Shown: piece after piece, positions 1 to 64,000 of the stretch
Numbering within the stretch: position 1 is the stretch's first letter
How the letters are laid out: each line of letters opens with the position of its first letter
Assembly (NCBI RefSeq): GCF_007830295.1
Contig: NZ_VLKC01000002.1
Location: 902,940-966,939 of the forward strand
Direction: 5' to 3'
Length of the DNA stretch: 64,000 nt
Source: Sporomusa sp. KB1
Lineage (GTDB): Bacteria; Bacillota; Negativicutes; Sporomusales; Sporomusaceae
Notes under the pieces: model-generated
Databases searched by the model: none
Told to the model about the DNA's origin: nothing
What the model saw: only the letters and a program-made list of their open reading frames with translations
Made by a program: the position numbers and the translations under genes

Positions 1-378
1 ACCGCTTCGTTGCGTAATAACCATATCTGCCAGGGTTGCCGAGCTGTGAATAGCTCCGATAATTACATTTACTTGTGATTGCTGAATCAGCTTGTTAGTT
101 GCACTGGCCGATTTGGTAGGATTGCCTTCATCATCTTCAAAATAAGCTTCCACTTTCCAGTCACCGGCCAGCTTTTGAGCATTAATCTCATCCACCGCCA
201 ATTGAATTGCTTTCCGCTGTCCCTGACCTAATTGGGCCGCGCCGCCGGATTCAGGACCGATAACGCCGATTTTGAGAACCTTTTGTGATTCTGTATTGCT
301 GCACCCGGTTAGACCTACTAAACTGGTGACAACCAAAAGAACAACCAGTATCATCCCGACAATTTTTTTGTTTTTCAT
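1..378 (-). CDS. ABC transporter substrate-binding lipoprotein, branched-chain amino acid type (partial)
   Basis: The first 126 codons of an extracytoplasmic solute-binding protein; the C-terminal part lies beyond the window edge. The N-terminus has two Lys-rich residues, a hydrophobic core and a lipobox ending LTGC, so it is a lipoprotein anchored at the membrane. The mature part reads KIGVIGPESGGAAQLGQGQRK then AVDEINA, the typical start of LivJ/periplasmic-binding-type-1 proteins that feed branched-chain amino acid or amide ABC importers. A strong AGGAG Shine-Dalgarno lies upstream of the ATG. It follows the creatininase gene in the same direction and may import that enzyme's substrate, which is inference. 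Confidence 0.85.
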   Translation of the reverse strand, partial: MKNKKIVGMILVVLLVVTSLVGLTGCSNTESQKVLKIGVIGPESGGAAQLGQGQRKAIQLAVDEINAQKLAGDWKVEAYFEDDEGNPTKSASATNKLIQQSQVNVIIGAIHSSATLADMVITQRSG

Positions 379-409
379 ACGTTTTTTCTCTCCTTTACTT
401 TTTGTTGGA

Positions 410-1180
410 CTAATTTTGCTGAAGCTGTATAATCACCTGAATCAAATGGTTTACCAAATGTTTATGATATTTTTCGCCTTTTTCAGCCGAGGCTTTGCTG
501 GGTTTGCCTGTAGTACCGCCTGCGGCATCAATAGAGTTTCTCATGTCTTTGACAGTGCTGGGAACATAACACAAAGTATCGCCGGTGAAAGACGGATCAC
601 AGGAATAAAGAGAATTTTCAAGCACCGGATTGTCAACAGCCTTACTCATATCAACCAAATTCGGATGCCTGTACAACATATGAGATGTTTCAATTTCGTC
701 CGAATGACCTACCGATTCAAATTGAAGGTCATCCATAATGTCTTTGGACATAAACGCCGGATCAAATAACACCACTTTTACTCCTAATTGACGTTGGGCT
801 TTTTCAGCAGCCACTTGCATCCAGGCAATATTAACTATACGATGTCCGTTAATGATGACAAACTTTTGAAAGCCGTGAACCTGCAGCGAATCAATAATAT
901 CATATAAAACCTCAATCAAAACTTCAGGACGGAAGGTTATCGTTCCAGGAAGCGCCATATGGTGGGGACTCCAACCAAACCAAAGGGGTGGAGCAACAAC
1001 TGTTTTTGTTTGTTGTGCAGCATCTTCGGCCAGCGACATAGCTACCATAGTATCAGTCCCTAGTGGCAAGTGATAGCCATGTTGTTCCGTACTTCCCACT
1101 GGTATAATGATGACATTTTTTCCGGTTTTTCGAAGTTCATCTAATTCTTCCCAAGAATTTTCTTGTAACCAAATACTCAA
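410..1180 (-). CDS. Creatininase-family amidohydrolase
   Basis: 256 aa, normal for the creatininase/creatinine amidohydrolase family of metal-dependent amide hydrolases. The family signature is clear near the N-terminus: PVGSTEQHGYHLPLGTD at residues 27-43, supplying the Glu, His and Asp metal ligands, and NGHRIVN at 111-117 where the family usually has NGHGGN. The start is TTG, with an AGGAGG box ten bases upstream; a nearer ATG is out of frame. The real substrate cannot be read from sequence: members act on creatinine, on amide intermediates and on mycofactocin or riboflavin precursors. The adjacent amino-acid-type ABC binding protein suggests a small imported amide. Confidence 0.85.
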   Translation of the reverse strand: MSIWLQENSWEELDELRKTGKNVIIIPVGSTEQHGYHLPLGTDTMVAMSLAEDAAQQTKTVVAPPLWFGWSPHHMALPGTITFRPEVLIEVLYDIIDSLQVHGFQKFVIINGHRIVNIAWMQVAAEKAQRQLGVKVVLFDPAFMSKDIMDDLQFESVGHSDEIETSHMLYRHPNLVDMSKAVDNPVLENSLYSCDPSFTGDTLCYVPSTVKDMRNSIDAAGGTTGKPSKASAEKGEKYHKHLVNHLIQVIIQLQQN

Positions 1181-1299
1181 AACAATTCATCCTCCTCACA
1201 CCATCTGTCTCCAAGTAATTTGAAATAAGCCCTATAAGGTATAATACTGATCTGGCCGGAGTGTCCAAATGCTGGATTACCAAACAACCTGACAGGCAT

Positions 1300-2694
1300 T
1301 TAGCCCGTCTTAGTTGGAAAAACAATAATAAACTTTGTTCCCTGACCGTCCTCTGATTGTACTTGAATGGTTCCTGCATGCCGCCGTACAATTCCTGCAC
1401 AAACAGAAAGCCCCAACCCTGTACCGTTGGCTTTCGTAGTAAAGAAAGGGTCAAATATTTTATTCAGGTACTCTTTGCCAATGCCACAGCCACAATCCTT
1501 GACAAATAAGTGCACCATATCGTCCCTGACACTCGTTTCGATAGTAAGGATTCCATGCCCGCTCATAGCTTCCAGACCATTCCTAACAAGATTCAAAATC
1601 AATTGTTTAATTTCTTTGTCATCTAGTAATAGATCAGGACACCCCTTGTCTAACACTATTGCCAGTTCAATATCTCGTTTATTTGTATCACTTAATATAA
1701 GGGGAGTAATTTGCTTTATGATAGTATTCAAATTTTGCGATTTTCGCTCTATTGCCTTGTTGTTAGCGAGGGAAAGAAAATTGGTAATAAGCTGCTCGAC
1801 TCGCTCCAATTCATTCAAAACAATAGTAAATTGTTCTATCATATCACTCGGTACCTTGCGGCTAAAATATTGCAAGTAGCCTTTAATAACTGTCATAGGA
1901 TTTCTAACTTCATGTGCTACCCCTGCGGCCATTTCATTTACCAAATTGAATCTATCTAATTTTGCTATTTCCGCTTTCATGCGTTCATATTCCGTAATAT
2001 CGTAAAACACTCCCATAGCACCAATAGTATTTCCGTCTTTATCGAGTATAGGAACGGCATTGGAGACGACCACCCAATCCAGACCGGTTTCAATGCAATT
2101 TAATATTTGTTTTCCATTGAGAGCACTATAAACAGCGGTACTTTCCCAAGCCACTCCCAAACACCCTGAGATATATCTACCTGATCTACCGATACATTCT
2201 TCTTTTTTTAAACCCGGGAGAAATCTTTGAATGTAAGCCGAGTTAATAGTCTCTATAATTCCTTCCTTATCCAATATATAAATGCCAAGAGGGCATAATT
2301 CAATCAATTGGTTTAGTTGTCTAGACCAGCTTTTAACTTCCGATTGGGCCTTTTTCATTTCATCTATGTCTTGAGCATAAACTATTAAACCGTCTTCTAC
2401 TGGACACGCTCGGATTTCTAGCCATTTCTTTTGAATAGTAGCAAAGGTTTCAAAACACACCTCTTTACGTTCCGATATTGCCTTATGATATTCATGATCA
2501 AGTCTATTCCCAATAGCTTCTGGAAATATGTCCCATATTACCTTACCTAAGAGTTCTTCACGGCTATAACCCCATAATACTTCTGCAGCAGAATTAATGC
2601 AGGATAATCTCCAATTCTTGTCATATGCATAAATCGGTATACCAATATTTTCAATAATATCGCTAAGCTTTGGCCCCGAGCTCTCGCTAAGCAT
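1300..2694 (-). CDS. Soluble PAS-PAS sensor histidine kinase, NtrB/AtoS-like
   Basis: 464 aa without membrane segments. Two PAS domains (about residues 10-115 and 120-238) precede a HisKA domain with the H-box AHEVRNP (His261) and a HATPase domain showing the N, G1 (DCGCGIGKEY) and G2 (GTGLGLS) boxes. The transmitter resembles the C-terminal half of the membrane kinase at 26055-27689 (both carry EMAA, AHEVRNP and KGYLQ/RGYLQ motifs), so the two belong to one family of cytoplasm-facing NtrB-like kinases. No response regulator is adjacent. It lies just upstream of the creatininase gene on the same strand and may control it. Confidence 0.88.
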   Translation of the reverse strand: MLSESSGPKLSDIIENIGIPIYAYDKNWRLSCINSAAEVLWGYSREELLGKVIWDIFPEAIGNRLDHEYHKAISERKEVCFETFATIQKKWLEIRACPVEDGLIVYAQDIDEMKKAQSEVKSWSRQLNQLIELCPLGIYILDKEGIIETINSAYIQRFLPGLKKEECIGRSGRYISGCLGVAWESTAVYSALNGKQILNCIETGLDWVVVSNAVPILDKDGNTIGAMGVFYDITEYERMKAEIAKLDRFNLVNEMAAGVAHEVRNPMTVIKGYLQYFSRKVPSDMIEQFTIVLNELERVEQLITNFLSLANNKAIERKSQNLNTIIKQITPLILSDTNKRDIELAIVLDKGCPDLLLDDKEIKQLILNLVRNGLEAMSGHGILTIETSVRDDMVHLFVKDCGCGIGKEYLNKIFDPFFTTKANGTGLGLSVCAGIVRRHAGTIQVQSEDGQGTKFIIVFPTKTG

Positions 2695-2874
2695 ACATTT
2701 TTCGCCCTCCTACACACTACCCCGACTTTATCGATACAATATCTGTATGGTAATTATATTCCTGGAATATTATCTATTTCCTCCCAATGTATTACAAAAA
2801 ATGACTTTTTTTTATAATTTATCTCTATCTCCCCAAACCAGCGCCATTTCTCCTGGCTTTAGCCTCTCAAGAAG

Positions 2875-2928
2875 AAGCAAAGTCGAGTAGAAGCGCACCT
2901 CGCGGCGCGCTTCTACTCGACTTTGCTT
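2875..2928. repeat. 22-bp perfect inverted repeat, 10-nt loop
   Basis: Positions 2875-2896 and 2907-2928 are exact reverse complements (22/22), separated by 10 bases. The right arm runs straight into ttacacac, and a REP-like half-site starts 19 bases further. There is no T-run, so it is not a classical terminator. It may be a REP/BIME-type element or the remaining end of a mobile element. Confidence 0.8.
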
Positions 2929-2946
2929 ACACACTTTACTTGACAA

Positions 2947-2970
2947 GCGAAGGGAAGCAACGGGACGTTC
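2947..2970. repeat. Solo REP-like half-site related to the RAYT element
   Basis: The 24 bases GCGAAGGGAAGC followed by AACGGGACGTTC repeat the left half of the hairpins flanking the RAYT gene (12413-12442) and its deletion derivative (16027 onward). The second half of the hairpin is missing and unrelated sequence follows directly, so this is a truncated copy. Confidence 0.65.
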
Positions 2971-2994
2971 GAAACCACTGAAAAACCCTTACTT

Positions 2995-3222
2995 TTACGC
3001 AGTAGCTCTCTCTTGAAACCTCATATCTACCCTTTTGATAAAAACGAACAAAGTTGCATGAATAAAGAGAGAAGTAGACTTGCTATTCTCTTTAGATTTA
3101 CCGCCAACTCCTGAAAAGTTTTCAAGCTCATATCTGCTTTTTAGCTGACTGTATTTAACTTCAATTCCCCAGCGTTTACAATAGAGAACTTTGAAATCAT
3201 CAGTAGTTAGTTCCACATTCAT
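2995..3222 (-). pseudogene. IS4-family transposase C-terminal fragment
   Basis: About 75 codons of the C-terminal part of an IS4-family DDE transposase. It keeps the YREK signature, Y-x2-R-x3-E-x6-K, in YCKRWGIEVKYSQLK, which carries the catalytic Glu. The rest of the transposase is absent: upstream DNA holds no D-D region. It is a relic, adjacent to a decayed IS3 orfA. Confidence 0.75.
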
Positions 3223-3332
3223 AATATTGGTAATTAGCTTTCTACTTCACCAGTTGGCAGAATAACGCTAATGATGCTCAGCTTATAAACAGAGCCATCT
3301 GGCTATAATCACCATTAAGGGAGTGTTCGAAA

Positions 3333-3599
3333 ATGGGATCACAGTACACCAATGACCAGCGAAAAGAGATTATTCAACTTCATACAGAAGGCGGTTATTC
3401 AACACGACTTCTGGCTAATAAATATCAAATTGGCAGAACGGCTATCCAGTCATAGTTGCGAGCATACCGTAATGAAACTGGCGAAGCGCCACAACCTCAA
3501 AATCGAAATATTGTAAGATGCTCGAAGAAAGCACTTGCCAAAAAGACAATGATTAAAATCGCTGTTGATTTTCACTTGCGAGTTGGTGTTAGAAGTTAA
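3333..3599 (+). pseudogene. IS3-family OrfA-like helix-turn-helix fragment with in-frame stop
   Basis: Starts ATGGGATCACAG and encodes a helix-turn-helix of the IS3 OrfA type (KEIIQLHTEGGYSTRLLANK). It is interrupted by TAG at 3453-3455, where a conserved Trp (TGG) is expected, and then continues in frame to a stop at 3597. No OrfB follows. It is a decayed insertion-sequence remnant. Confidence 0.55.
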
Positions 3600-4482
3600 A
3601 TCTGTCAAATTCTTTTAGAAACAGTGAAATAGCAGGATTAGGATTATCTCTTTTCCAGTAGGCTGCAACATTTCCATAAGAGTCGTTGCCATTCATTGCC
3701 ACGAAAGCAATATCATTACGCAGTATTTGACAATATACTGGATCAAAGTGAAAGTACGCAATACCTGCTCCTGCTGCGACATACCAAAATACAGTCGTTA
3801 CATGAGAAGGACAGATAGCGATATTAGGGGTAAATCCTCGCATATTGCATTGCTGAATAAACCAATCAAAACCCTGTGGGAACTCAGATTGGGCCTGAAT
3901 AATAAAACGCTCATCTTTGAGGTCTGCAAGATCAAGTGAGTATTTGTTAGCATAAGGGTGCTTGCGCTGTAGCAAAAAAACCAGACGGGATTTGCGTATA
4001 TGCCGTGTTTTAAATTTAGACTTTAACTCATTGCCCATAAAGGGTTGAAACCCGATGTCAATTTCCTGGCTTTCCAGGAGATTATTAATCATTAGTATGG
4101 GAAGTATGCTAATATCCAAAGTGATGTGTGGAAAAAGAGCCATAAAATGTTTAGAGATTTTTGGCAAAAAGGAATATTCAAATCCAACACAACCAATTTT
4201 TAGTTTTCCCCAGCATTCAATCTGTGAATTACGTGTTTTTTCAAACACTTCATTGATTTTATCAAGAAGAGGAACGGACTCTTTATATAAGGTGAAACCA
4301 GCAGGCGTTAAGCGTACGAAATGATGGCTGCGGATAAATAACTGTACGCCCAAATGCTCCTCAAGTTCAGCGATGTGTTTACTTAAGGCGGGTTGGCTAA
4401 TGTAGAGATGCTCAGCAGCCATGGTAAAATTTAAGTATTTGGCAAGAAATATGAAGGAACGTAAGAATCGAATATTTTCCAT
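3589..4482 (-). CDS. LysR-family transcriptional regulator
   Basis: 297 aa, the standard LTTR length. The N-terminal winged helix-turn-helix covers residues 1-60 (AAEHLYISQPALSKHIAELEEHLGVQLF), followed by the two-lobed effector domain. The ATG is preceded by a GGAGGGC ribosome binding site. The upstream region has a 12-bp inverted repeat that could be its operator. It is isolated between IS relics and an intact IS256 element, so its original target is not visible. It shows CidR/CynR-type LTTR similarity only in general. Confidence 0.88.
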   Translation of the reverse strand: MENIRFLRSFIFLAKYLNFTMAAEHLYISQPALSKHIAELEEHLGVQLFIRSHHFVRLTPAGFTLYKESVPLLDKINEVFEKTRNSQIECWGKLKIGCVGFEYSFLPKISKHFMALFPHITLDISILPILMINNLLESQEIDIGFQPFMGNELKSKFKTRHIRKSRLVFLLQRKHPYANKYSLDLADLKDERFIIQAQSEFPQGFDWFIQQCNMRGFTPNIAICPSHVTTVFWYVAAGAGIAYFHFDPVYCQILRNDIAFVAMNGNDSYGNVAAYWKRDNPNPAISLFLKEFDRFNF

Positions 4483-4542
4483 GTGATTTGCCCTCCGTTT
4501 ACGGTAATGCTCATCGTCTGCTTTGATTCATCCAGGTGAGTT

Positions 4543-4578
4543 TATAGTGAATATATGTGTATACTAATATTCACTATA
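4543..4578. promoter_or_regulatory. 12-bp perfect inverted repeat upstream of the LysR gene
   Basis: TATAGTGAATAT (4543-4554) and ATATTCACTATA (4567-4578) are exact inverted copies with a 12-bp spacer, 61 bp upstream of the regulator start. The symmetry and position suit an autoregulatory LysR operator. This is inference. Confidence 0.5.
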
Positions 4579-4717
4579 GGTTGCACTTGGAAAAATGTCA
4601 ATAATTAGCCGATTATATCTTAAAAAAACGGGTTAATTCTAATGGTTGAATGATAATGGTTCGCGCCAAATTCTTGAAGCAAAAAGACAATTTTTTTAAA
4701 AGACTATGTAACATAAG

Positions 4718-4754
4718 AAGATGATTTCTGTACTGAACAGGAGTCATCTTTTTT
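4718..4754 (+). terminator. Rho-independent terminator-like hairpin
   Basis: AAGATGA and CTGT on the left pair with ACAG and TCATCTT on the right, followed by TTTT. No gene on the plus strand precedes it now, so it probably ended a gene that has been lost. The rest of 4579-4786 shows no coding signal. Confidence 0.5.
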
Positions 4755-4786
4755 AAATGCCATTGATAGCTGTAGTTATTTTAATA

Positions 4787-6146
4787 GATAAGGTACAATA
4801 AGTTTCGCAAATTGAAATACGGCTAAAAAAGAGGACAAGTTTGCAGTTCCCCGGTAAAATGAAGTCACCACACACCATTTACCGAAAGGGGAAGAGCAAA
4901 CATGTCCAAAGAAATTATACAGTTGAATGAAGAAATCATCAAGGTAGAACTGAAGGAACTGGTGCGTAGCAGCGTGGAGGAAACGCTCAATAACTTGCTG
5001 GATCAGGAAGCCAAAGACCTAACCCAGGCGGCCCGATATGAGCGTACTGAAACCCGTCAAGGTTACCGCTCCGGTCACTACGACAGGCGGTTGACTACTA
5101 CCTCCGGCGATGTCACGCTGAAAGTTCCCAAGCTCAAGGGCATTCCTTTTGAAACCGCCATTATCGAACGCTATCGCCGGCGGGAAAGTTCCGTAGAAGA
5201 AGCGCTCATCGAAATGTATCTAGCTGGCGTATCCGTCCGGCGAGTGGAAGACATCACCGAGGCTCTGTGGGGCAGCAAGGTATCGCCGTCCACCATCAGT
5301 GAGTTGAATAAGAAGGCCTATGTCCACATTGAAGAGTGGCGCAGTCGGCCGCTGCAAAGTGGTAAGTATCCCTATGTTTACGTCGACGGCATTTACTTAC
5401 GCCGCAACTGGGGCGGTGAATATGAGAATGTGAGCGTATTGGTGGCGATTGCCGTCAACGAAGACGGCTACCGTGAAGTGCTGGGAGCGGCCGAAGGCAT
5501 GAAAGAAGACAAAGTCAGTTGGCTGGAATTCTTCAAATGGCTGAAAAGCCGCGGTTTAACAGGCGTCCAACTGATCATTGGTGATAAATGCCAAGGGATG
5601 CTGGCAGCGGCAAATGAGGTCTTCCCCCAGGCCAAATACCAGCGCTGCACTGTTCACTTTTACCGCAATGTCTTTTCAGTTGTTCCCCGCTCCAAGGTCA
5701 AAACGGTTGCGAAAATGCTCAAAGCGATTCATGCGCAGGAAAGCAAGTCCGCTGCCCGGGAAAAGGCGGCACAGGTAGCAAAAAGCTTGCGCGACATGAA
5801 ACTCAAAGAAGCGGCGGCCAAAATCGAGGAAAGCATCGAGGAAACGCTTGCTTATGCCGACTTTCCCGGCGAGCACTGGACAAGAATCCGGACTAACAAT
5901 GTGATTGAGAGACTCAACCGGGAGATCAGGCGGCGAACCAGGGTCGTGGGTGCTTTCCCGGATGGGCAGTCCGCTCTGATGCTGGTCTGCGCCCGCCTTC
6001 GCCACGTTGCTGGAACCCAGTGGGGCAGTAAAAAGTATATGAATATGAAACATCTAGAAAATACCGACCCTGAGTCGGATTTTAGTGATGACTGATTTTA
6101 CTACCTAGGACTGCAAACCTTTTTGCGAAACTTTCTTGACACTACC
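4787..6146 (+). mobile_element. IS256-family insertion sequence, complete, 1360 bp
   Basis: The element has a single transposase gene. The ends form imperfect 25-bp terminal inverted repeats (18 of 25 matching), containing the shared core AAGTTTCGCAAA. It is bounded by an 8-bp direct repeat TTTTAATA at 4779-4786 and 6147-6154, the target-duplication length expected for IS256. An intact reading frame plus intact ends suggests recent insertion. Confidence 0.85.
4902..6095 (+). CDS. IS256-family (MULE-type) transposase
   Basis: 397 aa, full length for the family. The DDE core is visible: first Asp in YVYVDGIYLRRNW (about residue 160), second Asp in LIIGDKCQGML and the Glu in NNVIERLNREIRRR. The second motif is unusual, since most members have SDGHKG or similar. 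Base composition is richer in GC than the neighbours, consistent with recent arrival. It is the only gene of the element at 4787-6146. Confidence 0.93.
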   Translation: MSKEIIQLNEEIIKVELKELVRSSVEETLNNLLDQEAKDLTQAARYERTETRQGYRSGHYDRRLTTTSGDVTLKVPKLKGIPFETAIIERYRRRESSVEEALIEMYLAGVSVRRVEDITEALWGSKVSPSTISELNKKAYVHIEEWRSRPLQSGKYPYVYVDGIYLRRNWGGEYENVSVLVAIAVNEDGYREVLGAAEGMKEDKVSWLEFFKWLKSRGLTGVQLIIGDKCQGMLAAANEVFPQAKYQRCTVHFYRNVFSVVPRSKVKTVAKMLKAIHAQESKSAAREKAAQVAKSLRDMKLKEAAAKIEESIEETLAYADFPGEHWTRIRTNNVIERLNREIRRRTRVVGAFPDGQSALMLVCARLRHVAGTQWGSKKYMNMKHLENTDPESDFSDD

Positions 6147-6352
6147 TTTTAATACGTATTCTTTTTTAGAATAGTGCAATAATTTTTTATTATTTCCGTT
6201 TAAGATTTAAGAAAATTATAATCAAAGCTGTAATTACTTTATTATGAAAATTAAAAAATTCGGGGGAGGTAGAAAGAGCGGCTGATTATTTAATATATTA
6301 CGCCTAGGCCATCAATCACTGCGGCTACAAAAATTTACAGGAGGTATTCAAA

Positions 6353-6438
6353 ATGAAAACACCATGGAATTGTACAATGAGCATTTGAACAGGCTTACAA
6401 AAACGGTCGCCGGTAATGAATTAAATGAGAAAGGGTGA
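6353..6438 (+). pseudogene. Frameshifted N-terminal remnant of a UroD-like methyltransferase
   Basis: A strong ribosome binding site (CAGGAGG) precedes ATG at 6353, but that frame closes after 11 codons. A one-base shift gives MELYNEHLNRLTKTVAGNE from 6364, closely resembling the N-terminus of UroD/MtaA-type proteins such as the one at 7654 (AQELLQERTERLKKTI). The rest of the gene is missing and the frame ends just before the MFS gene. This reads as a deleted upstream paralogue whose 5' end survives. Confidence 0.5.
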
Positions 6439-6442
6439 AACC

Positions 6443-7624
6443 ATGAATAGAACACTTCTGAAAGTCGTGATATTATCTATTTCAATATTTGTTTTGGGAG
6501 CTACGGCTCTTTCGCCGGCGTTAGCCAATATTAGCACGGTATTTAAGGATGCAAGTGCGCAAACCATTATGCTGCTGGTTACGTTGCCGTCAATAACACT
6601 GGTGTTTGGTTCGCTGGTATTTAGTAAGTTGAGCGACTATTTGAGCAGGCGAGGTCTTTTTTCTCTTGGCGTAGTGCTGTTCCTAATTGGCGGTTTAACT
6701 CCTTACTTTATGAATGATTTAACGATGATTCTGGTAATGAGAGCCATACTGGGATTAGGTATAGGTTTGCTATTTCCGCTTTCTACTGTCCTTATTACGG
6801 ATTTTTTCGAAGGAAGCGAAAGAGGAACCGTCATGGGTTTGCAAAGTATTTTTATAAATATTGGCGGGATTGTTTTTCCCTTGCTGGGCGGCTTGCTATG
6901 TGCAACTGGGTGGCAAAACACCTTTCTGGCCTATTTGGTTGGCATAGTACTGTTCCTGTTTGTGTACACTTATCTTCCTGAGCCTGCGAAGGTAATACAG
7001 GTTTTAGAGCAGGGCGGTTTGGCAGAGAAGGCTCCTATACCTTGGAAAGTTTATTTTGTGGAATTCGTGTATTTTATCTATAGCATTCTGTATTTTGCTT
7101 TCTTTATCAATATAGCTATCCAGGTTGTTGGTGAAAACCTGGGAAATGCTGCTAGTGCTGGTTTTGCGGTAACAGTCTATACCATCGGCGGCCTTTTGAC
7201 AGGGTTAATATTTGGCAAAATTGCGCGAATACTGAAAGGAATGACAATTCCCGTGGGATGGGTGGTAACCGGCATTGGAATGGCAATTATTTCAGGGGTT
7301 TATGACTTTAATCTCATATTAGTGGGTTGTTTTGTTGGCGGTATTGGTTTTACAATTGTTTGCCCGGCAGTTTTTAATGAACTTTCCATTATTTCCCCAC
7401 CATCACGAGTTGCGTTTACGATTGCTATAGCATGCGTGCTTAACGGTATGGGGCAATTTGTAGTGCCATTCGTTTTTGACGCAATTTCCGGACCATTTGC
7501 CCAAGGTCCTGGAAGATTTCCTATACTGGTTAGCGCGATAGCTCTAGTGGTTGGCGGTGTATTACTTATACTGCAACAGAAAACACGGCAACCAAATGCG
7601 ACTGACCTAAAGATAGAGATCTAG
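6443..7624 (+). CDS. MFS transporter
   Basis: 393 aa from the ATG at 6443, which has AAAGGGTGA upstream; an in-frame ATG at 6425 lacks a site. About 12 hydrophobic segments are evident, with the MFS loop signature SKLSDYLSRRG between TM2 and TM3 and a long central cytoplasmic loop around residues 190-205. It belongs to the major facilitator superfamily; the substrate is unknown. It is followed after 29 bp by a UroD-type methyltransferase with its own ribosome site, so the pair probably imports and demethylates or otherwise handles one compound. That last step is inference. Confidence 0.88.
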   Translation: MNRTLLKVVILSISIFVLGATALSPALANISTVFKDASAQTIMLLVTLPSITLVFGSLVFSKLSDYLSRRGLFSLGVVLFLIGGLTPYFMNDLTMILVMRAILGLGIGLLFPLSTVLITDFFEGSERGTVMGLQSIFINIGGIVFPLLGGLLCATGWQNTFLAYLVGIVLFLFVYTYLPEPAKVIQVLEQGGLAEKAPIPWKVYFVEFVYFIYSILYFAFFINIAIQVVGENLGNAASAGFAVTVYTIGGLLTGLIFGKIARILKGMTIPVGWVVTGIGMAIISGVYDFNLILVGCFVGGIGFTIVCPAVFNELSIISPPSRVAFTIAIACVLNGMGQFVVPFVFDAISGPFAQGPGRFPILVSAIALVVGGVLLILQQKTRQPNATDLKIEI

Positions 7625-7653
7625 AAATCATAAATTAAATGAGGAGTGGATTC

Positions 7654-8763
7654 ATGATGAAAACAGCGCAAGAATTACTGCAGGAACGCACAGAAAGATT
7701 GAAAAAAACTATTATATTTGAGAAAACGGATCGAGCACCGGTCATGGTTACCGGAGATGCTGTCTTCGCTAAGCATATAGGCATGAAGCTGTCAGAGTTT
7801 TGCTCAAGTATGAAAGTGTCCCATGAAACAATTTTAACTGGATTTAAAGATTTAGGCGATGTTGATGGAACTGGCGCTACATTCGCGACAGCAACGATGT
7901 TTCCCTTAATATTTTATACAAGAATCAAATTACCTGGGCGTGAACTTCCGGATGATACTCCTTGGCAGCTTGACGAACAGGAAATGATGACGGTGGAAGA
8001 CTATGACACCATCTTGAATAAAGGTTGGAAAGCATTTAGTGATGATTATTTGAAGAACCGGTTAGGTATTGATGTTGATTCGTTGTTTGCACAATTGGCT
8101 GATGTCCCACAATTTGCGAAAAATTTTGAAGATGTCGGTTATGTGATATATAGTCCTATCGCATCAAGCGTAGTGAATGAATTCCTGGGCGGTGGACGGT
8201 CATTTCCAAAATTTATGAGGGACCTTTTCAAGATGCCTGATAAGGTAGAGGCAGTCTTAGATGTCATTCATGAAGAGACGATGAGGGATTTCCGGCAGCA
8301 AATACGTGCTATGAAACCTTTAGTCACCTTTATTTCACCAGCCCGTGGGGCAAGTCAATTCTATTCACCGAAGCTATGGGAACGCTTTGTCTGGAAATAC
8401 CTGAAAGCAACTGCGGAGATGATCATTGAAGAAGGGTCGGTTGCAGACCTGCACCTTGACGGTAACTGGGAACGCGACCTGGAATATTTTAAAACCTTAC
8501 CTAAACAGAAGTGCATCTTCGAATTAGACGGCGCTACCAATATCTATAAATCGCGAGAGGTTCTCGGTGATCACATGTGTATTAAAGGGGATGTACCGGC
8601 CGCCTTGCTGGCTCTTGGTACCGCTGATGAAGTATATAATTATTGCGCTAAATTGATTAAAGATATGGGACCAGGTTTCATCCTTGCTTCCGGCTGCACT
8701 ATACCGCCAAATGCAAAATTTGAAAATGTCAAAGCTATGGTTGCTGCCGCTAGCGGCAAGTAA
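7654..8763 (+). CDS. Uroporphyrinogen decarboxylase-family (MtaA/CmuA-like) methyltransferase
   Basis: 369 aa from ATG at 7654, chosen because GAGGAG lies just upstream. The fold is the UroD TIM barrel used by corrinoid:CoM and corrinoid:THF methyltransferases. The C-terminal half has the family pattern DLHLDGNWERDLEYF, then IKGDVPAALLALGTADEVYNY and ILASGCTIPPNAKFENVKAM. The haem-pathway enzyme is unlikely because no haem genes are nearby and the N-terminus has the methyltransferase-type RTERLKKTIIFEKTDRAPV. No corrinoid protein is adjacent. Acetogens use many such proteins for O- or N-demethylation, so a C1 role is plausible but not proved. Confidence 0.8.
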   Translation: MMKTAQELLQERTERLKKTIIFEKTDRAPVMVTGDAVFAKHIGMKLSEFCSSMKVSHETILTGFKDLGDVDGTGATFATATMFPLIFYTRIKLPGRELPDDTPWQLDEQEMMTVEDYDTILNKGWKAFSDDYLKNRLGIDVDSLFAQLADVPQFAKNFEDVGYVIYSPIASSVVNEFLGGGRSFPKFMRDLFKMPDKVEAVLDVIHEETMRDFRQQIRAMKPLVTFISPARGASQFYSPKLWERFVWKYLKATAEMIIEEGSVADLHLDGNWERDLEYFKTLPKQKCIFELDGATNIYKSREVLGDHMCIKGDVPAALLALGTADEVYNYCAKLIKDMGPGFILASGCTIPPNAKFENVKAMVAAASGK

Positions 8764-8775
8764 GCAAACAGGAAA

Positions 8776-8805
8776 CAGCCTGCTTTAACGAAACAGAGCA
8801 GGCTG
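8776..8805 (+). terminator. Hairpin after the methyltransferase gene
   Basis: CAGCCTGCT (8776-8784) pairs with AGCAGGCTG (8797-8805) across a 12-nt loop, 13 bases after the stop codon. The following T-run is weak. Positions 8806-9058 hold no clear gene; a second possible hairpin is GTGGGGA/TCCCCAC near 8880-8925, and the porin ribosome site AAAGGTGGG lies at the end. Confidence 0.45.
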
Positions 8806-9058
8806 TGTACATTTTCACCAGTAGCACCTCCAACAACTGCTAAGAGTTCTCCGAACTTGCCAGCTTTGTTGAGCCATGGTGGGGATGCGGTTTCGTTTAG
8901 TTTCCCCACCCCTATTCTTCTCTTGAGAACGTGGTACCAGTAAGCGACAAAATGGACTTCTTTGCCGCTTCTTTATACTCAAAAGGGCAACCATTATTGA
9001 TGCTTAGTAAAAACGAAAAAGTAAAATGAGTTAAAAGCAGGTAAAAGGTGGGAAAAAG

Positions 9059-10294
9059 ATGAAAAAAAGGCTGGTTGTAACCTTAATTGGTGTATTCTTA
9101 TTCTGTATTACAGGAACGGCATTAGCTGCAGACAGTTCCTCCAACAATGCTGCTGCCGAATTGAAGAATATTCAGTTGCGCATCAAAGCGCTTGAAGACG
9201 AACTTGCAGCGCAAAAAGATGAACTGGATAAAAAAAATAAGAGTGAGAATGAGCTTACTAATTTAAATGTTCGCGTAAATACTTTGGAAAAGAAAAGTGA
9301 TAAGTTAACTGTTTCCGGATTTCTTCATTTATCAGAACAAGTTTGGAATAATAGTGGTGACTTCAAAAATATTACTGCTAAGACGGGCGAAACCCCGCAC
9401 ACTAACGATGGTCATTATCCGGCAGTGGGTATCGACCTGTATATTAATTACAAAGTCAATGATAAATGGGCAATAAAAGTGGAAGACGAAGTTGTTAGAG
9501 ATTTGAGAAACGGTGGTTACTGGTCTAATGGGGCAGATGGCTCAGTAGCTGCATCACAGCACGATGATCAACTGTATGCAGAAGGTGTTGTCGGTGCTAC
9601 TGCTATTAAGGCTGGTAGATTTGATTACGGAGCTGCTTATGGCCTGATGGTAGCGCAAGGGCGCAGTAAAGGAATAAACGGTGTTCAGTTTGCCGTTGGC
9701 GACAAACAAAAAACGATTTTTACTTACGGCTATTATGGGCAAAGTTGGTCTGGTATCGCTATTAATCCCAACATTATTTCGTCTACGACAGATAACCGCT
9801 ATGTTGCTCTTGAATTTGATACACCACTTTCCCAAGATTCCAATTTTAAAGCTGCTTTTCATAACATAAAAAACAATGGTTCAGATCCAACTCTTATATC
9901 TGATAACATTAATTTATGGGAATTTGGCGCAGATAAGATGATTGCCAAAGATTTGCAGCTATTTGCTACCTACGGCCAATCGAATGCATCCACCCAAAAC
10001 AAAACCTATGCAGCCGGGCTGACCTACAAGCAACTTGATATCAAAAAACCTGGCTCCTATAGCATTACGGCGAGTTATCTCAAATCAGAAGCAAAATCAT
10101 CGATAATGCCTCCCGCTTCTAATTACTGGGTTTCTAAATACGATTGGGGTCTGGAAGGTCCTGAACTAAGCGCCGCGGTTATGTTTGACAAAAATTTGGG
10201 TATGAATTTTTGGGCTTCCGCTCTCCGGGCGACTGACGGTATTCACACAGGAAGAGTAAATACTGTTAAAGCCCAATTTAGCATTTACTTCTAA
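9059..10294 (+). CDS. Outer-membrane porin with N-terminal coiled coil
   Basis: 411 aa. Residues 1-23 are a Sec signal peptide (MKKR, hydrophobic core, cleavage after ALA). Residues about 32-80 are a heptad-rich coiled coil (AAELKNIQLRIKALEDELA, then a second stretch ending NTLEKKSD), probably lying in the periplasm. The remainder alternates polar and hydrophobic residues in beta-barrel fashion (sVSGFLHLSEQVW, VGIDLYINYKV) and the protein ends KAQFSIYF; a C-terminal Phe is the outer-membrane insertion signal. Such porins are typical of Negativicutes and show that the host has an outer membrane. It forms pores for small solutes, possibly for substrates of the genes upstream. Confidence 0.85.
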   Translation: MKKRLVVTLIGVFLFCITGTALAADSSSNNAAAELKNIQLRIKALEDELAAQKDELDKKNKSENELTNLNVRVNTLEKKSDKLTVSGFLHLSEQVWNNSGDFKNITAKTGETPHTNDGHYPAVGIDLYINYKVNDKWAIKVEDEVVRDLRNGGYWSNGADGSVAASQHDDQLYAEGVVGATAIKAGRFDYGAAYGLMVAQGRSKGINGVQFAVGDKQKTIFTYGYYGQSWSGIAINPNIISSTTDNRYVALEFDTPLSQDSNFKAAFHNIKNNGSDPTLISDNINLWEFGADKMIAKDLQLFATYGQSNASTQNKTYAAGLTYKQLDIKKPGSYSITASYLKSEAKSSIMPPASNYWVSKYDWGLEGPELSAAVMFDKNLGMNFWASALRATDGIHTGRVNTVKAQFSIYF

Positions 10295-10430
10295 GCAAGA
10301 CGAGTGAACTCCTCCAACTAAATCTGAATATCGAGATTGAGGCGGTGGAGGACTCGCCCCCCAACCAAGCAAAAATAAAAGGAGATAGTGTGAGTCCAAT
10401 TGATGTTGTTAAAGCAGTAACCGAATTGGA

Positions 10431-11931
10431 GAGGGCACAGAAAATTTTGTGTAAATAAGTTTGAAACATCTTCCTTACTGGCAAGAATAGGAATAAACCT
10501 ATTTGAGTCGGAAAGGAAGATGTTTTTATGAAAACAATACCCAAGGAAGTCATTAGAGATTTGATCAAAGATGAAAAGTTCAACAATACCACGGAAGTTA
10601 TGAATGCAATTAAAGAGATGTTCCGAGACGTGCTCCAAGAAATAATGGAAGCAGAATTAGAAACAGAATTAGGCTACGAAAAACAGGAACGACGGTCGGA
10701 AAATGTCAATCCAGCTGTGTCGAAAAATTATCGAAACGGCTACTCAAAAAAGAAAGTAAAAACGCAACTTGGTGAAGTAGAGATTGCAATTCCCCGTGAT
10801 CGAAACGGTGGGTATGAACCTCAAATTATCGGCAAATACAGCCGCAATGCTGATGGCATGGAAGAAAAAATATTATCGCTCTATGCTGCAGGACTTAGCA
10901 TTCGAGATGTATCAGACCAAATAAAAAGCCTGTACGATGTAGAAATTTCGCCAGAGCTGGTAAGTAAAATCAGTGAAAAAATCATGCCTCAACTTACTGA
11001 ATGGCAAAACCGGCCCTTGGAAGCAGTATATCCTTTCATATTCTTGGATGCGATACACTACAAAATTCGCGAAAACCATCAGATCATTACTAAGGCAGCT
11101 TATGTTGTATTGGGCGTAAACCTGGACGGTTATAAAGAAATTTTAGGTATATGGATTGGTGAAAACGAAAGCAGCAAATTCTGGCTTAGTGTCTTAAATG
11201 AGCTGAAAAGCCGCGGCATACAAGATGTTTATCTATTCTGTGTTGATGGGCTAAGTGGCTTTAGGGAAGCCATTGGTGCCGCCTATCCTAAAGCCGGGAT
11301 ACAGCGCTGTATTATTCACCAAATTCGTGCGAGTATGCGGTATGTAAACTACAAACATGCAAAAGCCTTTACGGCTGATTTAAAAGAAGTCTACACATCC
11401 GTGACAGAAGAAGCAGCACTGGAAAAGCTAATGATCTTTAAAGAAAAGTGGGGACAAAAATATCCGGCTACCATAAAAAGCTGGGAAGACAACTGGGATA
11501 TTTTATCTACCTTTTATGCATATCCCCCCAGTATTAGGAAAATAATATATACAACAAATATTATAGAAGGATTGCATCGGCAATTTCGGAAAGTAACCAA
11601 GACCAAAGCCGTATTTCCTAATGATGATGCTTTACGCAAAATGTTATACTTAGCATCGAATAATATTGTAAAAAAATGGACTCAGCGTTACCGGGATTGG
11701 GATATGGTTTTGAACCATTTGGCCTTACTTTTTGAGGATCGATACGTAGGATAATTGCCCCTTTAAAGTACGATTCCCCAGCCGAGACAGAAGCATTCAC
11801 GCTAACGCGTGCATACTTCCGTCTCGCCCAGGGAACTGATTTATCAAGGGACAATGAACAAATATGTTTTTACAAAGCCACTATTTCTTGCCATGAGGAA
11901 TTTCAAATTACACAAAATTATCCGCAGACCC
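10431..11931 (+). mobile_element. IS256-family insertion sequence, second type, about 1.5 kb
   Basis: One full transposase gene. The ends share a 24-bp imperfect inverted repeat (about 17 matches) with the core ATTTTGTGTAA. The sequence gaattgga (part of the longer match ccgaattgga) flanks both ends, at 10423-10430 and 11932-11939, as target duplication. Joining the flanks restores a short frame beginning GTG at 10390 after AAAGGAG, so the element may have interrupted a small gene. Confidence 0.72.
10528..11754 (+). CDS. IS256-family (MULE-type) transposase
   Basis: 408 aa, complete. Catalytic motifs: FIFLDAIHYKIRE (first Asp), YLFCVDGLSGFREAI (second Asp) and TTNIIEGLHRQFRKVTK (Glu). The N-terminal half has the family DNA-binding region (EMFRDVLQEIMEAELETEL, then RNGYSKKKVKT). 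The protein is clearly different from the transposase at 4902-6095, so two separate IS256 lineages are present. It starts after GGAAAGGAAG. Confidence 0.94.
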   Translation: MKTIPKEVIRDLIKDEKFNNTTEVMNAIKEMFRDVLQEIMEAELETELGYEKQERRSENVNPAVSKNYRNGYSKKKVKTQLGEVEIAIPRDRNGGYEPQIIGKYSRNADGMEEKILSLYAAGLSIRDVSDQIKSLYDVEISPELVSKISEKIMPQLTEWQNRPLEAVYPFIFLDAIHYKIRENHQIITKAAYVVLGVNLDGYKEILGIWIGENESSKFWLSVLNELKSRGIQDVYLFCVDGLSGFREAIGAAYPKAGIQRCIIHQIRASMRYVNYKHAKAFTADLKEVYTSVTEEAALEKLMIFKEKWGQKYPATIKSWEDNWDILSTFYAYPPSIRKIIYTTNIIEGLHRQFRKVTKTKAVFPNDDALRKMLYLASNNIVKKWTQRYRDWDMVLNHLALLFEDRYVG

Positions 11932-11976
11932 GAATTGGAAGAGTATTAAAGTGTTAAAGCACAAATTTTTAGAAGC

Positions 11977-12008
11977 ACAGCAAGTCTGCCAAATAGCAGG
12001 CTTGCTGT
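11977..12008 (+). terminator. Stem-loop downstream of the IS, former porin-operon terminator
   Basis: ACAGCAAGTCTGC (11977-11989) pairs with GCAGGCTTGCTGT (11996-12008), 13 pairs including one G-U, 6-nt loop. No strong T-run. Before the IS insertion it would have lain about 190 bp after the porin stop codon, so it may have been that gene's 3' hairpin. Confidence 0.45.
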
Positions 12009-12060
12009 GTTATGTAACTAGATCAGTATTTGGAACAATTAGTAGCTTTTTTCGTAGGAT

Positions 12061-12390
12061 TCATTTGAGTTTTTTCTGAGTATTCGTACCTCCTTCAACA
12101 GCAGCAACTTCGCTGTTGTCGATACTTTCTTCCATTGTTTTTAGCATTTCCCACGTTTTTTCGGGTAATAGCTTGTCAGGCCAAGCATAACTGGTGTCTA
12201 TGAGAAAGTCGGCTTTGACGGTCTCTTCCTTTTTGCCGTCGCCGTTTTGTCCGCCGCAGCCAGCTTATCCGAACTCGAACTGTCTGAAGCGGCGTTTTTG
12301 TCAGTCCCATTTGTCTGATCCGGGCCACCAGACTTTTTGTCGCTCGCCGTTTTTTTTTATCCGTAGTCTCGCCAATCAAAACCCTCATAT
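12061..12390 (-). pseudogene. Decayed 3' end of an unidentified gene
   Basis: The minus strand codes for a readable tail, VKADFLIDTSYAWPDKLLPE then KTWEMLKTMEESIDNSEV, ending at a TGA at 12061-12063. Upstream of about 12230 the frame changes and codes for a Ser/Asp/Lys/Ala-rich linker; a run of nine T on the plus strand near 12351 is a likely frameshift site. The gene is cut at the REP end of the RAYT element (12413). Function not recognised. Confidence 0.4.
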
Positions 12391-12412
12391 TTTTGCCGAT
12401 GACAATATAGGA

Positions 12413-12442
12413 GGAAGCAACGGGACGTTCTTTTTGCTTCCC
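12413..12442. repeat. REP hairpin at the 3' side of the RAYT gene
   Basis: GGAAGCAA (12413-12420) pairs with TTGCTTCC (12435-12442); the loop contains CGGGACGTTCTTT. The tail CTTCGCTTACACC overlaps the stop codon of the transposase. The same sequence occurs inverted on the other side of the gene at 13262-13292 and again at 16027 and 2947. Confidence 0.75.
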
Positions 12443-12447
12443 TTCGC

Positions 12448-13218
12448 TTACACCTTAAAAATAATACTTTGATGTATCCCGGTTACTCTGGCTATTTGTC
12501 GTTGTGTTACTCCTACGATTCCTTTGATTTGTTTGATAATTTTATTACGTTGTACAATATCCAGACCTTGCAAAATTCCAATCGGTTGTCCATTCAGTAG
12601 TTTTTTAACTTCTTGGGCTAACTCCTCATCACTTTTTCGCTGTTTCACTGGGACATCCATAAATTGATCGGTATTCGTTTGCTGCATAAAATCGGCAAAT
12701 TGCTTGATCGCGCTTTCTCTGTTGCTATTCAATATATCCAGAATAAATGACGTATAAAGCAGTTCAAAGGAATCCTTTCCCCCATAATATACCTGACAAC
12801 TGCTCCATTTGTACTCCTCAGGTATTGCTGCCAGATTTGCTTTTACAGGGTTATTATGGATGTACCTTAGCACGCTCAACAAATATGCTTCTGTTTCGAT
12901 GGGCTCGCTTTGAAAACGATTCTGAAAAACATGCCCACCTCGTTCATATTTTTGATTATACCACCATGCATAGCTCGTACCGATACGCTTCATGATAACA
13001 GATAGCCCCTCATCTTCTTCCTGCAATAGGAGATGAACATGATTCCCCATCAAACAATATCCATAAATGACACAACTTCTACTTTCTTTGACCCGTTTCA
13101 TTATTTCTAAAAAACGGCCGTAGTCTTCATCGTCCAAAAAGATATCCTGGCGATTTATCCCTTGCATCATGATATGATAGATTCTATTGGCGCTCTTTTT
13201 TCTTGCACATCTTACCAT
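12448..13218 (-). CDS. REP-associated tyrosine transposase (RAYT, Y1/HUH family)
   Basis: 256 aa. The N-terminal Y1_Tnp domain has YHIMMQGINRQDIF at residues 14-27, the HUH-type metal motif GNHVHLLLQ (His60, His62) and candidate catalytic tyrosines in SYAWWYNQKY (81-90). The family signature YIHNNPVKANL follows. The C-terminal 100 residues contain a helix-turn-helix-like end (GIVGVTQRQIARVTGIHQS) typical of the DnaA-like tail of this family. Such enzymes cut and rejoin REP hairpins, and two inverted REP hairpins flank the gene, forming a REPtron-like unit. It is intact and probably functional. Confidence 0.88.
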   Translation of the reverse strand: MVRCARKKSANRIYHIMMQGINRQDIFLDDEDYGRFLEIMKRVKESRSCVIYGYCLMGNHVHLLLQEEDEGLSVIMKRIGTSYAWWYNQKYERGGHVFQNRFQSEPIETEAYLLSVLRYIHNNPVKANLAAIPEEYKWSSCQVYYGGKDSFELLYTSFILDILNSNRESAIKQFADFMQQTNTDQFMDVPVKQRKSDEELAQEVKKLLNGQPIGILQGLDIVQRNKIIKQIKGIVGVTQRQIARVTGIHQSIIFKV

Positions 13219-13261
13219 ATTTCTCTCCCTTTTTTTGCTTTATTATATCATTCTTTGCAAT

Positions 13262-13292
13262 GCGAAGCAAAAAGAACGTCCCCATGCTTCTT
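13262..13292. repeat. REP hairpin at the 5' side of the RAYT gene, inverted copy
   Basis: GAAGCA and TGCTTC pair around AAAAGAACGTCCCCA. Read on the minus strand it is GAAGCATGGGGACGTTCTTT, matching the copy at 12413 in inverted orientation. The pair delimits the RAYT unit, about 880 bp. Confidence 0.72.
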
Positions 13293-13295
13293 AAA

Positions 13296-13346
13296 TGTAT
13301 CGCTACACTTGAAACATTTAAAAACAATTGTATCGCTACACTTGAA
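13296..13346. promoter_or_regulatory. Tandem 18-bp direct repeat containing a TGTA-N4-TACA half-palindrome
   Basis: TGTATCGCTACACTTGAA occurs exactly at 13296-13313 and again at 13329-13346, 33 bp apart (three helical turns). Each unit contains the symmetric TGTATCGCTACA. Exact units at helical phasing suggest an operator, most likely for the SDR gene 190 bp downstream, but a role at the RAYT end is possible. Confidence 0.45.
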
Positions 13347-13470
13347 TTATTTGAGAATAGATTCCTGCTTTGGCTACGATTATCAATGGAGGAAATTGTA
13401 TCAATTAAGCCAGAAAGGCGATAAATAGCAAAAATTCTATAAATATACTGTTTTGGCATAAAACTTGCGA

Positions 13471-13484
13471 CCATAAATTTATGG
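13471..13484. promoter_or_regulatory. 14-bp perfect palindrome upstream of the SDR gene
   Basis: CCATAAATTTATGG lies 52 bp upstream of the SDR start, close to where a promoter would be. It may be a repressor site; no regulator is adjacent. Confidence 0.35.
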
Positions 13485-13535
13485 AACTTACTTTATTAAT
13501 GTAAAGTAAAAATCTAAAACAAGGAGGATCTAAAT

Positions 13536-14303
13536 TTGACTAGAACAGCGATTGTAACAGGTTCAGGCCGGGGAATTGGCAGAGGAATCGCACTGAGATT
13601 GGCTAAGGATGGTTTGGATGTAGTAGTTTGTGACATCAATGCCGAAAACGCTAAAGAGGTATCACAAGAAATTGAAGCTCTCGGACGTAAATCGTTAGCC
13701 ATTGTAGGTGATGTATCCAATGAAAAAGATGTTTATTCCATGGTTGACCAAGTGGTCGAAAAGTTCGGCAAATTAGATGTAATGGTCGCTAATGCCGGTA
13801 TATGTCATATCAAGTGGGCTACCGAATTGACTACCGCCGAATGGGACCAAGCTTTTGCAGTAAACTGCCGGGGAACGTTTTTATGCGACACGGCCGCAGC
13901 TAAACAGATGATTAAGCAAAAAGGCGGAAAAATTATCAATTGTTCAAGTATAGCCGGTCACGACGGCTTTAGCCTATTGTCCGCCTACAGCGCAACAAAG
14001 TTTGCCATACGGGGTTTCACCCAGGCTTTGGCTAAAGAATTAGGTCGTTATGGAATTACTGTAAACGCATATTGCCCTGGCATCGTAGGTACCGACATGT
14101 GGGATCTCATTGATGAGAAGATGGGCCCTTATTTGAAACTTGCCAAAGGGGAAGTACTAAAAGAATATACCAAACTTATTACTATGGGACGAGTTGAAAC
14201 TCCAGATGATGTTGCTAGTTTTGTATCCTACCTAGCTTCGTCTGATTCTAATTATATGACAGGTCAAACAATTATGATTGACGGTGGAATAGTGATGAAT
14301 TAA
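13536..14303 (+). CDS. SDR-family dehydrogenase, acetoin/2,3-butanediol dehydrogenase-like
   Basis: 255 aa, the classic short-chain dehydrogenase size. Cofactor motif TGSGRGIGRGIA at residues 8-19, NAG at about 88-90, catalytic Ser in INCSSIAG, and the YxxxK pair in YSATKFA. Asp in VVCDIN after beta2 indicates NAD(H) preference. Overall resemblance is to meso-2,3-butanediol dehydrogenase/acetoin reductase (BudC), including PGIVGTDMWDLIDE. The start is TTG with an AAGGAGGATC site at 13521-13530. It stands alone, with two possible operators upstream. The substrate is not proved; other secondary alcohol/ketone pairs are possible. Confidence 0.82.
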   Translation: MTRTAIVTGSGRGIGRGIALRLAKDGLDVVVCDINAENAKEVSQEIEALGRKSLAIVGDVSNEKDVYSMVDQVVEKFGKLDVMVANAGICHIKWATELTTAEWDQAFAVNCRGTFLCDTAAAKQMIKQKGGKIINCSSIAGHDGFSLLSAYSATKFAIRGFTQALAKELGRYGITVNAYCPGIVGTDMWDLIDEKMGPYLKLAKGEVLKEYTKLITMGRVETPDDVASFVSYLASSDSNYMTGQTIMIDGGIVMN

Positions 14304-14366
14304 AGGGAAAGCAAGCTACTACATATATCAGATCTGCTTTCATCAATTAAATCGTATACCAAATAA

Positions 14367-14393
14367 CCAGTCTCTGCCCAGGGTAGAGGCTGG
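14367..14393 (+). terminator. Terminator of the SDR gene
   Basis: CCAGTCTC pairs with GAGGCTGG across an 11-nt loop, followed by TTTGTGTTTG. It lies 63 bp after the SDR stop. The rest of 14394-14675 shows no gene. Confidence 0.6.
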
Positions 14394-14675
14394 TTTGTGT
14401 TTGTTTAACTTTCGCCATACAAAACAAATGCAGCCCAATAGCGAGAAACCCAGAAAATCAAAGGTTCCTGACTTTCCGTTACTGTCACCCTTATCCCTTT
14501 CAACCCTCTTGCCAAATGCAATAATTTTGGTCTTTTCTTTTGCTATTTCCAGCTTGAATTCCTCAACCCAATCTTCTGTGCATACACAAATTTAGATACA
14601 CAGTTAATCTTACAAAAAGAAAATGTTAGAATATCATTTTACACTGATATATAATAAGAGGGAGTCATTTGTTTG

Positions 14676-15140
14676 ATGACTGAAGAAAAGTTAACCGTAA
14701 ATTTTCATAATTTAATGATAGCACCAATAGGCGGAATAAAACTTTGTATTAGGTACAAGAAAAACGGGTGATTTTGAAGAAGCTTATCAAATCTCGCGCT
14801 GTATATATGTAAAAATGCTATTTTTATGACTGCGAGACCAGCAAATGCGAAAAGTATTTATTGGATTTACGAGGGTACAGCAAGAGTTTTAACCGCTAAA
14901 GCTAAAGAAGCGGCGGGGGGCAAGACATTTGCCGATTCTCGTCAACAGTCAACAATGGATTGCTATTATTAGAAAACTGGGAGTTATTTAGCAATTTCAC
15001 GGAATAGTATCTCTTTAATATCGGCATTCAACTACCAAAGTGAAGATGTCATTTTCGCGACCTCAGCTTTAGCAGCTGAGTACTTGACCAGTATGGAACC
15101 AGTATCTTTGTTTGATATTTTACCGTATTGCGAGATTTAA
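14676..15140 (+). pseudogene. Degraded unidentified gene
   Basis: Short readable pieces in changing frames: MTEEKLTVNFHNLM from 14676, then VLGTRKTGDFEEAYQISR, then TARPANAKSIYWIYEGTARV from 14829, then SYLAISRNSISLISAFNYQ to a TAA at 15138-15140. Stops and frameshifts separate them, so it is a decayed gene. I do not recognise the family. A GAGGGAG site precedes the first piece. Confidence 0.4.
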
Positions 15141-15249
15141 ATGACGGAGACAGTTTAAAGGTTATATGAATGTTCCTCCCATTTCAGAGGGTTAATAAGT
15201 TTTAGTCTACAGTTCAAGTACAGAAAGAAGAAAGGAAGTTTAACTTAAT

Positions 15250-15930
15250 ATGAAAAAAAATGTTTTCGTAGGATTTATTTTAATTGTATTTTTGTTTGTG
15301 CCTGTCATTGGTCGGGCCGCGGATAATTCTCAGCAGCAACAGCAGCAACAGCAAGAACTTGAGCGTAAAAAGAAACAACAACAGCAGCAATCCCCGCAGC
15401 AACAACAACGTCCTCAGCAGAAGCAACCCCCGCAGCAACAGCAACGTCCTCAGCAGAAGCAACAACCCCCGCTATATCATCCACAACCGAATCATCAACA
15501 ACAGCAACAAATACTAGAGCGTCAAAAGCAAATTCGTAGGGAAAACCGCCCACTACCCTACCGCCCACATACCGAGTTTCACCCAGATCCAAAACACCGT
15601 CCACCTCATCACCCATATTTCACAGACATACAACTACATCAAAGGCAGGAACATTACCGTCATCAATGGTTACATTGGTATGAGTTATATCCAAATAAGA
15701 GCCCAGAATTTTTTACATTAATTGTTTCTGAACGGCCTTATTATTTAATGAATGTTCGCCCGGGAGTATGGTATTATAATAGTGAAACAGTAAACTTTGT
15801 AGTTCCGCAAGAATATGTTGTTGTGTCCCAAGACCAAGTATGGTATGCCGGAGATTTCGTCGAATCCGAGGAATTCGTGTTGTTCACCGAGGAAGCATAC
15901 TCTGCCAATGAATCTGAGGACGCAGAATAA
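15250..15930 (+). CDS. Glutamine/proline-rich secreted protein
   Basis: 226 aa. Residues 1-24 are a signal peptide (MKKN, hydrophobic core, GRAA). Residues about 27-95 are low-complexity: runs of Gln, with a repeated unit of the form QQQRPQQKQPP occurring at least twice. A His/Pro/Arg-rich stretch follows (to about 135), then a C-terminal region with aromatic-rich, possibly beta-stranded sequence (RPYYLMNVRPGVWYYNSET) and an acidic end (SANESEDAE). Ribosome site GAAAGGAAG. Function unknown; likely exported to periplasm or envelope. The repeats are CAG/CAA mixtures, so the length could vary by slippage. Confidence 0.7.
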   Translation: MKKNVFVGFILIVFLFVPVIGRAADNSQQQQQQQQELERKKKQQQQQSPQQQQRPQQKQPPQQQQRPQQKQQPPLYHPQPNHQQQQQILERQKQIRRENRPLPYRPHTEFHPDPKHRPPHHPYFTDIQLHQRQEHYRHQWLHWYELYPNKSPEFFTLIVSERPYYLMNVRPGVWYYNSETVNFVVPQEYVVVSQDQVWYAGDFVESEEFVLFTEEAYSANESEDAE

Positions 15931-15971
15931 GTTTATTTAATAATTGCAGGCTTGTATGATGGAGTGTGTAA

Positions 15972-16006
15972 CTGCTCCCGATGCTCAATCGGGAGCAGCT
16001 TTTTAT
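15972..16006 (+). terminator. Strong rho-independent terminator
   Basis: CTGCTCCCGAT (15972-15982) pairs perfectly with ATCGGGAGCAG (15988-15998) across a 5-nt loop, followed by CTTTTTATTT. It ends the glutamine-rich gene. Confidence 0.85.
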
Positions 16007-16026
16007 TTCAAAGTTCACAGTGCAAG

Positions 16027-16227
16027 AGAGAAGCAACGGGACGTTCTTTTTGCTCCCCTTCGCTTACACCTTAAAAATAATACTTTGATAAATCCCGGCT
16101 ACTCTGGCTATTTGTCGTTGTGTTACTCCTACAATTCCTTTGATTTGTTTGATACTCCTCAGGTATTACTGCCAAATTTGCTTTTACAGGGTTATGGATG
16201 TACCTTAGCACACCCAAATAACTTCGA
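16027..16227. mobile_element. Deletion derivative of the RAYT element
   Basis: A REP hairpin (GAAGCAACGGGACGTTC with the tail CTTCGCTTACACC) is followed by the last ~90 bases of the RAYT gene, then a jump corresponding to about 276 missing bases (12537 to 12813 in the intact copy), then about 60 more bases of internal RAYT sequence before homology ends. It carries several substitutions, so it is an old, MITE-like internal-deletion product. Confidence 0.75.
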
Positions 16228-16238
16228 CCTTCAGCAAT

Positions 16239-16335
16239 TTATTTGTCGGTAATCCCATCCCTATGAGTCACAATAGGACAACCCGCTTCAAACAAAATCT
16301 GTTCGGCCATCTCCAATTGATTAGCATAGCATTAA
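16239..16335 (-). pseudogene. Short C-terminal coding remnant, unidentified
   Basis: The minus strand reads NQLEMAEQILFEAGCPIV then THRDGITDK and a TAA at 16239-16241. The upstream portion is gone. The piece abuts the RAYT derivative. Family not recognised. Confidence 0.35.
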
Positions 16336-16384
16336 ACTATATATTGGTTACTGTGAGTTCAAAAGGGTCTGATGCAAAAAATAA

Positions 16385-16443
16385 GCCGTGATATAATCAC
16401 GGCATGAGAAAGGGACAGGTTGAAAAAATTCAATCTGTCCCTT
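16385..16443. terminator. Two adjacent hairpins downstream of the LarA-like gene
   Basis: GCCGTGAT/ATCACGGC (16385-16403) and AAGGGACAG/CTGTCCCTT (16410-16442, with an AT-rich inner stem). They lie just past the 3' end of the minus-strand operon that ends at 16512 and are the likely transcript end, though T-runs are short. Confidence 0.5.
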
Positions 16444-16511
16444 CTGAGGTTAAATTTATAAACAAAGTCATGGGTATCGCGGCCTGATATTCACCAGAAC
16501 CATTTCTTATG

Positions 16512-17783
16512 TTAGTCCAATAAATTGCCAGCCTCATCAAACTCCATCTCCATAAGCTCGCCGCAAATTTCAATATCCGGGTTGGCCTGAGCCTCTGGTA
16601 ATAAAGCTTCAGAGATAATGATTTCTCCTATATGGAGGGTGTCTTTAATTCTAACTAATTTTACTTTTGACATATCGCGGGCATTGCAGGTTTTAACTGC
16701 AGTGAGCAGGGCTTCCCGGTCATCGGCCAGCATCATCGGCAGACGGGCAGGCCCAGGAGTCGTATTTGTTATTAAATTAGAATAGGTGTACTCAAAATCT
16801 ATTTTATTAAACAATTTGCGGGTAGTATAATCCGCAACCCCCATCCCGCAGGCGTTACCATTTGTCTCTTTTGTCAAATCAAGCACTACCACTTTGTTAG
16901 CATCCAGACCACCGCTGGCATATGGCGTAGGAAAACGTCCGGTTATATTCGGATCCATTCCATCGCCGGATATTTCCTTGCCGATTTGATCGACGACGAG
17001 AACATCAATTGGATCAAATAGTATCCGTGGCATCTTGGCTTTGGCCTCAGGCAGCAATTGCTGGTCGACTTCCATAATTTTCTCAGCCGGTACTGCCACG
17101 AGTGTTGATATCTTGTCATAAGCATTCTCGACCGTTGCAATAGCAAACAATACCTTGCAGCACGCAAGTTTTACCTTAGCCATTTCAAAAACATGTTCGG
17201 CCATATGCTTGAAACTATACATGTGACAAGTTTCTGCACCTTTTTGCTTACCAAGACCAATGGTAAGCATTTTGGCTAAACCGCTTTCGCAGGGCCCACG
17301 GTAAGCAGTATGGGGTTTTATCCGGTTGATAATTACAATCCCATCTGCTTCATAGGCGTTTTTATCGATATGCACGGCAAGTCCGTTGCTAATTTTACCA
17401 ATTTCAACAACTTCCATTGATGAAACAATTGGACAGCCAACACTCTCTTCGGTAACCCCAAGACTAGCTAATACTTTGGCTTGTCCGGCAGCGGTAGCGC
17501 CACCGTGGCTGCCCATGGCCGGTACGACAAAAGGTTCGCCGCCGCGCTGTCTGATTTCGGCTACTGTCAGCCGAACCAACTCAGGAATCCTGTCCATACC
17601 CCTGCTGCCTACGGCAATAGCAATACGCATACCTGGTTTTACTCTGTCACCAATATCTGCTTTAGCTAACTCCTGCCGCATAGTTCCTGGTATATCACTG
17701 ATTTCTGTTACCTTAAAATTCTGGCGGATTTTTACCACCCGCGGCAGCTGTATTCCCTTCAGTAATTCTTGTATAATCCCCAT
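16512..17783 (-). CDS. LarA-superfamily (lactate racemase-like, DUF2088-related) protein
   Basis: 423 aa, matching the two-domain LarA fold in length. N-terminal domain features include AIAVGSRGMDRIPELVRLTV and VPAMGSHGGATAAGQ; the middle has IINRIKPHTAYRGPCESGLA and KMLTIGLGKQKGAETCH, corresponding to the His/Lys region that carries the nickel-pincer cofactor in true lactate racemase. The sequence is distant from LarA, so racemisation or epimerisation of an alpha-hydroxy acid is a family-level guess. It is the last gene of an operon with a UxaA/SuyAB-type lyase, 26 bp downstream, and may supply the correct stereoisomer to it. Ribosome site GGAGGAG. Confidence 0.72.
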   Translation of the reverse strand: MGIIQELLKGIQLPRVVKIRQNFKVTEISDIPGTMRQELAKADIGDRVKPGMRIAIAVGSRGMDRIPELVRLTVAEIRQRGGEPFVVPAMGSHGGATAAGQAKVLASLGVTEESVGCPIVSSMEVVEIGKISNGLAVHIDKNAYEADGIVIINRIKPHTAYRGPCESGLAKMLTIGLGKQKGAETCHMYSFKHMAEHVFEMAKVKLACCKVLFAIATVENAYDKISTLVAVPAEKIMEVDQQLLPEAKAKMPRILFDPIDVLVVDQIGKEISGDGMDPNITGRFPTPYASGGLDANKVVVLDLTKETNGNACGMGVADYTTRKLFNKIDFEYTYSNLITNTTPGPARLPMMLADDREALLTAVKTCNARDMSKVKLVRIKDTLHIGEIIISEALLPEAQANPDIEICGELMEMEFDEAGNLLD

Positions 17784-17809
17784 TAGCAGCTCCTCCTTCT
17801 TACATCTTA

Positions 17810-18973
17810 CTACATCGTTGGGCCAATACGCATAATTGCAAAATCGTTATGTCCCAATACCTCAGCCTTCGTAACTTTACCGGAAGCAACCGCCAGCATT
17901 TCAGCAACTATCCGCTTGCCAACCTCTTGAACGGTTTCATCACCAGTTATGACTGTGCCGGCATTAAGATCCATATTATCGCTCATTCTTTGGAACATGG
18001 CCGTATTGGTAGCAACTTTGATAGTCGGTGCAATCGGCGACCCGGTAGGAGTGCCACGACCAGTGGTAAATACACAAATATGGCAACCACCTGCCACCAT
18101 TCCAGTTAATTGTTCAATATCATTACCAGGCGTATTCATAAAGACAAGCCCCTTGGTAGTCACCTTTTCCGCCCAGTCAATAACGGCTTGCAATGGTCGC
18201 GATCCACCCTTATACACACAGCCCAGAGACTTTTCTTCGATAGAGGACAGGCCACCTTCTATATTGCCTGGCGTCGGATTACTGCCCCGCATATCTACTC
18301 CCATCTGCTTGGCAGACTCTTCAAAGCCCTTGATAGTGGCATAACACTTCTCTTTCACAGCCTCATTAATTGCCCGTTCGGCAATAATATGGTCAGCCCC
18401 AATTAGTTCAGCGGTCTCGGCAAGTATCGACGTGCCACCGGCATCAATTAAGATATCGCTAGCTACGCCCAGTGCTGGATTGCCTGATAGTCCGGAACAG
18501 GCATCAGAACCACCGCATTCTGTTCCCAGAATTAGTTCTGCTGCATCAATAGGCTCACGTTTTAGCATCGACGCTTCAATCACCATGTTCTGAGCAGCCG
18601 CTGCACCGGCTTGTATGGATTTAAACGAGCCGCCCTCGTCCTGAATAATGATGGTATGCACAGGTTTGTACGGACATTGCTTTTTGATGGCCGCTGCCAC
18701 ATCCTGCGCACGTATTACTTCACAGCCCAGACCAACAACGACTATCCCGTAGACATTAGGATGAATACCATGGCCGATAAAGGCACGTGTTGTCTGCTCT
18801 GCATCTGCCCCCAACTGCGAACAGCCATGTTGGTGTTCCACCCAGGTAGTTCCCTTTACATTTGCCGCAATACCCCGCGCCACTTGGTTGGCACAATTTA
18901 CTGTTGGTAAAACCAATACATGATTACGAATTCCCACCGTTTTATCCGGACGGCGATATCCCATAAAATTCAT
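17810..18973 (-). CDS. UxaA/SuyB-family hydro-lyase, large subunit
   Basis: 387 aa. Corresponds to the C-terminal domain of altronate/galactarate dehydratase and to SuyB, the large subunit of (R)-sulfolactate sulfo-lyase. Typical stretches are GYRRPDKTVGIRNHVLVLPT at 5-24, VEHQHGCSQLG, GTECGGSDACSGLSGNPALG and FTTGRGTPTGSPIAPTIKV. The conserved Cys residues in these suit Fe-dependent lyases. The small SAF-domain subunit is encoded 24 bp upstream, so the enzyme is a two-subunit type. Substrate cannot be decided: sulfolactate, or a sugar acid. The operon is under a sigma-54 promoter and a PrpR-type activator. Confidence 0.85.
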   Translation of the reverse strand: MNFMGYRRPDKTVGIRNHVLVLPTVNCANQVARGIAANVKGTTWVEHQHGCSQLGADAEQTTRAFIGHGIHPNVYGIVVVGLGCEVIRAQDVAAAIKKQCPYKPVHTIIIQDEGGSFKSIQAGAAAAQNMVIEASMLKREPIDAAELILGTECGGSDACSGLSGNPALGVASDILIDAGGTSILAETAELIGADHIIAERAINEAVKEKCYATIKGFEESAKQMGVDMRGSNPTPGNIEGGLSSIEEKSLGCVYKGGSRPLQAVIDWAEKVTTKGLVFMNTPGNDIEQLTGMVAGGCHICVFTTGRGTPTGSPIAPTIKVATNTAMFQRMSDNMDLNAGTVITGDETVQEVGKRIVAEMLAVASGKVTKAEVLGHNDFAIMRIGPTM

Positions 18974-18997
18974 CGTTTATCACTCCTATAACTTTTC

Positions 18998-19297
18998 TTA
19001 TTTGCTGACCAAGTCACCGCGCCCACGACAGCCTACTATATTGTGTACATGGGTATGCTGCCCTGCCGCTATGTCGGTAGTTGCCATCCCGATAACTTCA
19101 CCATACTTAATAATTTTTTCGTCCTTGGCGATAGCCTTAATGGCTACTTTATGTCCAAAAGGAATTCGGTCGGTAACATGCAGAGTTACTGTTTCACCAT
19201 CAATATTGATTGCAATATCTGAGCCTGCTTCAACATCCTCGGTCACAGTCGCAACATTGTCTTTGCTTTTCATAACTATGGCTTTGAATTTATTCAT
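18998..19297 (-). CDS. UxaA/SuyA-family hydro-lyase, small SAF-domain subunit
   Basis: 99 aa. It is a SAF-domain protein equivalent to the N-terminal domain of altronate dehydratase or to SuyA. The conserved central part reads VTDRIPFGHKVAIKAIAKDE and KYGEVIGMATTDIAAGQHTH, ending HVHNIVGCRGRGD, the family's HVHN motif. First gene after the sigma-54 promoter, with GGAGGAAC before the ATG. Works with the large subunit encoded next. Confidence 0.87.
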   Translation of the reverse strand: MNKFKAIVMKSKDNVATVTEDVEAGSDIAINIDGETVTLHVTDRIPFGHKVAIKAIAKDEKIIKYGEVIGMATTDIAAGQHTHVHNIVGCRGRGDLVSK

Positions 19298-19356
19298 ATT
19301 GTTCCTCCAAAACTCATTTATTCATTGTGAGTAATTAGTCTCATTCCATAGTAATA

Positions 19357-19372
19357 GCAAGTTCCGTGCCAA
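19357..19372 (-). promoter_or_regulatory. Sigma-54 promoter of the lyase operon
   Basis: On the minus strand TTGGCACGGAACTTGC matches the -24/-12 consensus TGGCAC-N5-TTGC exactly. Transcription would begin near 19345, about 48 bp before the small-subunit gene. The gene immediately upstream encodes a sigma-54 activator, so regulator and target agree. Possible upstream activator sites include two TGAAAC boxes near 19480-19510 on the minus strand. Confidence 0.85.
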
Positions 19373-19535
19373 GCTTGTTTCTCTTGTTTTACGACTTCAG
19401 CCATAGGCGCTCATGCCTGGATTCACTGCTCTGGCCTCAATAGCCATCAAGCTGTGGCGTATACGATCCGTCAGTCGTACCGCAACGAATTGTTTCAGAT
19501 TAACATATCGTTTCATTATTTGTTCCACTATCTAT

Positions 19536-21401
19536 TCACTGCCGCAGCTTTCGCCACAAGGTGGTGCGGCTAATTCCCAGCCTTTGGGCAGTCCGCGTAT
19601 AATTGTATTTTTCCTCAAACAATACTTGTTCAATTTCATGCCTTGCCACGCCATCCCGCGCAGCAGTACTTGGAGTGTCACTCACAACAGGTCCGTAAGC
19701 GGCCAGTTCCTGACGAACCATCACTTCCTCAATAAATGGTCCGGCAGCAAGCAGCTTAACCCTTTCAATAACATTTTCCAATTCACGTATATTACCCCGC
19801 CAATATTGCTTTTGCAAGAATTTCACTGCACCCTCAGTAATTCCCACAATATTGCCGCGCGGAGATTTTTCCAAAAAGCTCTGTATCAACTCAGGAATAT
19901 CCTCCACCCGCTCTCTGAGGGGTGGAATATGCAGCCGCAAAACATCTAAGCGGTAGTACAAATCAACCCGAAACTTCTTTTCGTCAACTAAGTGCATCAT
20001 ATCTTGATTAGTAGCTGACAATATGCGTACATTTACCGGAATAAGCCCTTCAGCCCCTAAGCGCATTACTTCTTTTTCTTGCAAAACCCGCAATAGCCTG
20101 GCCTGCAAGGATAAAGGCATTTCACCAATCTCATCTAAAAAAATAGTTCCACCATGCGCGACCTCAAACAAGCCGGACTTTCCGCCTTTTTTCGCTCCGG
20201 TAAATGCTCCTTCCTCATAACCAAAAAGCTCACTTTCCAACAAAGCTTCCGGCAGTGCAGCACAGTTTATTGCTACAAACGGCCCTGTCTTCCGTTGACT
20301 TAAGTTATGAATACTCTGCGCAACCCGTTCTTTGCCAGTCCCAGATTCACCGGTGATCAGTACCGTCGCGTCATTAGCCGCATATTGCCGCACACGTTCT
20401 TTAACAACTTTCATCTGTGGTGAAGCAGCACTTATTTGTTCCAGATAGAACTTAGCCACAAGCCCTTTCTTATTCAATTTTTGCCGCACAACCTGCTCAA
20501 AATACTGCAATTGCGTGACATCCTGCACATTGGCAATAGCCCCGACGATGTCCTCGCCAAGCTTAATGGGAATTCGTTTTATTGCAAAAACCCGGTTGTT
20601 TATACTCCGTACGCTTTCCTGTTCACACGTATCACCTGTTAGGCAATCCCGCAAACCATCATCAGGAATAATATCGCCAATTTTCCTGCCAATAACCTCG
20701 GCGCTTTGAATTTGATACATTCGTTCTATGGCCGGGTTTAACGTAGTAACCTGTTCATTTTTATCAATAGCAATGATTCCATCAGCAGTAGCATCGATAA
20801 TTGTACGAAACAGCTGTGCCTTTTCCCTTTCACGCCGGCGAACATCAGCAAGCTTGATGGCCTCAGTAATAGCTTTGCTTACAGACTCTACCGCTGATTC
20901 AATAAGTCCCACCTTTAAACCTCGTTCAATAAGCAGCCTGGCCGAGGAAGCATCTCCCAAAAATGTATTGATACCTTGACGGCAGGCTGTTTCAATCATT
21001 TCTTGGGCAATCATTTCGTTTTCCACAAAAATTTCATGGATAGGTATGCCGATCAAATCGCCTAGCTTCTCACACTCAAACAAAAAGCGCCGCATAAATA
21101 CCACACCCACCGTACCCGAAACATGACCAACACTTTTTAAAGCCCTAAGAATATCAAAGGCGGTAACTTGAATCTCTACTACCGGAACATCCACATGGTT
21201 GGCAATCAAAGTCGCTGTTCCCCCACGGCTAATGATGACATCAACGCCTCTTTTTACAGCCTGGTATGCTTGTTCTAATCCGATTTCCAAGAGACCAGGT
21301 ATTATCTCGATCTCACCTCGCCAATTAAAGTCTTGTTTTGCCAACGCCTCCTTGGCAGCATCAACAATATTGGTCATAGGAGCAATAATCGCAATCCTCA
21401 T
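19536..21401 (-). CDS. Sigma-54-dependent transcriptional activator, PrpR-N/PAS/AAA+/Fis type
   Basis: 621 aa from the ATG at 21401, preceded by GAGGTGG; a GTG three codons upstream overlaps that site. Domains: PrpR N-terminal sensor (about 1-190), short coiled linker, PAS (195-295), AAA+ (325-555) with Walker A GESGTGKE and the sigma-54 contact loop GAFTGA (about residue 400), and a C-terminal Fis-type helix-turn-helix ending RTAQRLGISRTTLWRKLRQ. It drives the TGGCAC promoter 164 bp downstream. PrpR-type sensors bind small carboxylates, matching a hydroxy-acid or sulfolactate lyase operon. The PAS domain adds a second input. Confidence 0.9.
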   Translation of the reverse strand: MRIAIIAPMTNIVDAAKEALAKQDFNWRGEIEIIPGLLEIGLEQAYQAVKRGVDVIISRGGTATLIANHVDVPVVEIQVTAFDILRALKSVGHVSGTVGVVFMRRFLFECEKLGDLIGIPIHEIFVENEMIAQEMIETACRQGINTFLGDASSARLLIERGLKVGLIESAVESVSKAITEAIKLADVRRREREKAQLFRTIIDATADGIIAIDKNEQVTTLNPAIERMYQIQSAEVIGRKIGDIIPDDGLRDCLTGDTCEQESVRSINNRVFAIKRIPIKLGEDIVGAIANVQDVTQLQYFEQVVRQKLNKKGLVAKFYLEQISAASPQMKVVKERVRQYAANDATVLITGESGTGKERVAQSIHNLSQRKTGPFVAINCAALPEALLESELFGYEEGAFTGAKKGGKSGLFEVAHGGTIFLDEIGEMPLSLQARLLRVLQEKEVMRLGAEGLIPVNVRILSATNQDMMHLVDEKKFRVDLYYRLDVLRLHIPPLRERVEDIPELIQSFLEKSPRGNIVGITEGAVKFLQKQYWRGNIRELENVIERVKLLAAGPFIEEVMVRQELAAYGPVVSDTPSTAARDGVARHEIEQVLFEEKYNYTRTAQRLGISRTTLWRKLRQ

Positions 21402-21477
21402 AAACTCCACCTCGTTTGTTCACCAATATCAAACATAGTTTTCATCACCTGTATGCTTTTATATTCGCAAATAATCA

Positions 21478-21525
21478 TATAAAAAAAGTACCCACAACCT
21501 ATGCCAGCTAAGTTATGGGTACTTT
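21478..21525 (-). terminator. Terminator of hutH
   Basis: AAAGTACCCA (21485-21494) pairs with TGGGTACTTT (21516-21525); the minus strand continues with a T-run. It lies 40 bp after the hutH stop and before the regulator gene. Confidence 0.82.
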
Positions 21526-21565
21526 CTCTATGCAAAATACAAATTCCTCTAAAACTACTAGAGTG

Positions 21566-23095
21566 TTAGCTTATTTTAAGCGTTCCTATCGCTTCTTCTA
21601 CTTTTATTACCAGTGTTCTGTCAGCAATTAAATCATAAATACTTTTGATATCCGGGGCAGGCATTCTGTCTTCATCTAAATGAGGCACTACCTGACGAAT
21701 AGCCTTGTGAGCTGCACCGGTACCTTTGCCGGGGTTCAGCGGCGACAAGAAGTCAATACCCTGCGCAGCCGCCAAACACTCAATTGCCAATATATAACGC
21801 ACATTATCCAGGATCTCTCCAGCCTGCCGGGCGGCAATTGTCCCCATACTGACATGATCTTCCTGGTTCGCCGAGGTGGGAATCGAATCCGCACTGGCCG
21901 GATGGACAAGCACCTTGTTCTCCGATACTAAGGAAGCAGCTGTATACTGGGTAATCATCAAACCGGAGTCTTCGCCAGGATAGGCGGTCAGAAACGGCGG
22001 TAACTCGCTTAAATGGGAATCAAGCAAACGGTTGGTGCGCCGCTCGGAGATATTGCCGATCTCCGCCAGAGCCAGCTTGAGATAATCCATGACTAAGGCA
22101 ATAGGCTGCCCATGGAAGTTACCACCAGAGATGGCTTCGCCCGTATCAGGCATAATCAACGGATTATCAGTAGCGGCATTAATTTCGACTGTTAATGTTT
22201 CTTCCAGCCGCCGCAGGGCGTCTTTGGATGCGCCATGAACCTGTGGTACGCAGCGCAGGGAATAGGCATCCTGCACCTTGGAGCAATTGACATGGGATTC
22301 AATAATAGCACTGTCAGCCGTCAGTCGCAGCATGTTCTCTGTAGTAGCAAGCTGTCCAATATGCGGCCTGACCTGGCTGATACGCGGATCAAAGGCAGTA
22401 CGGGTTCCCTTAAGGGCTTCGATACAAAGCGCGGCAGCCACATCAGCTGTCTTCATAAGATCAACAGCATCCTGCCAAACCATACAACCTACAGCTGTCA
22501 TAATTTGAGTACCATTAATAAGAGCCAATCCTTCCTTGCCGCCAAGCGCCACCGGTTTGAGGCCATTTTGCGCTAACGCTTCGGCCCCGCTCACCAGCTT
22601 ACCATTGACAAAAGCCTGACCTTCCCCCAGCATGACTAACACCATATGAGAAAGAGGCGCCAAATCACCACTAGCCCCTACCGATCCTTTTGCCGGAACA
22701 GCCGGGCACACCCGCTTATTTAACATAGCAAGCAGCATTTCTACAGAAGAAAGTTTAATTCCTGAATAACCTTTGGCCAATGAATTCGCTCTAAGCACCA
22801 TGGCTGACCGCACAACATCCTCAGGTAAATATTGCCCCACGCCAGTCGCGTGGCTTAAAATTAAGTTTCTTTGCAGCTTTTCCCGTTTTTCCTTGGAAAT
22901 AAATATCTGGCTAAAATCACCAAAGCCTGTAGAAATTCCGTAGACCGGACTTTCCTCTTCCAAAATTTTGTCTACAATTTTCCGACTGTCGATAATTTGC
23001 TTACGCCCCGCTTCACTTAATCCCACTGTTTCATAGCCCCGGGCCACCTTTACCACATCTGCCAATGTCAAAGAATATCCGTCTACTATTATCAT
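21566..23095 (-). CDS. hutH: Histidine ammonia-lyase
   Basis: 509 aa, the usual length. Converts L-histidine to urocanate and ammonia, first step of histidine use. The MIO-forming Ala-Ser-Gly (residues 141-143) lies in GSVGASGDLAPLSHM, the substrate-binding VYGISTGFG is at 51-59, and the QEDHVSMG motif is near residue 415. Ribosome site AGGAGG precedes the ATG. hutP lies upstream on the same strand, with an attenuator and then a group II intron between the two. No hutU/hutI follow in this window, so the pathway is either incomplete here or continued elsewhere. Confidence 0.95.
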   Translation of the reverse strand: MIIVDGYSLTLADVVKVARGYETVGLSEAGRKQIIDSRKIVDKILEEESPVYGISTGFGDFSQIFISKEKREKLQRNLILSHATGVGQYLPEDVVRSAMVLRANSLAKGYSGIKLSSVEMLLAMLNKRVCPAVPAKGSVGASGDLAPLSHMVLVMLGEGQAFVNGKLVSGAEALAQNGLKPVALGGKEGLALINGTQIMTAVGCMVWQDAVDLMKTADVAAALCIEALKGTRTAFDPRISQVRPHIGQLATTENMLRLTADSAIIESHVNCSKVQDAYSLRCVPQVHGASKDALRRLEETLTVEINAATDNPLIMPDTGEAISGGNFHGQPIALVMDYLKLALAEIGNISERRTNRLLDSHLSELPPFLTAYPGEDSGLMITQYTAASLVSENKVLVHPASADSIPTSANQEDHVSMGTIAARQAGEILDNVRYILAIECLAAAQGIDFLSPLNPGKGTGAAHKAIRQVVPHLDEDRMPAPDIKSIYDLIADRTLVIKVEEAIGTLKIS

Positions 23096-23186
23096 TTTTT
23101 CCAGCCTCCTATTTAATTTGCGAATCAGTCTGCGAAATACCTGGCAATTTATTTATTATTCATAAGTAGTATCTCCTTTATTACTA

Positions 23187-25095
23187 ATCGGGTAGGAAGC
23201 TGACCCTTAGTGAGTCAGCCGACCTCCCACAGAACCGTACGTACCGTTCGGTATACGGCTCCTCCTATGTTTACGCACAAACAGACTCGTAGTAATCAAG
23301 AAAATTGAAATATCCTGCCTTCTTAAGTCTCTCGGCAGAGATGGCTTTGGCAACAATCGGGTTACGGGCAACATGCCAGTACCCTTTTCTTATGTTTGCA
23401 CCTTCCCATGCTACCCAGTCCACTATTCCCAGTTTCTTAAGCATAGCGTATCGCGTCCTTATCCTTTTCCACTGTTTCCAGACAACCATCCGGATACGTC
23501 TCCGTAACCACTGATCTGTTGTTTTCAGTAGATTCTTCATATCTGCAAGTTTAAAGTAGTTCACCCATCCAGTTACAAACTGTTTGAGTTTTTCCTTCCT
23601 CTGCTCATATCCCATTCCGTTGCTTCTTGATGTAATTTCGCGAATCCTCGCTTTCATCTTTATAATGCTTTTGGGGTGTACTCGCAGACCCACATTTCTG
23701 TTCTTGTTGATATAGAACGCGTAACCTAAGAATTTGACCTTGCCTACGTAGGCTACTGCTGTCTTTTCCTTGTTCACTTTGAGGAATAATTTCTTCTCTA
23801 TGAACGGGATTAGATTTTCCAGTGTCCTTTGGGCCGCTCTTTTGCTTTTGCAGAAGATGAGCATATCGTCTGCATAACGGACGAACCTGTGCCCTCTTCG
23901 TTCAAGTTCCTCATCTAGCTCATTCAGAAGGATATTTCCACAAATTGGACTTAGAGGTCCCCCTTGCGGTACTCCTAGTTCCGTTTCCTCGAATCTGCCC
24001 ACACGCGTAATAACTCCCGCTCTGAAATATTTATGAATTAGAGATATGACTCTCCCATCCTTTATACTCCGTGACAGTACCTCTATCAGCTTGCTTTGGT
24101 TCACAGTATCAAAAAATTGTTCCAAATCCATATCCACAACGTACTTATACCCGTCGCAAATATTATTCTGACATGCTTTGAGAGCATCATGGGTGCTTCT
24201 TCTTGGTCGGAATCCGTAGCTGTTGTTCGAGAACTTTGGCTCATAGATTGGCGTCAAAACCTGCGCTATTGCCTGCTGTATGACTCGGTCTACGGCTGTT
24301 GGTATTCCCAACTTTCTCATTTTCTTCCCGCCATCTTTGGGTATCTCCACCCTCAGTACAGGTTGAGGTCGGTATTTTCCGTCCTTGATGGTTTGCCGGA
24401 TTTCCTCCCCGTTGTCTTTGAGATATGATAGAAGATCTTCCACCTGCATCCCATCGACTCCGCTTGCCCCTTTGTTCTTCTTAACCCGCTTGTATGCTTG
24501 GTTAAGATTATTTGGGGCAAGGATTTCTTCCAGCAGTCCACATTCTAGTCTGTTGGCATGGGTGCTGTTATTTTCAGTTATCCCTGAACCAGTAAGCGCT
24601 CCCGCATACTCTTTGTGCTCCGCACTATCCCTTTGCGGCCAACCACCTTTGTCACAGTGTTTTCTGCTATTGTTCCGATTCCTGGTAACATTCATTTACT
24701 AACACCTCCAAGGGTTCCGCCCTTCACAGTACCGTCGACGGTACTGCTAGTATGGCTTCATCTGACTCCTCACGACAAATCTTATTTCAACCGGCTTTCG
24801 CAAATATGCTTCCACCGTCCGTGAGGCCTCCCCGGGTAAGAACGCAGTCTTTCGCTCCATCTACCTGCCGCATTTACACAGACTGATTCCGTGTAGTTAT
24901 TGGACTTCGACTTGTTTAGCAGCCTTATCCTCAATTTGTGCCTGATGCGGTTTCTGTTCGTCAGGCCAGAGATTTGCCGCCGCCTTCCTTCACACTCCAT
25001 CTCACGATGGACGCACTTGGCCTTGGCTATACACTTCCCACTACCGGGCGTGTTCGGGACTTTCACCCGTTAGACTGCGCCCATGCCGGGCGCAC
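23187..25095 (-). mobile_element. Group IIC intron, complete, about 1.9 kb
   Basis: The 5' end starts GTGCGCCCGGCATGGGCGCA, as in bacterial class C introns (the Oceanobacillus iheyensis type). Internal landmarks include GGGTGAAAGTCCCGAACACG, GAAAGACTGCGTTCTTACCC and the domain V stem GCCGTATACCGAACGGTACG; domain VI ends ...TTCCTACCCGAT at about 23187. An intact maturase gene lies in domain IV. The 5' exon is a rho-independent terminator hairpin, the known insertion site preference of class C introns. The 3' boundary is good to a few bases. A tiny frame (MNNK, 23149-23163) with AAAGGAG follows directly. Confidence 0.9.
23271..24695 (-). CDS. ltrA: Group II intron reverse transcriptase/maturase
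   Basis: 474 aa. RT domains 0-7 include YGFRPRRSTHDAL, GVPQGGPLSP at 241-250 and the catalytic YADD at residues 274-277 (RYADDMLIFC). The maturase X domain follows (KVKFLGYAFY to FVTGWVNYFKLADMK) and the C-terminus has a basic DNA-binding-like region (WLRRRIRMVVWKQWKRIRTR). No HNH endonuclease, as expected of class C introns. The gene is intact. It sits inside the intron at 23187-25095. Confidence 0.95.
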   Translation of the reverse strand: MNVTRNRNNSRKHCDKGGWPQRDSAEHKEYAGALTGSGITENNSTHANRLECGLLEEILAPNNLNQAYKRVKKNKGASGVDGMQVEDLLSYLKDNGEEIRQTIKDGKYRPQPVLRVEIPKDGGKKMRKLGIPTAVDRVIQQAIAQVLTPIYEPKFSNNSYGFRPRRSTHDALKACQNNICDGYKYVVDMDLEQFFDTVNQSKLIEVLSRSIKDGRVISLIHKYFRAGVITRVGRFEETELGVPQGGPLSPICGNILLNELDEELERRGHRFVRYADDMLIFCKSKRAAQRTLENLIPFIEKKLFLKVNKEKTAVAYVGKVKFLGYAFYINKNRNVGLRVHPKSIIKMKARIREITSRSNGMGYEQRKEKLKQFVTGWVNYFKLADMKNLLKTTDQWLRRRIRMVVWKQWKRIRTRYAMLKKLGIVDWVAWEGANIRKGYWHVARNPIVAKAISAERLKKAGYFNFLDYYESVCA

Positions 25096-25096
25096 T

Positions 25097-25154
25097 AAAA
25101 AGGGGGTAAACTCAGTACTGAGTTTACCCCCTTATGTCTCATAACTTTGGGCTA
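25097..25154 (-). promoter_or_regulatory. HutP-type attenuator between hutP and hutH
   Basis: On the minus strand four NAG triplets at exact 4-nt spacing (TAG-CCCA-AAG-TTAT-GAG-ACAT-AAG, 25154-25131) run into a perfect 30-nt palindrome (25131-25102, GGGGGTAAACTCAG and its complement) followed by TTTTT. NAG-N4-NAG is the recognition pattern of the antiterminator HutP, which binds such RNA with Mg2+ and L-histidine and prevents the terminator from forming. The group II intron begins two bases after the T-run. Confidence 0.85.
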
Positions 25155-25191
25155 GCTTTATTATTACTGCTTTATTTTTTTATTAAGCTGA

Positions 25192-25689
25192 TCAAATTGG
25201 ATTCATCCCCAGGCCAAGCACTTCATGCTCAAAACCCTTCATGGGTGCACCCATATAACCGTACAAGGCAACCGCAATCCATTCCCCGTCATCAGCACAA
25301 CCGACTGTCCTGGGTCCGCGGACTATGCTATATAACAAACCCGCGCTGCGCAACACATTACCTAAGCCTGCATTGCCCCGGCAGATACCCTGATAGGCTT
25401 CCAGAATACTGTGGTATAAAGCGTGTTCTTCCCGATAATTGCTGCTAATAAAGCCTTCGCGCTTTGCTGCTGTTTCGACAGCTGCAAAAATCTTAGCTGA
25501 ATCCATCGATCCCACTTTGCTTTTATACACCTTGTAGCCTACTGGCAAACTCTGATCAAGCAACCTGACCTCTTCAGGTTCTGTTTGCAAGACTGATAAC
25601 ACTGCTATTTTTCCCAAACTCATCATTGAACGATATCCATACTTTCTCCCTATTTCTGCGGGCAAATTAGCACCTGCCGCTACACTCAT
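25192..25689 (-). CDS. hutP: HutP, histidine-dependent RNA antiterminator
   Basis: 165 aa (Bacillus HutP is about 151). Highly conserved regions are KVGSMDSAKIFAAVETAAK, YREEHALYHSILEAYQGICR, WIAVALYGYMGAPMKGFEHE and the end GLGMNPI. The two conserved His in the HALYH motif belong to the metal/histidine site. It binds NAG-repeat RNA when histidine is present and allows read-through into hut genes. Here both the region before hutP and that before hutH carry NAG-repeat attenuators, so it should control itself and hutH. The start codon is slightly uncertain because the ribosome site is weak. Confidence 0.92.
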   Translation of the reverse strand: MSVAAGANLPAEIGRKYGYRSMMSLGKIAVLSVLQTEPEEVRLLDQSLPVGYKVYKSKVGSMDSAKIFAAVETAAKREGFISSNYREEHALYHSILEAYQGICRGNAGLGNVLRSAGLLYSIVRGPRTVGCADDGEWIAVALYGYMGAPMKGFEHEVLGLGMNPI

Positions 25690-25861
25690 ATCTCTTATCT
25701 ACGGAAGATATCTTAGTTGCATCATAAGTCAGCTCTTGGAAAAAGTCAAGGCTAACGTGAACCTATGCTTTCAAACTACTAGCCACCGCTTTTACATTTT
25801 CGCCTTTTTTATTGTGTACCAACATGTAATACAAAATAGGATGAACAGCAGCAATGGGCCA

Positions 25862-25916
25862 AATAAAAAAGAGCAAAACTCAAAATAGAGTTTTGCCCCC
25901 TACTATCTAATAGCTA
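25862..25916 (-). promoter_or_regulatory. Second HutP-type attenuator, in the hutP leader
   Basis: On the minus strand TAG-CTAT-TAG-ATAG-TAG (25916-25900), three NAG triplets at exact 4-nt spacing, is followed directly by GGGG and a hairpin GCAAAACTC/GAGTTTTGC (25896-25873), then TCTTTTTTATTT. The layout mirrors the element before hutH. It lies about 170 bp upstream of hutP, so hutP would be autogenously antiterminated. Promoter not located with confidence; it should lie in 25930-26040. Confidence 0.8.
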
Positions 25917-26054
25917 TAGGCATAGCAAATAGGAATATGATACAAATTTCGAACTTGTTATACCCAAGCAAGTGAAAATATGTAGAGGAATTCCGGGAAG
26001 TTTTCTAGAAGTTGTCGAAAGTGCTGAAAGTGAACGCACCTAGGAGGAATCTGC

Positions 26055-27689
26055 ATGTCGCTTGATACGGCTATCACAACAAACATTATTGCTACTACCT
26101 TAATGGTATTAACCTATACCTACCTATTTATTCAATATAAGCAAAGTTATCTGGCAAAATGGGTGTTGGTATGGATCTTACAGGAGATCAGGCTGGTCTT
26201 TTTGGACAAACCTTTTGGCGAACAATTAATTGTACCATCCTTTCTCTATATTGGACTGTCTTTTGCCAACAGTCTGCTTATGATTGCAGGGACAGTAGGT
26301 TTTGCGGGCAGACGCTTATCAGCGAAGTGGCTGGTAACTGCCTTAGTATTTTCCACGCTTTCCTTTCTTGGTATTTTTCGGGGACTGACACCCAGTCTAT
26401 ACATGCTGCCTGGCGTAGCGTTTGTTGGCTCCGCCTACATCTATACCGGTTTTGTTATTTGGAATAGTTGTGCCCCTGGTATGGGAAAATGGCTAACCGC
26501 TTCGGCATTTATTCTTTTAGGAGTGCATGCTTTCGATATGCCATTCTTGTATAGCCTAGGTTGGTTTGCACCATGGGGCTATTTAATTGATGGTCTACTC
26601 AGATACGCTATCGCTATAGGAATTATCCTCGTCTATTTTGAAAAAACCAGGAATGAACTAGAACAATACTATCAGTTGCTTGCTAGAAATACCACAGATG
26701 TTATCTACCGATACAACTTCAATTCACCTGCAGGATTTGATTATATTAGTCCGGCCGTGACTCACCTGACAGGCTATCCTCCAGACTACTTCCGGACACT
26801 CCGGCAGGTTATGCGTATCATTCACCCCGATGACCGCGCTAAATTGAAGAAAATAGCAACTGTCCGCAGTCTCCCTGACGGCTTCGTGACTCTACGGGTA
26901 AGAGCAAGAAATGGGGATATCGTCTGGGCAGAACAAAAAAATTCATTAGTTGTTGATTCCACTGGCCGTCCCATAGCTGCGGAGGGCATTGTACGGGATA
27001 TTACCAAGCGAATACTATTAGAAGAAGACGTATCGCGGCTTGACCGGCTAAATATTGTTGGCGAAATGGCTGCTAATTTTGCCCACGAAGTCCGCAATCC
27101 TCTGACTACCGTACGGGGTTATCTGCAGCTTCTGGGGAAGAAAAGTGAATTCAGCAATTATAAGGAGCAATTTACTCTTTTATTGGAAGAACTTGACCGC
27201 ACCAATCAAATCATTACTGAATATCTATCTCTTAGCAAAAATAAAATCGTTGAAATGAAAAAAGGCGATTTGAACCATATTTTATTGGCACTCCATCCTT
27301 TAGTGCAGGCAACTGCAGTACCGTCGCAAGTCACCGTAAATTTAAACTTGGGAGATATTCCATTACTGTATATTGACGATAAAGAAATTAAGCAACTTAT
27401 ACTTAACCTCACCCGTAACGCTATTGAGGCAATGACATCAGGTGGAAAGCTGGAAATTAAGACATTGGCTAGCGAAGATAATACCATTCTTACTGTCACT
27501 GATCAGGGCAAGGGAATTCCCGGCCATGTCATGAACAACCTGGGTAAGCCCTTTCTTACGACTAAGGAAAATGGCACAGGCTTGGGAATGGCTATCTGCT
27601 ATCGTATTTGTCTTAGACATAATGCTAAACTGGATATTAACACTGGGCCAGCTGGAACAACGATAAATGTAATATTCCCTAACAGCTAG
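26055..27689 (+). CDS. Membrane-bound PAS sensor histidine kinase
   Basis: 544 aa. Residues 1-195 hold about seven hydrophobic segments, a membrane sensor region of MASE/7TM character. A PAS domain follows (205-320, with a PAC-like GIVRDITKR end), then HisKA with AHEVRNP (His344) and a HATPase domain (N-box NLTRNAIEAM, G1 DQGKGIPG, G2 GTGLGMAI). The transmitter resembles that of 1300-2694. A TAGGAGGAAT site precedes the ATG. No response regulator is adjacent; the GNAT-cNMP/radical SAM pair starts 170 bp downstream after a terminator, so it may be the input for that unit (inference). Confidence 0.88.
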   Translation: MSLDTAITTNIIATTLMVLTYTYLFIQYKQSYLAKWVLVWILQEIRLVFLDKPFGEQLIVPSFLYIGLSFANSLLMIAGTVGFAGRRLSAKWLVTALVFSTLSFLGIFRGLTPSLYMLPGVAFVGSAYIYTGFVIWNSCAPGMGKWLTASAFILLGVHAFDMPFLYSLGWFAPWGYLIDGLLRYAIAIGIILVYFEKTRNELEQYYQLLARNTTDVIYRYNFNSPAGFDYISPAVTHLTGYPPDYFRTLRQVMRIIHPDDRAKLKKIATVRSLPDGFVTLRVRARNGDIVWAEQKNSLVVDSTGRPIAAEGIVRDITKRILLEEDVSRLDRLNIVGEMAANFAHEVRNPLTTVRGYLQLLGKKSEFSNYKEQFTLLLEELDRTNQIITEYLSLSKNKIVEMKKGDLNHILLALHPLVQATAVPSQVTVNLNLGDIPLLYIDDKEIKQLILNLTRNAIEAMTSGGKLEIKTLASEDNTILTVTDQGKGIPGHVMNNLGKPFLTTKENGTGLGMAICYRICLRHNAKLDINTGPAGTTINVIFPNS

Positions 27690-27702
27690 CTCCTTACAAC
27701 TG

Positions 27703-27729
27703 GAAAAAAGGCCGAAAGGTCTTTTTTTT
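27703..27729 (+). terminator. Terminator of the membrane kinase gene
   Basis: AAAAAGGCC and GGTCTTTTT pair around a GAAA tetraloop with one G-U, followed by a T-run. It separates the kinase from the next two-gene unit. Confidence 0.75.
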
Positions 27730-27858
27730 ATTCCTGCAGCCAGAGATAATTTCACGCTGGCAGCACCAAGAGGCAAGAGAAAGGCGGTGATTCTGTGGAT
27801 CCTCCAATTAGAACCATATTCCCTTGATAAACAACAAAAAATAAGAGGTGAAGAAAGT

Positions 27859-28980
27859 ATGCTAAATCAGCAATACTCCACGCAAACAAACCTGGATTGT
27901 GAACACGTCCAAATTAAAGATGCTGTCACAGACCAGGAACGACAGGCAATCTATCAATTTCGCTATAAGATTCAGGTTGAAGAAATGAAAAGATGTATCC
28001 CCGGGGCCGACCATGTAAAAAAGTGCATCTCTGAAGAAATGGATTCCTGGAGCCAGCTTGCATATGCAGAGTTAAATGGCCAAATAGTTGGTACTGCACG
28101 GGCTGTGATTGGTGGTGCCGAAGACTTTCCCGCAGAGTTGGGCCAGATATTTCAGTTAAAACGCTATCAAGAATTTGACCCGGCAAGTAAAAACATGTGT
28201 TTCGCCACTAAACTTATGGTTGATCCCCGCCTGCGCAAAACCCCGTTATCTTTCAGACTCATGGCTAAAGTCTATGAGTTGTCGCGTCAGCATAATGTTC
28301 AGTTTAGTTTCAGCGGTTCGAATCCTTATCTAATTCCGATGTACGAGCAACTAGGCTATCGCCAAATTGCTCCGGGCTTCCAGGATTCCGGATATGGATT
28401 TATTGTGCCGACATTACTGCTGACTGAAGACATTGACCACCTTAAAGCTGTGAAATCTCCGTATCTACGCCTGGCAAGAAAATTAATAAACTCTCCGGCA
28501 GCCAAACAATGGCTGGCAGTCAATTTGCCTGAGGCCTTCAAATATCCTGTCGGTATTCTTACAAGCAGGCAAGACCATTGGAATACCATTAAACAGTTAG
28601 TTGGTGACCCTGTTGCCAATCTGGAGGTTTTACGTGACCTAAATGACGAGGAAGCTGGCCAGCTCCTAAAAATTGGCACCCTTATCGAATGCAGCCGTGA
28701 GCACTATTTCATTCTACGGGGGGACGTCTGCAATGAGGTAAATATCCTTCTTTCCGGTCAAATGAGCGTGCTTAACGGCCAGGCTTTACCAATCAAACCT
28801 GGTGGCATTTTGGGAGACATCGGTATCATGGAGCAGACCCATCATCATGTTGATGTCATCGCGACTGAGCACTCGGTGATTTTGGTACTATCGCGTGCTC
28901 CTTTCGAAAAATTATGTCGTTCTTTTCCCGAGATTCCAGGAAAACTGCATTTTATCAACCAAAATAGGGAGGTTAAATAA
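27859..28980 (+). CDS. GNAT/autoinducer-synthase-like acyltransferase fused to a cyclic-nucleotide-binding domain
   Basis: 373 aa from the ATG at 27859, chosen because AGAGGTGA lies upstream. Residues about 18-190 have the LuxI/FeeM/GNAT fold pattern: IYQFRYKIQVEEM (Arg35, Glu41) and EEMDSWSQLAYAELNGQIVG followed by TARAV, like the conserved Arg, Asp and core strand of N-acyl amino acid and acyl-homoserine lactone synthases. Residues 255-365 form a cNMP/CRP-like beta barrel (ILRGDVCNEVNILLSGQMSV, PGGILGDIGIME). There is no DNA-binding domain. An acyltransferase whose activity is gated by a nucleotide or similar ligand is a reasonable reading. The stop is directly followed by the ATG of a radical SAM gene. 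Confidence 0.75.
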   Translation: MLNQQYSTQTNLDCEHVQIKDAVTDQERQAIYQFRYKIQVEEMKRCIPGADHVKKCISEEMDSWSQLAYAELNGQIVGTARAVIGGAEDFPAELGQIFQLKRYQEFDPASKNMCFATKLMVDPRLRKTPLSFRLMAKVYELSRQHNVQFSFSGSNPYLIPMYEQLGYRQIAPGFQDSGYGFIVPTLLLTEDIDHLKAVKSPYLRLARKLINSPAAKQWLAVNLPEAFKYPVGILTSRQDHWNTIKQLVGDPVANLEVLRDLNDEEAGQLLKIGTLIECSREHYFILRGDVCNEVNILLSGQMSVLNGQALPIKPGGILGDIGIMEQTHHHVDVIATEHSVILVLSRAPFEKLCRSFPEIPGKLHFINQNREVK

Positions 28981-30711
28981 ATGAATAGCACACTTGAAAT
29001 CCTGTTGGTTAACAGCTATGCACCCCGGCAGCGGGTTGTGTCCGATACCGCACTTGAAAACAGTCTGGCGATACTCAGAACCTACCTCGAATCAAAAGGT
29101 ATTCTGGCAGAGGTTATCGACGATCAACGGATAACCTCTTTGGAAAAAAGAATACCTTCCGGGTGCGTGCTTCTCTTACGAGCAATGGTCAAACTGCAGC
29201 TAAAAACCTACCATAACAAGTTGCTTGGCCGCGGGCTGCTACTGGCAGCTTGGCCGCTTCACGCCTATACGCTGCATTGCAGACACGAATATATGCAAGC
29301 CAGGATTGAACAAATTGTCAAGGAGATAAAATCCAAAAATATCCCGTTACTGGGACTCAAGCTTTGGTACGGGGATGCTTTCAAATGGAGCTGCGACTTG
29401 GCAACTGCAGTCAGAAATCACTGCCCTGATACAACAATAATCGTTGGCGGACCACAGGTTAAGGTATATGGAGACTTAGTACTGCATGAACCTTGCTTTG
29501 ATCTTGCCATCATGGGTCCTGGTGAAGAAATACTTGCCAAACTTGTTAGCCTGCGCCGCCAGAACCATTCTAAGAGCAAATTTCTTGACCAAGTGCAGAC
29601 GACCTTTGGCGGGACTCTGCTCAAAACTGGTGGCTTTGCCGGTGACAAAGCGGAGCTTGTACAGAGTTTAGCCAGCCAGACAATCCCGGAATACCGGGAT
29701 GCAGATCTTGAAGATAAAATTCACTTTCATACGATTGTCGACGGTGTTGGCTGCAGCTGGAATAGTTGTAATTTTTGCTCCCATACCCGCTGCACAGTTC
29801 CCTTTACCCCCCGGCCGGTAGCCGATATTATTACTGAAATAGAAACAATGCTGCAGCGTGGAATTGCTTTTTTTCGTTTTAGCAGCTCGGAAACCACTGT
29901 CGAGCATGGCCGGAATATTGCAGAAGCCATTCTGGCGCGTGGCCTTACTATCCGGTACTCCATGTTTATCCGCGCCGGCAAACCCAGTCAAGAGATGCTT
30001 ACTGCCTATCGCCTTATGATTCAGGCGGGATTAAGAGCAGTATTTATGGGTGGTGAAACCGGGCATGATGATGTTAATCATCTGGTCATGAACAAAGGGG
30101 TAACAAAACAGGACATTGTCGGTACTATCGCGACGATTAGGCTGGCCTCAGATGCTGCCGGCTTACCGTGCCGTATCGGGCTGTCACTCATTTACCCTTG
30201 CCCGTTGCCTCCAGGAGTTGAGTTGAATGAAGTGTACAACGCCAATGTTGCTCTTATTGATGCAACTCTGCCTGATACTGTCATTGTTAATCCGCCGGGA
30301 CCGTTTCCGGAAACAAGCTGGTATAGTAATCCTGAAAAATACGGTTTCACATTCGCGGAAGGAGCCACTGCTTTTGCGCAGAATTTCATGCGTTACGAAT
30401 ACTCTATTTATAAACCTGCCGAGCTATGGAAGGATATGGGGTTTGCTCTCAACACCATGGAAGGTAAGGCTTTGCTCAACGAGACAGGCAAGCTGCGAGC
30501 CTACGCGGCAAGCCTTGGTATCCCCACAGATATTTCGGATGAATACTTAATGATGACAGAGGCGATAGGACTTAGTTCTAAGGCCGATCTACTTCTCTTT
30601 AAACAGCGTACGCTTATTGACATCATGAGCGGCAGCACTGACTATACACGCGAGATTGCAGCAGCCATCAATAAAGCCAGCAGGCAAATTGCTGCAACAA
30701 ATACACTTTAA
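28981..30711 (+). CDS. Radical SAM protein with B12-binding-type N-terminal domain and atypical cluster motif
   Basis: 576 aa. An N-terminal Rossmann-like domain (1-200, with IIVGGPQVKVYGDLVL and DLAIMGPGEEIL) is typical of the B12-binding fold in class B radical SAM enzymes. The radical SAM barrel starts near 245 (IVDGVGCSWNSCNFCSH). The cluster cysteines are Cys258, Cys263 and Cys266, spaced C-x4-C-x2-C, not the usual C-x3-C-x2-C; Cys271 follows. The barrel continues with FMGGETGHDDVNHLVMNKGV. No gap separates it from the acyltransferase gene (stop TAA, then ATG), so both are translated together. Chemistry unknown; modification of the acyl product is a possibility. Confidence 0.8.
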   Translation: MNSTLEILLVNSYAPRQRVVSDTALENSLAILRTYLESKGILAEVIDDQRITSLEKRIPSGCVLLLRAMVKLQLKTYHNKLLGRGLLLAAWPLHAYTLHCRHEYMQARIEQIVKEIKSKNIPLLGLKLWYGDAFKWSCDLATAVRNHCPDTTIIVGGPQVKVYGDLVLHEPCFDLAIMGPGEEILAKLVSLRRQNHSKSKFLDQVQTTFGGTLLKTGGFAGDKAELVQSLASQTIPEYRDADLEDKIHFHTIVDGVGCSWNSCNFCSHTRCTVPFTPRPVADIITEIETMLQRGIAFFRFSSSETTVEHGRNIAEAILARGLTIRYSMFIRAGKPSQEMLTAYRLMIQAGLRAVFMGGETGHDDVNHLVMNKGVTKQDIVGTIATIRLASDAAGLPCRIGLSLIYPCPLPPGVELNEVYNANVALIDATLPDTVIVNPPGPFPETSWYSNPEKYGFTFAEGATAFAQNFMRYEYSIYKPAELWKDMGFALNTMEGKALLNETGKLRAYAASLGIPTDISDEYLMMTEAIGLSSKADLLLFKQRTLIDIMSGSTDYTREIAAAINKASRQIAATNTL

Positions 30712-30828
30712 TACAGACCCGGGCTTTGCACTAGCCTGCTTTTTCTTAGGCTATCAGTTGCCACTATCACTCCCCGTATTGGACTTTCACCAAGAGTAAA
30801 TGCCCAAATGCTGGGTGCACAGAAAAAC

Positions 30829-30861
30829 GAGGCATGAACCACATTAAATGGTTCATGCCTC
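30829..30861. terminator. Bidirectional terminator
   Basis: GAGGCATGAACCA (30829-30841) pairs perfectly with TGGTTCATGCCTC (30849-30861). The minus strand continues GTTTTTC, suiting the minus gene ending at 30872; the plus gene ends at 30711. A close relative of this hairpin lies at 36548-36583. Confidence 0.82.
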
Positions 30862-30871
30862 ACTTATTTCA

Positions 30872-31501
30872 CTATCGAATAAAGTTTGTAAGTATTTTAT
30901 TTTCTCTTTCTGGTTCTTTTATCGTTTGTCGTCCATTTTCAACCAGTTTCATTAGCCAGGCCATGTTTTTCCCAAGCACTCTCATTATTTGTCTTCCTTC
31001 TTCATCTTCTAGAGCTTCACCTGGTCTCATCCCATGGATAACATTCCAGTAATTTGTGCTTGGCATAAGCATTTCAGCATAGTTAATATAATTATTTAGC
31101 TGGTTAAACGTAGTAACTCCACCTGATCGCCTAACAGCAACAACAGCCGCTCCTACCTTATGCCTTAAAAAACCTGTATTGGCAACATAGAATGCTCTAT
31201 CCAAAAAGGACTTCATCGTTCCGCCTATAGCCGAGTAATGGACAGGCGAGCCTACTATTATACCATCTGCCATTTTCATTTTCTGTATCCATTCATTTAC
31301 TTCATCATTATCAATTATACATTTCTCATTATTATTTTTTACACAGGCGTTACATGCAAGGCATCCTCTTATTGTTTTGTTTCCAACATGAACAATTTCG
31401 ACTTCTATACCTTCCTTTTCAAGTTCCTCAGCGACCATTTTTATAGCATGATAGGTGTTTCCTTCCTTTTTAGGACTTCCATTAAATGCAACTACTTTCA
31501 T
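30872..31501 (-). CDS. Flavodoxin-like NAD(P)H-dependent FMN reductase / iron-sulfur flavoprotein
   Basis: 209 aa. FMN-binding phosphate loop FNGSPKKEGNTY at residues 5-16 and a second flavin loop IVGSPVHYSAIGGTMKSFLD. The Cys-rich segment GCLACNACVKNNNEKCI (about 47-63) resembles the compact cysteine motif of iron-sulfur flavoproteins (Isf family), so a 4Fe-4S cluster is possible. Soluble redox enzyme; substrate could be quinones, nitro-compounds or oxygen species. AGGAGG precedes the ATG. A paralogue with a similar Cys motif lies at 34897-35442. Confidence 0.87.
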   Translation of the reverse strand: MKVVAFNGSPKKEGNTYHAIKMVAEELEKEGIEVEIVHVGNKTIRGCLACNACVKNNNEKCIIDNDEVNEWIQKMKMADGIIVGSPVHYSAIGGTMKSFLDRAFYVANTGFLRHKVGAAVVAVRRSGGVTTFNQLNNYINYAEMLMPSTNYWNVIHGMRPGEALEDEEGRQIMRVLGKNMAWLMKLVENGRQTIKEPERENKILTNFIR

Positions 31502-31581
31502 AACAATTACCTCCTGTACAATTTATTTCAAATCTCTCTCTATTTTGTTTTAGAAACATTATATCAGTTGCTTTTGCAGAG

Positions 31582-32262
31582 TCAAATAACCGTCCCCCGA
31601 CTCAGCGCTTCAAGAATTGCTTTTGCAAAACTATCGCTGGACTGAGGATTTTGCCCAGTAATCAGATTGCCGTCAACGACAACATAATCCCCCCAAGGAT
31701 TTGTTGATACAAAGTCGGCTCCAAGTTCTCGTAATTTCGTTTCCAAGGCGAAAGGAACCATTTTGTCTCCTCCACCAATTCTCTCCTCTTCATTCGTAAA
31801 TCCGGTCATCCTTCTCCCAGCAACCAAAGGTTTCCCATCAGTTGTCGTTGCGCTTATTAAGCCAGCAGGGCCATGACATACAGCAGCAATAATATAGTTG
31901 TGCGAATCAAAATAGTTTAAGATGTTAGCAAGAAGCGGATCACCTGCTAAATCGAACAAAAGTCCATGACCACCGGGCACTACTACAGCAGCATATTGTG
32001 TATAATCCACTTGTGAAAGCTTCACTGTAGACTGTAGAACTTTAGCAGCAGCACTCCATTCGGCAGGAACTCCTCCCTTTATACTATTGGGATCGATTGG
32101 GGTAACCCCTCCTAATGGGCTTGCTACCGCTACCCCATATCCAGCAGCACGAAAAATCAGATATGGTACAGCAAATTCTTCCATCCACAGTCCTATTTTA
32201 TGAACCTTGTCGGAATAGTCCCTACTCGTAACAATCATTAAGATTTTTTGTGAAGGTTGCAT
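31582..32262 (-). CDS. DJ-1/PfpI-family (class I glutamine amidotransferase-like) protein
   Basis: 226 aa, close to the Hsp31/YhbO-type subgroup. The nucleophile elbow is AAVCHGPAGLI, with the catalytic Cys followed by His, and VVPGGHGLLFDL marks the oxyanion region. Members act as glyoxalase III, deglycase-like or chaperone proteins under carbonyl or oxidative stress. Neighbours (FMN reductases, tautomerase, flavin reductase) point to a stress-related set. AAGGAG precedes the start. Confidence 0.87.
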   Translation of the reverse strand: MQPSQKILMIVTSRDYSDKVHKIGLWMEEFAVPYLIFRAAGYGVAVASPLGGVTPIDPNSIKGGVPAEWSAAAKVLQSTVKLSQVDYTQYAAVVVPGGHGLLFDLAGDPLLANILNYFDSHNYIIAAVCHGPAGLISATTTDGKPLVAGRRMTGFTNEEERIGGGDKMVPFALETKLRELGADFVSTNPWGDYVVVDGNLITGQNPQSSDSFAKAILEALSRGTVI

Positions 32263-32325
32263 ATCATTTTTCTCCTTGAAATTAGGATTAATCTTTAGTT
32301 AGTTTTGCTATTTGGGCCTCACTAT

Positions 32326-32685
32326 CTATATTCTATTCAAGTTTTCAACTGTCCTCTCGTTTACTATATTACCAGTATTCAAAGTAGTTTTAGGTTCGAT
32401 AAGCATCACATGTACTTCGTGCTCTGCAATAGGAAGGTGCTCAACTCCTTGGGGAATAACAATCAGTTCACCTTCATCCAACACAACATCTTTATCTTTG
32501 AACTTTATTACTAGTCGTCCTTTTACAACAAAAAACATTTCATCCTCGTTGTCATGGTGATGCCAAACAAATTCTCCTTTTAATTTGGCCAGTTTTATAT
32601 ATGAATTATTTAACTCACCTACTATCTTCGGACTCCAATGTTCTGCAAAAAGACTAAATTTCTTAGAAAGAACTATTTTCTCCAT
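32326..32685 (-). CDS. Cupin-domain protein
   Basis: 119 aa, a single small beta-barrel. Metal-binding cupin motif 1 is FVWHHHDNEDEMFFVVKGRL (His, His, Glu) and motif 2 is IVIPQGVEHLPIAEHEVHVM. Function not determined: small cupins include isomerases and dioxygenases. AGGAGTG precedes the ATG. It lies between the DJ-1 gene and the Lrp gene on the same strand. Confidence 0.88.
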   Translation of the reverse strand: MEKIVLSKKFSLFAEHWSPKIVGELNNSYIKLAKLKGEFVWHHHDNEDEMFFVVKGRLVIKFKDKDVVLDEGELIVIPQGVEHLPIAEHEVHVMLIEPKTTLNTGNIVNERTVENLNRI

Positions 32686-32726
32686 AAATTACACTCCTTA
32701 TTATATTTATGCAAAGCCTAGATTAA

Positions 32727-33158
32727 TTATAAAATAGTATCAATAATAAAGGTTGTTGAAGTTTCTATTATCCCTTCAAATTGCCATATCCGATCAAGTA
32801 TCTTTGTAGTATCTTCCGGCGTCGAAATTCTCGTTTTTATTAGTATGCACCAGTTCCCAACCAGTCGATGGCACTCCTCTATAACTATTCCAGGGATGTC
32901 CATAGTAGCTATCTCATTTGCAATTTGAGCAAAATAGCCTCCATTAATTTTTATAAATAGTAAGCATCGGATACACGGTCTAACTTTACGCCAATCAATT
33001 AACGCCTGATACCCAGTTATTATCCCCCCTTTTTCTAAATTCTCAATGCGCTTATGTATGGCTGGTCTAGACATATGTAATATTTTAGCAATTTCCTCAT
33101 GACTAATCCTGCCACTTTGTTCCAATATCTTAACAATCTCAATATCGACACTATCCAC
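32727..33158 (-). CDS. Lrp/AsnC-family transcriptional regulator
   Basis: 143 aa, standard length. N-terminal helix-turn-helix (EQSGRISHEEIAKILHMSRP with AIHKRIENLEKGGII), C-terminal RAM effector domain (VIEECHRLVGNWCILIKTRI). Start is GTG with AGGGGGATC upstream. Probably senses an amino acid and controls the adjacent cupin/DJ-1/reductase genes, which is inference. Confidence 0.9.
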   Translation of the reverse strand: MDSVDIEIVKILEQSGRISHEEIAKILHMSRPAIHKRIENLEKGGIITGYQALIDWRKVRPCIRCLLFIKINGGYFAQIANEIATMDIPGIVIEECHRLVGNWCILIKTRISTPEDTTKILDRIWQFEGIIETSTTFIIDTIL

Positions 33159-33352
33159 AACGATCCCCCTTTATCTAATTGTAACATATTTAGCATTATT
33201 TTTATCTATAAGTAATTATTTCAACTAAATATTATACTAATAGTAAATAAATCTTGCTAATTATTTATTTTTGCTTAAATAGAACAAAAAAGTAGCAACA
33301 AAATAACTACTCTGCATTACGATTCGTAAAATCCTAAAATAATTATGGGCAT

Positions 33353-33390
33353 AAAAAAATCTGAAGCTTTATCAAAAAACTTCAGATTTT
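33353..33390 (-). terminator. Terminator after the aldo/keto reductase remnant
   Basis: AAAATCTGAAG and CTTCAGATTTT (33356-33366, 33380-33390) pair perfectly; the minus strand continues with T7. It follows the truncated frame directly. Confidence 0.85.
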
Positions 33391-33396
33391 GCTAAT

Positions 33397-33670
33397 TTAA
33401 TTATCAAAATAATTGACGCCGCGCCGGTATGCATAATCAAGCATCTTCTCCGCTAATTCCTCGTCAATCTTATTCTTGGGTTGATCTTTGAACGTTGGAA
33501 GTCGCATAGCACCAAAGCCCAGCATGGACAGTTTATCTCCATTTGTCTTAAAGACTCTTTTTGTCAATTGGCAGCGGCTCCGTCTCCTCCGCTTTTTTAG
33601 CACCATGATTCAAAAATGCCAAAAGCTCGTTGCGGTTCATGCCATAGGCAAGCCTTGCAAGTACATTCAC
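33397..33670 (-). pseudogene. Truncated aldo/keto reductase, N-terminal part only
   Basis: Encodes RVFKTNGDKLSMLGFGAMRL and ends at AYRRGVNYFDN, the first ~50 residues of an aldo/keto reductase of the 4Fe-4S-linked type; the barrel beyond the catalytic Asp is missing and a terminator follows. An overlapping 40-codon frame from GTG at 33670 (MNVLARLAYGMNRNELLAFL) has a GGGGGAAATG site and ends in a stop at 33548. Together they look like a decayed locus downstream of the flavin reductase. Confidence 0.6.
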
Positions 33671-33683
33671 CTTTCATTTCCCC

Positions 33684-34265
33684 CTAAAACATCTTCCCTT
33701 TTATCTCATTGCCGATAGAAAATGCCTGGGCAATTTGGTTCCCTACAGCATAGTAATTTCTACTGTCGGGAGCAAAAATTAAAGGTTTTATTTGTTCAAT
33801 AATCGGCTGATCTACTTTTTCTTGTATGGTCTCATCAATTTTAGCATCCATGACCTCACCTATAAACTGAGTATGTAGGCCAAGCTCAATAATCTGTATA
33901 ACTTTACACTCCAAATTAACTGGAAATTCCCTTATATAAGGGGCGTCAACAATATCACTTTTCACCGCTGAAAGACCAGTTTTAGCAAATTTATCTTCCT
34001 TATTTCTGGAGGCTATGCCAAAGTAATCGGCTTCTTTTACATAGTTTTCTGAAGGAATATTTATTGTGAAAGCCTTTTTTAGCATTAGGTTACTATAAGA
34101 ATAAGTAGCTTTACGTAGTGAAATCGCGACACAAGGCGGAGACGAGCAGCAAATACCTCCCCAAGCAGCAGTCATGGCATTGGGATTGCCTTCATTGTCA
34201 TAGGTACATACAACTAAAACTGGGGTAGGATAAACCAATGTTTTAGCACCCAAACTTTTTTTCAT
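33684..34265 (-). CDS. Flavin reductase-family (FMN-binding split barrel) protein
   Basis: 193 aa from the ATG at 34265, which has GAGGTGA five bases upstream; an earlier ATG 11 codons before lacks a site. The split-barrel flavin-binding pattern is clear: [20 protein letters not shown] at the start, [20 protein letters not shown], then [12 protein letters not shown]. Reduces or carries FMN/FAD, as flavoredoxin does in anaerobes. Neighbouring reductases suggest a flavin-based redox set. Confidence 0.88.
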
Positions 34266-34509
34266 TAATTTCACCTCTAAGTTATTATCTGTACTCACCG
34301 ATTTCTTTTTTCATACTTATCTACCAGTCCAAGCTGCCTTCAACCATATATTTTATTTTCATTTTCTCTTACGGAAATATAATCCCTTAGCAGTAAATTA
34401 ATTGCTATTTGGTAGATTCACTTTGAAGTTAGCGTTGAGTAGCAAACTTGGAGCCACGAGTATGTAAATTTTTCCTTGACCAATTCAGGAGTACTGAAGT
34501 CTTCTTATA

Positions 34510-34698
34510 TTACTTACCTTTTTCGGATAGTAGTACTCCACCGACCCCAATATTGTCGGTTTCATTTTCTTTCACAATTACAACATAAGCTTGTTCAGGG
34601 ATATTCATAATACTGCTTGCAGATTTAGTTAAAGATGCAACTAATTCACGCTTCTGTTCTTTACTTAATCTAGCTGCTTCAATTGTGATTACTGGCAT
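34510..34698 (-). CDS. 4-oxalocrotonate tautomerase-family protein
   Basis: 62 aa from the ATG at 34698, with GAGGAGTG upstream; this start places Pro2 (MPVITIEAARL) at the mature N-terminus, which the family needs as catalytic base. An in-frame ATG three codons earlier would block it. The rest fits (LSKEQKRELVASLTKSASSI, VVIVKENETDNIGVGG). Likely a keto-enol tautomerase of unknown substrate. Confidence 0.88.
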   Translation of the reverse strand: MPVITIEAARLSKEQKRELVASLTKSASSIMNIPEQAYVVIVKENETDNIGVGGVLLSEKGK

Positions 34699-34840
34699 TT
34701 GTTTCACTCCTCATCATACGTTACTCAATATTTTTAAATTCCTGCTAATTGGAAAATCCAAGACATTCAAACTTAATGTTCCTTATATATACCCCACGGC
34801 CCCAAGTTTGGTCACTACACAGCTATAACAACTGATTAAG

Positions 34841-34878
34841 GCTAGAAGGGATTGAGTAGTGCGGTCAGTCCTTCTAGC
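34841..34878. terminator. Hairpin between the tautomerase and FMN-reductase genes
   Basis: GCTAGAAGG(G)A (34841-34851) pairs with TCCTTCTAGC (34869-34878). It lies just after the stop of the minus-strand FMN reductase gene and may end that transcript, though a T-run is lacking. Confidence 0.45.
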
Positions 34879-34896
34879 GGCATTTACTTAGAAAAG

Positions 34897-35442
34897 TTAA
34901 ATTTCCCCCCCCAATGCTTCAGCCCTCTTTAGTCCGTCGGTCTTCAGAATATCATCTTTATCATGAAGGCCCGGTACAATGATTATGCCGCTATCCTTCC
35001 AATTAAGAAATTCAGCAATTAGTTTATAGGACTTAACAATACCTTCGAACTTAGTTTCATCGTTAACACCTCCGCTGACTAGAAGCGCGCATTCTTTTAT
35101 CTTCAATGTCCTTTTCGATATTAAATAAGAATAGAACTTGTCAATAGCAGCTTTCAATTGTGCCGGAAACGAGAACCAGTACATTGGTGTTGCGAATACA
35201 ACCATATCGGCTTGTTCCAGAAGCGGCACAAGTTCATTAAAATCGTCCGAAACAGAACAAGCAGTACCTTTTTGGAAGCAATTTTTACAGTCTATACATC
35301 CCTTAATTTTTTTATCTGCGGTTGTATATTTTTCAGCCGTGTGTCCCGCCTGCCGGGCACCGGCAATAAATGCATCTGCCAACTTATCGGTATTGCCACC
35401 TTTTCTAGGGCTACCTGTTAAAACGAGTATATTTTTTGACAT
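34897..35442 (-). CDS. Flavodoxin-like NADPH-dependent FMN reductase
   Basis: 181 aa from the ATG at 35442, which has AGGGAGGAAT upstream; a longer frame from 35481 has no site. FMN loop LTGSPRKGGNTDKLAD, Cys-rich GCIDCKNCFQKGTACS (compare 30872-31501), second flavin loop FATPMYWFSFPAQLKAAIDK. Iron-sulfur flavoprotein-like; probably binds FMN and perhaps a cluster. Second copy of this family in 5 kb. Confidence 0.87.
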   Translation of the reverse strand: MSKNILVLTGSPRKGGNTDKLADAFIAGARQAGHTAEKYTTADKKIKGCIDCKNCFQKGTACSVSDDFNELVPLLEQADMVVFATPMYWFSFPAQLKAAIDKFYSYLISKRTLKIKECALLVSGGVNDETKFEGIVKSYKLIAEFLNWKDSGIIIVPGLHDKDDILKTDGLKRAEALGGEI

Positions 35443-35741
35443 ATATAGATTCCTCCCTTCATAAACTATCAATTTCTTCATTTTTCCCTGATTTGTCGCA
35501 GTATCTCACTTTAAACATTAAGTTTTGTTCATGGAATCGCTATCCGTACCATAATAATACATACTAATATCCCAACTTGCAAGTAAGCACTTTTTTGTGT
35601 TATAGTATCCATTTTTATACCGTACGTATAAAATCCGCTATTCACAGTATAATTCGCAAAATTTTGCGCGATGCCACACATACTTAATACTATTTTACGT
35701 TATGTCAAAAGCTATTCATGTTTCTTAGGGTATTGATAGTG

Positions 35742-35862
35742 TATAATAGTAACCGTGGTGGAATATGCTGGATATCCTTTAGAATTACGCTGGTTCATTC
35801 ACTGTGGTTTAAAGTTAACCCTTTCCATCTGGAAAGTGAACTCGTTTCAGCATAGCTGAAAC
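35742..35862 (+). promoter_or_regulatory. Putative promoter and leader with two hairpins upstream of the LysE gene
   Basis: TATAAT at 35742-35747 has only a weak -35 partner. Downstream two perfect small hairpins, CTTTCCA/TGGAAAG (35821-35836) and GTTTCAGC/GCTGAAAC (35844-35862), precede the GGAGGCG site. Neither has a T-run; they may affect mRNA stability. 35482-35740 shows no gene. Confidence 0.35.
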
Positions 35863-35897
35863 ATTGGGATTCAGTAAAAAATCGGAGGCGAAAATTA

Positions 35898-36533
35898 TTG
35901 GATGATCTTACCTATTGGCTACTATTCTTTTCAGCTTCACTAGCGATAAACATTTCACCAGGCCCTGATTTATTCTACATACTCTCCCGAACTATCGCTT
36001 GTGGTAAAAACGCAGGCATGGCTTCTTCGCTTGGCGTCGGCACCGGTGCTTTAGTACATGTGACTGCTGCCGCATTGGGGCTTTCTGCTATTCTTGCAAC
36101 CTCAGCTATTGCCTTTTCTGTTGTAAAATACGTAGGAGCTGCCTATTTAATCTACTTAGGAATCAAAAATTTGCACAGCGCCGGAGCTATCCCGGCGTTA
36201 TCTGCAGCAAAAATAGTAGAAATATCCTCATGGGCTGCATTTAAACAAGGAATGCTTGTTGATATTCTAAACCCAAAGGCTGCTATCTTCTTTATAGCTT
36301 TCTTACCGCAATTTATTCGTCCGGAAATAGGGGTTGTACCACTTCAGTTATTTGGACTAGGCATTCTTGTTATTTTAATGGGCTTTGTCGTCGAATTCTC
36401 TTTTATTTTTTTAGCTGCAAAAATCACTGGCTGTCTAAGGAGAAATCAGTCAATTAGCTCTTGGCTTGACCGTGCTTTAGGTTCGATTTTAATTGCTCTG
36501 GGAATACGATTGGCATTTGTGGAAAAAACGTAA
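35898..36533 (+). CDS. LysE/RhtB-family amino-acid exporter
   Basis: 211 aa with about six hydrophobic helices. The family start is clear: SLAINISPGPDLFYILSRTI at 15-34, then AACGKNAGMASSLGVGTGAL-like glycines and KYVGAAYLIYLGIKNL. The start is TTG (35898), with GGAGGCG at suitable distance; the nearby ATG is out of frame. Exports amino acids such as lysine, threonine or homoserine lactone; specificity unknown. Confidence 0.88.
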   Translation: MDDLTYWLLFFSASLAINISPGPDLFYILSRTIACGKNAGMASSLGVGTGALVHVTAAALGLSAILATSAIAFSVVKYVGAAYLIYLGIKNLHSAGAIPALSAAKIVEISSWAAFKQGMLVDILNPKAAIFFIAFLPQFIRPEIGVVPLQLFGLGILVILMGFVVEFSFIFLAAKITGCLRRNQSISSWLDRALGSILIALGIRLAFVEKT

Positions 36534-36547
36534 TAGCAGGTAAAAAA

Positions 36548-36583
36548 CAAGGCATGAGCCGTATTGAAACGGTTCATGCCTTG
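36548..36583. terminator. Bidirectional terminator between convergent genes
   Basis: CAAGGCATGAGCCGT (36548-36562) pairs with ACGGTTCATGCCTTG (36569-36583) with one G-T; T-rich on both sides. It separates the LysE gene from the long minus-strand cell-wall-recycling operon. Its core GGCATGA...TCATGCC recurs at 30829. Confidence 0.85.
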
Positions 36584-36584
36584 T

Positions 36585-37436
36585 TTACTTACTGCCATTG
36601 CCTTGTGTTAAATTATCGTATTTATCGGCCTGATTTATTGTTAGCTTGATATGATCAAGTATGTCAAGCAGGTGGCTGCAGCCCAAGGGACCACCAATGT
36701 AGCGGCCAAGTTCTTTTTTTGTCAATTCATTTAATGATTTTCCGATCAGAGCATTCAGTTGACCAATACATGCAAGACAGCTTGAGTCCGGGTAGCGTAA
36801 AAACTGTCCGTCACAAGCCACAATAATGCCTTTGTCGAGAGTTACGAGTATGGATAATTCATGATAAAAGTCGGCAAGCGTGCCGCACACTTTTATTTGG
36901 CCAGAGTCATCACTGAAGATGGTGGCGTTCTTAGTACGGTTGAACAAGTAATCAGTCCAGCTGCGGTTGCCCTCAATGTAACCGGACCAACTTTGCGTCG
37001 ATCTATCCATATGGGCAAAACGATAACAAGAGGTAGCCTGATTTTTCCGCCAGAAATGCTCCAACTCATCAAGGTTAGAATAACCTCTTTCTTTAAGAAG
37101 GCCAACTTCGCCCAACACAATACCGGCGATGCAGTCGGTCAAAAGATAGCGGGGCATTGGTCCTAAGGATTCAGTTGCAGCTCGCAACACCGGACCAACG
37201 TCAATATAAGCCTCAGCGCCACGCAGACCGACTACTTCGCCGCCATCATTCAGTTTTCCGCCAGGCGAATGGTAGATATCCCATCTGGCATCGGAAATCT
37301 TAAAGCTATTGGCTGATGCCCTGATTTTGGCGCTCGCATTCATAACGGTATCAACGAGATGACTTTGTGCTACTACTTCTTTCTCGCTGCTTCGTTGTAC
37401 TGTTGTAAATATGTTGCAGTGAAAATTAAATTTCAT
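36585..37436 (-). CDS. DUF2889-like protein
   Basis: 283 aa from the ATG at 37436, which has GGAGGTTA upstream. Contains GPLGCSHLLDILDHIKLTIN near the C-terminus and a repeated RGAEAYIDVGP-type strand pattern. This resembles DUF2889 proteins, whose role is unknown. It has no signal peptide. It lies last in the minus-strand operon, 83 bp after namZ, so it may be unrelated to wall recycling. Family assignment from memory of the motif, hence moderate. Confidence 0.55.
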   Translation of the reverse strand: MKFNFHCNIFTTVQRSSEKEVVAQSHLVDTVMNASAKIRASANSFKISDARWDIYHSPGGKLNDGGEVVGLRGAEAYIDVGPVLRAATESLGPMPRYLLTDCIAGIVLGEVGLLKERGYSNLDELEHFWRKNQATSCYRFAHMDRSTQSWSGYIEGNRSWTDYLFNRTKNATIFSDDSGQIKVCGTLADFYHELSILVTLDKGIIVACDGQFLRYPDSSCLACIGQLNALIGKSLNELTKKELGRYIGGPLGCSHLLDILDHIKLTINQADKYDNLTQGNGSK

Positions 37437-37519
37437 TAAATTAACCTCCGTTTGCCGCTGGTGATACAATCCCGTTAGTAAGCTTATTATCAACAACCGC
37501 ATAACCTTTTCAATAACTG

Positions 37520-38761
37520 CTACCGGTAAATATAATAGGCTTTTGCCATTTCTTTAAAAGCATTGGCTTCTTGCTCCCAACTCACTAGCAATTCATCTAA
37601 TGTATACCTACCAAGTCGCAGTCCGTCATCACCGGTAATCAAGTCAATCATCGGTGCTCCCTTACCGCTGAAGGTATAAGCAAACTGGCCCTCACTTAGA
37701 TCCTCAACAGTAAATAACAAGCTCAAGCCTGTCCTTACAGGCTTAAATGCCTTACGGTCAGTTACATGAAGTTGAACCCCACCGCACGTTTCACCGGAAA
37801 AGTTGCCAAAACGGGGAATATAGTACGCCGGACGGAAAACTACGCCCGGCAGTTTCATGGCGTTCATACGCTCAGCAAATTTCTCAGCGTCCAGCCAGGG
37901 AGCACCGACAAAGTCAAACGGTCTGGTTGTTCCTACGCCTTCCGATATATTGGTACCACCAAAGATACCTGTCGCCGGATAGGTTAGCGCAGTATCTGGT
38001 GTGGGAATATTAGGTGATGTCATTACCCACGGCAAGCCTGTTTCTTCAAAATACATCTCCCTGTTCCAGCCAGTCATTTCTACAACCGCCAAATCACAGC
38101 CAATCCCAAATTCCTGGTTAAATAGTCTCGCCAGCTCGCCTACAGTCATACCATGCCTGACAGGAATGGGGTACATCCCAATAAAGGATTCAAAACCATT
38201 TTTAATAAGACCACCTTCCACCGCTACTCCCCCGATCGGGTTGGGGCGATCAAACACCACAAAGGTCTTGCCATTTTCCTTAGCTGCTTGCATCGCGTAA
38301 GCCATAGTGTAGATATAAGTGTAAGAACGTGCGCCGACATCCTGAATATCGAAAGCAAGTACATCTATATTGTTGAGCATCTCTGGTGTTGGCTTTTTGG
38401 TAGCACCATATAAACTATATACAGGCAAACCAGTCTTAGCATCTGTAAGGCTGCCCACCTTGTCACCAGCAGGAACTGCGCCGCGAATGCCATGTTCCGG
38501 GGAGTATAAGGCTACCAGATTCGTTTTGGCTGCCAAAACATCAATCGAGCTCTGATACTGGCTGTTCATACCGGTAGCATTAGTGATAAGACCAACCCTT
38601 TTACCGGCAAAGAGCGCCAGGTGTTGATCAATATTGTCAATTCCCAGTTTAACCCTGTTTTTTTCCGGTTGTGAAGAACTGGCAAAGCCGGTAACACTTC
38701 CTATTAGTAATAGCGCGACCACCATGGCAGTCATCCATGTACTATACCGCTTATTTTTCAA
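37520..38761 (-). CDS. namZ: Exo-beta-N-acetylmuramidase NamZ-type (DUF1343, GH171), exported
   Basis: 413 aa. Residues 1-27 are a signal peptide (basic start, ALLLIGSVTGFAS). The DUF1343 core follows: LGIDNIDQHLALFAGKRVGL then ITNATGMN, LYSPEHGIRG, FDIQDVGARSYTYIYTMAYA, FDRPNPIGG and HGMTVGELARLFN. Characterised members release MurNAc from the non-reducing end of peptidoglycan fragments. Start appears to be TTG. In an operon with HPr, a phospho-glycosidase, a PTS, MurQ and an amino-sugar kinase, it supplies the MurNAc end of the pathway outside the cytoplasm. Confidence 0.85.
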   Translation of the reverse strand: MKNKRYSTWMTAMVVALLLIGSVTGFASSSQPEKNRVKLGIDNIDQHLALFAGKRVGLITNATGMNSQYQSSIDVLAAKTNLVALYSPEHGIRGAVPAGDKVGSLTDAKTGLPVYSLYGATKKPTPEMLNNIDVLAFDIQDVGARSYTYIYTMAYAMQAAKENGKTFVVFDRPNPIGGVAVEGGLIKNGFESFIGMYPIPVRHGMTVGELARLFNQEFGIGCDLAVVEMTGWNREMYFEETGLPWVMTSPNIPTPDTALTYPATGIFGGTNISEGVGTTRPFDFVGAPWLDAEKFAERMNAMKLPGVVFRPAYYIPRFGNFSGETCGGVQLHVTDRKAFKPVRTGLSLLFTVEDLSEGQFAYTFSGKGAPMIDLITGDDGLRLGRYTLDELLVSWEQEANAFKEMAKAYYIYR

Positions 38762-38795
38762 GCCCTCTTCCCCCTTGCTTCCTACAATTTATTAC

Positions 38796-39062
38796 TTAGT
38801 TTTCACCAAATCCGGATTTGATAAGAGCAATAACCGATTCCAGAACCTGGGCTTCCCCTTCACCATTTATCCTGACCACAATGATATCGTTTTGCTTAAT
38901 TCCAGCGCTCATGATCGCAAGAATACTTTTAGCATTATAGGTTTTATCATCCTTTACCAACAGCACTTCACCGGGAAAGTCACTGGCTGTTTTCACCAAC
39001 AAAGCCGCTGGTCGGGCGTGTAAACCTACCTTATTTACAATGGTTACAGTCTGTTCTAACAT
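38796..39062 (-). CDS. ptsH: HPr-family phosphocarrier protein
   Basis: 88 aa from the ATG at 39062, with AAGGAG upstream. Active-site VGLHARPAALL contains His15; the regulatory Ser46 region is YNAKSILAIMS. Carries phosphate from enzyme I to the PTS IIA component encoded in the same operon. An operon-local HPr next to a specific PTS is uncommon and could be a dedicated or extra copy. Confidence 0.93.
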   Translation of the reverse strand: MLEQTVTIVNKVGLHARPAALLVKTASDFPGEVLLVKDDKTYNAKSILAIMSAGIKQNDIIVVRINGEGEAQVLESVIALIKSGFGEN

Positions 39063-39106
39063 GAAAATTCTCCTTACTGTAATTTTTACCCCTACTGACA
39101 ATATGC

Positions 39107-39856
39107 CTACAAAGCGTCAAACCCGACCAACCGGACGTTATTATTATTAATGAACTCTCGTATTTCCACCGATGTCATGACTGCCAATTCTTGTTCCCGC
39201 CATCGATTATAAGAGCTTATATCATAAAGCAGTTGATCCGGCTCAGCTGGGTGACACATAATCTCCAGTGTACCCTGTGGGTGACTTTGGATAATTTGTT
39301 TTAAATTATTCATATTCGCACCCTGCTCATAAAATTCAAGTGCAATGGCATCAGTAGTTGCAACACCTGCCTTGCTAATGGCTTGTTGAACAACCGCATT
39401 GCCTTGCCGCAGCGGTGTACCGAGCTGCTTTGCCAGTTCGATGGCTATTTCCAGCACCTCGGGATAGGTGTGGATATGATGGTGGCTGTCTAAATGAGTC
39501 AAGCCAAGTCCGGTAGCCAAGAATTTCTCAACCTGGGCATTTAATTCGCGCTTTATATCAGCGGTCTTCATAAAGGTTACCGCCTCAGCCGCCTTACGCC
39601 GGAACCGTCCCTGAGCATCTACCAGACTAGGAACTTGAGCCGCCGGTATAATTGGTTGGCCAAATGTAAGGTTTAGGTGAAGACCAACCCGCTTTACCCC
39701 ATGCTGCTTAAGCTTTTCTACCGCATCCTGCGTATAGCTGGTGTTAACCATCAGGGTAGTTTCCGTAACAATCCCCGCAGTTAGTGCCTTGATAATCCCT
39801 TGGTTACAGCCGGGTGTTAACCCGAGGTCATCAGCATTTATTATTAAATCAAGCAT
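39107..39856 (-). CDS. chbG: ChbG/HpnK-family (YdjC-type) carbohydrate deacetylase
   Basis: 249 aa. Metal-binding motifs INADDLGLTPGCNQGI at residues 6-21 (two Asp), VGLHLNLTFGQPI, and THLDSHHHIHTYPEV (His cluster). In E. coli ChbG removes one acetyl from chitobiose-phosphate so that the phospho-glycosidase can act. It is placed directly between the GH4 enzyme and HPr here, supporting the same job for GlcNAc-containing disaccharides. Confidence 0.88.
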   Translation of the reverse strand: MLDLIINADDLGLTPGCNQGIIKALTAGIVTETTLMVNTSYTQDAVEKLKQHGVKRVGLHLNLTFGQPIIPAAQVPSLVDAQGRFRRKAAEAVTFMKTADIKRELNAQVEKFLATGLGLTHLDSHHHIHTYPEVLEIAIELAKQLGTPLRQGNAVVQQAISKAGVATTDAIALEFYEQGANMNNLKQIIQSHPQGTLEIMCHPAEPDQLLYDISSYNRWREQELAVMTSVEIREFINNNNVRLVGFDAL

Positions 39857-39878
39857 ATCTTATCCCCGCTTCCCCTAA

Positions 39879-41192
39879 TCAATCTTTAAATTGCGGTAAA
39901 TACGCCGCATGTAAGGACAGCAAATCAGCCAGCAGTTGTTTGGCTACCCTGACAGAGGGAATCAGCGGATGGTTAGCCAAAGCCTGCAGCGCTTTATTGC
40001 TATCCCCATGCACGCCAGCCTCTACAGCCAGCATTTCATAGGCCTTCACCTGTTGTACCAAGCCAGCAATCTCCGGCGGCAGCGTACCCACCGTTAACGG
40101 CATAGCACCATTTTTACTAATAACGCAGTTGGTTTCAATAACACAGTTGGTTGGCAAACCACTGATGGCTCCCTGATTTACAGTGTTTACTGTATGTATT
40201 TCCCGTTTGTCATTGTAGATGGCACTAATCAGAGATACCGCCGCATCTGAATAATAAGCACCGCCCCGTTTTTCCAGTTCTGCCGGTTTTTCCGCCAGTT
40301 CAGGATTCTGATATAGTTTGAATAAGCTTTCTTCAACAGCCTGAACTATCTCTGCTCTTGTCCCCGCCCCCCCTGCTGTCGCAGCGGCCTGCTCTTCGGC
40401 AAGAATCGAGTCTGTCATGTAGTAGTAGCGATGATAGGGACAAGGCACCATACCCAAAGATCGCAGGAAATCGCCGTCCCATTTGAGATCCGGGATATTT
40501 TTCATTGTGAGGGCCGCTCCATCCTGCATCTTTTCCAGAACACTAGCCGTAACATCAATACCTTTGTGCCATACCTTCCGTCCCCAGACCAGATGATTAA
40601 GGCCGGCGAAATCTATAAAAACATCGTTTGCATCGGCATCCAACAGTTTGGCAATCGTCATCTTCATATGAATAGGAACATTACATAAGCCAAGGCATTT
40701 TACCTTGGTATATTTTTGCACACTTTCGGTTATCAGACCTGCCGGATTAGTAAAGTTTATCAACCAAGCCTCAGGGCATATTTCCGTCATGTCGCGGCAA
40801 ATATCCAGAATAACAGGAATCGTGCGCAACGCCTTGGCAAAGCCCCCGGGGCCAGTAGTTTCCTGTCCTAATACACCATATTGCAAAGGAAACCGTTCAT
40901 CCCGGGCGCGCGCGGCCAGCCCCCCAACCCGAAACTGGGTAACCACAAAGTCAGCTCCTTGCAGCGCTGCCGCCCTGTCCATAGTAGTGGTAATTTTACT
41001 GTCCAATCCGACCCGGGCAACCATCCGGCGCGCCAAGGCAGCGACAATATCCAGTTTATGCTGCCCAGCCAAAATATCGACAAGACAGATTTCAGCAACA
41101 GGCAGTTCTGCCGCACGCCGGATAAAACCGTCAATCAATTCCGGCGTATAGCTGCTGCCGCCGCCAATAACAACAACTTTTAATCCTGACAT
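39879..41192 (-). CDS. GH4-family NAD-dependent 6-phospho-beta-glucosidase (ChbF/CelF-like)
   Basis: 437 aa, typical length. Rossmann start VVIGGGSSYTPELIDGF, then QFRVGGLAARARDERFPLQY, GQETTGPGGFAKALRTIP, FTNPAGLIT and CNVPIHMK, the Cys/His metal site of GH4. Cleaves phosphorylated disaccharides by an oxidation-elimination mechanism using NAD and Mn. Overlaps the end of the PTS IIA gene by 13 bp. With ChbG and a lactose/cellobiose-type PTS it suggests chitobiose- or GlcNAc-MurNAc-like substrates. Confidence 0.9.
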   Translation of the reverse strand: MSGLKVVVIGGGSSYTPELIDGFIRRAAELPVAEICLVDILAGQHKLDIVAALARRMVARVGLDSKITTTMDRAAALQGADFVVTQFRVGGLAARARDERFPLQYGVLGQETTGPGGFAKALRTIPVILDICRDMTEICPEAWLINFTNPAGLITESVQKYTKVKCLGLCNVPIHMKMTIAKLLDADANDVFIDFAGLNHLVWGRKVWHKGIDVTASVLEKMQDGAALTMKNIPDLKWDGDFLRSLGMVPCPYHRYYYMTDSILAEEQAAATAGGAGTRAEIVQAVEESLFKLYQNPELAEKPAELEKRGGAYYSDAAVSLISAIYNDKREIHTVNTVNQGAISGLPTNCVIETNCVISKNGAMPLTVGTLPPEIAGLVQQVKAYEMLAVEAGVHGDSNKALQALANHPLIPSVRVAKQLLADLLSLHAAYLPQFKD

Positions 41193-41521
41193 GAGGTCGC
41201 CTCCAGCTTGGCAGAAAGCTGTCTGATGGTTTTGTGCATTTCGATCATACTCTCAATTAGATTTTTCTCGGACATTGCTGTCATCAAGTGATCTTGCGCA
41301 TGTACAGTCAGCAGCGTAAGCTCCACTTTATTGCCCTGCGCTTCCTGTTGAATCATATCAGCCTGAACCCGGTGGGCAGCGCCTACTTCTTCCTCGGCTT
41401 GCTGTAGATGCTCGGCAGCCTTGATAAACTCTCCAGCCTGGGCGGCTCGCAGTGCATCATAAGCTTCAGCCCTGGCATTGCCGGCATGGAGAATAATTTT
41501 AAAAATTACTTCTTCTGTCAT
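41180..41521 (-). CDS. PTS lactose/cellobiose-type IIA component
   Basis: 113 aa all-helical protein. Phosphorylation site in LTVHAQDHLMTAMSEK (His in VHAQDHLM). HAGNARAEAYDALRAAQAGE is the conserved first helix. Accepts phosphate from HPr and passes it to the IIB component. Its ATG overlaps the IIC stop (ATGA), indicating coupled translation. Confidence 0.93.
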   Translation of the reverse strand: MTEEVIFKIILHAGNARAEAYDALRAAQAGEFIKAAEHLQQAEEEVGAAHRVQADMIQQEAQGNKVELTLLTVHAQDHLMTAMSEKNLIESMIEMHKTIRQLSAKLEATSCQD

Positions 41522-42786
41522 TTTAATTCCTCCTCCAGTTCCCCTGCCATGCCTTCTCTGCTGAGTTTGCGTTCATAGGCTCTGAGGAACGGATAATAAA
41601 GTGCAGCAGCAATTATAATGTTAACAAATACCAACACAATTGCCCGCCAGTCACCGCCTGTGGCAAGGTATGCCCCGACAGGTGCAGGCAGGGTCCAGGG
41701 TACAAGTATATAAGGCTTATTCACTAAGCCAATATCCATAACAAAATAAGTAAGAATCGCGATAGCGACCGGACTAAGCAGAAACGGTAAAAACAAAAGC
41801 GGATTAAGCATAATTGGGACCCCAAAGATAACTGGCTCATTGATATTGCAGATTCCCGGCAAAAAAGTGACCCGGCTCATACTTTTGAGATAAGGAGCTT
41901 TAGAAAAAAGCATAATCAGTACTAAACCGAGAGAAGCTCCTGAGCCGCCAATCCAAACAAACCACTGAAAAAAAGGCTCTGGCGCAATATTAGGAATAGG
42001 CTGCCCGGCAGCCGCGGCCGCGATATTCTGGTCAAGCAACACCAGCCACACCGGCCGGGCTACGCTGCCAACCACCGAATCACCATGAATACCGGTTGCC
42101 CAAAGCAAAGTTATAATAACAATGGGTACTAAGATCCCGGCTAACGTGTTGCCTGCCAGCACTAACGGCTGAAATAATTCCAATACAAAATGATGAATAT
42201 CAAACCCGATAAAATCCCGCACGAACCAGACTGCCGGTATAATAACGGCTGCCGGTATGAGAGCCTCAAATGACTTGGCAACCGATTCCGGCACTCCGTC
42301 CGGCATCTTTATCGTTAGCTTGCGGGTCTTGGCAAACCGCAGCACCTCTACAGCAAAAATCGCCATGATAATAGCGACAAACATACTGCCGCCTCCGAGA
42401 TTTTCCATTAGCAGTGCCATTCCCTTATCCGGGTAAGTAACCGGCACGCTTGTCAGTAAAAAGGCAGCCATTGCCAAAATTCCGCCTGACACTCCATCAA
42501 GTTTATATGATTTTGCAAGATGATACCCAATACTGTGACAAGCGTAAAGAGCCATCAATCCCATAGTTAACCGGAAAGGTATGAGGATTTGGCCTGTATA
42601 GGGTTTGATAGCCGCCGCCAGGGCCGGAAACGGGGGAAAAGCCAGGATCAAAAAGAAACTACCAACAATAATGAGTGGTATAGTAGAAATAATCCCATCA
42701 CGCACTGCGCGAAGATGTCGCTGCTCTGACAGCTTGGTCATAACAGGTATCAGATATTTATCAAGCAGTGCAAAGAATTTGTGCAT
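41518..42786 (-). CDS. PTS cellobiose/lactose-type IIC permease
   Basis: 422 aa, about ten membrane segments. Family marks: HLRAVRDGIISTIPLIIVGS near the start, NINEPVIFGVPIMLNPLLFL near residue 320, and PYILVPWTLPAPVGAYLATG. Imports and phosphorylates a beta-disaccharide or amino sugar together with the IIB and IIA products. Neighbour genes indicate chitobiose or peptidoglycan sugars. Confidence 0.93.
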   Translation of the reverse strand: MHKFFALLDKYLIPVMTKLSEQRHLRAVRDGIISTIPLIIVGSFFLILAFPPFPALAAAIKPYTGQILIPFRLTMGLMALYACHSIGYHLAKSYKLDGVSGGILAMAAFLLTSVPVTYPDKGMALLMENLGGGSMFVAIIMAIFAVEVLRFAKTRKLTIKMPDGVPESVAKSFEALIPAAVIIPAVWFVRDFIGFDIHHFVLELFQPLVLAGNTLAGILVPIVIITLLWATGIHGDSVVGSVARPVWLVLLDQNIAAAAAGQPIPNIAPEPFFQWFVWIGGSGASLGLVLIMLFSKAPYLKSMSRVTFLPGICNINEPVIFGVPIMLNPLLFLPFLLSPVAIAILTYFVMDIGLVNKPYILVPWTLPAPVGAYLATGGDWRAIVLVFVNIIIAAALYYPFLRAYERKLSREGMAGELEEELK

Positions 42787-42798
42787 CTTCTCTCCTGC

Positions 42799-43104
42799 CT
42801 AACCCAATATCTTCTTAACTTCGGCTAAAATGATGGCTCCGCCCATCGGGTTATACCCTTGCGGCGGAATAATGGCCACAGGAACATTATATTCTGCCGC
42901 GGCCTCCTGGAAAAAGGCAGCACGGTGCCGCACCTGAGGCGCTACCAACGCTATATCCCAGCCATTTTTGAGCTCCTCGCCAAATTCACCACTGCCTACC
43001 GACTTAACAGTAACCACCTGACCCGTCTTAGCGGCTTCCTTTTCAATTGCTTTAACTACAATAGAACTCGACATGCCGCCAGAACATACCAATAATAACT
43101 TCAT
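42799..43104 (-). CDS. PTS lactose/cellobiose-type IIB component
   Basis: 101 aa. Active-site Cys in LLLVCSGGMSSSIVVKAIEK, the P-loop of cellobiose IIB, followed by GWDIALVAPQVRHRAAFFQE. Donates phosphate to the sugar bound by IIC. Its ATG overlaps the murQ stop by 4 bp. Confidence 0.94.
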   Translation of the reverse strand: MKLLLVCSGGMSSSIVVKAIEKEAAKTGQVVTVKSVGSGEFGEELKNGWDIALVAPQVRHRAAFFQEAAAEYNVPVAIIPPQGYNPMGGAIILAEVKKILG

Positions 43105-44024
43105 CTTTCCATCCTCTTTTCATCTATGATCGCCCTACGAATAAAACCACCAACTGCCGCCAGATAGCAGGAAGCCTGTACGGCAGAACAATCCCGTTTA
43201 ATCATGACAATAGCTGTCTTGGGATTCATCCCTGCCTGAACAAGAATTTCGCCAGCCCGCTCACAGCTTACTCCTGTTGCCTGCGCGACAATCTGTTTGG
43301 CTCTTTCGACCAGTTTGGCATTAGTCGGCTTTACATCGACCATTAAATTGCCGTACACCTTTCCCAACCGAACCATGGTTGCCGTTGTCAGCATATTAAG
43401 TACCAGCTTCTGGGCCGTGCCAGCCTTCATCCGGGTAGATCCGGTGATTACCTCCGGCCCAACCAATGGAGTAATGGCAAGCTTAGCCACCTTGCCAATC
43501 TCCGAATTCGGAGTGCAGCTTATGGCGACCGTACAAGCGCCAACCGTATTGGCATATTTCAAGCCACCAAGGACATAAGGAGTTCTGCCGCTGGCTGCCA
43601 GACCAACAACCACATCCTTCGCTGTAAGTTTCACTAATTGCAATTGAATAACTGCGCCGCTAATCTCGTCTTCGGCTCCTTCTATCGCCTTTACCAGAGC
43701 TGTATCACCCCCGGCAATTAACCCGATTATCCGATCCGGCTCAACGCCAAAGGTCGGCGGACACTCGGCGGCGTCCAGTACGCCTAGCCGCCCGCTGGTT
43801 CCGGCGCCTATGTAAATCAATCGTCCGTCAGTTTGCAGTGCTGCTGCTATTTTATCAACCGCTAAGGCAATATGGGGTATTTCCTCTGCCACCGCCGCAG
43901 CCACTGTCTTGTCCTCCGCATTGATGGCTTCGAGCAATTGGCTTGTAGTCAGCTTATCCATATTCACCGTTTGCGGGTTGACCGCTTCGGTAAGCAAGTC
44001 TTCTATTTTTACACCCAATCTCAT
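43101..44024 (-). CDS. murQ: N-acetylmuramic acid 6-phosphate etherase
   Basis: 307 aa from the ATG at 44024, which aligns with the E. coli MurQ start; an upstream in-frame ATG at 44063 overlaps the kinase gene. SIS-domain motifs: RLIYIGAGTSGRLGVLDAAE, CPPTFGVEPDRIIGLIAGGD, ITGSTRMKAGTAQKLVLNML. Cleaves the lactyl ether of MurNAc-6-P to GlcNAc-6-P and D-lactate. Its presence fixes the operon as cell-wall recycling. The C-terminus has the usual NPKTAIVMIK region. Confidence 0.94.
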   Translation of the reverse strand: MRLGVKIEDLLTEAVNPQTVNMDKLTTSQLLEAINAEDKTVAAAVAEEIPHIALAVDKIAAALQTDGRLIYIGAGTSGRLGVLDAAECPPTFGVEPDRIIGLIAGGDTALVKAIEGAEDEISGAVIQLQLVKLTAKDVVVGLAASGRTPYVLGGLKYANTVGACTVAISCTPNSEIGKVAKLAITPLVGPEVITGSTRMKAGTAQKLVLNMLTTATMVRLGKVYGNLMVDVKPTNAKLVERAKQIVAQATGVSCERAGEILVQAGMNPKTAIVMIKRDCSAVQASCYLAAVGGFIRRAIIDEKRMER

Positions 44025-44041
44025 CGCCCCCAACCGAATTT

Positions 44042-44962
44042 TCAAACCTTGTTCTGCACCCATTCAAGCCCCAGCCGTACAGCCCCTTCTACCGGTTGGG
44101 TTTTACAAGCTACAAGGTTGGCCCTTTTAGCCAGAGCCTCTTCCAGCCGCTCACGAACCATCAGAATATTGGTTACTATGCCGCCATACATGCATACTTG
44201 CACTGGTTCTCCCCAACCAAAACCACGGGTGATAACCGATTCTACCAAGCTGGCAAGCGCATCGCCTGCTTGCTTTACTATCTCGATCGCCACTTGGTCT
44301 CCCTGCTTGGCTGCGTCTCCTACCACCTGGGCAAATGCTGCAATATTGCCTTTCGACGTTGATTGGTTATTAATATAGCCAATCATATCATTCCAGCTTG
44401 TTAGGCCTGCGTATTCCATTATCATGTCCATTAATACCGTAGCTTTATCGCGCCCCTCAGCAGCCCGAATCCCCCTTACTACTGCCTGACGGCCAATTGC
44501 ATAGCCACTGCCTTCGTCACTGGCAAGGTGTCCCCAGCCACCGGCACGAATGACAGCGCCCTGCCTATTTATCCCATAAGCAATTGAGCCTGTCCCGGCA
44601 ATCAAGACAATGCCTTCGGCTTTCCCTAAGCCCGCGACCAGCGCAATTTTGGCATCACTGTTTATCAGATAGTTGCAAGTTAGACCTAATCCTGCCAGTG
44701 CCCCTATAACAATATCCTTGTCTCTTATCCGATCAGCACCGGCCAATCCAAGGCTTACTACTAGTAAATCCACCTTCTTTAAATTAAGGCTAACGGCCAG
44801 TTCGTCAATGATACTAGCAATAACTGCCGTAAATTTGGCCACCCCGGTAATGTGGTAGTTGCTAGGCCCCTTTTCCACCCAGCCTAAAACCTTGCCGGTA
44901 ACATCTGCAGCACAGCCTACGGTTTTAGTTCCGCCACCATCTATCCCTATAACCCATTGCAT
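44042..44962 (-). CDS. BadF/NagK-type N-acetyl amino-sugar kinase (MurK-like)
   Basis: 306 aa, ASKHA fold. Phosphate-1 loop IGIDGGGTKTVG at residues 5-16, then LAGADRIRD, LIAGTGSIAYGI (phosphate-2) and GWGHLASDEGSGYAIGRQAV. Phosphorylates GlcNAc and/or MurNAc; next to murQ this suits MurK-like function on sugars released by NamZ or PTS cleavage. Start taken as the second ATG (44962), placed five bases after AGGTGA. It is the first gene of the operon. Confidence 0.87.
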   Translation of the reverse strand: MQWVIGIDGGGTKTVGCAADVTGKVLGWVEKGPSNYHITGVAKFTAVIASIIDELAVSLNLKKVDLLVVSLGLAGADRIRDKDIVIGALAGLGLTCNYLINSDAKIALVAGLGKAEGIVLIAGTGSIAYGINRQGAVIRAGGWGHLASDEGSGYAIGRQAVVRGIRAAEGRDKATVLMDMIMEYAGLTSWNDMIGYINNQSTSKGNIAAFAQVVGDAAKQGDQVAIEIVKQAGDALASLVESVITRGFGWGEPVQVCMYGGIVTNILMVRERLEEALAKRANLVACKTQPVEGAVRLGLEWVQNKV

Positions 44963-45044
44963 CATTATCACCTGACATAACATTTCTACTTCTCAGCAAT
45001 ATTTGACACAGACCACTTTCTTTCCTGTTACTTTGTTCGAAAAA

Positions 45045-45083
45045 CAAAAAAATAACCGCTCCCCTACTAAGGTTTGCGATTAT
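45045..45083 (-). terminator. Terminator between cheX and the cell-wall-recycling operon
   Basis: On the minus strand ATAATCGC pairs with GCGGTTAT (one G-U) and T7 follows. It ends the hemerythrin-cheX transcript; the recycling operon starts about 80 bp further, so its promoter must lie in 44966-45045. Confidence 0.75.
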
Positions 45084-45125
45084 TTCAGTAAGCCAAATTT
45101 AGCATCGAGCATTTTAATTCATACC

Positions 45126-45584
45126 TTATTTCATTTCGTTAAGAGAAATACATATATTCATATCTCCTATATTGGTATGCAAGGGGATACTCAAGGTTTC
45201 ATGAGAAAAATGCGCTGAAACAACGGCATCAGCTACAGCAATTTGCGGCGGCATAATATCACAACGATAATTAAGCTTTGATAGATAGCTTGCTGCATTA
45301 CCGCTAATAATATTAGATATTTCCCCCATGGCCGAAGTAACAAAATCATCTAATTCCTTCAATTCCATGCCTGACATGATTTGCACAATATTTAATGTCG
45401 TATCTTGCGGAAATTGAAACAAAATGGAACCAGAAACATCACCTGTCACATTAATCCGGATATCTACCCCCTGGCTCCCACCAGCTACAGCCCCTGTTGC
45501 TCCCCGGCTTACTTCAATATCGAGCATAGCCTTAAAAACATCCGTAACAGCCTTAAAAACCGGATTGACATATTCTGCCTTCAT
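45126..45584 (-). CDS. cheX: CheX-type chemotaxis phosphatase
   Basis: 152 aa from the ATG at 45584. The first residues MKAEYVNPVFKAVTDVFKAM match CheX, and the phosphatase motif E-x2-N lies in SAMGEISNIISGNAASYL. Dephosphorylates CheY-P. Its ATG overlaps the stop of the hemerythrin gene (ATGA), so the two proteins are co-translated; an oxygen- or metal-linked taxis signal is possible. Confidence 0.87.
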   Translation of the reverse strand: MKAEYVNPVFKAVTDVFKAMLDIEVSRGATGAVAGGSQGVDIRINVTGDVSGSILFQFPQDTTLNIVQIMSGMELKELDDFVTSAMGEISNIISGNAASYLSKLNYRCDIMPPQIAVADAVVSAHFSHETLSIPLHTNIGDMNICISLNEMK

Positions 45585-46003
45585 ATTCTTTCCAACCCCT
45601 GTTCTGTCACATATTGTGCCATCTTCTGGTCTGCCGCAACCACATGATTTATCAACCAAGCCAGCAGTCTGCCCGCCAGTATTTGCACAGCTTGCTCATG
45701 ATAACCTGCATCCGCAAATTCTTTCGCCGCCTTTTGGATATCCGCCTTAAATGCCTCATGAATGTTATGGTGCTCTTCACAGTCTGGGTAACCTAATGTT
45801 TGTTGATACTGTTCTTCATAATTAAAATGTGTCACTACATACTCCTGCAGAAACACCATCGTATCTTTTACCTTTTCTATTTTTTCCTCCCAACGGCCTT
45901 CCTGACGAATAGCTTGCACAAAATCAGCAACACGGCTAAACAGTTCCTCATGTTGTTTATCAATAGTCGGAATTCCAATTTTATATTTTTCTTTCCATAT
46001 CAT
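45581..46003 (-). CDS. Bacteriohemerythrin
   Basis: 140 aa four-helix protein. Diiron ligands: His in IDKQHEELF, HFNYEEQY (His, Glu), CEEHHNIHEAF (His, His) and the C-terminal LINHVVAADQKM (His, Asp). Binds O2 reversibly; in anaerobes used for oxygen storage or sensing. Precedes cheX with a 4-bp overlap. Confidence 0.93.
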   Translation of the reverse strand: MIWKEKYKIGIPTIDKQHEELFSRVADFVQAIRQEGRWEEKIEKVKDTMVFLQEYVVTHFNYEEQYQQTLGYPDCEEHHNIHEAFKADIQKAAKEFADAGYHEQAVQILAGRLLAWLINHVVAADQKMAQYVTEQGLERI

Positions 46004-46158
46004 AGGATATCCCCCTTGAAATCAATAATAATTGTTTGTTAGTCATTATAGTCTATTTTTCAAAAATAGTCTAGTTAAAATTACCAATAAGTCCTCAATG
46101 AGGAGAACTTATTTATCTATCGGTGGCTCATTAGTAAACCGATCCCTCTCCGCTCTTC

Positions 46159-46205
46159 ATAAATAGGGAGATAAACCACTTTGAATGGCTCATCTCCCTA
46201 TTTAT
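46159..46205. terminator. Long stem-loop in the 46.0-46.5 kb intergenic region
   Basis: ATAAATAGGGAGAT (46159-46172) pairs perfectly with ATCTCCCTATTTAT (46192-46205), 14 pairs. A second smaller hairpin, AATAAGTCCTC/GAGGAGAACTTATT, lies near 46086-46113. It follows the MCP fragment and may be that gene's original terminator. Confidence 0.55.
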
Positions 46206-46255
46206 CTTACTATTATTTTATCGACTTGTTGTTACGTTATTTCTAGCATACCGCT

Positions 46256-46462
46256 GTTTTAATTTTGACTAATAACCAACCATCCAGCTGTTGCACCTGC
46301 TGATTAGCAAAATTGGCCATATCGGTATTAATTTTCGCTGCAAGTTGATTTTTAGAATTCCAATAGCCAAAGCCAGAAACAACTACTAATAAAATACAGG
46401 TTAACACCAGAACATATGCTTATATTTTATTCATAAGCCATGTCTAATCCTCCAAATACTCT
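46256..46462 (-). pseudogene. 5' fragment of a methyl-accepting chemotaxis protein gene
   Basis: About 200 bp closely match the 5' end of the MCP gene at 53657-55624 (its region 55436-55640), including the ribosome-site region and codons for the first transmembrane segment. Frameshifts and stops (for example MAYE*) are present and everything beyond is missing. It is a partial duplication or the remnant of a second chemoreceptor. Confidence 0.8.
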
Positions 46463-46543
46463 TTATTAGAATTTTTTGTTAAGATCGCTTTTACTGGATA
46501 AATCAGAATAATTACTGCCGTATTTTAAGACTATACTGACAGA

Positions 46544-46840
46544 TTAGGCTGTATTAATTCCAAAAAAACGATAAACAGATAGACCGCAATTTACCCAGTA
46601 TGCTCCATCTATTGTATAATATTTAGTCATTTTGGTGTTGAATCCCTGAACTGCTGCCGTAGATAAAAAACCTGGTCGAATTATGCGAACAAAACTAATA
46701 GACCTTCCATTAGTACCAAACTTTACACCAAATTGATAGGCGTCTGTCATCTCAAAAAATGCACCTTGCGAACTACTACCCGAACTGGGAGTCTGCTGTA
46801 TGTTCTCTTTTGTATTTTTCATTATAAATGAATGATCCAA
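46544..46840 (-). CDS. Hypothetical protein overlapping the preceding frame
   Basis: 98 codons. Contains a Ser/Gly-rich stretch (TPSSGSSSQGAFFE) and a strand-rich end (YYTIDGAYWVNCGLSVYRFF). It overlaps the 118-codon frame at 46776-47132 by 65 bp in another frame. There is no good ribosome site for the first ATG, so it may be the 3' part of one gene after a frameshift. Not recognised. Confidence 0.35.
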   Translation of the reverse strand: MDHSFIMKNTKENIQQTPSSGSSSQGAFFEMTDAYQFGVKFGTNGRSISFVRIIRPGFLSTAAVQGFNTKMTKYYTIDGAYWVNCGLSVYRFFGINTA

Positions 46841-47132
46841 TTATTGAAAAAATACCATTTCCAGGTATATTTATAGTTATTATATTATCGCTAAAAGCAA
46901 TAATAATTCCATTCAACAGGCGATAGGCATTGCCTTGCTCACTCGCAGGAATCAGAGTATACGTTCCTGGAACGGGTGACTGTGAAACTGTCGTAATAGA
47001 AACAGCGTTATGAAACAACGCGGCACATGAACCATCAAATCCCGCCTCACCATCATACATTCTCTCTCTTCTGTTATTACACTCAAAAGCTATGTCTTTG
47101 CTAATTTTTCTTTCCCTTTCGTGTAAAATCAT
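46776..47132 (-). CDS. Hypothetical protein downstream of murI
   Basis: 118 aa. Starts after a GGAGGTC site, 15 bp behind the murI stop, so it is cotranscribed. The middle has Pro/Ser/Thr-rich beta-type sequence (ITTVSQSPVPGTYTLIPASE) and ends NIPGNGIFSIIGSFIYNEKY. No signal peptide is evident. It reads like the sugar- or ligand-binding jelly roll of surface or spore-related proteins, but I cannot name the family. A frameshift with the next frame is possible. Confidence 0.5.
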   Translation of the reverse strand: MILHERERKISKDIAFECNNRRERMYDGEAGFDGSCAALFHNAVSITTVSQSPVPGTYTLIPASEQGNAYRLLNGIIIAFSDNIITINIPGNGIFSIIGSFIYNEKYKREHTADSQFG

Positions 47133-47147
47133 AAAAAGACCTCCGGC

Positions 47148-47999
47148 TCAGCCTAAATATGATGCATTAGCAGATAGATTATTGGCATAATATCTAGCCA
47201 ACGGTGTAATATCCAAAAGACGAAATTCACATTTAGTTGTGTCAAAAAACTTACCTGTGATATCGCGGACCTGTTCGGGACGATTGGAGAAATACAAGTG
47301 GCTGGAGCCTTCGCCGTTGATTTTTAGCCCGTTGTTCTCTGCCAGATAATCCTGGACTTGGCGCGCCGTTTCTACCGCCGGATCAATGATGACCACTTCT
47401 TCGCCCATAACTTCCTGCAACAAGAGCGTAATATATGGATAGTGGGTACAAGCCAAAATTAGCGTATCGATATTTGCCTCTTTTAGTGGCGTTAAATAGT
47501 GATAAGCGGCTTGACGCAATTCGTCTCCTTCAAGGCTGCCGGCTTCAATCAGTTGGGCAAAGAGTGGACAGGCACGTGGAAATACAACGGCACGCGAGTC
47601 CAGCGCTAGGATATCGGCGCGGTGTTTGCCACTGGCTATCGTGGTTTCCGTGGCAATAACCCCAATACGCTTGGATTTACTGTCGCGAAGCGCTGGCACT
47701 GCACCCGTGTTGTTACCAATTAGTTCAAAGTTATAATTCTTAGAAAGCATAGCAGTTCCTAAGACAGTAATGGTATTGCAGGCCACAACGCCAACTTTGA
47801 TACTACAAAGCGACATGAGTTGCATAATTTCATCTACAAAGTCGCAAATTTCTTCTTTGGTCCGGGAACCGTAAGGTGCACGAGCAGTATCGCCAAAGTA
47901 GATAATATTTTCTTTAGGCAGTAGCTGACGTAGTTCCTTGTACACGGTAAGTCCGCCAATGCCTGAATCAAAAATACCGATAGGTAAGTCTCTATGCAT
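47148..47999 (-). CDS. murI: Glutamate racemase
   Basis: 283 aa from the ATG at 47999, which has GAGGGAA upstream; a longer frame would run into the leader RNA. IGIFDSGIGGLTVYKELRQL at residues 7-26, YFGDTARAPYGSRT, catalytic Cys74 in VVACNTITVLG and the second Cys in ILACTHYPYI. Makes D-glutamate for peptidoglycan. The substitution GNNTGAVPAL, where most MurI have a GVIEPG-type loop, is unusual. Directly preceded by copy 1 of the three-copy leader element. Confidence 0.9.
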   Translation of the reverse strand: MHRDLPIGIFDSGIGGLTVYKELRQLLPKENIIYFGDTARAPYGSRTKEEICDFVDEIMQLMSLCSIKVGVVACNTITVLGTAMLSKNYNFELIGNNTGAVPALRDSKSKRIGVIATETTIASGKHRADILALDSRAVVFPRACPLFAQLIEAGSLEGDELRQAAYHYLTPLKEANIDTLILACTHYPYITLLLQEVMGEEVVIIDPAVETARQVQDYLAENNGLKINGEGSSHLYFSNRPEQVRDITGKFFDTTKCEFRLLDITPLARYYANNLSANASYLG

Positions 48000-48048
48000 T
48001 TTATATTCCCTCACATCCGTCAAAATTGTTATAACACCAATAAGAATA

Positions 48049-48187
48049 GAGAGACCAAGAATAGTGAGCAAACTCACATATCTTGGTCTCACCTATCTAG
48101 GTAAAATGGAGAGCTTCCAAATACCAATAAATAAGACTTTATTTAATTTATCCGCAGAATTACATATTAGACTGAACGGTACAACTT
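48049..48187 (-). promoter_or_regulatory. Leader element copy 1 (murI)
   Basis: Read on the minus strand: a degenerate promoter (TTGTAC, weak -10 AATTCT), AAAGTCTTATT, TTGGTA, a small hairpin TGGA-AGCTC-TCCA, then a strong terminator-like stem GAGACCAAGA...TCTTGGTCTC with inner GTGAG/CTCAC, and a weak T-tract. It lies between the DUF3870 gene and murI. Base pairs differ from copies 2 and 3 in a compensatory way. Confidence 0.75.
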
Positions 48188-48188
48188 C

Positions 48189-48527
48189 TCAGATTTCATT
48201 TTTCTTAATTATCATATACCGATTATGCGCGTCTTTCAGGGCGACAATCAATGTTTTTTGCACCAACCCAAAGAACCGTTGACGAATGTGCTGTACTATA
48301 TCATCAATTCCTGTGACCAAGTTCTGGCCGACAAGCATTGACAGGATGAAATCCCCCGTCATATCCCGAACAGTATTACACGTCGCATCAACTATAATAT
48401 CTGTTTTCTTGTCAACAACCATACTCAAAAAAAACATACTGTAGAGAATGGAAATGGCATCTTCCTTACTCGGTTTTGCCTGCCCGGTGATAAAAACTGT
48501 ACTTGGCGCATATTCCACATTGCTCAT
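48189..48527 (-). CDS. DUF3870-family protein, copy A
   Basis: 112 aa from the ATG at 48527 (MSNVEYAPSTVFITG). Conserved DUF3870 regions: VFITGQAKPSKEDAI, VDKKTDIIVDATCNTVRDMT, GDFILSMLVGQNLVTGIDDI and RFFGLVQKTLIVALKDAHNR. Function of the family is unknown. It sits after the symporter gene and directly before leader element 1. Roughly 75-80 percent identical to copy B by eye. Confidence 0.82.
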   Translation of the reverse strand: MSNVEYAPSTVFITGQAKPSKEDAISILYSMFFLSMVVDKKTDIIVDATCNTVRDMTGDFILSMLVGQNLVTGIDDIVQHIRQRFFGLVQKTLIVALKDAHNRYMIIKKNEI

Positions 48528-48594
48528 TCCTATGTCAATCCCCTTTCTAAAAAATTCCGAGGAAATACTGACTCGCAATCCGCTATTTAATCGA

Positions 48595-49857
48595 TCAAAT
48601 AATGCTTGACTCGGCTTGGTCTGCATCATCAGACAAGCCCTTGCCAAATAACCTGTTGAGAACAATTGTACACGTGACATTGCCAAACACATTTATGACA
48701 CACCGCACACCATCAATAAGCCTATCTACACCCGCGATAATGGCAATTCCCTCGACCGGAAGTCCTAAAGTAGTAAGGATTAGGGATATTACAACCAGCG
48801 ATGCCGAGGGAACGTTAGCAGTGCCTTTATTAGCGATTACTGCGGTAATGAGAATGGTGATGAGGGTGGGGCCATCTAAGACTACACCATAAACATCGCA
48901 AAGAAAAGATACGGCTAAGGCTTGATAAAAAGCAGATCCATCTAAATTAAAACTGTATCCTAAAGGAATAGAAAATGCAGAAATTCGATAATTAATGCCC
49001 ATTTCATCTAATGCTTCAAGAATAGATGGCAATGTAACCTCAGATGAACCAGTCGCAAAAGCCAATAGCAGCCCTGTTGATATCTTCTTAAAGGTATCTA
49101 ATGGGTTGTAACCAAGGATAATAAGCAAAATGCAGAAGACACCAGTGAGAACCAGCAACCCCAGGTATGCTGCCATAACTAATTGGGCTAGTGCCATAAC
49201 CATCTTCATTCCTTGCGTTGCAAAAAGCCAGGCCATAATGGCACCAGTGGCAAACGGTGCAAACGAGATTACCCCCATCGTCATTTTGAGCATTGTATCT
49301 AACAGTGCTTCAAGAATATCGGCAATTGGCTTAGCTCGTTCTTTAACTGCGGCCAAAGAAAGGCCAAATGCAATGCAAAAAACCAAAAAAGGAATAATTT
49401 TATGATTTGCTGCTACGCTTACTACGTTGTCAGGAATCATATCAAGAAAAAATTTTACCCAGTCAATCGAACCTGCTAAATTATTGGGTATGCTGCCGGT
49501 AGCTTCTATCGGCACACCAATGCCAGGGTGAATGAGTTGGTTAAGGCCGATTCCTACTGCCATGGCGATACCAGTGCCAAGATAAAACCAGCCAAAGGCA
49601 GTTAAACCCATTTTACCCAGTCGCTTAATATCAGCCCCCATTCGATAAGTTGCTAATGTAACGGCAGCAAATAGTAGTGGGATTATGACCATCTTTATGC
49701 CTTTAACAAAAGCTGTGCCGATAGGCTCTAGTAATTTACCAAAGCTTGGCCACATAGCACCTATAAAACTACCAACTATAAGCCCTACGATGATTTGAGC
49801 CCACAACGGAAAGCGCTCAGTTTTTCTAGACGAAGACTCTGCTGGTAACGCATTCAT
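48595..49857 (-). CDS. Dicarboxylate/amino acid:cation symporter (GltP/DctA/SstT family)
   Basis: 420 aa, eight membrane helices with two re-entrant loops. Family motifs: serine-rich loop ATGSSEVTLPSILEAL, NLDGSAFYQAL (equivalent of NMDGT) and GVDRLIDGVRCVINVFGN. Imports glutamate, aspartate, serine/threonine or C4-dicarboxylates with cations. Between glyA and a DUF3870 gene; serine or glycine-related substrates would fit the neighbourhood. Confidence 0.92.
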   Translation of the reverse strand: MNALPAESSSRKTERFPLWAQIIVGLIVGSFIGAMWPSFGKLLEPIGTAFVKGIKMVIIPLLFAAVTLATYRMGADIKRLGKMGLTAFGWFYLGTGIAMAVGIGLNQLIHPGIGVPIEATGSIPNNLAGSIDWVKFFLDMIPDNVVSVAANHKIIPFLVFCIAFGLSLAAVKERAKPIADILEALLDTMLKMTMGVISFAPFATGAIMAWLFATQGMKMVMALAQLVMAAYLGLLVLTGVFCILLIILGYNPLDTFKKISTGLLLAFATGSSEVTLPSILEALDEMGINYRISAFSIPLGYSFNLDGSAFYQALAVSFLCDVYGVVLDGPTLITILITAVIANKGTANVPSASLVVISLILTTLGLPVEGIAIIAGVDRLIDGVRCVINVFGNVTCTIVLNRLFGKGLSDDADQAESSII

Positions 49858-49969
49858 TTAGATCACTCCTTAATATTTTGTGGCTTATTCGCAAAATATA
49901 CTACGAGAAACTAAAGTAGAAATCGCGATTCCTAGGTATTATTGCTCGAATCCATAAGAATCAAAATGC

Positions 49970-51250
49970 TTACCGTTCCTTAGGCAGCCATTCATCTGCA
50001 AAAAGCGGATATTTTGCAGCTATCTCGGCAACTTGCTTACGGATTTTTTCTAATATATCAGGCTGATTATGATTTTGCAAAGCTCTTCCTACAAGAACTC
50101 CGATGTCATACATTTCCTTTTCTTTTACACCGCGTGTAGTTAAAAATGGGCTGCCAATACGTATACCACTGGATATATTCGGCGGCAAAGGATCGAACGG
50201 TATCATGTTTTTATTTGTGACAATCCCCACCGAGTTCAATACGTCCTCTGCCTCTTTTCCTGATGGAATTAATGCAGTAACGTCAGCAACAATGAGATGC
50301 GTCTCTGTACCGCCGGTAATTAACCGCATTCCCTGCGATAAACAACCTTTGGCAAGTGCTTGTGCATTCCGGAGAACTTGCTTGCTATAAAGCTTAAATT
50401 CTTCTGACATGCACTCTTTGAAAAGTACTGCCCGCGCAGCAATCATATCCATTTTAGGCCCGCCCTGTATGTTAGGAAATACCGCTCTGTCAATCTTACC
50501 TGCTAATTCCTGCCGGCAAAGAATGACGCCACACCCCCGCGGCCCTCGCAATGTTTTTTGCGTCGAAAAGCTAACAACATCAGCATGCGGTACAGGCGAT
50601 GGAATTACCCCGGCGGCTACTAAGCCGACATCATGCGCAATATCGACCCATAAAAATGCCCCAACCGATTTGGCAATAGCAGCAAAGCCAGCATAATCAA
50701 TCAATCTTGGATAAGAAGAAGCACCGCATACGATGATTTTGGGTCTATGCTCTTCCGCGAGTTTTCTAACTTCCTCAAGATCAATACGTTCTGTTTCTTG
50801 ATTTACGCCATATTGAACAACATTGTACATTTTTCCACTGACATGAAATGCTGCACCATGGCTTAAATGCCCGCCATGACTTAAACTCATGGATAAAATA
50901 GTATCACCTTGCTGCAAAAGCCCACGTAAAATAGAAATATTGCCAATAGTAGCATTCGCAGCTTGTAGATTAGCATGTTCACAACCAAATAGCAGTTTGA
51001 GTCTTTCTATCGCTAAATTCTCAACGTCATCGGCAAATTCACAACCGCCAACAAAACGCTTCCCTGGATAGCCTTCTGTATTCTTATTGGTAAAAACGCT
51101 GCCTTCCAGGAAAGTCGCCAGCGGAGAGGCATAGTTTTCTGATGCAATCAAACCAAGAGTATTTCTTTGTCTGTCTTCTTCTTTTTGAAGCAACTTTGCC
51201 ATTAAGGGATCAAATCGTTTAAGCATATTCATCATTTTATCCTGTTCCAT
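49970..51250 (-). CDS. glyA: Serine hydroxymethyltransferase-like protein, copy 1
   Basis: 426 aa. Fold and motifs of SHMT: ENYASPLATFLEGSVFTNKN, EGYPGKRFVGGCEFADDVEN, VCGASSYPRLIDY, WVDIAHDVGLVAAGVIPSPV, PLP Lys in STQKTLRGPRGCG and GIRIGSPFLTTRGVKEKEM. The usual THKT before the Lys is TQKT. It interconverts serine and glycine with THF, or a related beta-hydroxy amino acid such as alpha-methylserine. Preceded by leader element copy 2 and a tiny frame. GAGGTGTC ribosome site. Confidence 0.88.
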   Translation of the reverse strand: MEQDKMMNMLKRFDPLMAKLLQKEEDRQRNTLGLIASENYASPLATFLEGSVFTNKNTEGYPGKRFVGGCEFADDVENLAIERLKLLFGCEHANLQAANATIGNISILRGLLQQGDTILSMSLSHGGHLSHGAAFHVSGKMYNVVQYGVNQETERIDLEEVRKLAEEHRPKIIVCGASSYPRLIDYAGFAAIAKSVGAFLWVDIAHDVGLVAAGVIPSPVPHADVVSFSTQKTLRGPRGCGVILCRQELAGKIDRAVFPNIQGGPKMDMIAARAVLFKECMSEEFKLYSKQVLRNAQALAKGCLSQGMRLITGGTETHLIVADVTALIPSGKEAEDVLNSVGIVTNKNMIPFDPLPPNISSGIRIGSPFLTTRGVKEKEMYDIGVLVGRALQNHNQPDILEKIRKQVAEIAAKYPLFADEWLPKER

Positions 51251-51308
51251 AAAGACACCTCTTTCAATTTTAATAGTTGTTACGGTAACTCTCTCCTTAT
51301 CAACACGA

Positions 51309-51335
51309 CTACGTATTTCCTTTGTATCTTTTCAT
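51309..51335 (-). CDS. Tiny open frame with consensus ribosome site before glyA
   Basis: MKRYKGNT and stop, preceded by TTAGGAGGTGATT, a near-perfect Shine-Dalgarno. It lies between the terminator hairpin of leader element 2 and glyA. It could be a leader peptide or a relic of a gene. Very short, so low confidence. Confidence 0.3.
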   Translation of the reverse strand: MKRYKGNT

Positions 51336-51360
51336 AATCACCTCCTAACAACTCCTTGAA

Positions 51361-51503
51361 AATAAAAAGACCAAGAATAGTGAGATTTGCTCACACATCT
51401 TGGTCTTAAATATCTCAGTAAAATGAAGAACTTTCATCTACCAACAAATAAGACTTTATTAAATTTGTTTTTATTATAGCATATTAACTGAAAATTTCAA
51501 TTA
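51361..51503 (-). promoter_or_regulatory. Leader element copy 2 (glyA)
   Basis: Minus strand: promoter TTGAAA (51500-51495), 16-bp spacer, TATAAT (51478-51473); then AAAGTCTTATT, TTGGTA, hairpin TGAA-AGTTC-TTCA and the strong terminator stem AAGACCAAGA/TCTTGGTCTT (51407-51367) with inner GTGAG/CTCAC, followed by TTTTTATTTT. Transcription would begin inside the DUF3870 stop region and stop before glyA unless the terminator is prevented. Confidence 0.85.
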
Positions 51504-51838
51504 TTTTGTTGGATAATATTTTTCTTAACCATCATGTACCGGTTGTGCGCGTCCTTCAAAGCAACAATCAATGTTTTTTGTACCAAGCCGAAAAAACGAT
51601 GCTGGATATCCTGCACCATAGCATCAATTCCAGTTGCCAAGTTCTGTCCGACCAGTAATGATCGGATAAAATCCTGGGTCATGTTCCGGACAGAATTACA
51701 CGTCGCATCTGCAATAATATCTGTCTCTATGTCGACGATAAAACTCACAAAAAATACATTGTAGACACTAGAAATGGCGTCTTCTTTACTTGGTTTTGCC
51801 TGACCGGTGATAAAAACTGTACTCGGCGCATATTCCAT
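51497..51838 (-). CDS. DUF3870-family protein, copy B
   Basis: 113 aa, starts MEYAPSTVFITGQAKPSKED with GGGGGTAA upstream. Paralogue of the copy at 48189-48527, same conserved core RFFGLVQKTLIVALKDAHNR. Its stop codon lies inside the promoter of leader element 2. Function unknown. In this locus each DUF3870 gene is directly followed by a leader element. Confidence 0.85.
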   Translation of the reverse strand: MEYAPSTVFITGQAKPSKEDAISSVYNVFFVSFIVDIETDIIADATCNSVRNMTQDFIRSLLVGQNLATGIDAMVQDIQHRFFGLVQKTLIVALKDAHNRYMMVKKNIIQQNN

Positions 51839-51900
51839 GTTGTTTTACCCCCTTTCCACTACTGCTTATTACAGCGCTAGACGCGCTACGTCTATCAGGC

Positions 51901-52039
51901 TTACTTCAGAATATTAACTTGCTCAAAATCATGCAATGGTATATCAATAACATGTTCCGCCAATCGTTTAGCTCGGTGGGTCGGCGGAAAAGCAGAAGCG
52001 TCGTACTGCCTGCTGGTCGGCATTGGCCAACAGATCCAT
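51901..52039 (-). pseudogene. Decayed gene behind leader element 3
   Basis: Starts MDLLANADQQAVRRFCFSAD and a stop, then in another frame KRLAEHVIDIPLHDFEQV with NILK and a TAA at 51901. It was once the gene controlled by leader element 3, now truncated by deletion. Family not recognised. Confidence 0.4.
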
Positions 52040-52072
52040 ATTTTTTAGAACTTATCTCCTAACGACGCCTAA

Positions 52073-52213
52073 AAATAAAGAGACCAAGAATAGTGAGACT
52101 TCCCCACACATCTTGGTCTTAATTATCTCGGTAAAATGAAGAACTTTCACATACCAATAAATAAGACTTTATTAAATTTATTTTATAATAGCACATTTGA
52201 CTGAAAGTTACAA
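52073..52213 (-). promoter_or_regulatory. Leader element copy 3 (decayed gene)
   Basis: Minus strand: promoter TTGTAA (52213-52208), 17-bp spacer, TATTAT (52190-52185); then AAAGTCTTATT, TTGGTA, hairpin TGAA-AGTTC-TTCA, terminator stem AAGACCAAGA/TCTTGGTCTC with inner GTGGG/CTCAC (a G-U pair replaces A-U), then TTTATTTTT. Same layout as copy 2. Confidence 0.82.
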
Positions 52214-52267
52214 TTGTTTTTTAGATGATATTTTTTTAAAAAATATCATCTCATTGTAAAAAAATGC

Positions 52268-52302
52268 AAATGCTGTACACCGTAATTTGGTGTACAGCAT
52301 TT
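52268..52302. terminator. Bidirectional terminator
   Basis: AAATGCTGTACACC (52268-52281) pairs perfectly with GGTGTACAGCATTT (52289-52302). The minus strand continues GCATTTTTTT, ending the hydrolase-like pseudogene. Confidence 0.85.
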
Positions 52303-52387
52303 ACGCTTTTTATAGTATCAAAAGATCTTATATCAACCACGCGAAATCTGAATTTGCGGGCGGCGAGGGCGGATTCGAGCACGGTCA

Positions 52388-53346
52388 CTACTTTAGGAAA
52401 TATTCTTTCAGTATTTTAGAATAGATCTTATCATCCATTAAAAAAGCATCATGACCGAATTTCGAACTAACAATTTTTTTGTCTACTTCAGTAAAATTAC
52501 TAAGCCTGGACTCTGTTTCTTCAACTACCCACACTGGAAAAAGGATATCTTCCTCACATCCAACCAAAAGTACTTTTGGCACAGAAGGGCAATCGGCCAG
52601 CGGTAAGTTGTGAAAATTTAAATTGAAATTTCTCATAGCATGTAAAAAACACAAATAACTGCTACTATCAAATCTGGAGACAAACGAGTCTGCTTCTTCC
52701 TCTAGGAAGTGACTGAGTTGCCAATTTATATCGCCAATTTGATGCTCAACAAAAAATTTCTCTCCCACATAAGAAATGTTGGCTAGTTGTCGTGCCATAT
52801 TTAATCCTTTGTCTCTTGGCAACATCCTAATTAACGCATCTTGAATATCCATTAAGCCTTGTCCAATAAATGATAGTGTAACACCTGCATTGAGACATAC
52901 AGCCTGTTGAACCTTCTCCGGATGGGCTGCCACCCACTCAAGAACCACCATGCCGCCAAGGGATCAGCGTGCCATCTATCAATCTCCAGCTCTTCTTGCA
53001 GCTTTTGTTGGCAGAACACGATGTCGGCAATAGATGGCGAAGAAATATCTGGTGATCCAGTACTTCCAAAGCAACCACCAAGATTATTTGCACAAACAAT
53101 AAAGTATTTGTTCGTGTCTAAAGGCTTACCCGGTCCTACCGCCCATTCCCACCATCCTGGAGTGTCATTAGCACTATGGGCAGCTACATGCGAACTGCCA
53201 GAAAAACCATAAATTGCCAGTAGTGCATTGTTCTTTGCTGAGTTAAGTTCCCCATACGTCTCGTATGCTAACGTTATTTGTGTGACATATTTAGAATACG
53301 TTACAGGTACTTTACTTGTTGTAAAATACTTGACAACACTAACCAC
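52388..53346 (-). pseudogene. MetX-like (homoserine O-acetyltransferase family) alpha/beta hydrolase, frameshifted
   Basis: The N-terminal part (53346-52960) has ITLAYETYGELNSAKNNALL and YFIVCANNLGGCFGSTGSPD, both MetX-like. A deletion near 52958-52965 breaks the frame just before the nucleophile elbow: the sequence passes from DRWHA into another frame coding SLGGMVVLEWVAAHPEKV. The C-terminal part is intact (Asp in EEDILFP, His in KFGHDAFLMDD). The missing bases would encode the GG of the GGSLGGM elbow. It would otherwise be an acyltransferase or esterase. Confidence 0.75.
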
Positions 53347-53656
53347 AATGACTACATCTTCTCCTCTTCATCTGTGCTTCCTAAATCTGCTCATCTTTAA
53401 TATGTCTGTTTATAAAATAAGCTTGATCACTGCTACCTGCTTCTTTTATACGTATTCCCAATATATTTTTCTTCACTTATTTGATTGTATCTACACCCAT
53501 ATATGACCTCAGCACCTCGGGTACTTTTCTACTTCGGTTTTGGTAACTAATCGCTTTTTAATGGAAATTCCCAATAAACTATTTATTAGGAATTTTGTCT
53601 GTATGGAATTTTTATGGTGTCTGACTCAATGCTTTCTTCAATAGAACACCGAATGG
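53347..53656. other. Gene-free stretch
   Basis: AT-rich, no coding frame with support. A hairpin AAATTCC/GGAATTT with an AT-rich loop lies near 53560-53595 and could be part of the chemoreceptor 3' end. Nothing else seen. Confidence 0.4.
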
Positions 53657-55624
53657 TTATATTTTAAAACGATTAATAATTTGCTTTAGATTTTCTGCCC
53701 GTTCTAATAACTTTTGAGCTTCCCCAGATATAGCTTGTACAGTGGCTGTTTGTTCTTCGGTAGCAGCAGCAACTTCTTCAGTCGCCGCTGCTAAGTTTGC
53801 AGAAACAACTTCTACCAGATTCATAGACTGCGATACAGCATTTGTATTGCTATTCACTTGTTGAGATTCAGTAGATATTTCCTGAATCTGTGCCACAAAT
53901 TCATTAATGGACTGATTAATCGTATTGAGAAAGTGCCGGCTTAAATCAGCCGCTTTTTTTAATTCAATAGCCAGAGATGCACTTTGAACCGTTTCTTTGA
54001 CTGCCTGCTCGGTACCTACTTGAATTTCGCAAATTAACTTAGCGATTTCCCGGCTTGAATTTCTTGCTTGTTCAGCTAATATTCGCACTTCATTGGCTAC
54101 CACCGCAAAACCATATCCATGTTCACCAGCACGAGCTGCCTCAATAGCCGCATTGAGCGCCAATAGATTAGTCTGACCTGCGATACTGGTTATAACCTCA
54201 ACAATTTGTCCAATTTGTTGAGATTTAGCGGACAAAACATTAATAGCTCGATTAACACTATTCATAGCTTGTTGATTGTTATCTATTAAGACTAGCTGAT
54301 TTCCAATAGCTGCGCTCCCCATTTGCACCACTTCCCGCACCTGCTCAGATGTGCATTCGGAATTTGTGACATTTCGAGTAATAACTTGAATAGATCCAGT
54401 CATAGCCTTAATCATGTTGGCACTAGTACGAATAACATCTACCTGTTTCGTAGAATCCTGAGCCAATTCTATAATTGTGGTGGCAATTTTTTCTGTAGCT
54501 TGTCCAGCTTCAACTGTAGCATAGCGCATGTCTTCTGCAGCATTCGTAAGATACGAAGCCGTTCCGGTTATTTCTTGTACTAAATTACGAAGATTGTCTC
54601 CCATTTGCTTAAAGGACTTTGACAAAAAAGCAATTTCGTCATTCCCGTTGACCTCAGCGGACACAGTTAAGTCACCTTCCGCCATTTTTTGGGCATTATC
54701 AGTCAAAGCAATAATCGGAGCAGTAATTTTATGAGCCAGTATAGTAGAAAATATGCCCATAATGATTAAGCTAAGTAAGACAATTAGCAAATAAGTATTA
54801 CGCAAAGTGTCAAGGTGTGTGTACACTTCCTTGTGAGTTACTGTAAAAGCTAATATCCATCCAGTACTAGGCACTTTATGAAATACCATTATGCGTTTTT
54901 CTTTATTTTCATCATATTCCAAATATCCGGAGTCTTGGTTAAGGAGTTTTTCTGCAATATTTCTCAATGACTCATTATCATTTATATTGGATGATATTAG
55001 CGTGTTATTAGGATGTGCTAAAATTACTCCCTTAGTATCGAGAAGAAAAACATAGCCTTTACCATCCATGGAAACATTTCTAATATTCTCTGTTAAGGTA
55101 TCCAAAAAAATATCCACAACGACGACGCCGCGCAATGTGCCTTGCTCGTCCCTTAAAGGCAGTGCAGGACTTACGCAATAATTTTTTGTAGTAGCATCAA
55201 TATACGGCTCGCTTATCGTTAGACCATTTTTCGTTACAGCTTCCTTATACCATCCTCTTTCTCGAGGATCATATCCGGGAGGCATTGGCAATCCTGATCC
55301 ATGTAAGAAAGCTCCATTTTTTTCAAGACCGATACCTATTTCAGAAATACTTTTTTCTTCTTTGTTAAGCAGAAAGTAGGACATGGGTATATCGTCAACC
55401 GTTGTATTTTTAATCAAAAATGCTAAATCCTGTATCGTTTTAATTTTGACTAACAGCCAACCGTCCAGTTGAAGTACTTGCTGATTAGCAAAATTGGCCA
55501 TATCGGTATTGATCTTTGCCGCAAGTTGATTTTTAGCATTCCAATAACCAAAGCCAGAAACAACTGCTAATAAGATACAGGTTAACAACAGAATATATGT
55601 TAATATTTTTTTTCGTAAATTCAT
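53657..55624 (-). CDS. Methyl-accepting chemotaxis protein with dCache sensor
   Basis: 655 aa. TM1 at about 10-28, extracytoplasmic dCache domain (about 35-275, with [14 protein letters not shown] and [20 protein letters not shown]), TM2 near 280-300, HAMP, then the coiled MCP signalling domain with hairpin tip [20 protein letters not shown] and [20 protein letters not shown]. The DPRERGW-Y pattern is typical of amino-acid-binding dCache. An amino acid such as serine may be the ligand, given the neighbours. A truncated duplicate of its 5' end is at 46256-46462. Confidence 0.94.
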
Positions 55625-55930
55625 GTCTCATCCTCCAATATATACTTAATATTAATTACTCAGCTTTCTTTTAATCTACTGACACATAAAAGCCTAACTT
55701 GCAGACTTATTATTAGTAAGCGCAAGCGAAGTAATCAAAGTAATATCAGATATCTCATGGTAGCCATCAATGCACATGCGGACTATTCTTAATACTAGAC
55801 GTAAAATAAACAGACAGATTCAAAGTAACACCAATCAGCTTTGATCTGCCTATTTATTTTAGTCCATTCGTGTTCTTAATTAAATTGTAAATTAAGTTCT
55901 TACCCCTATACCTCTACAATGAGTGTGCTA
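55625..55930. other. Intergenic region with terminator of the GntP gene
   Basis: The stem CAGACAGATTCAAAG (55811-55825) and CTTTGATCTGCCT (55839-55851) forms a hairpin with minor mismatch, followed on the minus strand by TTTATTTT; it likely ends the GntP transcript. The rest holds no gene. Confidence 0.5.
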
Positions 55931-57262
55931 TTAGGAAACAATCTTGGCCAAAATCAGTATCCCACTTAATGCAACAACAGATGCAATGAGGCATGCGACA
56001 GTAAAACTCTTTAACATATCCGGCAACGATAAGCCTAAAAATTCTTTTATGAACCAAAAACTAGAATCGTTAACATGGCACCAGCCAATCGCTCCGGCGC
56101 CAATGGCCAGAACGACAATTTCCGGACTTAAACCAGGATAAACAGCCAGCAAGGGTGCCACTATGCCTGCTGAAGTGATCATGGCCACCGTGGCGGAACC
56201 GATGGCAAGATGCATAAGTGAAGCTACTAGCCAAGCTAAGATAATGGGATTCATATTAAGAGACATCAGGATTTTAGCGAACTCTTTTCCTAAACCACTG
56301 TCAGATAAAATGGCATTAAAAGCGCCGCCGCCGCCGATAATCAGCATGATACCTGCAATGGGACCAAAGCATTGTTCAGTTAAAGTCTGCAAGTTTTTCA
56401 TGGTAAGACCGCGAGCAAGCCCTAATGTATAATAAGCAACAAACACGGAAATTAAAAGTGCCGTGATCGGATTGCCGATAAAAGTCACTACGGGCAAAAT
56501 GGCGGCATCCTTGGCAAGATATAAGACACCGATAGTTTTGGCTACCATAATAAATAAAGGCAGGAGAATGGTAAATAGGGTAATGCCAAAGCCGGGCAGT
56601 TCCTCATTCGGGGTTGGCGCTTTCGCTTCGGCGATATTTGTGGTGCACTTGGTGCTGATATATTTAGACCAGATTGGGCCTGCAATAATAGCTGCGGGTG
56701 TGCCAATCAGCAGAGCATATATAATAACTTTGCCAACGTCTGCTCCCAAAGTTGCCGTAATAGCTGCTGCCGCCGGATGGGGAGGGACCATGCAATGTAC
56801 TATCATCAACGATACAGCCAAAGGAATTCCCACGTACAAAAGCGGTAATTTAGCTTGTCTGGCAACAATGAAAACCAAGGGAAACAGCAAAACAAAACCC
56901 ACTTCAAAAAAGACGGGGATGCCGGCTATTAACCCGACAATTGTCATAACCCAGGCGGCCCGGTTTTCTCCCAGTGTGGTAAGCAATGTCTGGGCCATGC
57001 GTTCGGCTCCGCCGGACACCTCCAACATTTTGCCCAAAATTGTGCCAAGACCCATAATTGTAGCGATAAAGCCCAGCGTTCCTCCCATTCCGTTTTCAAT
57101 GGAAGTGGCAATTTGCGGCAAAGGCATACCTGTGCCTATCCCTACAAATATACACGCTATGATTAGGGCAACAAAAGCATGTATTTTAAATCGAACAGTA
57201 AGTAATACGATCAATAATACTGCGACTAATAATACCAGCATAAACATTGTGCTTGTATCCAT
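55931..57262 (-). CDS. GntP-family permease (DsdX/gluconate type)
   Basis: 443 aa with about 12-14 hydrophobic helices. Family stretches: GMGGTLGFIATIMGLGTILG with KMLEVSGGAERMA, GGAFNAILSDSGLGKEFAKI and HVNDSSFWFIKEFLGLS. GntP proteins take up gluconate, fructuronate or D-serine with protons. The next gene (dsdA) points to D-serine (DsdX). Same strand as dsdA, ridA and glyA, 63 bp behind dsdA. Confidence 0.9.
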   Translation of the reverse strand: MDTSTMFMLVLLVAVLLIVLLTVRFKIHAFVALIIACIFVGIGTGMPLPQIATSIENGMGGTLGFIATIMGLGTILGKMLEVSGGAERMAQTLLTTLGENRAAWVMTIVGLIAGIPVFFEVGFVLLFPLVFIVARQAKLPLLYVGIPLAVSLMIVHCMVPPHPAAAAITATLGADVGKVIIYALLIGTPAAIIAGPIWSKYISTKCTTNIAEAKAPTPNEELPGFGITLFTILLPLFIMVAKTIGVLYLAKDAAILPVVTFIGNPITALLISVFVAYYTLGLARGLTMKNLQTLTEQCFGPIAGIMLIIGGGGAFNAILSDSGLGKEFAKILMSLNMNPIILAWLVASLMHLAIGSATVAMITSAGIVAPLLAVYPGLSPEIVVLAIGAGAIGWCHVNDSSFWFIKEFLGLSLPDMLKSFTVACLIASVVALSGILILAKIVS

Positions 57263-57325
57263 TTTCTTAATCCTCCCTATATTTAAACGTGTTCTCTACG
57301 CATCCTAATGCAACCGGATATTACA

Positions 57326-58678
57326 TTAGCTATTGGCACCTTTCTGATAGAAGTTATCCATGATGTCTTTGGGAACCATGCCGCCGCCTGTAGCCCAAAG
57401 AATATGGCTGGTATTTTTCATCTTCTGTTCGAGGCAATTGCGTTTTAAATACTCTTTGCCACCGGCAGAAGCAAATAACTGAACAGGGCCGATAAAGCCG
57501 GCGACTGCTGATGGTTCGACAAATATGCCTTCCGTATCCGCAAGATTTCTAAGGATGGGATATAGCCGTTCATCTTGAATGGTAAACACACCGCTAATAT
57601 CTTTTTCCAGGGTTTTACCCACAAAGCCGGATGGACGGCCTACTGCCAGTCCGTCTGCGTCAGTAATATTATCAATACCGAACTGCTGTGCAGATACTTC
57701 ATCATGTTTGCGAGTCATTAAGCCTAGTAACATGGCTGGCGAATGGGTTGGTTCTGCATAAAAACAATGTACATTGTCCCCAAAAACAGTACGCAATCCG
57801 AAAGTAATCCCGCCAGGAGCACCACCTACACCACAGGGTATATAAACAAAGAGCGGATGTTCCTGATCAACCGGTATCTTCATGTCCAATAGTTGCTTTT
57901 GAAGCCTTTTGGCTGCCACAGCATAACCCAGGAATAGAGTAGAAGAATTTTCGTCATCAACGAAATGACTTTTCGGGTCTTCTTGGGATTGCTGCCGACC
58001 AGCGGCTACAGCTTTTCCATAATCTGTATTGTGTTCAATAACGACTGCGCCTTTTTGCCGCAGTAAATCTTTTTTCCATTGCTTAGCATCTGATGACATA
58101 TGCACAATAACTTTGAAACCTAAACGCGCACTCATGATACCAATGCTGAGTCCTAAATTGCCGGTTGACCCAACTACAATTGAGTAATTTGAAAATAGAT
58201 TCCGAAATTTTTCTTCAGACAGAACTGAGTAATCATCGCTTAGTGACAGCATGTTGTGTTTGGTGGCGATTTCTTCAGCCACTTTCAATATTTCGTAAAT
58301 TCCGCCGCGAGCCTTGACCGAACCGGAGATTGGTAGGTGGCTGTCGCACTTAAGATATAAAGTTCCCTCTATATCCTGCTTGTACATCTCTGTCAACTTT
58401 TGTTGCATTTGGGGGATAGGTACTAATTTAGATTCAATAATCCCATTTTTTTCTTGTATCTCTGGGAATACCTTTGCTAGATATGGAGCAAAACGAAGGA
58501 GCCTTTGTTCTGCAGCTTCAATATCAGTTATCCCCAGTTGCGTGTTAATAGTACGATTGTTACAGCTTTCAAGCTGTGAGTTTGCCCAAAAGACTTCTTC
58601 TGTTGCCATGATTTGTCCCAGCAAGGGACATTCTTGCTTCCATTCTTCGAGGGTTTTTCCCGCAATTTTTGTAGTCAT
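57326..58678 (-). CDS. dsdA: D-serine ammonia-lyase (dehydratase)
   Basis: 450 aa from the ATG at 58678, preceded by GGAGGGA. PLP-lysine motif [16 protein letters not shown], phosphate-binding [11 protein letters not shown] and C-terminal [16 protein letters not shown]. Converts D-serine to pyruvate and ammonia. The permease gene follows and RidA (enamine deaminase) precedes, as expected for a dehydratase that releases a 2-aminoacrylate enamine. Confidence 0.94.
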
Positions 58679-58778
58679 TTTTTCCCTCCATTTTCTTTTC
58701 ATTTATCAATAGTAAAATTTAAAAATTCCAAAGATTTAACCTACTCTTAATGGCGAGTTGAATCTTCGCCTCTATAGT

Positions 58779-59153
58779 TCATTTTTCTGCGATTAGTTCT
58801 ATCTCTACTTTTGCTCCCTTAGGAATACCCGCAACTTGAATGCAGGAACGCGCAGGCTTGCTTGACTTAAAATAAGAACCATAGATATCATTTAAGCAAG
58901 TAAAGTCAGCAAGGTCAGACATAAAAATAGTTGTTTTTATAATATCTTCAAAACTGTATCCTGCTTCGTTCAAAATCGCCGAGATATTCTCCATAACCTG
59001 TTTTGCTTGTACGCCAAAATTGTCATTTATTTCACCTGTCTGTGGATTAATGCCAAGTTGCCCGGATACATACAAGCGGGAGTTGTTGACAATGCCTTGA
59101 GAATATGGCCCTATAGCGGCGGGAGCATTATCTGTCTTAATAAAGTTTCTCAC
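58779..59153 (-). CDS. ridA: RidA-family enamine/imine deaminase
   Basis: 124 aa from GTG at 59153, which has AAGGAG nine bases upstream; an ATG ten codons earlier lacks one. Signature NAPAAIGPYSQGIVNNSRLY, SGQLGINPQTGEI and the catalytic Arg in KPARSCIQVAGIPKGAKVEI. Hydrolyses 2-aminoacrylate formed by PLP dehydratases such as the adjacent D-serine dehydratase. Lies between dsdA and glyA copy 2 on one strand. Confidence 0.93.
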   Translation of the reverse strand: MRNFIKTDNAPAAIGPYSQGIVNNSRLYVSGQLGINPQTGEINDNFGVQAKQVMENISAILNEAGYSFEDIIKTTIFMSDLADFTCLNDIYGSYFKSSKPARSCIQVAGIPKGAKVEIELIAEK

Positions 59154-59235
59154 AATACCGATCTCCTTGTTTTTATTTAACATTGCCTGCTATTCGATCT
59201 GTAAATTCGATTGTTTTATACTCTGTCTAGCGAAA

Positions 59236-59279
59236 GAAAGCCAAGAAGATGGCCAAGCTGTACCTTCTTCTTGGCTTTC
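59236..59279 (-). terminator. Terminator of glyA copy 2
   Basis: GAAAGCCAAGAAG (59236-59248) pairs perfectly with CTTCTTGGCTTTC (59267-59279), 13 bp. On the minus strand the stem is followed by TTTCG. It lies 43 bp behind the glyA stop. Confidence 0.75.
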
Positions 59280-59321
59280 AAAAAAAGTACCAAGTGCTGT
59301 ATTAAATTGTCATACAATCAA

Positions 59322-60578
59322 TTAGTCCTCAAATGCTCCTGCTGGATATAGAGGAAAATGTGCAATCAGTGCCTCAGCTTTTGCCTTACAGGCATCTAAG
59401 TTAGCCTGATCTTCCGGAGCCTTTGCAACTTGATTCATAATTGCTGCTATTTCTATAACTTCAGACTCCTTTAAACCACGTTGGGAGATAGAGGTCAAAC
59501 CAATTCGAACGCCGCTTGTAATAGAGGGTTTTTCTGGATCAAATGGAATCATGTTTTTATTGACAGTGATACCAACATATTCGAGAGCATTCTGGAATAA
59601 TTTTCCTGTAATACCTTTAGGTCGTAAATCAACCATGACAATGTGATTATCTGTGCCACCGCTGACAATACGAAAACCGTGTGAAGTTAATTCTTCAGCT
59701 AATTTTTTTGCATTAGCAACTACTTGTTCCATAATTGCACGAAATTCAGGGGTCGCCGCATAACGCAAAGAAAATGCTTTCGCTGCAATGGTTGCGAGGT
59801 GAATCGAACCTACCGTCCCCGGAAAAACACCTTTGTCTAAGGCCTTGGCATGTTCTGCCTTACACAATATGATACCGCTTCTTGGGCCACAAAAAGTCTT
59901 AGTTGTAGATGAAGAAACAAAGTCCGCATACGGAACTGGACTGGGAATAACACCTGCTGCTACCAAACCAGCGACATGAGCCATATCCACCATCAAATAC
60001 GCGCCTACTTTTTTAGCGATTTTACTCATGCGCTCATAGTCAATCAAACGTGGATAGGAACTTGCACCTGCGATGATTAACTTAGGTTTGGTTTCTTCCG
60101 CCTTCTTTTCCAGAGCATCGTAATCGATCTGTTCAGTTTTGGGGTCTACACCATAGAATACATAGTTATAAACTTTGGAAAGAAAATTAACGGGGCTGCC
60201 ATGAGTCAAATGACCGCCCTGATCAAGACGCATGCTTAAAACGATATCGCCTGGATTGAGTATTGCAGAGAACACGCCATAATTAGCAGTCGAGCCCGAA
60301 TAGGTTTGCAGGTTAGCATGATCAGCACCAAATACTTTTTTGGCACGTTCAATTGCTAAGCTTTCAACACGATCAGCTTCTTGCGAGCCAGCCTGAAAAC
60401 GAGCACCCGGATACCCTTCAGTGGTCTTGTTGGTAAAAATACTGCCACTTAATTCAAGCACCTCAAGGGGAGCCGTACTCTCTGAAGCAATCATCTCAAT
60501 GTTATGCACCTGACGATTCAATTCAGCGGCAACAATGTCATATAATTCAGGATCAGTAACACGTGTAGTTTTTAACAT
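59322..60578 (-). CDS. Serine hydroxymethyltransferase-like protein, copy 2
   Basis: 418 aa from the ATG at 60578, which has GAGGTGTA upstream. SHMT-like: IEMIASESTAPLEVLELSGS, TTEGYPGARFQAGSQEADRV, VDMAHVAGLVAAGVIPSPVP, Lys in STTKTFCGPRSGIILC and GVRIGLTSISQRGLKESEV. The PLP motif (TTKTFCGPRSG) and the following FPGTVGSIHL, where most SHMT have FPGxQGGP, differ from the standard, so a shifted substrate is possible: D-serine pathway or alpha-methylserine type. Upstream of ridA-dsdA on the same strand. Confidence 0.85.
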   Translation of the reverse strand: MLKTTRVTDPELYDIVAAELNRQVHNIEMIASESTAPLEVLELSGSIFTNKTTEGYPGARFQAGSQEADRVESLAIERAKKVFGADHANLQTYSGSTANYGVFSAILNPGDIVLSMRLDQGGHLTHGSPVNFLSKVYNYVFYGVDPKTEQIDYDALEKKAEETKPKLIIAGASSYPRLIDYERMSKIAKKVGAYLMVDMAHVAGLVAAGVIPSPVPYADFVSSSTTKTFCGPRSGIILCKAEHAKALDKGVFPGTVGSIHLATIAAKAFSLRYAATPEFRAIMEQVVANAKKLAEELTSHGFRIVSGGTDNHIVMVDLRPKGITGKLFQNALEYVGITVNKNMIPFDPEKPSITSGVRIGLTSISQRGLKESEVIEIAAIMNQVAKAPEDQANLDACKAKAEALIAHFPLYPAGAFED

Positions 60579-60780
60579 AAATACACCTCTTTTTTCCTTG
60601 ATGATTTGAAAAATTACTATATTCTGATTATAAATATAAACTGTAGACAAATATATTATCAAAATAGCACGATTTTTTATCGATATTGCTTATTTTCACA
60701 ATTTATATTTTGAGAGGCTCTACTATGCTTTTTTCAAGACATTGCGTTTAATCAAACTTTTCTTTCCATAAAAAACAAAT

Positions 60781-60806
60781 AAACTGCAACTAAATAGTTA
60801 CAGTTT
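60781..60806 (-). terminator. Terminator of the response-regulator gene
   Basis: AAACTGCAACT (60781-60791) pairs with AGTTACAGTTT (60796-60806), one mismatch; the minus strand continues ATTTGTTTTTT. It ends the two-component operon. Confidence 0.72.
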
Positions 60807-60825
60807 TCTTTGGCAATTTTATTTT

Positions 60826-61515
60826 TTATAAATCTTTATTTTGCTGAATAAACGTAGCAGGTGTCATTCCTGTATACATTTTAAAATACTTATAAAAATT
60901 ATTCAAACTATCATATCCCGTACGCTCCGCTGTGTCTTTCACACTACAGCATTGTTCCATCAGCAATTTCTTTGCTTCCTTGATTCGTACTTGGTGTATA
61001 TACGTAACAATGCTCAGGTCCATGTAACCTTTAAATAACCTTGCGATGTGACTAGGCGTGGTATAGAACATTTGTGCTAACTGTTCCAGAGAAATTTTTT
61101 GCGCATAGTTTAAATGGATGTACTCTAGTATTCCGTTAACTGTCGTATTTGATGTAAACTTCCAGCCAATGGCCCGATTAATCGCTTGCAGGAACTGCTT
61201 ATACTCAATAGGTTTAAGTATAATATCACATGCACCGAGGCGTAAGGCCTGCTGTGCATATTGGAAAGATTCATAAGCAGTAATGATGATAAAGTGTGGC
61301 TCTGTCTCAGCCTTCATTACTTCAAAACCGTTCATAATCGGCATTTGAATATCAAGAAATATCAGTTCAGGATGCTCTTCTTTGATGAGTTTAACCGCTT
61401 GCCTTCCATCTGCCGCCGTCCCTACAATCTTGATTGGCAAACATTCTTTTTCGATGAAGTGGCAAATAATTGAAGCCACCGCCTGTTCATCATCGGCAAT
61501 AATTGCTCGTATCAT
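60826..61515 (-). CDS. Response regulator, REC plus AraC-type DNA-binding domain
   Basis: 229 aa. REC domain 1-120: acidic pair ADDE, phospho-acceptor Asp in LIFLDIQMPIMNGF (about residue 55), Thr/Lys in ITAYES and ILKPIEY. AraC helix-turn-helix 130-229: LAQMFYTTPSHIARLFKGYM and TGYDSLNNFYKYFKMYTGMT. Partner of the sensor kinase whose stop overlaps its ATG by 4 bp. Likely activates the adjacent serine/D-serine genes. Confidence 0.92.
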   Translation of the reverse strand: MIRAIIADDEQAVASIICHFIEKECLPIKIVGTAADGRQAVKLIKEEHPELIFLDIQMPIMNGFEVMKAETEPHFIIITAYESFQYAQQALRLGACDIILKPIEYKQFLQAINRAIGWKFTSNTTVNGILEYIHLNYAQKISLEQLAQMFYTTPSHIARLFKGYMDLSIVTYIHQVRIKEAKKLLMEQCCSVKDTAERTGYDSLNNFYKYFKMYTGMTPATFIQQNKDL

Positions 61516-63011
61516 GTTTCTGCCTCCTCATACAGTTTGATTGGCACGCGAATAGAAACGCATGTTCCTTCTTTACAAACTGACCTAATATTCATGTTGA
61601 AATCTTCGCCATAAGCAGAGTGCAGTTTAGTATAAATCAAAGACAAGCCATGCCCAGTATTGCCCCTTATCCCTTTTGTCACTCGATTGAGCGTAACATT
61701 ATCTAAAACTGTACCATTATTATATATAGAAATAACCGCACATTCTTCATATTTTTCCACCTGTATTCTAATACGCTTTTGCAAATCACAGTTACGAAAT
61801 CCGTGGGTAAATGCATTTTCTACTATGGGCTGCAAGAAGTTAAATGGAACGGCAATATACCTCAATTCATCGTTTATATTGTATTCGATAGAAAGTGCTT
61901 GACCATAACGCAAACGTTGCAAGTTCAAATAGTTTTCCAGATATCCCAGTTCAGAATCAAGTGCTACAAAACGCAAGTTAGATTTCATAGTATAGCGAAA
62001 CATCTTGGCAAGATCAATAATTGCGCCGTAAAGGTCATCTGAATTACTCTTCAATGCCATATTTGCCATAGAATTTAATGTATTAAACAAAAAATGATGG
62101 TTAATCTTAAGATTGGTAACAGTATCCTGTGCCACACGCAGATTCTCCGCGAGCTGTTCTTTGTGGTATACAGTTTGCGCAATTGCATTCTCCTTCTCTT
62201 GCAATTCCCGTCGTGCAGCATCAAACTCGCAAAAACTTGCAATGTTTTTCGCAACTTGCCTAAGTAGACGGCGAATCCCAATTGCAGTGCTTTGCGGTGT
62301 ATCATATAAACCCTCAGGATGATCATGCTCTGAATCGGATAATAAAATATGACCTCCGCGAATTACACCAATGCACTTGTTTTTGTATATAATCGGAAAA
62401 TGATAGACAGTCATACCGTGCGGACAGACAAATTGATCACATTTCAACTGTTTCGCACCTCGATAGATTTGCTGAAGCATACAAGCACAATCTGTTTGAG
62501 TTTTGTCTGGATTGCATTTCGTCATGCAAAAGTTGGGAAATACTCGGCTCTGCAACACAACTGACCAAGTTTCATCGTATATTGTGAATGGCGTATTGAG
62601 CGTTTCGATTAAATTCGTTCGTATTGCTTCTACAGCAGTGTATAAGTTGCTTGGTGTAACAATACTTTGTGTATTATATTTGTCGATGACAATCTGTGGT
62701 TCATAGTAAATGGGATTGGAAACTAACAATTCTCTGATAGGCACCGTACCCGTATTTATCGTTTCATGAGCAGTACCTGCCTCCATGTAAACGTACATTC
62801 CTTTATGAAGATGCATGATTTCATCGTTTATGGTATAAATACCTTCGCCGTCAAGTATATACAACAGTTGCTCGTCTGTATGCGTATGGCGGTATTGGTG
62901 CTTGTCTGGCAGGATTACAACGATTCCTACATTCATGGACTGCTTCGCGCTACTCTCCTCGTGCGTATACAGCCACTCAATATAACCCCACTCCGTTTTT
63001 TGAATTTTCAT
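61512..63011 (-). CDS. Cupin-PocR-histidine kinase fusion (LytS/YesM-type transmitter)
   Basis: 499 aa, no membrane segment. Residues about 20-110 are a cupin (PDKHQYRHTHTDEQLLYILD then GEGIYTIND, AGTAHETINTG). Residues about 120-270 are a PocR-type sensory domain (TPFTIYDETWSVVLQS, CMTKCNPDKTQTDCACMLQQ, CPHGMTVYHFPIIYKNKCIG). The transmitter from about 295 has NHHFLFNTLNSMANM (usual NPHFLFN), YLENYLNLQRLRYG and N-box VENAFTHGF. A soluble kinase with two ligand-binding folds is unusual. Neighbours make serine, D-serine or a breakdown product likely ligands. AGGGGG site. Confidence 0.85.
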   Translation of the reverse strand: MKIQKTEWGYIEWLYTHEESSAKQSMNVGIVVILPDKHQYRHTHTDEQLLYILDGEGIYTINDEIMHLHKGMYVYMEAGTAHETINTGTVPIRELLVSNPIYYEPQIVIDKYNTQSIVTPSNLYTAVEAIRTNLIETLNTPFTIYDETWSVVLQSRVFPNFCMTKCNPDKTQTDCACMLQQIYRGAKQLKCDQFVCPHGMTVYHFPIIYKNKCIGVIRGGHILLSDSEHDHPEGLYDTPQSTAIGIRRLLRQVAKNIASFCEFDAARRELQEKENAIAQTVYHKEQLAENLRVAQDTVTNLKINHHFLFNTLNSMANMALKSNSDDLYGAIIDLAKMFRYTMKSNLRFVALDSELGYLENYLNLQRLRYGQALSIEYNINDELRYIAVPFNFLQPIVENAFTHGFRNCDLQKRIRIQVEKYEECAVISIYNNGTVLDNVTLNRVTKGIRGNTGHGLSLIYTKLHSAYGEDFNMNIRSVCKEGTCVSIRVPIKLYEEAET

Positions 63012-63091
63012 GCCTGCACCCCCTTTTTTAGCTTGAGCTTGTCATCATTGCCAGGATAAGAACAAGAAAAACAGATATTTACTATCCTTTA

Positions 63092-63300
63092 CTAAGGATA
63101 ACTTATATTCTTTTCAATAAGCAATACTATGATATGCCGCAACACATAATATCTAACAATAGTAGCTAGACCCATCCCTGATCCAAAACCGAGTTTGCAA
63201 ATGTAATCAGGTGCGGTAGAATAACCAGACTGCATCACCAAACCTGTATCTGCAATGCCTGGTCCTGCATCTGAATGTCCGCTCGGGATAAATTGAAGCC
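63092..63300 (-). pseudogene. Truncated ATP-binding (HATPase, anti-sigma/RsbW-like) protein fragment
   Basis: Minus-strand frame reads GPGIADTGLVMQSGYSTAPD then YICKLGFGSGMGLATIVRYY, ending at a TAG at 63092-63094. This is the G-box region of GHKL ATP-binding regulators that typically sit in hydrogenase or anti-sigma gene sets. The N-terminal part and proper end are absent. A remnant. Confidence 0.65.
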
Positions 63301-63330
63301 TTCATATGGCCCTGGATTTAGTTATTTTCA

Positions 63331-63358
63331 TTGACACGATCTATTTAATTTATATAGA
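63331..63358 (+). promoter_or_regulatory. Promoter of the terminal LysR gene
   Basis: TTGACA (63331-63336), 16-bp spacer, TATAGA (63353-63358), matching the sigma-A consensus well. Transcription would begin about 78 bp before the ATG at 63443. Confidence 0.65.
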
Positions 63359-63442
63359 ATATATTATTCGCATTTGTTTTTTACATATGAAGTGTACCGG
63401 GCTGTAAAGCTCGCTGCCCGTGCGAAATGAGGAGCATTGATT

Positions 63443-64000
63443 ATGGAAATCAGACATTTGGAGTGTTTTATGGCGGTGGCCCGCTGCGGGAATTTCACAA
63501 AAGCAGCCGAGCAAATTCATATCTCCCAACCGTCAATTAGTAAAATGATCAAAGAAATAGAAACGCAAATGAACATTGAATTGTTTTATCGTGATACCAA
63601 GCATGTGGAACTGACCGATGCCGGCATTGTCTTTTTGGAGCAAGCACAGCAAATTGTTGTGTTGTTTGATAACCTTACTACTAACATTGATGGTTTGTTA
63701 GCGGAAAAGTCGGGTAAAATCCGCATAGGTTTTCCGCCGATTACCAGTGTAACTATGTTCTCACAAGTGCTGGGGGTTTTTAAGAAAGAACATCCTAATA
63801 TTGAATTTCAGTTGTTTGAGTTTGGTTCAATAACAATTGAAAAAAGTATTCAGGAGGGTGAATTGGATATCGGTATAGTATCGGCACCGGTTACCAATGA
63901 AGAATTATATGAGATGTTTTGGCTTACACGTGATTCGTTGGAAGTGGTCGTGCATCCCGAACATTCTTTGGCAGCCCGTTCAACAGTTGCTATATCCGAT
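63443..64000 (+). CDS. LysR-family transcriptional regulator (partial)
   Basis: 186 codons of an open frame that continues past the window edge. N-terminal helix-turn-helix MAVARCGNFTKAAEQIHISQ with PSISKMIKEIE, then the effector domain (KIRIGFPPITSVTMFSQVLG, GELDIGIVSAPV). AATGAGGAG precedes the ATG at 63443. CynR/CidR-type in general character. Possibly controls a gene beyond the window. Confidence 0.92.
   Translation, partial: MEIRHLECFMAVARCGNFTKAAEQIHISQPSISKMIKEIETQMNIELFYRDTKHVELTDAGIVFLEQAQQIVVLFDNLTTNIDGLLAEKSGKIRIGFPPITSVTMFSQVLGVFKKEHPNIEFQLFEFGSITIEKSIQEGELDIGIVSAPVTNEELYEMFWLTRDSLEVVVHPEHSLAARSTVAISD

Follow-up and report, generated by a model that had tools for sequence, protein, structure and literature searches.

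A group IIC intron at the HutP-type attenuator between hutP and hutH in Sporomusa sp. KB1

Introduction

Group IIC introns choose their insertion sites by a hairpin together with an IBS1 motif (PMC10190682, PMC3898094, PMC4424553) and are found after intrinsic transcription terminators (PMC8919778 and PMC4424553, citing Robart et al., 2007). Hidden behind these terminators and rarely transcribed, they are thought to be harmless (PMC8919778). A SAM-I aptamer followed by a terminator and a IIC ribozyme has been noted, but was discounted as a false-positive allosteric ribozyme (PMC9481103). In Clostridioides difficile, a c-di-GMP-II riboswitch stands beside a group I intron and the ligand controls splice-site choice (PMC9481103). 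The hut attenuator of Bacillus subtilis carries NAG triplets in clusters of three, with the second cluster located some 20 nt off (PMC7430163). Among the open-access papers searched, none was found to describe such an intron at an attenuator of the HutP or T-box type; Robart 2007 and Toor 2006 could include examples.

The window analysed here is a stretch of 64,000 nucleotides from the 6.06 Mb genome of Sporomusa sp. KB1, in which a IIC intron separates the hut attenuator from hutH. The locus shares with that of B. subtilis the order hutP, NAG cluster, terminator and hutH, but differs in its 1.9-kb intron, a first cluster of four triplets, an incomplete second cluster and an additional HutP-type attenuator upstream (compare PMC7430163). 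As in the SAM-I case, the intron lies directly behind an intact ligand-controlled terminator; there, however, the sensor is an RNA aptamer, whereas here it is the protein HutP, and the arrangement is found repeatedly, at attenuators of the HutP, T-box, SAM-I and cobalamin types. The C. difficile system is similar in having a self-splicing intron in an mRNA leader beside a ligand sensor, whereas the hut ligand most likely controls only transcription into the intron. In relation to other terminator-inserted IIC introns, the element is typical in its reverse transcriptase (RT)/maturase without an endonuclease domain, its 5′ exon of hairpin and T-run, its short putative IBS1 and IBS3 and its several copies behind unrelated terminators. 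It differs in that the hut terminator is a regulated attenuator followed by its own co-directional gene, for which no promoter is visible. We regard it as probable that a mobile IIC intron retrotransposed into the DNA of the HutP attenuator hairpin between hutP and hutH, and that expression of this copy is thereby placed under the inducible control of the attenuator.

The hut Locus and Its Attenuators

All features described for the window lie on the minus strand, in the order hutP (25689-25192), terminator, group IIC intron (25095-23187) and hutH (23095-21566). The hutP gene (25192-25689) encodes the histidine-dependent antiterminator (PF09021, E 1.2e-26; NF002838 equivalog) and is preceded by a promoter-like site, TTGACT-17-TATGAT, at 25721-25749 (10/12 match in the pattern scan). 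Judged by HutP, which is 96% identical, the nearest named relative is Sporomusa silvacetica, where a near-identical counterpart of the promoter-like site lies between a permease gene and hutP. The hutH gene (21566-23095) encodes histidine ammonia-lyase (TIGR01225 equivalog, E 2.5e-213) and its product is 98% identical to that of S. silvacetica.

Between the two genes, four NAG triplets (TAG, AAG, GAG, AAG) lie N4 apart at 25131-25154. They start at 25154, 25147, 25140 and 25133, with the final triplet overlapping the base of the terminator stem, and the last three are conserved at sister sites. A spacing of 4 nt between NAG triplets is that of a HutP site. The terminator itself (25096-25133) consists of a 15-bp stem, a T-run and a single A, and forms the 5′ exon of the intron with an IBS1-like end, ...TTTA. 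The hairpin at 25100-25133 is perfect over its 15 bp, with a centroid energy of -25.2 kcal/mol and a z-score of -4.1 on folding of a 71-nt stretch. The site is assigned to the HutP-controlled attenuators on the grounds that hutP lies immediately upstream and at least three NAG triplets with 4-nt spacing stand beside a terminator. A complete second cluster of three triplets was not found at the hutH attenuator, where the loop region has CAG-N4-GAG only; the label "HutP-type" therefore rests on the first cluster, the gene context and conservation, and not on the full B. subtilis layout. Across the family, the NAG-N4 pattern (first cluster plus stem start, one mismatch allowed) was matched at 17 sites, spread over 8 of the 12 genomes, compared with a single match for the reversed control pattern. 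The genes seen to follow such sites were hutH, hutU and amino-acid permease genes.

The window holds two such attenuators. The other, at 25868-25916 upstream of hutP, comprises a first NAG cluster, TAG-N4-TAG-N4-TAG, at 25899-25916 (exact pattern match G000:C1:928831-928854, window 25892-25915) and a terminator at 25868-25901, recognised by the terminator scan and by comparison with the S. silvacetica locus (L255). In S. silvacetica an amino-acid permease gene follows the counterpart of this attenuator, and the lineage of the window has lost that gene. A second HutP-family protein is encoded elsewhere (L042, 7949-8374, minus strand) next to a transporter-like open reading frame, and most genomes of the family encode a close counterpart of it.

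A further loss concerns hutU. In three relatives (L009, L011 and L012) a hutU-like frame, labelled by its likeness to the urocanase of locus L222, lies between attenuator and hutH. In the window, a relic of the hutU start (ATGAATAATAAATAAATTGCCAG, 23141-23163) marks the loss of the gene, by comparison with the start ATGAACAATAAACAAATTGCCAGC in L009/L235. The genome retains another cluster at 2.21 Mb (L222, G000:C1) with a second histidine-ammonia-lyase-like gene, a large regulator-like open reading frame, hutU and a neighbour which, from sequence likeness, we take to be hutI. The triplet pattern found no HutP-type site at this cluster.

With hutU and the permease lost here and a second hutH-like, hutU and hutI-like set elsewhere, the hutH of the window may be dispensable and the intron simply tolerated. 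On this account the hut locus is decaying, and the insertion persists since hutH is either unneeded or down-regulated by the intron; inhibition of host gene expression by a group II intron has been reported (PMC6003770). The high identity of HutH and HutP to those of S. silvacetica argues against decay, as does the integrity of the reading frames, the HutP box, the terminator and the ribosome site of hutH, and the S. silvacetica locus, also without hutU, is nevertheless free of the intron. Tolerated damage is a less likely account.

Structure and Insertion Site of the Intron

The intron spans 1909 nt (23187-25095), from GTGCGCCC to CCTACCCGAT. Identical copies define both ends, as does the empty site of S. 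silvacetica when the joined exons are aligned to it. Matches at Rfam gathering level cover part of domain I (RF02001, 24841-25011, E 3.9e-30), the segment that separates domain I from the maturase gene (RF01998, 24719-24811) and domains V-VI (RF00029, 23187-23263, E 1.9e-7). The intron-encoded protein (IEP) is an RT/maturase of 474 amino acids (23271-24695) in an intact frame, with a YADD motif and a match to the group_II_RT_mat equivalog; Pfam reports RVT_1 and GIIM only, and no endonuclease domain. Domains V/VI, a maturase of this kind and a 5′ exon of hairpin plus T-rich IBS1 together place the element in group IIC. The sequence-only reading, which had proposed a class C intron at a hut attenuator, is borne out by these matches together with the NAG triplets and the HutP and HutH equivalogs.

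At the junction, a single A separates the T-run from the first G of the intron at 25095, an interval of one base and not of two as had been read from the letters. A putative EBS1, UAAA, lies at approximately intron position 178, within the RF02001 part, and fits an IBS1 of UUUA, its loop being assigned by analogy to PMC10190682. The 3′ exon (23096-23186) is the hutH leader, with an AGGAGG ribosome site and a T as its first, IBS3-like base. On joining the exons and aligning them to the intron-free leader of S. silvacetica, no gap appears at the junction and a single T-to-G difference lies nearby in the 3′ exon. This shows an exact insertion, the splicing of which would regenerate the original leader. 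This comparison with an intron-free relative, which had been suggested as a check, agrees with the earlier idea that splicing could rejoin the T-run with the hutH leader. Neither exon differs from the empty site beyond ordinary divergence. Anatomy, copies and empty site place the insertion exactly after the T-run region of the HutP attenuator.

Intron Copies and Mobility

The same genome holds two further full-length copies, one identical (L001) and one with 3 differences (L003), neither of which has a co-directional gene closely downstream. A fourth copy (L004/L005, G000:C1:3567981-3568634), of approximately 90% identity, has lost the whole maturase gene while keeping the ribozyme ends, and was possibly mobilised in trans. 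All four lie directly behind intrinsic terminators ending in TTA. IBS1 reads CUUA at one of them, and the first base of the 3′ exon is T in all four. As the same relation of intron to terminator holds at 4/4 copies, the placement behind the terminator is not due to chance. The presence of two identical full-length copies at different sites suggests recent mobility, and it is on account of this identity that the retrotransposition is called recent. A dedicated hut function of the intron is rejected, since unrelated terminators precede the two other full-length copies and the one with the deletion.

Outside the genome, an IEP 88% identical to that of the window occurs in a genome from a different class of the phylum (L138, G657:C4:91989-93404); it is far closer than the IEPs of other relatives, which looks like recent horizontal transfer.

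Attenuators Among Group IIC Insertion Sites

Insertion sites were collected by IEP and DNA searches across the order, class and phylum. A total of 177 loci entered start finding, of which 86 obtained a 5′ end by pattern; a profile search added starts for most of the others and 18 remained startless. This gave 157 loci with start and flank, 148 of them distinct, among which a few starts may be off, as two close pattern matches were present. Under a strict rule a hairpin is flush with the insertion at 100/147 sites compared with 18/147 control positions, and under a looser rule a hairpin is found at 143/148 sites compared with 63/148 controls.

The attenuator search covered 141/148 sites, with Rfam on 140 plus the window site, leaving out L208, L211, L213, L214, L216, L218 and L219. 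HutP sites are absent from the Rfam matches and were sought by triplet pattern, of whose 4 matches 2 were kept. The NAG triplets in L131 and L195 were not counted, being single matches without hut context, the former by tRNA genes. Also not counted were a TPP riboswitch at L175, which lies 737 nt from the intron and is not adjacent, and a 'pan' motif at L078, which is downstream of the intron.

An attenuator directly 5′ of the intron, with a co-directional operon after it, is present at 5/141 sites, and all five introns run in the direction of the operon. The pairs are HutP with hutH in the window, HutP with a permease, a T-box with valS, SAM-I with a cystathionine-type enzyme and cobalamin with cobT. 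Promoter-like sites lie ahead of the leader in 5/5 cases, and none was found after the intron in any of them. In the second HutP case, in the same genus (L123/L220, G009), a 12/12 promoter match precedes the HutP attenuator and intron, and the permease gene starts with GTG 30 nt after the intron; this intron differs from that of the window, with an IEP only 46% identical. In the T-box case (L215/L242, G317:C47), a promoter-like site lies just 5′ of the T-box and valS begins 24 nt after the intron. The SAM-I case (L185/L241, G676) has a 12/12 promoter match and a cystathionine-gamma-synthase/lyase-type enzyme encoded 29 nt after the intron, while in the cobalamin case (L109/L240, G077) a promoter-like site lies upstream of the riboswitch and cobT follows approximately 190 nt after the intron, with a bit score just under the curated cut-off. 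The G009 permease and G676 enzyme fall below the curated cut-offs for exact substrate and are given as types only.

Further T-box and intron junctions were sought by a combined pattern. Among 15 genomes of the class of G317 it matched G317 itself alone (1 match), among 398 genomes of the phylum it gave 2 matches, G317 and G450 (G450:C85:9795-9863, where the contig ends before the downstream gene), and among 380 genomes of the window's class it gave 0 matches. Viral contigs gave 1 match (L253, a partial reading). The G450 and viral junctions are excluded from the 5/141.

The same architecture at other attenuators arose independently. It exists because the introns target terminators and not because of a dedicated hut function; an attenuator being a terminator, some IIC insertions must fall at attenuators. 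Placement at a ligand-controlled attenuator, which had been singled out as notable, is indeed uncommon at 5/141 sites, but it is recurrent and not unique, as the SAM-I case also illustrates (PMC9481103). That case is not evidence for ligand-gated splicing but for ligand-gated transcription of the element, a point absent from the passage of that work that describes it. A selective preference for HutP attenuators is not supported. They are hit by 2/22 listed insertion sites of the genus, and most listed HutP terminators run into TTTA|T, the sequence used by these introns. If a genome has approximately 1,300 strict terminators (scaled up from 27 in 124 kb, of which 12/27 carry TTA in their tails) and, in most cases where HutP sites are present, 2-4 of them, a second insertion at such a site is by rough arithmetic a 5-10% event, and it was noticed post hoc.

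Probable Transcription Through the Intron

The pattern scan for promoters and terminators covered 22300-27200 and gave 11 promoter-like matches compared with 8.9 +/- 3.1 expected by shuffling; these calls are consensus matches and not proof. Within the intron it found no sense terminator and one weak sense promoter-like match (24571-24542, 9/12). The earlier reading had made hutH dependent on antitermination and then on reading through, or splicing out, the intron, and had named a promoter in the 3′ exon as the counter-case. No sense promoter-like site was found there by the scan, and expression of hutH from such a promoter is rejected. The dependence on reading through is in keeping with these scans, but that on splicing was overstated, as hutH retains its own AGGAGG downstream of the intron, which should permit translation even from unspliced RNA.

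The intron could instead be a passenger only, hardly transcribed behind its terminator, with hutH either silent or driven by a promoter located within the intron or beyond it. The weak match within the intron and the two full-length copies without a close downstream gene are consistent with this, as is the described rarity of transcription of IIC introns after terminators (PMC8919778). The job of a HutP attenuator, however, is conditional read-through into hutH, and the 3′ exon offers no promoter-like site for the alternative route. The valS locus is a telling parallel: the gene lying 24 nt behind that intron is the only valS above cut-off in a genome rated 97% complete, and the pattern scan found no sense promoter-like match inside that intron. 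With an essential single-copy gene directly behind it, that intron should be transcribed. A mere passenger is, on balance, quite improbable in the hut locus.

For the preferred reading, of an insertion into a working attenuator, the following course may be proposed. Without histidine, the terminator would halt transcription from the hutP promoter, leaving both the intron and hutH silent. With histidine and Mg2+, HutP would bind the NAG cluster and the hairpin would not form in time, whereupon RNA polymerase would pass through the 1.9-kb intron into hutH. Intron RNA and maturase, both from the same transcript, would then bring about excision and rebuild the ancestral hutH leader (TTTTTA followed by TAGTAATAAAGGAG). 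Splicing would relieve the cost of the insertion but would not be strictly needed; unspliced RNA would keep a usable hutH ribosome site. The attenuator would in this way act as an inducible gate on the hut copy of the retroelement.

A stronger version would make the locus a ligand-responsive splicing switch, in which HutP with histidine holds the 5′-exon hairpin open and also sets whether or where the intron splices, giving a two-step gate. IIC introns recognise a stem-loop beside IBS1 (PMC10190682, PMC3898094), and HutP would disrupt exactly that hairpin, its final NAG triplet overlapping the stem base. Such a switch is nonetheless very improbable: an intact upstream attenuator is the usual product of ordinary terminator targeting, the ground on which the analogous SAM-I case was rejected (PMC9481103), and the exons are unchanged from the empty site beyond ordinary divergence. 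The best reading of the sequence comparisons is that of an opportunistic, terminator-seeking retroelement that would be transcribed under the control of a host sensor and would, on splicing, leave the leader as it was before insertion.

Significance

Attenuators are terminators that open on cue, and the targeting rule of IIC introns therefore puts some of them in the leaders of metabolic, even essential, genes. The view that these introns are rarely transcribed (PMC8919778) cannot hold for those sited at attenuators during induction of the operon, and host nutrient sensors probably switch these mobile elements on, as judged from the arrangement of the five loci. More tentatively, and with doubt prevailing, IIC elements in leader attenuators may be sensor-gated throughout, with RNA, maturase, splicing and mobility arising only in response to a host signal, be it an excess of histidine, uncharged tRNA-Val or a shortage of SAM or of cobalamin, and with transcription through the intron as the sole route to the host operon, even for valS. 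At the HutP sites, where the antiterminator that lets polymerase through would also open the hairpin used by the ribozyme, splicing may, as a conjecture, lag until HutP leaves. Attenuator-sited introns thus constitute natural test cases for the timing of retroelement expression, for the speed of maturase splicing in vivo and for the effect on splicing of a regulator that disrupts the hairpin. The T-box, intron and valS locus is the sharpest of these, for there, barring a promoter that escaped detection, survival of the host depends on transcription across the intron.

Follow-up and report, generated by a model that had tools for sequence, protein, structure and literature searches.

A histidine kinase-linked FeeM/LuxI-type acyltransferase fusion with an accessory B12-binding radical SAM protein in Negativicutes

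A membrane histidine kinase, a fusion of a FeeM/LuxI-type acyltransferase with a CRP-like domain and, often, a B12-binding radical SAM protein are encoded side by side in spore-forming Negativicutes. This set probably makes a fatty-acid-based molecule coupled to signalling. Our preferred, tentative reading is a kinase-coupled acyl-amide synthase module, possibly comprising a signal and its receptor, with optional tailoring by the radical SAM enzyme. No description of this architecture was found in the open-access literature searched.

Organization of the locus

The locus lies in a 64,000-nucleotide stretch of the Sporomusa sp. KB1 genome (the window). It contains the following features:

26055-27689, + strand: membrane histidine kinase, 544 aa, with about six hydrophobic segments, PAS, HisKA and HATPase_c (Pfam, hydrophobicity scan)
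27705-27729, + strand: terminator-like hairpin AAAAAGGCC-GAAA-GGTCTTTTT after the kinase gene, recognized by sequence and found at the same place in homologous loci
27783-27827, + strand: leader with Shine-Dalgarno GGCGGTG and a ten-codon mini-ORF (GTG 27795 to TGA 27827), 64 bases ahead of the fusion start
27859-28980, + strand: acyltransferase-cNBD fusion gene, 373 aa
27901-28428, + strand: FeeM/LuxI-type acyltransferase domain (residues 15-190), with a FeeM fold match and R35, D62 and R81 invariant in 80 homologues
28621-28953, + strand: CRP-like cyclic-nucleotide-binding-fold domain (cNBD, residues 255-365), with no phosphate-binding Arg and a conserved Cys278
28981-30711, + strand: B12-binding radical SAM protein, 576 aa
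29233-29544, + strand: B12-binding domain (residues 85-188; Pfam), present in 29/29 relatives
29752-29778, + strand: C-x4-C-x2-C cluster motif (C258, C263, C266), invariant in 29/29 and lost only in the partnerless copy L054
30720-30748, + strand: terminator-like site past the radical SAM gene, a consensus match only and no more frequent than in shuffles

The fusion gene ends with TAA (28978-28980) and the radical SAM gene starts at once with ATG (28981), as an earlier, sequence-only reading of the window had described. Upstream of the kinase gene, a 474-aa frame on the - strand (23271-24695) looks by eye like a reverse transcriptase of the group II intron type, and it does not group with a 477-aa gene near there in Sporomusa silvacetica. 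A consensus terminator scan does not call the hairpin at 27705-27729.

The kinase and the fusion form the conserved core

The fusion is present in 82 copies in 44 of the 380 Negativicutes genomes. A histidine kinase gene adjoins all 81 copies that can be assessed, while the 82nd is cut by a contig end. Seventy-five of these kinases belong to one subfamily and six are more distant. The genes of the subfamily are mostly found upstream on the same strand, with four arranged divergently and one downstream. Their products contain HisKA (75/75) and HATPase_c (74/75), and the phospho-acceptor His, H344, is invariant. At L175, L183, L185, L191, L192 and L197, a distant-subfamily kinase is located up- or downstream of the fusion, so that the adjacency is kept and the kinase changed.

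The radical SAM family comprises 27 copies in 24 of the same 380 genomes. In 26 of the 27 cases the gene immediately follows a fusion, with the two reading frames often sharing a few bases, and it is present at about a third of the assessable fusion copies. Since every assessable fusion stands beside a kinase and a third have the radical SAM gene, the core that is conserved more widely consists of kinase and fusion, to which the radical SAM gene is an accessory. The sequence-only reading had proposed that the fusion and radical SAM genes form a signal- or metabolite-making pair, with the kinase possibly as its input. A lack of co-occurrence in other genomes had been set beforehand as a result that would refute this proposal, and the 26 of 27 paired copies strongly support the pairing, with the kinase attached. 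The pair is not the whole unit, however: the kinase belongs to it.

Within the order, only the families of the kinase, the fusion and the radical SAM protein are found repeatedly at these loci. No other conserved partner, such as a transporter, a second acyltransferase or a response regulator, was found across the class, where the next commonest neighbour is present at roughly 8 of the 80 or so loci. An O-acyltransferase or other lipid gene is likewise not conserved beside the fusion at the approximately 80 loci. Up to four divergent fusion paralogues are present per genome, each with its own kinase. The window genome (6.06 Mb) contains two more fusions with kinases and without a radical SAM gene (L064, L065).

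The fusion was found only in Negativicutes, in a search covering the 380 Negativicutes genomes, 398 genomes from across the phylum and one Kiritimatiellae MAG. In the 398-genome sample of the phylum, every match apart from the window's own genome was to a stand-alone cNBD.

The acyltransferase domain resembles FeeM and acyl-homoserine lactone synthases

The fusion protein matches the Pfam FeeM family (PF21926) at 7.9e-9, over the cut-off, and it also matches GNAT and, at 1e-9, cNMP_binding. Pfam and the reading frame agree with the earlier description, in which a LuxI/FeeM/GNAT-like domain is joined to a CRP-like domain that lacks a DNA-binding part. The FeeM profile is matched by 66 of 80 fusion homologues.

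The AlphaFold model of the fusion protein is confident (pLDDT 92). In this model, residues 12-196 adopt a predicted fold similar to FeeM (PDB 2G0B; Z 17.2, rmsd 2.5, 170 residues), and nearly the same stretch aligns with the AHL synthases RpaI, TofI, BjaI and LasI (Z 14.4-15.7). The small GNAT SACOL1063 reaches a Z equal to that of FeeM, with fewer residues covered. Although FeeM shares its fold and Pfam family with the fusion, the identity is 13%, and the solved FeeM does not contain a cNBD-like domain. The fusion locus further adds a linked kinase and a radical SAM gene, and the LuxI-type synthases share the fold of a fusion that is linked to a kinase, not to LuxR.

Residues R35, D62, R81, E163, D191, S200 and P201 are invariant in all 80 homologues, and residue 59 is Asp in 77. 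R35, D59, D62 and R81 may correspond to the Arg/Asp/Asp/Arg set of LuxI, judged by spacing only. In LuxI, a Glu precedes a Ser-Arg pair. This Glu has no conserved counterpart ahead of T117-K118 of the fusion. The acetyl-CoA loop of GNAT enzymes, [QR]xxGx[GA], is found in 0/80 fusion homologues. Against the PEP-CTERM/exosortase acyltransferase model TIGR03694 the fusion scores 20.9 bits, compared to a cut-off of 111.95.

The CRP-like domain lacks the phosphate-binding arginine

Residues 226-373 of the model resemble the domains of HCN channels and CRP-type proteins (Z about 15), and 76 of 80 homologues match the cNBD family profile. The protein ends after this domain, and a helix-turn-helix domain of the CRP/FNR type is absent. 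In a register taken from the alignment to PKG domains, the phosphate-binding Arg position is occupied by His in 51, Gln in 19 and Arg in 1 of the 80 homologues, and the Glu before it is kept in 17. The window protein has His at this position (residue 329, 28843-28845).

With the Arg missing, there is no support for control by cAMP or cGMP, even though the fold is clear. This sets aside cyclic-nucleotide gating of the fusion and, with it, the built-in second-messenger control that had been suggested from the sequence. Cys278 (28690-28692), located in the first strand of the domain, is Cys in 74/80 homologues. Judged by sequence, Cys278 and His329 are a possible ligand or redox site.

The radical SAM protein belongs to a linked, accessory family

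Pfam identifies a B12-binding domain (8.1e-10) and a Radical_SAM domain (1.6e-7) in the second gene product, which is 94-96% identical to its counterparts in S. silvacetica and S. ovata. At a threshold of 0.001, B12-binding is matched in 29/29 relatives and Radical_SAM in 23/29. The model (pLDDT 90.5) matches AprD4, OxsB, MgmA and TsrM with Z 21.8-22.8. OxsB, TsrM and MgmA have the domain order and fold in common with the protein (Z 21.8-22.4), while identity to these enzymes and to GenD1 is at most about 17% in structural alignments. The protein belongs to a separate family. The named B12 radical SAM equivalogs (TIGR04072, BchE, PhpK, HpnR and others) give a best score of 54.1 against 360 bits. 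All NCBIfam models score far below their cut-offs, and the chemistry cannot be read from the fold.

C258, C263 and C266 are conserved in all 29 aligned relatives, three of which come from the Kiritimatiellae MAG. The sequence-only reading had placed these cysteines and Cys271 correctly and had given the C-x4-C-x2-C spacing, which it regarded as atypical. The spacing has a precedent: the gentamicin enzyme GenD1 has C-x4-C-x2-C, and a review puts it beside C-x3-C-x2-C (PMC4340712, PMC3087415). Cys271, described there as an extra cysteine, is Cys in only 7 of 29 relatives and Gln in most. It is not conserved, and its role as a further cluster ligand was dropped.

The presence of the radical SAM gene follows the fusion tree, with 3 changes compared to a mean of 22 for shuffled labels. 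Distances between acyltransferase domains correlate with those between radical SAM proteins (r 0.89; partial r 0.50 with the kinase catalytic domain controlled for), a correlation that is partly due to common descent.

One orphan radical SAM copy (L054:9286-11188, G010:C39) is found at the orthologous site, in the same neighbourhood as the window locus. Here the kinase and nearly all of the fusion are deleted, and a leader remnant can still be aligned. The radical SAM frame is open, but a 12-residue stretch with all three cysteines is lost together with a second stretch. In total, the frame lacks 27 of the 159 positions that do not vary in the other copies. This natural experiment indicates that the radical SAM enzyme is not maintained without its partners.

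The Kiritimatiellae MAG contains three paralogous relatives of the radical SAM protein (L079, L080, L081), with 34-36% identity and the same C-x4-C-x2-C motif. No fusion was found in this genome, and 3 of 195 genomes of its phylum match the radical SAM family. The occurrence of relatives without the fusion indicates that this enzyme family predates the fusion or is more mobile.

A minimal upstream ORF precedes the fusion gene

In 60 of the 82 fusion leaders, a Shine-Dalgarno sequence agrees with GGRGGTG at six or more of the seven positions, compared to 9% in shuffles. It is located 54-74 bases before the fusion start. In 58 of the 82 copies it is followed by the start codon of a mini-ORF, which has exactly three codons in 39/58 (6% expected), consists of start and stop alone in 4, and does not exceed ten codons in 57. 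As a control, a three-codon ORF was found at this place in 0 of 370 other genes with free upstream space at the same loci. What is kept is the length, since the encoded amino acids differ between copies (MKT, MNI, MTT, MIV and others). The window's ten-codon mini-ORF, which occupies the equivalent position, is shared with S. silvacetica and S. ovata. Because copies with a divergent kinase have the leader as well, the element belongs to the fusion gene. Translation of the fusion is probably set by this minimal upstream ORF.

No Rfam family exceeds its gathering score in the leaders of 13 loci or in the window region, and the folding energies of 58 leaders equal those of shuffles (mean z -0.08), with no consensus structure. 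A riboswitch in the leader was rejected accordingly. A role of the mini-ORF in supplying the radical SAM enzyme with a precursor peptide was also considered and discarded: the peptides mostly have 1-10 residues, are dissimilar and occur mostly at copies without the radical SAM gene.

The window genome has two three-codon mini-ORFs with a perfect Shine-Dalgarno, one of them ahead of the L064 fusion. The other copy, G000:C2:294156-294181 (-; L212), lies outside the three fusion loci, and a control with the reversed pattern also gave one match. By eye, many paralogue leaders, among them those of L064, L133, L139, L142 and L160, contain AGGAA or AGGAT, approximately 16 bases and then CCGTAT, 50-60 bases before the mini-ORF. 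This pattern looks like an ECF-type promoter. Leaders of the G021-G025 clade have a TTGACA/TAAAAT-like promoter instead (by eye), and the window copy has neither pattern. A glycine riboswitch near one fusion locus (RF00504, 67.9 bits; L160:7078-7179, -) belongs to an unrelated neighbour.

Relation to Spo0A

Spo0A is encoded in 42 of the 44 carrier genomes and in 14 of the 336 non-carriers, an association confounded by shared ancestry. The two carriers without it are assemblies of 83-85% completeness. In clostridia, orphan kinases influence sporulation initiation, according to two reports (PMC11210211, PMC6343041), and on this ground a link of the module to Spo0A is plausible. 0A boxes occur in the leaders at chance level (5/82, with 3.2 expected), and the regions upstream of the kinase genes are not enriched either. 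Direct control of the module by Spo0A was therefore rejected.

Discussion

From the genes, their domain families, predicted folds, conservation, linkage and leader element, we infer a substrate, a product, a direction of signalling and a leader function along the following lines. As in FeeM and LuxI, the fusion would most likely use acyl-ACP or acyl-CoA as donor of an acyl chain and a small amine as acceptor; its fold and residues suggest this. The CRP-like domain would be regulatory; having lost canonical cyclic-nucleotide recognition, it may sense another ligand or serve assembly. In B12-binding radical SAM enzymes, C-methylation is the commonest chemistry. Given this class and the linkage, the radical SAM enzyme may modify the fusion product at an unactivated carbon, probably by methylation. 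The linked membrane kinase could either sense the product, in a make-and-sense circuit feeding the Spo0A system, or control its production. The minimal upstream ORF would set translation of the synthase. A lipid ligand for the kinase is a guess, since the sensor region matches no family.

Synthase genes are found next to kinase genes in other systems. In CqsA/CqsS and LqsA/LqsS, the signal synthase gene lies beside the gene of a multi-pass membrane kinase, and CqsA and LqsA are PLP enzymes making alpha-hydroxyketones. The fusion loci are similar in that the putative synthase gene adjoins a membrane kinase gene, and the comparison covers this adjacency; CqsA and LqsA, being PLP enzymes, differ from the FeeM/LuxI-type fusion. 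A complete circuit acting on the cell itself or between cells would combine a LuxI/FeeM acyl signal, diversification by the radical SAM enzyme, a kinase receptor reporting to Spo0A, a three-codon ORF that sets synthase output and several parallel circuits in one genome, and would be a new class of circuit in spore-forming Negativicutes. We regard this full version as doubtful.

It is also possible, if somewhat unlikely, that the module makes a structural or stress aminolipid and that the kinase responds to a cue from the envelope or the environment and only controls production, with no signal involved. Aminolipid N-acyltransferases are structurally related to FeeM/LuxI-type enzymes (PMC11631085). 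A terminator of its own follows the kinase gene and a separate leader precedes the fusion, which suggests that the two are expressed separately. Against this, no lipid gene such as an O-acyltransferase is conserved beside the fusion, and up to four divergent paralogues with kinases per genome exceed the need of one lipid. The several paralogues, each with its own kinase, would favour signalling circuits over a single structural lipid. A further proposal concerns the radical SAM enzyme, which might act on a substrate unrelated to the acyltransferase product, the linkage reflecting shared kinase control only. Its distant relatives in the Kiritimatiellae MAG do without a fusion; however, the near-constant position directly downstream of the fusion (26/27), the decay of L054 after loss of its partners and the partial distance correlation with the acyltransferase make this improbable.

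Two other explanations concern the fusion itself. Mycobacterial Rv0998 and MSMEG_5458 are cAMP-activated cNBD-GNAT fusions that acetylate lysines (PMC5861322), and a small GNAT equals FeeM in Z, which could indicate a regulated acetyltransferase of this type acting on a protein or small molecule, for example on the kinase or the radical SAM enzyme. The mycobacterial proteins likewise join a cNBD to a GNAT-fold enzyme, yet the domain order is opposite, and the fusion has a FeeM-type acyltransferase and no phosphate-binding Arg. With the canonical acetyl-CoA loop missing in 80/80, the FeeM family matched in 66/80 and longer coverage on FeeM and the AHL synthases, we consider an acetyltransferase quite improbable. 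A synthase whose C-terminal domain is gated directly by a cyclic nucleotide, be it cAMP, cGMP or another, would agree with the clear fold and family match, but it is very unlikely given the Arg in 1/80 and the preceding Glu in 17/80 homologues.

Should the kinase-coupled acyl-amide synthase module make a signal, acetogens and other spore-forming Negativicutes would possess a LuxI-related form of lipid signalling that is coupled to a kinase instead of LuxR. As many as four paralogous units exist in one genome, and a connection with sporulation would be possible. If the leader function holds, the three-codon ORF, whose length is kept across families while its amino acids are not, would provide a compact and directly testable example of a minimal ORF controlling translation.

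Follow-up and report, generated by a model that had tools for sequence, protein, structure and literature searches.

Three related leader RNAs lie on the minus strand of the 64,000-nucleotide stretch of Sporomusa sp. KB1 DNA analysed here (the window), and the reading that we consider most likely, at about even confidence, is that they are conditional terminators whose antiterminator hairpin would be recognised by the DUF3870 protein encoded beside them. Sequence comparison and predicted folds support the mutually exclusive structures, their conservation and their adjacency to DUF3870 genes. We infer that termination is very probably regulated in cells, and put the odds of DUF3870 being the RNA-binding factor a little short of even.

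The first-pass annotation of the window had described three related minus-strand copies, and these were confirmed: in an alignment of their 107-108-nt cores with a further copy, taken from another species, mean column identity was 91% (Table 1). The three were the only exact matches to the core pattern in the Sporomusa genome (G000), and the pattern with up to three mismatches gave 24 matches compared with 13 for a reversed control pattern. Copies 1 and 2 are located within a duplicated DUF3870-leader unit, and both DUF3870 genes of the window passed the curated PF12986 cut-off of 22 bits. Copy 3 had been placed before a decayed gene; instead, an intact DUF3870 gene (gene a) begins 234 nt after it, with no minus-strand ORF of at least 60 amino acids in between. 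A promoter had also been proposed for every copy. The promoter scan recovered the sites of copies 2 and 3 and no counterpart at the corresponding position of copy 1, and because the region held 18 promoter-like sites where 12.5 were expected, only the copy-2 promoter stands out.

Table 1. Predicted leader RNAs, promoter sites and neighbouring genes in the window.
Feature	Position	Strand	Basis and remarks
Copy 1 leader RNA	48043..48149	minus	Antiterminator ~48137-48086; terminator ~48090-48051; alignment and folds; covariance-model score 121.9 bits
Copy 2 leader RNA	51359..51466	minus	Antiterminator ~51454-51403; terminator ~51407-51367; alignment and folds; 122.9 bits
Copy 3 leader RNA	52072..52179	minus	Antiterminator ~52167-52116; terminator ~52120-52080; T-tract to 52072; alignment and folds; 131 bits, scored on a training sequence (one of the four that built the covariance model)
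Copy 2 promoter TTGAAA-16-TATAAT	51473..51500	minus	11/12 consensus positions; overlaps end of DUF3870 gene a
Copy 3 promoter-like site TTGTAA-17-TATTAT	52185..52213	minus	9/12 consensus positions; weak on its own
DUF3870 gene a (113 aa)	51497..51838	minus	PF12986, 110.7 bits; downstream of copy 3, directly upstream of copy 2
DUF3870 gene b	48189..48527	minus	PF12986, 106.7 bits for the longer ORF 48189-48692; start picked by eye; directly upstream of copy 1
Serine hydroxymethyltransferase-like (SHMT-like) gene	49970..51250	minus	PF00464; above NCBIfam cut-off of NF000586; downstream of copy 2
Sodium:dicarboxylate symporter-family gene	48595..49857	minus	PF00375; under NCBIfam subfamily cut-offs; after SHMT-like gene
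Glutamate racemase-like gene (murI)	47148..47999	minus	PF01177; above TIGR00067 cut-off; start picked by eye; downstream of copy 1

Each window leader is predicted to fold in two mutually exclusive ways, either as an antiterminator hairpin (GUCUUA...UAAGAC) or as an intrinsic terminator in which AAGAC is used again. The antiterminator proposed earlier, TTGGT with ACCAA, is not the predicted pairing; its place is taken by a longer hairpin in which GUCUUA pairs with UAAGAC, and GGU with ACC beside the small hairpin. Folding z-scores for copies 1, 2 and 3 were -3.9, -2.9 and -3.7 for the antiterminator and -6.3, -4.4 and -4.0 for the full leader. The change from TGAA/TTCA to TGGA/TCCA noted in the small hairpin was found in the alignment. 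That noted in the terminator, from AAGACC/GGTCTT to GAGACC/GGTCTC, was retained for copy 1 versus copy 2, whereas copy 3 carries AAGACC/GGTCTC with an A-C mismatch, so that the change is only partly compensatory. Covariation among the four closest copies was not significant (228 of 500 shuffles reached the count of doubly changed pairs), and the evidence for a regulatory RNA depends on relatives, not on these four.

Searching for copies elsewhere with the covariance model, as had been suggested, yielded 8 more in 7 other genomes (E 2.3e-26 to 1.4e-8), some of them in other families of the order; the refuting outcome named beforehand, a lack of further copies, thus did not occur. Of 17 matches to this GTCT-type model 11 were kept, and those left out were three antisense matches on the same leaders (G009, and G000 twice) and three of 26-32 bits (G086, G019, G081) at loci without a DUF3870-like ORF by eye. 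Most GTCT-type RNAs are located directly downstream of DUF3870 genes. These genes had been mentioned earlier just as sites for a search, and their link to the RNA is the principal result of this analysis. All 11 leaders have the two exclusive folds, predicted at -14.2 to -22.9 kcal/mol for the antiterminator and -17.0 to -25.0 kcal/mol for the terminator, which was the stabler in 10 of them by 0.7 to 7.0 kcal/mol. When the 11 were aligned by sequence only, 93.8% of the antiterminator cells paired, compared with 29-57% when slid; GTCT-type covariation alone was weak, its paired percentage being reached by 47 of 500 shuffles and its covariation score by 96 of 500. As in intrinsic-terminator attenuators, exclusive antiterminator and terminator folds are predicted and conserved in the relatives. 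A conserved leader peptide was rejected, no start codon being kept across the 11 leaders (alignment, by eye). In the genome contig collection the exact pattern had no match, and none of 60 stretches from the protein scan was confirmed; in viral contigs none of 32 protein-profile stretches was confirmed, and none of four exact-pattern loci matched the RNA model.

A sister DUF3870 clade has a leader of its own, the GCTG type, with another sequence and a similar plan; a terminator listing served only to spot these leaders. Searching 380 genomes of the class gave 49 matches, of which the 33 in sense orientation with at least 45 bits were kept, and 26 of these lie 52-198 nt past a DUF3870 domain. 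Left out were eight antisense matches on the same leaders, a sense match of 37.9 bits in G317 that does follow a DUF3870 gene, a match of 35.3 bits in G000 (terminator half only, by eye) and six others of 33-40 bits. Twelve pairs of the GCTG-type leaders were changed on both sides, two in the antiterminator-only helix, four in the antiterminator upper stem and six in the terminator, and none of 500 shuffles reached 12. In 24 distinct leaders outside the model, 87.5% of the positions of the antiterminator-only helix pair versus at most 80.2% in 1000 re-pairings, in a test that drew on 44 model matches with no pairing filter on the helix, in which inner repeats misplaced 7 of the 44 partners and the model itself favours pairing. 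The 97.7% pairing and the loop counts of an earlier pattern-based test (44 of 105 regions admitted) are inflated, because the search pattern already dictated the loop letters as well as the first two pairs, and a row was admitted only with 6 or more of 8 pairs. Among the 13 model sequences, the internal loop has 5'-C in 11 and 3'-AYC in all 13. In a draw of 338 genomes from the phylum, three of six matches were kept (at least 39.7 bits, outside the Sporomusa genome), all in DUF3870-bearing genomes and two of them adjacent; the others were G406 (32.8 bits, overlapping a racemase-like ORF by eye), G468 (antisense) and G000. A match of 26.8 bits from another search was taken as chance. Given loci directly, the model also placed leaders beside DUF3870 in six genomes. 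The genome-wide RNA scans, run with strict filters, had missed leaders found in this way, and the RNA counts are therefore lower bounds.

DUF3870 was present in 77 of the 380 class genomes and in 46 of the 338 phylum-draw genomes; 61 of the 137 matches in the class, mostly those with the best scores, were read in context besides the window's two. In other classes, too, DUF3870 genes are followed by leaders of a similar kind. A three-strand plan was observed after 28 of 96 DUF3870 genes versus 7 of 647 other ORFs of the same loci (P ~1e-20), using a descriptor written once several leader types were known and loci that are related; one of the seven is the G300 leader itself, and one of the 28 (L259) is unlike the rest. 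A generic single-sequence arm-pairing test could not tell DUF3870 terminators apart from controls (0.14 versus 0.10 with P <= 0.05); its terminator finder was too lax, admitting 1427 other terminators in 93 loci.

Leader sequence varies between DUF3870 clades (GTCT, GCTG, GGCC and GCCA types), and the RNA type follows the protein tree: it changed 7 times on a tree of 102 DUF3870 proteins versus at least 37 times in shuffles, with labels set by hand (L257 and L264 by sight alone; L189, a third leader type, and L163/L176 kept as 'none'). Repeating the tree with L241 labelled and the DUF3870 proteins of G003, G299 and G313 added left the result unchanged. No such leader was assigned to 49 of the 102 tips, and the RNA-adjacent proteins of L232 and L233 were placed far from the GCTG clade. 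Both DUF3870 types occur together in five genomes (G009, G300, G306, G309, G312), and each type there lies next to the RNA type that belongs to it. GCTG-type RNA also occurs in four genomes without a DUF3870 of matching type, three with another subgroup only (G003, G299, G313) and one with no DUF3870 (G095), and G309, G312 and G645 carry such RNA away from any DUF3870 gene as well. Vertical inheritance of whole operons would likewise make RNA type track the protein tree.

The proposal that these are cis-regulatory promoter-leader-terminator RNAs absent from Rfam was supported; the leaders scanned had no gathering-score match in Rfam release 15. At gathering score the window contained group II intron pieces only, and at E up to 5 positions 47900-52400 gave no credible match. 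In twelve relatives TPP and tmRNA were the sole matches, at other sites of the loci; ten searched at E up to 0.1 returned RsaF and ylbH far below gathering score, the latter overlapping the L232 leader (E 0.095). T-box leaders and other Rfam families were rejected on these scans, the T-box covariance model having no match in the window.

In the BglG/SacY/LicT systems, the RAT hairpin overlaps the terminator 5' arm in a catabolic operon leader and the regulator gene is often nearby. Here, too, a leader hairpin overlaps the terminator's 5' arm; the RNA sequence, however, is unlike the RAT consensus, and the Sporomusa genome has no CAT_RBD protein. A BglG-type protein was rejected as general partner: CAT_RBD (PF03123) was absent from G000 and 21 of the 31 RNA-bearing genomes searched, out of 33 known here, and present in 10. 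HutP is a small amino-acid-related protein acting on the leader terminator of hut operons, and would be an analogue, compared by description only, if DUF3870 acts on the leader terminator; the three DUF3870 proteins scanned against Pfam at E up to 5 matched no family besides DUF3870. ANTAR antitermination combines an ANTAR protein with paired hexaloop hairpins; the predicted apical loops of the window copies are 5 nt. Riboswitches with intrinsic-terminator platforms share the exclusive antiterminator and terminator folds; they differ in that the candidate aptamer here is very small and the leaders lack a gathering-score match. Another cis-regulatory RNA candidate of Negativicutes, the ldh2 (SRC-18-2) motif found before Ldh_2 genes, is characterised in PMC8632094 by a three-stem junction and a ribosome-binding-site platform, unlike the terminator switch proposed here.

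For DUF3870, the PDB-sequence profile, AlphaFold and the Pfam scan yielded neither a structure nor a relative known to bind RNA. The best PDB hits of the profile were kinases (E 0.2), taken as chance, and AlphaFold models of the two window proteins were unusable (pLDDT 49.8). DUF3870 is named in PMC4387736 for a Bacteroides protein with structure 3kog, to which the profile gave no match.

A ligand-sensing RNA stays a serious rival because of the four genomes with the sister RNA and no matching DUF3870, one of them without any. The bulged antiterminator would then itself bind a glutamate-, D-amino-acid- or murein-peptide-like ligand, with DUF3870 merely in the regulated pathway. The nearly invariant GCTG-type internal loop is consistent with such a riboswitch, as is the theme shared by many scanned downstream genes, mostly glutamate, D-amino-acid and murein-peptide use; however, a CoA transferase and an acyl-CoA synthetase are also among these genes, a lone hairpin with a 1 x 3 loop would make a small aptamer, and one ligand would be expected to have one aptamer rather than leaders that vary by clade. 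We regard it as unlikely, though the strongest of the alternatives.

The same four genomes would also fit a protein other than DUF3870 binding the antiterminator, in the manner of BglG/LicT or ANTAR proteins in other systems, and the arrangement is that of known protein-bound antiterminators; the CAT_RBD survey argues against this, and we judge it improbable. The leaders could, finally, be ordinary constitutive promoter-terminator DNA that was copied along with the DUF3870 gene, in which case the upstream hairpin would have no regulatory role. The duplicated unit holding copies 1 and 2, the commonness of strong terminators and the negative arm-pairing test would agree with this, whereas conservation across families, compensatory changes in a helix outside the terminator, and a terminator between promoter-like site and coding sequence in copies 2 and 3 make it very improbable.

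If the leaders are DUF3870-controlled terminators, the RNA would first fold as the antiterminator GUCUUA...GGU...ACC...UAAGAC, with a bulge on the 3' side. While this hairpin is held, RNA polymerase would continue into murI, the SHMT-like and symporter genes, or DUF3870 gene a; when it opens, AAGACCAAGA would pair with UCUUGGUCUU and transcription would end at the T-tract. The likeliest candidate for holding it is the neighbouring DUF3870 protein, as a putative small RNA-binding antiterminator that recognises the bulged hairpin and may report how well the cell is supplied with glutamate, D-amino acids or murein peptides. Both the signal and the sign of the effect are inferred. An amino acid such as D-Glu, Ser or Gly had been suggested earlier as the signal, and the sensor may be the RNA, DUF3870 or something else.

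More tentatively, DUF3870 proteins may be a phylum-wide family of small antitermination regulators that bind RNA. Each subfamily would have co-evolved with a bulged hairpin of its own type (GTCT, GCTG, GGCC or GCCA) overlapping the terminator of the neighbouring operon, and together they would form an undescribed protein-RNA attenuation system for amino-acid, murein-peptide and CoA-transfer operons. The DUF3870-adjacent switches in many bacteria suggest an undescribed gene-control system. The analysis describes leader RNAs without an Rfam match and offers a testable function for a widespread domain of unknown function. DUF3870 as the regulator, if true, would be a new kind of protein-RNA antitermination; sensing by the RNA alone, if true, would make these leaders candidates for a new riboswitch in the metabolism of glutamate, D-amino acids or murein peptides.

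The three repeated elements reported by the first-pass annotation are present in the window. On the minus strand, copy 3 comes first, followed by DUF3870 gene a and copy 2; next come an SHMT-like gene, a symporter gene, and DUF3870 gene b, and the series closes with copy 1 and a glutamate racemase-like gene. Copies 1 and 2 begin directly 3' of a DUF3870 gene and have the 3' end of that gene in common, so that a duplicated DUF3870-leader unit is part of the repetition. An exact search of the Sporomusa sp. KB1 genome (G000) with the core pattern returned no match besides these copies, and no Rfam match was obtained.

Coordinates of leaders, genes, and additional observations
Feature	Position	Strand	Remark
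Leader copy 1	48043-48149	minus	
Leader copy 2	51359-51466	minus	
Leader copy 3	52072-52179	minus	
DUF3870 gene a	51497-51838	minus	between copies 3 and 2
DUF3870 gene b	ends 48189	minus	before copy 1
MurNAc-6-phosphate etherase gene and N-acetylglucosamine-kinase-like gene	43101-44983	minus	kinase below cut-off; few kb from the leaders
Group II intron domains	23187-25011	minus	by Rfam (RF02001, RF00029, RF01998)
Two overlapping ORFs in different frames	52388-53346	minus	resemble a frameshifted alpha/beta hydrolase; homoserine acetyltransferase-like by eye; sub-threshold Pfam match in one ORF only
Two further SHMT-like paralogues	G000:C1:962285-963508 and 975823-977097		<25 kb from the first; 45% and 67% identity, the 67% one after an aspartase/fumarase-like ORF (by eye)
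Third DUF3870 gene of the genome (L035)	G000:C1:4740913		tRNA-like sequence directly after (by eye)
Third leader kind, GCTTG...CAAGC plus terminator	locus L189 (genome G008), ~15400-15780		by eye; seemingly two tandem copies, with a DUF3870 gene on either side

When the leader was folded up to the shared strand, it formed one long hairpin (GUCUUA...GGU...small hairpin...ACC...UAAGAC; z-scores of -3.9, -2.9, and -3.7 for the three copies), and folding of the whole leader gave a terminator, AAGACCAAGA...UCUUGGUCUU. AAGAC is common to the long hairpin and the terminator, and the two structures are mutually exclusive. The TTGGT/ACCAA antiterminator proposed earlier was absent from the predicted fold. 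Among 11 leaders of this GTCT type, predicted energies ranged from -14.2 to -22.9 kcal/mol for the antiterminator and from -17.0 to -25.0 kcal/mol for the terminator, which was the stabler fold in 10 leaders (margin 0.7-7.0) and the weaker one, by 1.4, in the remaining leader; the antiterminator, formed first, would therefore need help or speed to win.

In another genome of the genus (G009), a leader occupies the corresponding position, flanked by DUF3870 and by an SHMT-like gene with 88% identity to that of the window. A covariance model of this sequence and the three window copies was searched against 380 Negativicutes genomes; 11 leaders from 8 genomes were retained, three of them in the window. 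Of the seven outside the genus, six lie ahead of a gene resembling 2,4-diaminopentanoate dehydrogenase (the one scanned has the Pfam domain but scores under the NCBIfam equivalog cut-off; the other five look similar by eye), and one precedes a sodium/glutamate symporter gene. DUF3870 lies directly 5' of the leader in six of these seven, while the seventh (G300) opens a cluster containing DUF3870. In a sequence-only alignment of the 11 leaders, 93.8% of the antiterminator cells were paired, compared to 29-57% with the partners slid; double-sided changes occurred in only two pairs, and the shuffle control was weak (47/500 reached the pairing and 27/500 the doubly changed pairs).

DUF3870 is present in 77 of the 380 class genomes (137 matches, 61 read in context). 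Genes of a second DUF3870 clade (support 0.93) were followed in 28/28 cases read in context by another leader, GCUG-C-UUUGUUUA...UAAAUGAA-AUC-CAGC, in which CAGC starts the 5' arm of the terminator, as in the window type. With a model built from 13 of these 28 leaders, 33 sense matches scored 45 bits or more in the 380 genomes; 26 lie downstream of a DUF3870 domain at a distance of 52-198 nt, and 29 of the 30 genomes with such matches contain DUF3870. Covariation was strong in this GCTG type. The antiterminator-only helix was paired at 86.7% of positions in 33 distinct leaders (1000 re-pairings reached no more than 81.1%) and at 87.5% in the 24 of them outside the model (no more than 80.2%); a stricter but biased version of the test gave 97.7%. 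The analysis supports reading the leader as a conditional terminator whose antiterminator is maintained by selection.

By context, the GCTG-type leaders at L222, L223, L225, and L226 lie away from DUF3870, before ORFs named by eye as beta-lactamase-like, OppA-like, and creatininase-like. At L163 and L176, from a different family of the class, genes are ordered as in the window: DUF3870 precedes an SHMT-like gene (scanned at L163, by eye at L176), and the terminator-like hairpin between them is unrelated in sequence.

Elsewhere in the phylum, 45 DUF3870-bearing genomes gave no convincing GTCT-type match. A draw of 338 phylum genomes yielded three further convincing GCTG-type matches, one directly downstream and one directly upstream of a DUF3870 gene; the third precedes a gene that by eye resembles a dipeptide epimerase, and the DUF3870 gene of that genome is at another place. 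Applied to DUF3870 loci directly, the model found downstream leaders in six genomes (L238-L242 and L244, not L243; 39.6-46.1 bits), all overlooked at these positions by the wide scan; in one, P1 is changed from GCUG/CAGC to ACUG/CAGU. Behind other phylum DUF3870 genes, the leaders keep this plan but have GGCC or GCCA as the strand common to both folds; one of them precedes a CoA-transferase-like gene (scanned), as do several others by eye. A strict three-strand descriptor, written after several leader types had been seen, found the plan after 28 of 96 DUF3870 genes vs 7 of 647 other ORFs at the same loci.

DUF3870 may be the operator of the switch, as suggested by its adjacency and by the clade-specific RNA types. 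A tree of 102 DUF3870 proteins requires 7 changes of RNA type, compared to at least 37 in shuffles, and the GTCT, GGCC, and GCCA types each occupy one clade; at L232 and L233, neighbours carry GCTG-type RNA, yet the proteins stand apart from the GCTG clade. In favour of DUF3870, its GTCT and GCTG types occur together in G009, G300, G306, G309, and G312, each next to RNA of its own type. However, four genomes have GCTG-type RNA without DUF3870 of that clade (G003, G299, and G313 have only proteins grouping with leaderless DUF3870; G095 has none), and leaders of these types are missing from many DUF3870 genes. As a general partner, BglG-type proteins were rejected, being absent from the KB1 genome and from 21 of the 31 RNA-bearing genomes searched (33 known). 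DUF3870 had no other Pfam match (three proteins scanned) and no PDB relative by sequence, and structure prediction gave no usable model. Among the papers searched, DUF3870 and PF12986 are named in one only, PMC4387736, where PF12986 is assigned to a Bacteroides protein with a solved structure (3kog), which our DUF3870 profile did not match; the numbering or membership of PF12986 may have changed. In the open-access papers searched, no link of an antiterminator, antitermination, or a terminator to racemase, epimerase, or diaminopentanoate dehydrogenase was found.

The scanned downstream genes include those for glutamate racemase, a PepT-like peptidase, an amidohydrolase, LD-carboxypeptidase, an SHMT-like protein, dicarboxylate/glutamate symporters, and an enolase-superfamily protein nearest L-Ala-D/L-Glu epimerases (below cut-off). 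Together with the nearby MurNAc-6-phosphate etherase and N-acetylglucosamine-kinase-like genes, they make glutamate, D-amino acids, or murein peptides our leading guess for the signal, which the CoA transferase and acyl-CoA synthetase genes behind related leaders do not fit.
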